Shown piece after piece: positions 1 through 11,526 of a DNA stretch of 11,526 nucleotides. Where the stretch lies: positions 1-11,526 of the forward strand of contig CALCPC010000274.1 of the NCBI GenBank assembly GCA_937900975.1, given 5' to 3'. Every line of letters starts with the position of its first letter. Position 1 is the stretch's first letter. This DNA comes from an uncultured Paracoccaceae bacterium. Lineage in GTDB: Bacteria > Pseudomonadota > Alphaproteobacteria > Rhodobacterales > Rhodobacteraceae. The position numbers and the translations under genes were made by a program. The notes below the pieces were generated by a model. The model was not told the DNA's origin. It worked only from the letters and a program-made list of their open reading frames with translations, and did not search any database.

Positions 1-500
1 GCGTTGATGTGCTGGTCAACAACACGGGCGGGCTGGTTGCGCGCAAGACCATCGCCGATATGGATTTGGCGCATTGGCAGGGGGTGATGGACCTCAATGT
101 CACCTCTGTGTTCACGATGACCAAAGCCTGCCTGCCGCATATGCGCCGAAACGCCAGCATCGTGAACCTGGCAAGCCTGGCGGGGCGCGATGGCGGCGGA
201 CCCGGGGCAGTCGCCTATGCGACTGCAAAGGGCGCTGTCATGACGATGACACGCGGCTTGGCCAAAGAGCTTGGCCCAGCGATCCGCGTCAACGCGCTTT
301 GCCCCGGCATGATCGACACGGATTTTCACAACGTCTTCACCGATGACGCGGTGCGCAGCAAAGTCGCCGCCTCAACCCCGCTAAAACGCGAGGGCGATCC
401 CGCCGAGATCGGGGCGCTGGTTGCGTTTTTGGCAACCGACAGCGCCGGTTTCATCAACGGCGCCTGCATCGATGTGAACGGCGGCGTCGCGTTCTCGTAG
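1..500 (+). CDS. Short-chain dehydrogenase/reductase (SDR), 5'-truncated by window edge
   Basis: This is the C-terminal two thirds of a classical SDR oxidoreductase; the frame is open from base 3, so the GTG at 9 is internal and not the start. The N-terminal Rossmann GxxxGxG cofactor motif lies outside the window. Visible family features are the NNTG sequence (a variant of NNAG) just after the window edge, the Asn of DLNV, the catalytic Ser of VNLAS (about base 174), the YATAK active site giving Tyr and Lys (about bases 216-230), and the C-terminal [10 protein letters not shown] segment typical of FabG/glucose-dehydrogenase-like SDRs. The enzyme would oxidise or reduce an alcohol/ketone with NAD(P)(H). 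The substrate cannot be read from sequence. It ends 68 bp before a TRAP binding-protein gene on the same strand, so it probably belongs to the same operon and acts on the imported solute (inference). Confidence 0.93.
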
Positions 501-568
501 CGCCGGCCAGTCCAGCCCAAGGGGCCAAAGCGCCCTGACCATAACCGAACCGGAACCGGGAGGATCCA

Positions 569-1552
569 ATGCTTAAAGTCTCAGCCACAGCCATCGGCGC
601 GGCCGCACTTGTCTTCGCAAGCGTGTCAGCCGTTGATGCGCAAACCACACTGCGCGGCGCCAGCATGTTCGATGAAGAGCATGCCTTCACCAAAACCCTG
701 CGAGAGTTCGAGCGGCTGGTCGGCGAAAAATACGCGGGCGACGTCACCTTCGATCTGCGCCTCAACGGCGAGCTTGGGGTCGAGTCCGACTATGTCACGT
801 ATCTCACCCAAGGTGTCGCGGTCGATTATACGATCCTCGCGCCCTCGAACATGGCGGTGTTCTCAGAGTCGATCCCGCTGATGGACATGCCGTTTTTGTT
901 CCGCGATCTCGATCATTGGAATGCGGTGCTCTCCTCTGACGCGCTCAAACCGCTTGAGGATGACCTGCGCGAAAAGGCGGGGATCGTGATCGTTGGCTAT
1001 CACGGCGGCGGCGTGCGCAACTTGGCCTCGGCCGAGCCCGTGACATCGATGGAGGAGCTTGCCGGCCACCGGATGCGCGTGATGGGCGCGCCGATCCAGG
1101 CGCAGACCTTCTCTGCCGTGGGCGCCGCGCCGTCGGCCATTGCTTATAACGAGGTCTATAACGCGATCCAGACCGGCGTGATCGCGGGGTTCGAGAATGA
1201 GGCAGCCTCGATCCAGAACCTCAAATTCTATGAGGTCGCGCCGCATATCTCTCTGACCCAACACACCATCACGGTGCGCCCGATCGTGATCTCGGCCAAA
1301 ACCTTCGACGGTCTTCCGGCGGATCTGCAGGCGGCGATTATGGCCGCGGGCGCCGAGGCTGGTGCCTTCGGCCGGGCGCTGGAAAGCAGCCAGGACGGTG
1401 AAAAGCTGCAAGCCATGGCCGATGCGGGCCAGATCGAGGTGCATGACTTCGCGGGCCGCGAAAAGATGCTGGACCTGGTCCGCCCGGTGCAGGACGCCTA
1501 CGCGGCAGAGCTTGGCGCGACCGAGCTTCTGGAAAACATCCGCGGGATGTAA
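569..1552 (+). CDS. dctP: TRAP transporter solute-binding protein, DctP family
   Basis: This 327-residue periplasmic binding protein captures a solute, usually a carboxylate, for the DctQ/DctM permease encoded downstream. A Sec signal peptide covers residues 1-24, with likely cleavage after AVDA. The mature part has the DctP order: beta/alpha lobe, then GGGVRNL (Arg150), then the RMRVMG segment (Arg170, at the position of the arginine that binds the substrate carboxylate in SiaP/DctP proteins), then GVIAGFEN (Asn210, in the place of the usual G-x-E-N), then the long C-terminal helix. Length is normal for the family. The start is supported by a GGGAGGA ribosome site at 558-564. The ligand is not predictable by eye. 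Presence of the arginine suggests an organic acid (family knowledge plus inference). Confidence 0.96.
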   Translation: MLKVSATAIGAAALVFASVSAVDAQTTLRGASMFDEEHAFTKTLREFERLVGEKYAGDVTFDLRLNGELGVESDYVTYLTQGVAVDYTILAPSNMAVFSESIPLMDMPFLFRDLDHWNAVLSSDALKPLEDDLREKAGIVIVGYHGGGVRNLASAEPVTSMEELAGHRMRVMGAPIQAQTFSAVGAAPSAIAYNEVYNAIQTGVIAGFENEAASIQNLKFYEVAPHISLTQHTITVRPIVISAKTFDGLPADLQAAIMAAGAEAGAFGRALESSQDGEKLQAMADAGQIEVHDFAGREKMLDLVRPVQDAYAAELGATELLENIRGM

Positions 1553-1558
1553 TCCCGC

Positions 1559-1589
1559 CCCGGGCGGCGCGCCAACCGCGCCGCCCGGG
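1559..1589 (+). promoter_or_regulatory. Intercistronic GC hairpin between dctP and dctQ
   Basis: A perfect 13-bp inverted repeat (1559-1571 with 1577-1589) flanks a 5-nt loop, CCAAC, starting 7 nt after the dctP stop. No T-tract follows, so it is unlikely to be a full intrinsic terminator. Hairpins at this place in binding-protein operons commonly protect the upstream mRNA or partly attenuate transcription, giving more binding protein than permease. That role is inferred here. Confidence 0.75.
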
Positions 1590-1631
1590 CTTGCGTTGTG
1601 AAGCGTTCCATCGCTTGGGGAGGCAACCACC

Positions 1632-2126
1632 GTGGTCGGTCGCATCTTGGATAACTTTTGCCGCGGCTTGCGTGTCCTTCTCGGCCTTCTGATGGGCGCG
1701 CTCGCCATTCCGGTCGCGATGCAGGTCGTGTCGCGCTACACCGGCCTGATCCCGACCTACCTTTGGACCGAGGAACTGGCGACTTTCATCTTTGTCTGGA
1801 TCGTGATGATCGGATCGATGGTTGCGGTTTGGGACGGAACGCATTTCGACGTCCGCGTCACCCCCGATGCCACAGCGCCCCTCTTAAAGCTGCTGCAAAA
1901 CGGCCTGGTCCATGTCGCCATCGCCGGGTTCGGCCTTCTGTTTCTGATCTATGGGATCGAGTATGCGGAGTTTGGGGCCACGCAGCGCTCTGTCATGATG
2001 CGGGCGAACTTGGTGATCACACATGTCTCGGTGCCCATCGCGGGCGCCATCTGGTGTGTGCTGGCGGGATACCGGCTCTGCGAAGACGTCGCGGCGTTTC
2101 GCAAAACCAAAAGCGGGATATCATGA
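1632..2126 (+). CDS. dctQ: TRAP transporter small permease subunit, DctQ family
   Basis: This 164-residue inner-membrane protein is the four-helix subunit that pairs with DctM. Hydrophobic segments lie at about 14-34, 48-66, 90-110 and 128-147. The family signature is present: WTEELATFIFVW (Trp45, Glu47, Glu48) followed by a G-x-H pattern (Gly69, His71). The start is GTG at 1632, chosen because a GGGGAGG ribosome site sits at 1617-1623 and the protein then begins just ahead of the first helix as in relatives. The stop overlaps the dctM start (ATGA at 2123-2126), indicating translational coupling. Confidence 0.93.
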   Translation: MVGRILDNFCRGLRVLLGLLMGALAIPVAMQVVSRYTGLIPTYLWTEELATFIFVWIVMIGSMVAVWDGTHFDVRVTPDATAPLLKLLQNGLVHVAIAGFGLLFLIYGIEYAEFGATQRSVMMRANLVITHVSVPIAGAIWCVLAGYRLCEDVAAFRKTKSGIS

Positions 2127-3430
2127 TACTTGGAACCGCCACGGCCAGCGGCCTGCTTGTGGGCTGTTTTCTGCTGCTGATCTTTCTGCGCATCCCGGTT
2201 GCCTTCGCGCTAGGGCTGGCGACCATCCCCGTCGTTTTGTTGGAACTGCGGCTGACGCCCTTCATCGTGCTCGACCGCATGTTTCAATCCTACAACTCCT
2301 TTATCCTCCTTGCAGTCCCGTTCTTTCTGTTGGCCGCGAACCTGATGAACTCTGGCAAAGTGACGGACCGGCTGATCGCGCTGGCGCGGGTTTTGACCGG
2401 CTGGTTGCCGGGGGGTTTGGGGCATGTGAATGTCGCGGTCTCGATGCTGTTCGCGGGCATCTCTGGCTCCTCCACCGCCGATGCTGCGGGCATCGGCAAG
2501 ATCCTGATCCCGGCGATGCAGAAGGAGGGCTACGATACCCGCTTTGCCGTTGCGATCACCGCCTGTTCTTCGGTGATGGGGGTCATTATCCCGCCCTCGA
2601 TCCTGATGATTGTCTGGGGCGGCGTGATGCAGGTGTCTGTGGGCGCGTTGTTTTTGGGCGGTGCGGTGCCGGGGCTGATGATCGGGCTTGCGCTGATGGC
2701 GACGGTCTACGGGTTTGCCAAGGTCCGCGGCTATCCCATCACGGCCTCACCGGACTGGGCGGCGGTCTGGGACGCGTGGAAAGGGGCTGCACTGGCGCTT
2801 CTGACACCGATTTTCGTGATCGGTGGCATCGTCGGCGGCATCGTGACGCCGACCGAAAGCGCGATCATCGCCGCGGGATACGCGCTTTTTCTCGGCATGG
2901 TCGTCTACCGAACCGTGCGCCCCCGGGACCTTGGCTTTATCCTCTACGACACGGCCCGTTTCGCTGCGATCTCGCTTTTCGCCATTGGGACGGCCTCGGC
3001 CTTCGGATGGCTTTTGTCGTTTTACAATGCGCCAAGACTGATCGTGGCGCTGATCACCGCGTGGGAGTTTGGGCCCTTCGGCACCGCCCTTGTTATAGCG
3101 CTTCTCTTTCTGATCTTCGGGCTTTTCATCGATGCCATCCCGACGATCATTATCCTCGGAACGGTTCTGATGCCGGTGGCGGCGGCGGGCAATATCGACC
3201 CGATTGCGTTCGCGATTATCGGGATTGTCGCCCTGGCCTTCGGCCTGGTGACGCCGCCCTACGGTCTTTGCCTTCTCATCTCGGCCGCGATCGGCGGGCT
3301 GAACGTGGTGCAGGTCCTCAAAGAGGTTGCCATCATCCTGGCGCCGATGCTGGCGATCCTGCTTTTGCTGGCCGCCTTCCCCGAGATTGTCCTTTGGCTT
3401 CCCAAACAGGTGATGCCGGAAAGCTTTTAG
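2123..3430 (+). CDS. dctM: TRAP transporter large permease subunit, DctM family
   Basis: This 435-residue, roughly 12-helix membrane protein forms the ion-coupled transport channel of the TRAP system. The ATG at 2123 lies in an ATGA overlap with dctQ and gives the usual N-terminus of the family. The reading frame is open much further upstream, but that part is a shadow of dctQ. Recognisable DctM signatures are LFAGISGSSTADAAGIG (about 109-125), IIPPSILMIVWG (155-166), GGIVGGIVTPTESA (234-247) and GLVTPPYG (374-381). The length is typical. With dctP and dctQ it makes a complete Na+ or H+ driven importer. It is the last gene of the unit, followed after 12 nt by a terminator-like hairpin. Confidence 0.97.
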   Translation: MILGTATASGLLVGCFLLLIFLRIPVAFALGLATIPVVLLELRLTPFIVLDRMFQSYNSFILLAVPFFLLAANLMNSGKVTDRLIALARVLTGWLPGGLGHVNVAVSMLFAGISGSSTADAAGIGKILIPAMQKEGYDTRFAVAITACSSVMGVIIPPSILMIVWGGVMQVSVGALFLGGAVPGLMIGLALMATVYGFAKVRGYPITASPDWAAVWDAWKGAALALLTPIFVIGGIVGGIVTPTESAIIAAGYALFLGMVVYRTVRPRDLGFILYDTARFAAISLFAIGTASAFGWLLSFYNAPRLIVALITAWEFGPFGTALVIALLFLIFGLFIDAIPTIIILGTVLMPVAAAGNIDPIAFAIIGIVALAFGLVTPPYGLCLLISAAIGGLNVVQVLKEVAIILAPMLAILLLLAAFPEIVLWLPKQVMPESF

Positions 3431-3442
3431 ACCCGGCGCGCC

Positions 3443-3461
3443 AGGGCGCGCGGCGCCCTTT
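3443..3461 (+). terminator. Terminator-like hairpin after dctM
   Basis: A 7-bp GC-rich stem (AGGGCGC with GCGCCCT) closes a 3-nt GCG loop, and the right arm runs into TTT. It lies 12 nt after the dctM stop, between convergent genes. The T-tract is short, so it is probably a weak intrinsic terminator. Confidence 0.5.
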
Positions 3462-3474
3462 GGGCTTGGGTCAA

Positions 3475-3501
3475 GGGCGGCGCAGATACAGCGTGCCGCC
3501 C
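3475..3501 (-). terminator. Possible terminator of the minus-strand hydrolase gene
   Basis: A 7-bp perfect inverted repeat (GGGCGGC 3475-3481 and GCCGCCC 3495-3501) flanks a 13-nt loop, about 23 nt past the hydrolase stop read on the minus strand. Only TT follows on that strand, so termination strength is uncertain. Confidence 0.35.
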
Positions 3502-3523
3502 CCGACATGCAACCCTAAGCCGC

Positions 3524-4650
3524 TTAATCCTTGACCGGATATTGAAAACTGACGGGATGCGCGAACACCATATTGGGCCGGTTCGCATTGCCGTTCTCAA
3601 AAAGCTCCCGCGCGAGATCTGCCACAAGATGCGGATCTTCGGCGTGGATAAAGTGGTCGGTGTTCACGATTGCCACGCGACCAGCGGGCAAAAGATCGGC
3701 GGAGGTCATGTATTCCTGTGGCTTTTGCCCAGGATCCCGGTCGCCCTGGATCAGAAGGACCGGCATGGTCAGTTTCGGGATCACATTGGCCATGCGAAAC
3801 TCCTGCTCGATATCGAAACTGGTGCCCTGGAACGTGCGGGCCGCGGCCGCGGCCGTCCCTTCAAAGCCAAACTCCCAATCCAAACGCTGTAAAAACCGTT
3901 CTGGAAACTGGACCGAGCCATAATCGCCCGCGTAGGCCGCGCGGGCCAAACCCTCCTGGCTTTGAAACTCCATGGTGCTCCTCGCCGCGTGGGGGGCGGG
4001 CGGGGCAGTCCGTGGGGCTGATCGAAGGACTGCTGCATGCGGACATAGCCCGTGATCCGCGCGCTCATACCGTCCAAAGCGATCAAGTTTTCGCTGACGA
4101 TGGTGCCGCGGTCGTGGCTGATCAGATTGAACGTCTCGACGCCGATCACGTCGAGCAGGTTTTTCAGACTGGCCGCCGAACCGGCATAGCTGACATCGAT
4201 CTCGGGCCCTTTGTCGGACTGCCCATATCCCAGCACATCGACCGCGATGACGTAATAGTCATCGGCCAACAGCGCCATGACCTCCGCGTTGGCCCACCAG
4301 GTATCGGGATACCCATGGACCATCAGGACAACATCGTCATCGGGCGACCCGGCGGTGACGAAGTGCCAGACCGGCCCGCCGGCATCGACGAACCAATGCG
4401 TGCCGAAAACGCCGCCCCCCAAATGCTCAATCTCTCCATGCCGGCTGACCCGAAGACTTGCGGGAACCCCCTCGGGGTAGCGCCCGACATCCTCCGATAT
4501 GCGGGCAAGCGGATAGGGTTCGTATGAAAACTCTACCCAATCACTCTCGGTATCATCCGCAACCGCCGGCATCGCGACACCGATCAGCAGGGCGAAGGCC
4601 GGTAGGACAGACAACACAGACAAAACGTTGACGTTTGCAAAGGTACCCAT
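3524..4650 (-). pseudogene. Exported alpha/beta hydrolase (epoxide hydrolase/haloalkane dehalogenase-like), frameshifted
   Basis: Two adjacent minus-strand frames together encode one alpha/beta hydrolase of about 375 residues. The first (from ATG at 4650) has a signal peptide ending at AVA (residue 31), the oxyanion-hole motif HGYPDTWW (112-119) and the nucleophile motif SHDRG (Asp180). The second frame holds the catalytic acid in QGDRDP and the His in DHFIHAEDP. The Asp-Asp-His triad and HGxP motif are those of epoxide hydrolases and haloalkane/haloacetate dehalogenases. The frames meet at about 3991-4000, where the plus strand has a G6 run. Adding one G restores a continuous reading through PRPPPHAARSTMEF. 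As given, the protein would read about 75 out-of-frame residues and stop at 3781, losing the acid and His. It may be a true pseudogene, phase variation or a sequencing error. The substrate is unknown. Confidence 0.85.
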
Positions 4651-4859
4651 GGCTGCAGTTCCCTTTTTCTCAAGACTGTCAAGCAGACGGCAGGATCGCC
4701 GCCGCAGTCAGAGGACCGCGCACAGGGGTAAGCTGTAAACGCGCAGTTTTGCGCACCTTATGCGCGCTTCGATCTGTTGCCAGGCCGTCGGCCGCAGCGC
4801 ACGCTTTCCCCACCAAAAACCCAAACATGTCTTATCGAACTGAACGCGGGAGCTCGGTC

Positions 4860-6104
4860 ATGGTCACCTTTCGTCAAACTTGTTCACTTGCCTGTCTCCT
4901 TTTGGGCGCCGGCATGGCGCAGGCGGATCTGCCCCGGTCGTCCGGCATCTTGGAATTCGGACCCGACAACACGCTTTTCCTGGCCGACGCGGCCAGCGGG
5001 GCGATCCATGCCTATACGCTGCCCGCAGGGGGCACGCCGCCAGAGCAGGACACGGCCTTCAACCTTCTCGACGTGGACGCGCTGGTGGCCGAGGCCATCG
5101 GCGCGACGGGGCGGATCGTCTACAGCGATCTGGCCGTGCACCCGGTCACGCGCGCGGCCTATGTCTCGCTGACCGCCACGGTCGCGGGGGAGCTTGCCCA
5201 CAAGGTCGCCGTGATCACACCCGATGGCGGTGTCAGCGACCTTGACCTTGCCGCGTTGGAAGCGTCGCAATTCAGCATCGACGACGGGCCCGATCCGGCG
5301 GTGTCGTTTTGGCGCGACATCCCTGCGCCGTCGCTGACGGTCACGGATCTCGATTATGTCGATGGGGAGCTTTTCGTCGCCGGGATCTCAACCGGGGAGT
5401 TTGCCTCGACGCTGCGCCGCGTCCCTTATCCCTTCGACGGGTCGGCCGGCTCTACCAGCATCGAGATGTATCACGCGGCCCATGACCAAAACGAAACCCG
5501 CGCGCCGATCCGCGCAATGACGGTGGTGGAGCTTGACGGCGCGCCCACCGTCGTTGCCGCCTACACCTGCACGCCCTTGGTGACGGTGCCGGTGGACAGC
5601 CTGACGGACGGCGCGCATGTCTTTGGCAAGACCGTTGCCGAACTTGGCTATGGCAACACCCCGCTGGATGTCGTGCCGTTTGCCGTGGGCAACCGGCAAG
5701 GCGGCGTCGACAATTACGTGCTTGTCGTGAACCGAGAGATGGATGCCGACTTGATCGCGCTCGGCGAGCTTGCCACGGCCGCTGCCGCCCCCGGTCTGAC
5801 CGAGCCTGTGCCCTATCTCGGCGCCACGTCCGGTGTCACCACGGTGCCGCTACCGCTGTCGGGTGTCGTGCATGTCGCGGATCAGGACGCGCAGTTTCTG
5901 CTGGGCCTGCGCCGCGATCTCGACACCGGCGCGATGGAGCTGGTGTCGTTTCGCAAGGGCGCGTTTTTCCGCCTCAGCGACTTTATCAGTGAGTACAATT
6001 TTCCCGACTACGCCTATGCCAGCGGCGAAGCGTCGGACGGTCTTCGCATGTTCCAAAACATGCTGAAGGCCGACGAAGGCTTCCCCGGGCAGATCCGCCA
6101 GTGA
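4860..6104 (+). CDS. Exported beta-propeller-like protein of unknown function
   Basis: This 414-residue protein has a signal peptide (residues 1 to about 22, cleavage after MAQA), so it should be periplasmic or secreted. Repeated motifs suggest a beta-propeller of the NHL/SMP-30 type: an opening SGILEFGPDNTLFLAD stretch, then YSDLAVHPVTRAAYVSL, VTDLDYVDGELFVAG and VVHVADQDAQFLLGL, each resembling one blade. No catalytic residues or transmembrane anchor are visible, and there is no lipobox. The start at 4860 is preferred over upstream in-frame ATGs (4635, 4827) because GGGAG at 4848-4852 is well placed and the signal peptide begins right there. Its stop overlaps the start of the next gene, so the two are co-translated and probably work together. 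I do not recognise a named family. Confidence 0.85.
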   Translation: MVTFRQTCSLACLLLGAGMAQADLPRSSGILEFGPDNTLFLADAASGAIHAYTLPAGGTPPEQDTAFNLLDVDALVAEAIGATGRIVYSDLAVHPVTRAAYVSLTATVAGELAHKVAVITPDGGVSDLDLAALEASQFSIDDGPDPAVSFWRDIPAPSLTVTDLDYVDGELFVAGISTGEFASTLRRVPYPFDGSAGSTSIEMYHAAHDQNETRAPIRAMTVVELDGAPTVVAAYTCTPLVTVPVDSLTDGAHVFGKTVAELGYGNTPLDVVPFAVGNRQGGVDNYVLVVNREMDADLIALGELATAAAAPGLTEPVPYLGATSGVTTVPLPLSGVVHVADQDAQFLLGLRRDLDTGAMELVSFRKGAFFRLSDFISEYNFPDYAYASGEASDGLRMFQNMLKADEGFPGQIRQ

Positions 6105-6901
6105 TGCGGCGCGCCCTGATCCTGGCACTCGCCCCCCTTTGGGCGGCGGGCGCCGCGCTGGCGGTCTGCCCGCCGGCATCGGAGGCGGAGGTTTATCCGA
6201 CCGCGCGCGTCTTGCCCGCCAATCTTCTGCGGATGTATGTCTATTTCCCGCGTCCGATGTCGATGGAGGCGGGCGTCCGGGATGTGGCGGTGCTGGATGC
6301 AAGCGGCACGCCGGTGCCGGGGGTATTCCTTGAAACCCGCCAGGATCTCTGGTCCCCCGACCGCCGGCGGCTGACGCTGCTTCTTGATCCCGGTCGGGTG
6401 AAAACGGGGTTATTGGCGCATGAGGCGCTTGGCCGCGCGTTGGTCGTCGGGGCGGGCTACACGCTGGAGGTTTCGGACACCGTGCTGGACCGGAACGGGT
6501 GCCCGCTCGGCCAGCGCCTGTCGCATCGGTTCACAGTGGGCGAAGCGGATGGGGAACCGCCGGCGCCGGGCTCTTGGGTCATGACGGTCCCCGATGCGGG
6601 GACCACCGCGCCGCTGATCGTCGCGCTTGGCAGCGCCCATGACCACCTGTCGCTGGCCTACCGGCTGCGCGTCAAAACCGCCGAAGGCGCCACAGTCCGG
6701 GGCGCGCTGGCACTGGGTCCGGGGGAGCGGTCCTGGCATTTCACACCGGCCGAGCCTTGGGCCCCGGCGGCCTACACGCTGGCGGTCGACGCGCGGCTGG
6801 AGGACCTTGCCGGCAACCGGCCGGGGCACCTGTTCGACCGCCCCGCAGACGCCCCGCCGCAGCCCTGGATCTCAGCACGCCCGTTTCGGCCCCCGGGCTA
6901 G
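6104..6901 (+). CDS. Exported protein with two Ig-like (SbsA-type) domains, function unknown
   Basis: This 265-residue protein has a signal peptide (residues 1-20, cleavage near ALA/VCPP). Two Ig-like beta-sandwich domains follow. The first runs from EVYPTARVLPANLLRMYVYF through LTLLLDPGRVKTG to the strand ending HRFTVGEA. The second runs from SWVMTVPDAGTTAPL to YTLAVDARLEDLAGN. The layout resembles a conserved family of hypothetical bacterial secreted proteins with paired SbsA/Big-type domains (recalled, not searched). The start may be ATG 6104 or GTG 6101. Both overlap the upstream stop (GTGATG), so it is translationally coupled to the propeller gene. The TAG stop lies at the left edge of a palindromic repeat, so the natural C-terminus may have been altered by that insertion (inference). 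Confidence 0.82.
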   Translation: MRRALILALAPLWAAGAALAVCPPASEAEVYPTARVLPANLLRMYVYFPRPMSMEAGVRDVAVLDASGTPVPGVFLETRQDLWSPDRRRLTLLLDPGRVKTGLLAHEALGRALVVGAGYTLEVSDTVLDRNGCPLGQRLSHRFTVGEADGEPPAPGSWVMTVPDAGTTAPLIVALGSAHDHLSLAYRLRVKTAEGATVRGALALGPGERSWHFTPAEPWAPAAYTLAVDARLEDLAGNRPGHLFDRPADAPPQPWISARPFRPPG

Positions 6902-7012
6902 AGCAATTTCCGTTCACACTGGATCAGACATCGCTGCCTCAAGATCAGTATCCTGATGATCTTGAACGCGTTTTCCGATGAAGGCTGACCTCCTGTGAAC
7001 GGAAAACGCCCT
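6900..7012. repeat. 113-bp palindromic MITE-like intergenic element
   Basis: Imperfect 18-nt terminal inverted repeats (6900-6917 and 6995-7012; 15 of 18 positions pair, including 11 consecutive, TTTCCGTTCAC) bound the element. Inside are a 9-bp hairpin (6939-6947 with 6957-6965, 9-nt loop) and a third copy of the core GCGTTTTCCG (6968-6977), which can also pair with 7000-7009. It has no coding capacity. Structure and location between convergent genes fit a dispersed miniature element or palindromic unit. Copy number elsewhere cannot be seen. Confidence 0.6.
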
Positions 7013-7030
7013 GGGGCGGGGCGCAGGGCG
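7003..7030 (-). terminator. Rho-independent terminator of the LysR gene
   Basis: Read on the minus strand, a 7-bp stem CGCCCTG/CAGGGCG with a 10-nt GC-rich loop is followed directly by TTTT, 4 nt after the LysR stop codon. The T-tract and one stem arm overlap the right terminal repeat of the neighbouring palindromic element. Confidence 0.65.
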
Positions 7031-7033
7031 GGC

Positions 7034-7909
7034 TTAGGGAATGCCCGTCTCCAGCGCCTTTAACGCGCCCAGCATCGCCTGAACCTTTTCGGTCCGGTGC
7101 ATATCGACATGGCTGACCAACCAGACAGGGACGCGCCAATGGTCCTTTGGTTCGACAACTTGGCGCAACGCCGGATTTCGGGCGGCAAGGGCGATTGGCG
7201 CGAACCCGATCCCGGCCCCGGCACAGATCGCCTGATCCGCAGAGAAGGCGTTCGTCATGTAAAGCACGATCCGCTCTGGCGGGACGTGCGCCAGCAACCA
7301 TTTTCGAAACGGGGCGCTTGAACCGGGGCTCAGAGCACCGACAAACTCATGCCGGGCCAGATCCTCAAATCCCGCAGGCGCGCCCTGCCGGGCGATGTAG
7401 TCCTCATGCGCGAAAAGGCCGAAGGCGAGCGTGAAATAGGGCTGCACGACATAGTCGTCCTCTGCGGGCTTGGTCCCGACACGAATGGCGACATGGGCGT
7501 CGGCATGCTCAAGCTTAAAAAGCGCATCGTCGGCTTTCAGCGCCACCCGCGTGGCCGGGTTCTGGCGGCGAAACGCGACCAAAGCGGGCATGATCAGGCT
7601 GGAGATCGGAAAAAGCGTGGTGACGATCACCTCACCGCTCAACTCCGACGCGCTGACCCGGGCACGGCCCGCAAAATCGTCGAGCATATCGTAGGCGCGG
7701 CCAGCGACGGTCAAAAACTCAACGCCCGCGTCGGTCAACTGGTAGCCCTGGCGATGACGGATGAACAGCCGAACGCCAAGCTGGCTTTCGAGAAAATCGA
7801 TGTGCCGATTGACCGTCGCGCGGTGGAGGCCAAGCTGTTTTGACGCTTGGGTTACCGTGCCGGTTTGCGCGACCAGAAGGGCCGTGCGCATCTCGGTCCA
7901 GGTTCGCAT
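7034..7909 (-). CDS. LysR-family transcriptional regulator
   Basis: This 291-residue protein has the LysR layout: an N-terminal winged helix-turn-helix (residues about 1-60, including GTVTQASKQLGLHRATVNRHI and the LESQLGVRLFIR wing) and a C-terminal effector-binding domain (about 87-291) for a small molecule. The frame is open to an ATG at 8038, but the ATG at 7909 is preferred because GGGAG sits 6-7 nt upstream and it gives the normal LysR N-terminus and length. It is divergent from the MHYT-LytTR gene with a 138-bp gap. LysR proteins usually control a divergent neighbour as well as themselves, so it may regulate the cox genes (inference). The effector is unknown. A terminator follows the stop. 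Confidence 0.93.
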   Translation of the reverse strand: MRTWTEMRTALLVAQTGTVTQASKQLGLHRATVNRHIDFLESQLGVRLFIRHRQGYQLTDAGVEFLTVAGRAYDMLDDFAGRARVSASELSGEVIVTTLFPISSLIMPALVAFRRQNPATRVALKADDALFKLEHADAHVAIRVGTKPAEDDYVVQPYFTLAFGLFAHEDYIARQGAPAGFEDLARHEFVGALSPGSSAPFRKWLLAHVPPERIVLYMTNAFSADQAICAGAGIGFAPIALAARNPALRQVVEPKDHWRVPVWLVSHVDMHRTEKVQAMLGALKALETGIP

Positions 7910-7924
7910 CGCAATCTCCCTACG

Positions 7925-7946
7925 CCCATTTCTGCTCTGATATGGG
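7925..7946. promoter_or_regulatory. Candidate LysR operator dyad
   Basis: In the divergent lysR/coxC gap, CCCAT (7925-7929) and ATGGG (7942-7946) form an inverted repeat with a 12-nt spacer. This resembles the T-N11-A dyads bound by LysR proteins, although the spacing is one base longer. It lies only 16 nt upstream of the LysR start, a position suited to autoregulation. The arms are short, so chance is possible. Confidence 0.3.
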
Positions 7947-8047
7947 TGCGACACCGCCCGCGTCGACGCCTGGCCTGTCTTGCTTGGCCGCGCAAAGGCC
8001 CCGCGAAGAGGTTTGCCAAATGCCCGCTTTTTGTTCACTCTCTCGGT

Positions 8048-9163
8048 ATGGAGTTTCTAGCCGTCAGCCATAACGGTTTTCTGGTGTTCATGTCCTGCTT
8101 TGTCGCCCTGGTGGCAGGGTTCACCGGGCTTTCGATGACCCGCGATCTTGCGCTGAAGCCGGTGACCGAAAAAAAGGCCTCCATCGCGCTTGGCGCTGTG
8201 GCGCTGGGCGGCGGGATCTGGGCCATGCATTTCGTTGCGATGCTGGGGCTGCAACTGCCGATCCTGTTTTACTATGACGCGGCGATCACGCTGGTCTCGG
8301 CTTTGGCGGCGAGCTTGATCGTTGGCGCGGCGCTGATCCTTCTGCATTTTGCCGAGCGGACGCGAGCGACCATCGCGCTTGCGGGCGGGATTGTCGGCAT
8401 CGGCGTTCTGGTCATGCATTACATCGGCATGGCGGGGTTAGAGCTTTGCCGCGCCATCTACACGCCCGCGGGCGTCGTCGGCTCCTCCGTCGTTGCGGTT
8501 GGCCTGTGCATCGTGGCCTTCGGCGTTGCCTATGGGCGGCGGACCAAGAAAAACATCGTTCTCGGCACGCTCTGTTTTGCGGCGGCCGTCTGCTCGGTCC
8601 ATTTTCTGGCGATGGCCGGAACCCGGTTCGTCCCGGTGACCGAGGGGGTGGAGTTTGGCCCATCGATCAGCAACGAAACCTTGGCTTTGGGCGTGATCGT
8701 CTTCAGCTTTGTGATCTTCGGCGCCTGTCTTTGGGTCAGCGTCACCTACCTGCCCCGGCCCGCGGCCCCCGCCCCGGCACCGCAAGACGGCCCCGTCGGC
8801 GCCCCGCCCCCCTTGCAAATCCCGTGTGAGCGCGATGGCGGCAAGGTCTTTATCGCAGCCCAAGACGTGACCTTTGTCCGCGCCGATGGGCATTACACCC
8901 AAGTCTATACCGAGCGTGAGCGTTTTTTCTGCGTCTGGCCGGTGACCGAGGCTGCCAAGCGGCTGGTGCCGGTGGGGTTTCTGCAAACCCACCGCAGCTA
9001 TCTTGTGAACCCCGCCCGCGTCGCGCGGTTCGAGCGGACCAAGGATAAGGGCCGCTGCGTCTTTGATGGCGCGGATCTGCCGCCCGCCCCGGTGAGCCGG
9101 TCAAAGCTCAAAACCATCCAGGACGCTTTGGCGCCGAAGGCGGGCGCACTTCGTGCGGGCTGA
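8048..9163 (+). CDS. coxC: MHYT-LytTR membrane sensor/transcription regulator (CoxC-like)
   Basis: This 371-residue protein joins a seven-helix MHYT sensor domain to a cytoplasmic LytTR DNA-binding domain, the architecture known for CoxC and CoxH of Oligotropha carboxidovorans. The MHYT repeats are visible as AMHFVAM (from about residue 59), VMHYIGM (about 123) and SVHFLAM (about 183). This domain has been proposed to bind a metal, perhaps copper, and sense CO, O2 or NO. A proline/alanine-rich linker (about 235-257) leads to the LytTR domain, with FVRADGHYTQVYT and FLQTHRSYLVNPARV as hallmarks. The ATG at 8048 is the only start giving the family N-terminus MEFLAVSHNG, although no Shine-Dalgarno sequence precedes it. 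The position just ahead of coxMSL matches coxC. A cluster of direct repeats at its 3' end may be its own binding site. Confidence 0.93.
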   Translation: MEFLAVSHNGFLVFMSCFVALVAGFTGLSMTRDLALKPVTEKKASIALGAVALGGGIWAMHFVAMLGLQLPILFYYDAAITLVSALAASLIVGAALILLHFAERTRATIALAGGIVGIGVLVMHYIGMAGLELCRAIYTPAGVVGSSVVAVGLCIVAFGVAYGRRTKKNIVLGTLCFAAAVCSVHFLAMAGTRFVPVTEGVEFGPSISNETLALGVIVFSFVIFGACLWVSVTYLPRPAAPAPAPQDGPVGAPPPLQIPCERDGGKVFIAAQDVTFVRADGHYTQVYTERERFFCVWPVTEAAKRLVPVGFLQTHRSYLVNPARVARFERTKDKGRCVFDGADLPPAPVSRSKLKTIQDALAPKAGALRAG

Positions 9164-9177
9164 GGCGCATTTCGTGC
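9143..9177 (+). promoter_or_regulatory. Two 21-bp-phased direct repeats, candidate LytTR (CoxC) binding site
   Basis: GGCGCACTTCGTGC (9143-9156) and GGCGCATTTCGTGC (9164-9177) match at 13 of 14 positions and start exactly 21 bp apart, i.e. two helical turns. LytTR regulators such as AgrA and AlgR bind paired direct repeats with about this period. The first copy lies in the last codons of the MHYT-LytTR gene and the second just after its stop, about 100 bp before coxM. The link to CoxC is inference from geometry and position. Confidence 0.5.
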
Positions 9178-9195
9178 AAAAGACCTGTTTATCAT
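9167..9195 (+). promoter_or_regulatory. Candidate coxMSL promoter
   Basis: TATCAT at 9190-9195 matches the sigma-70 -10 consensus at 5 of 6 positions. The -35 position 17 bp upstream (9167-9172, GCATTT) is poor and falls inside the second direct repeat, as expected for a promoter that needs an activator. The surroundings (9178-9205) are AT-rich compared with the flanking genes. The 110-bp coxC-coxM gap leaves room for a leader of roughly 70 nt. Confidence 0.35.
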
Positions 9196-9273
9196 TGATT
9201 TTTTGAAGCCAAGCCGTGCCGCTCCGGGCAGGTGTTGCGCTCAAAAAAATCCATGAACAGGGAGGCGCGCCAG

Positions 9274-10128
9274 ATGATTCCAGCCGCATTCGACTATTAC
9301 AGACCCAAGGACATGGCCGGTGTCCTTGCCTTGCTCGACACGCATGGCGATGACGCAAGGGTCATCGCCGGCGGTCACAGCCTGATCCCAATGATGAAAC
9401 TGCGCATGGCGGATGTTCAGCATCTGATCGACCTGCAGGATGTGGGCGGCCTTTCGGACATCGAGATTGGCGCCGAAAGCGTGCGTTTGGGCGCTTTGGT
9501 AACACAGGCCGATATCATCGATCACACTGGCCTCGCGACGGCTGCGCCGATCCTGCGGGAAGCCGCGCTGCAAATCGCCGATCCCCAGGTCCGGTCGATG
9601 GGAACCGTCGGGGGCAACGTGGCCAACGGCGATCCGGGCAACGACATGCCGGGCCTGATGCAGTGCCTTGACGCGACCTTCAGTCTGGTCGGGCCCGAGG
9701 GGTCCCGCGACGTTCCGGCGCGGGCGTTCTACGAGGCGGCCTATATGACCGCGCGCGCCGATGACGAAGTGTTGACAGCCGTCTCGATCCCGCGTCCCAC
9801 GGGCGGCTTTGCCTATGAAAAGCAAAAGCGAAAGATCGGCGATTACGCGACCGCCGCCGCCGCTGTCCAGATGGTGCGGGCCGGCGAGACCTGCGCCTCG
9901 GCGGCGATTGCGATGACCAATCTCAGCGACACGCCGGTCTTCTCGGCCGCTGCGGGCGCCGCGCTGGAGGGCACGCGCGTCGACGATGCCGCGATCAAGA
10001 CGGCCGTGGCCGCGATGCTGGCCGATATCGACCCCACCGAAGACAACCGCGGCCCCGTCGCGTTCAAAAAACATGTGGCCGGCGTGATCCTAAGCCGCGC
10101 CATCGCACGCGCCTGGTCGCGGGCGTAA
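9274..10128 (+). CDS. coxM: CO dehydrogenase medium (FAD) subunit CoxM
   Basis: This 284-residue flavoprotein subunit of the aerobic Mo-Cu CO dehydrogenase passes electrons from the iron-sulphur subunit via FAD to the quinone pool. The two FAD pyrophosphate-binding motifs are at the family positions: AGGHS (32-36) and TVGGN (111-115, TIGGN in the Oligotropha enzyme). The conserved [10 protein letters not shown] and [10 protein letters not shown] segments surround the second motif, and [18 protein letters not shown] follows. The start at 9274 is set by GGGAGG at 9260-9265 and by the family N-terminus [11 protein letters not shown]. An ATG 7 codons upstream has no ribosome site. The gene order M-S-L is that of form I cox operons, and coxS follows after 11 nt. 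Confidence 0.97.
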
Positions 10129-10139
10129 GGGAGGATACG

Positions 10140-10634
10140 ATGCCGAAAAAACAGCACTACACACTGACAGTGAACGGCCGGGAAGAGGAATTTCTGGCCG
10201 AACCGCGGGAGCTTTTGATCTATACCCTGCGTGAGCGGCTGAACATCACCGGGCCCCATATCGGGTGCGAAACCTCCCATTGCGGCGCCTGTACCGTCAC
10301 GCTGAACGGCAAATCGGTGAAGGCCTGCACCCTGTTCGTGGCCCAGGCCGATGGCGCCGAGATCACGACGATCGAAGGGATCGGTGGGCCCGACGATCTG
10401 CACCCGCTGCAGGTCGCTTTCAAAGAGCATCACGGCCTTCAATGCGGCTATTGCACGCCGGGGATGATCACGCGGGCAACCAAGCTTTTGGAAGAGATCC
10501 CGAACCCGACCGAGGAAGAAATCCGCTTTGGCATGGCCGGCAATATCTGCCGCTGCACGGGCTACCAAAACATCGTGAAATCCATCCAAGCCGCCGCCGC
10601 CGAGATGAGCGCCGCGAAGGAGGCCGCAGAATGA
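10140..10634 (+). CDS. coxS: CO dehydrogenase small (2x[2Fe-2S]) subunit CoxS
   Basis: This 164-residue iron-sulphur subunit transfers electrons from the Mo-Cu centre in CoxL to the FAD in CoxM. The N-terminal plant-type ferredoxin domain has Cys43, Cys48, Cys51 and Cys63 ([10 protein letters not shown] and KAC). The C-terminal helical domain has Cys102, Cys105, Cys137 and Cys139 (CGYC and CRC), so both cluster sites are complete. Length and cysteine spacing agree with the Oligotropha protein as recalled. GGGAGG at 10129-10134 lies 5 nt before the ATG. The stop overlaps the coxL start (ATGA at 10631-10634), which would keep subunit synthesis balanced. Confidence 0.98.
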
Positions 10635-11526
10635 AGGACGAGGTCGATACCCGCGAAGACCGCGTTGCCAACCTAAAAGGGCTGGGCTGTTCGCGCAAAC
10701 GCGTCGAGGACGCGCGCTTTACCCAAGGCAAGGGAAATTACGTCGATGATCTAAAGCTCGACGGGATGCTGTTCGGCGATTTTGTACGCTCTCCTTACGC
10801 ACATGCGCGGGTTGTCAGCATCGACACCGCCGCCGCGTTGGAGGTTCCGGGCGTGCTTGCCGTGCTGACGGCCAAGGATCTGGAACCGCTCGGGCTTCAC
10901 TGGATGCCGACGCTTGCGGGCGACAAACAAATGGTGCTGGCCGATGGCAAGGTGCTGTTCCAAGGCCAGGAGGTCGCTTTCGTCGTCGCCGAAGACCGGT
11001 TCGCGGCCGCCGACGGGATCGAGGCGGTGACGGTTGAATATGAGGAGCTGCCCGTCCTCGTCGATCCGTTTGAGGCGCTGAAATCCGACGTTGTGCTGCG
11101 CGAGGATCTGGTGGCCCCCGACGGCACCCTGCCCGATGGCGCGCACGGGCCGCGCAAACACGCCAACCACATCTTCACCTGGGAAGCGGGCGACAAGCCA
11201 ACGACCGCGGAGGTGCTCGCGAACGCCGATATCGTCGCCGAAGAGACGATGTCCTCCCCCCGCCCGCCTCCCTGCCCCCTGGAACCCTGCGGCTGCGTCG
11301 CCTCGATGGACAAGGTGAACGGCAAGCTGACGCTCTATGGCACCTTCCAGGCGCCGCACGCGATCCGAACGGTCGTCTCGTTGATCTCCGGCATCGAAGA
11401 GCACAACATCCGCGTGATCTCGCCCGACATTGGCGGCGGCTTCGGCAACAAGGTGGGCGCCTATCCCGGCTATGTCTGCTCGGTCGTGGCGTCCATCGTC
11501 ACCGGTAAGCCGGTCAAGTGGATCGA
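10631..11526 (+). CDS. coxL: CO dehydrogenase large (Mo-Cu) subunit CoxL, form I type, 3'-truncated by window edge
   Basis: The first 298 residues of the catalytic subunit (full length about 800) are open to the window end. It binds molybdopterin cytosine dinucleotide and the Cu-S-Mo centre that oxidises CO to CO2. The text follows form I CoxL closely: [20 protein letters not shown], then [49 protein letters not shown] with the active-site Gln at residue 240 exactly as in Oligotropha, and [19 protein letters not shown]. The diagnostic AYxCSFR loop (near residue 385) lies beyond the edge, so form I is inferred from overall similarity. Residues 208-219 are unusual: [12 protein letters not shown] replaces the conserved YHRVHP-x-PLET pattern. 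The start is the ATG overlapping the coxS stop. Confidence 0.95.

Follow-up and report, generated by a model that had tools for sequence, protein, structure and literature searches.

Conserved direct repeats upstream of coxM as a probable operator of the membrane-bound MHYT-LytTR regulator CoxC

Described operators and the coxC-coxM locus

The oxidation of CO by marine Rhodobacterales and other Alphaproteobacteria represents a sizeable biological sink for this gas. In the literature searched, a direct study of the switching of cox genes by CoxC was found for a carboxidotroph, Afipia carboxidovorans OM5, whose CoxC operator at the promoter PcoxB was published in 2024 (Durante-Rodriguez et al., NAR, PMC11347149); the statement of the initial annotation of the present DNA that no binding site was defined for regulators of this type is thereby superseded. 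According to the portions of that article drawn on here, in E. coli Afipia CoxC acts as a repressor of PcoxB, to which it binds, CO relieves the repression, copper is required for the effect of CO, and the LytTR domain of the protein binds direct repeats. Three TTNNNGCN repeats were assigned to the PcoxB operator, which was described as having 18–21 bp between repeats and overlapping the −35 box of the target promoter.

Two further kinds of LytTR site are given in the same portions of PMC11347149. The operator of RcoM1 (Paraburkholderia xenovorans LB400) is a triplet of TTCNNGCA with spacers of 12–13 bp and a period of 20–21 bp, from which RcoM1, like most LytTR regulators, activates at a position upstream of the −35 box. 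The canonical LytTR site is formed by two 9-bp direct repeats placed 10–13 bp apart.

The DNA analysed here (the window) is a stretch of 11,526 nucleotides from an uncultured Paracoccaceae bacterium, and its features are collected in Table 1. The coxC product gave matches to PF03707 (E 2e-29) and PF04397 (E 8e-16; scanned from 8054), so that the regulator adjoining the repeats has both the MHYT and the LytTR domain expected beside a CoxC-type operator. The start of coxM, the presumed target gene of the repeats, was placed at the ATG at 9274 by alignment with relatives, and the ATG of coxL overlaps the stop codon of coxS. The third MHYT motif of the window CoxC reads VHF, likewise in three other aligned Rhodobacterales proteins, and MHY in the CoxC of Afipia and Bradyrhizobium; one proposed copper-binding Met is thus Val in the window protein. 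Elsewhere in the window (3524–4650, minus strand), a gene that resembles an alpha/beta hydrolase, as judged from its sequence, is split into two overlapping frames in a way that resembles a frameshift or a sequencing error.

Table 1. Features of the coxC-coxM region of the window (scores are those of the 13-position matrix described in the text)
Feature	Position	Strand	Remarks
coxC	8048..9163	+	MHYT membrane sensor and LytTR DNA-binding domain, 371 aa
DR1, first putative operator repeat (C GCACTTCGTGC G)	9145..9157	+	in the 3' end of coxC; 16.2 of a maximum of 23.4
DR2, second putative operator repeat (C GCATTTCGTGC A)	9166..9178	+	equal to the matrix optimum, 23.4 of 23.4
DR3, proposed third repeat (GTTTATCATTG)	9187..9197	+	degenerate; 41 bp after DR1; contains TATCAT
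coxM ribosome-binding site, GGGAGG	9260..9265	+	likely, from sequence
coxM	9274..10128	+	aerobic CO dehydrogenase medium subunit, FAD-binding; PF00941 and PF03450
coxS	10140..10634	+	small [2Fe-2S] subunit, co-directional; PF01799 and PF00111
coxL	10631..11526	+	large subunit, truncated at the window end; TIGR02416 E 1e-128 (scanned from 10640)

The two 14-bp repeats pointed out in the initial annotation are present as described: GGCGCACTTCGTGC (9143–9156) and GGCGCATTTCGTGC (9164–9177) share 13 of 14 bases, their starts lie 21 bp apart, and the first copy, which precedes the coxC stop codon (9161–9163), lies inside the gene of the regulator. The window and Afipia PcoxB have in common an MHYT-LytTR gene beside coxMSL, direct repeats with a TT...G core (three at PcoxB; two strong copies and a proposed third in the window) and a cox gene as target, presumed in the window, and the sequences TTCGTGCG (9150–9157) and TTCGTGCA (9171–9178) fit the published TTNNNGCN; the third copy (9187) does not. 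The putative window operator precedes coxM and lies partly in coxC, whereas the operator described in the portions of PMC11347149 used here is at PcoxB; the window spacers between 8-bp cores measure 13 and about 12 bp, compared with 18–21 bp as published, and do not match the published register, although a triple spaced by 21 + 20 bp overlaps the published site in Afipia. With RcoM1 the window shares a LytTR protein for aerobic cox genes and the period of 20–21 bp: DR2 (TTCGTGCA) matches the RcoM consensus TTCNNGCA exactly and DR1 (TTCGTGCG) in five of its six fixed letters, with a period of 21 bp, whereas the third repeat does not fit it. RcoM is described there as a haem sensor and an activator, in contrast to the MHYT-type, membrane-bound regulator of the window. 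As in canonical LytTR sites, the direct repeats are two helical turns apart, and the window differs from these sites, as far as they are described in that source, by its extended core GCAnTTCGTGC and the weaker third copy.

Conservation of the repeats and their association with coxM and coxC

Taken alone, the bare pair (14-mers, at most one mismatch, lag 15–60) is weak evidence, since 32 of 200 sequences simulated from the window with a first-order Markov model contain at least one comparable pair; it is unique in the window under the same definition. The pair becomes significant because it is conserved across coxC-coxM loci. Of 394 genomes of the family, drawn from a larger group, 97 contain relatives of CoxC (E ≤ 1e-30), the window's own genome being one of them. 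Together with six plasmid records these gave 103 loci, after removal of L001, L002 and L105, which were duplicates or a paralog. coxM directly follows coxC in 98 of these loci, the exceptions being L021, L075, L080, L094 and L099. DR1 and DR2 of 92 of these loci were used to derive the matrix. Its training excluded the three weak loci L046, L100 and L104 as well as the window, Afipia and Bradyrhizobium, and the latter three serve, with the other orders, as independent tests. Two GCAnTTCGTGC units placed 20 or 21 bp apart, at most 230 bp before coxM, reach a score of at least 20 in 96 of the 98 loci (the remaining ones are L100, with 15.5, and L104, with 9.7), and none of the control stretches of equal length reaches 15, either inside coxM (0/98) or inside coxC (0/98). 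The core of the repeat across loci reads C-GCA-n-TTCGTG-C-a and most spacer letters between the units vary. The 21-bp period emphasized in the initial annotation holds among close loci (33 of 35 with a CoxC identity of at least 59%) and is mostly replaced by one of 20 bp in distant loci (45 of 60). In the 95 loci whose pair has no more than four mismatches, the distance from the start of DR1 to coxM is 106–165 bp, with a median of 130.

Column frequencies revealed a further degenerate copy downstream of DR2. The matrix was not trained on this third copy, and three loci with more than four mismatches were omitted from the corresponding test: among 29 downstream offsets, +41 from DR1 ranks first in 53 of 95 loci and an offset of +40 to +42 does so in 73, the other 22 being without such a best copy. 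Spacings of 21 + 20 and of 20 + 21 bp both total 41 bp. DR3 of the window itself scores poorly (−16.7); it is considered likely to represent a real contact. The initial annotation counted two repeats. The TATCAT at 9190–9195, 12 bp past the second 14-bp copy and taken at first for a good −10 box, falls on the third repeat and shows no conservation as a −10 element: among 33 close loci, window included, it is found in the window only, and TTTCAT in 14. An upstream candidate for the third repeat, TTGGCGCC (9128–9135), which matches the published TTNNNGCN by letters, was rejected, each upstream offset being the best in at most 17 of 95 loci (−21 in 14).

A named scan extending to other orders covered the best 80 of 588 relatives, some of their contigs being identical to earlier loci. 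coxM follows coxC in 68 of these 80. A score of 25 or more is reached by 63 of the 68, including records titled Afipia, Methylovirgula, Peteryoungia, Rhizobium, Nisaea and Fulvimarina; by record titles, scores of this size occur in genera of the Hyphomicrobiales (Afipia, Rhizobium, Methylovirgula) and in the Rhodospirillaceae. The loci below 20 (5/68) are L125, L130, L156, L165 and L191, the last three from Granulosicoccus/Granulosicoccaceae; a fourth such locus, L151, scores 25.6. In these four loci coxC and coxM are present, with repeats more or less diverged in the same gap, and a change of the site together with the regulator is suggested for this group. Of the 12 loci without coxM nearby, 11 score below 0 over the whole locus and L126 (Afipia sp. 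MAG) scores 21.3. There, at position 2586 of the minus strand, a repeat triple (third copy 1.4) is seen at an MHYT-LytTR gene, before a divergent ORF of 226 aa that looks by eye like a membrane protein; it is perhaps a non-cox target of the MHYT-LytTR regulator family.

The element stays with coxM when coxC is distant. In three genomes in which the two genes are separated by about 4 kb (G007), 14 kb (G328) and 31 kb (G279), the pair starts 117–127 bp before coxM (G186 and G296 resemble contig breaks and were excluded from the unlinked count). In the window's own genome the pair, with up to three mismatches, occurs once, in the coxC-coxM gap (three matches in the backwards control). A strict pattern, CACGARNTGC-N(10-11)-CACGARNTGC, was found in 58 of the 394 genomes, at one place per genome, and the backwards pattern, counted by eye, in about 21. 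The strict pair is present in 57 of the 97 genomes with coxC versus 1 of the 297 without it; all 57 pairs end 88–136 bp before the start of coxM, and the one coxC-less genome with a strict pair (G382) carries it in a locus without a cox match (L110). coxM was detected at E ≤ 1e-80 in 100 of the 394 genomes. Among the five of these outside the coxC list, G008 and G083 have no site, their best scores (−1.8 and 3.8) lying away from coxM; G109 (L118), in which no coxC passes E 1e-30, has a partial pair (16.6) 121 bp before coxM, which would be either a relict or the site of a diverged regulator; the contig of G102 ends 69 bp upstream of coxM; and the coxM match of G354 begins at residue 73. The coxC genomes outside the coxM list are G017 (9.7, no good site) and G344 (a site scoring 34.2).

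Possible modes of action at coxM

The element is genuine and deeply conserved, and it is best read as an operator of a recently described kind. Judging from the sequences, CoxC very probably binds the repeats. The initial proposal that the MHYT-LytTR protein acts directly on coxM through phased direct repeats is supported by their conservation, by their permanence with coxM, by their co-occurrence with coxC and by seven genomes in which CoxC is the sole LytTR match (see below). In our main reading, to which we give a probability of roughly 60%, CoxC uses the repeats as its operator and controls coxMSL by CO-relieved repression, by analogy with Afipia; the choice of repression over activation at coxM, taken by itself, appears probable on the same analogy. 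A CO-relieved repressor is the simplest reading because of the homology to Afipia CoxC (only 32% identity with the window protein). In such a mechanism, two strong and one weak GCAnTTCGTGC, spaced by 21 + 20 bp (41 bp in total), would face the same side of the helix, each taking one LytTR domain of membrane-bound CoxC, and the LytTR contacts would all be made from that side, at the membrane. Without CO, CoxC would occupy the operator, covering the beginning of the coxM promoter, and block it; the action of CO on the copper-dependent MHYT domain would release CoxC and allow the transcription of coxMSL, both steps being modelled on Afipia.

CoxC could instead activate coxM from the same operator, as the initial annotation implied, DR2 and DR3 replacing the missing −35 box and RNA polymerase being recruited as with RcoM. 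This alternative, which we consider possible though unlikely, is favoured by the lack of any recognised sigma-70 promoter, or consensus −35/−10 pair, in 9050–9290, by the activation that PMC11347149 ascribes in the portions used here to RcoM1 and to most LytTR regulators, from upstream of −35, and by the resemblance of the window period and core to the RcoM site TTCNNGCA. However, the sole MHYT-LytTR protein tested in those portions represses, and DR3, on the spot of the proposed −10 box, is better suited to blocking. The comparison with LytTR-activated promoters made in the initial annotation finds no support in the only CoxC tested there, a CO-relieved repressor. A sigma-70 promoter further downstream was rejected for lack of a convincing consensus; when scores are averaged across loci, the highest-scoring hexamer pair begins 27–28 bp after DR1, inside DR2, and its score is not independent of DR2.

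It is very improbable that the site is used by another LytTR protein such as RcoM and not by CoxC. In favour of such a protein, the core TTCGTGCA agrees with the consensus TTCNNGCA that PMC11347149 gives for RcoM and, in a LytTR domain scan of 26 genomes (25 with coxC), 18 of the 25 have 2 to 6 matches; against this, CoxC is the sole match in seven (G000, G013, G035, G055, G232, G237 and G249, the window's own genome among them), all of which keep the pair with 0 to 3 mismatches, and the strict pair tracks coxC as described above. G000 is only 78% complete and the other six are 99–100% complete. Regarding RcoM, no LytTR match besides CoxC was found in the window's assembly, a result that is not final at 78% completeness, nor in the six relatives of 99–100% completeness carrying the pair.

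A constraint on the coding of the CoxC C-terminus or on a structure at the 3' end of the coxC mRNA would agree with the position of DR1 before the coxC stop in 25 loci, the window included, and is contradicted by the 69 loci in which DR1 lies past it (four were skipped) and by the three genomes in which the motif is found before coxM although coxC is kilobases away. The distribution of DR1 on both sides of the stop places the constraint on the DNA, and we regard this explanation as highly improbable. Chance, compatible with the comparable bare pairs seen in the simulations of the window, is contradicted by the conservation of the repeats in two partly overlapping sets of 98 and 68 loci from several orders and can for practical purposes be set aside.

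As an operator of CoxC, the element would offer a precise site conserved across many genera and predict which coxM genes CoxC controls; it revises the proposed −10 box and bears on the register published for PcoxB. Autoregulation of CoxC through a similar site before coxC was rejected, no second comparable pair being present in the window, where the next-best pair scores are 6.7 (DR2/DR3 itself) and 2.8. A conserved hairpin in the coxM leader was likewise rejected (window z −1.3; across 33 close loci, mononucleotide shuffles gave an average z of −1.2, and 6 of the 33 fell below −2). In the coxM leaders of L003, L004, L007 and L049, an upstream C/T-rich stretch (e.g. CTTCTCCC) could pair with the AGGGAGG ribosome site; the folding scores are unexceptional and the pairing is absent from the predicted fold of the window.

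The element and the Afipia cox cluster

On pHCG3 (133,057 bp, both strands), the matrix built without Afipia ranks PcoxB first (25688; 22.8) and the coxC-coxM gap second (28728; 20.7), the maxima of 20 Markov simulations of pHCG3 ranging from 4.2 to 19.3. These ranks suggest a register for PcoxB other than the published one, and a candidate operator of its own for the Afipia coxM. By the new matrix, the PcoxB units start at 25688, 25709 and 25729 (21 + 20 bp) and overlap the published site. The motifs substituted at PcoxB, according to the portions of PMC11347149 used here, are separated by 29 and 26 bp on the plasmid (TT at 25704, 25733 and 25759), in contrast to the 20–21 bp of the window, and the altered bases fall at 25704, 25705 and 25709; 25733, 25734 and 25738; and 25759, 25760 and 25764. 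The stretches 25688–25698 and 25716–25719 are left unchanged by these substitutions. In the new register, the first published mutant changes the G that opens the second unit and is nearly invariant, and in the second mutant three conserved bases of the third unit are altered in addition; loss of binding as published is compatible with both registers.

We lean towards a general and ancestral CoxC operator placed before coxM and formed by three GCAnTTCGTGC over about 41 bp, of which the PcoxB repeats would be the same element read out of register, with two more candidate operators in Afipia, one in the coxC-coxM gap and one after coxH, before coxI. A CoxC operator before coxM with this layout was not found in the open-licence literature searched (titles and abstract openings). 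The scores of the third and fourth places on pHCG3 fall inside the span of the simulated maxima: 66367 (16.1), within a hydrogenase-like gene, is perhaps due to chance, and 37940 (15.5) immediately follows the second MHYT gene and precedes coxI. This gene is coxH by the gene order in the portions of PMC11347149 used here. At 37940–37992 (L112) a repeat triple is seen, GCAGTTCATGC, GTAGTTCGTGT and CAAACTCGTGA, spaced by 20 + 22 bp, which by its sequence is a possible further operator. If the whole of this reading holds true, membrane-bound CoxC/CoxH would control the Afipia cox cluster at three points.
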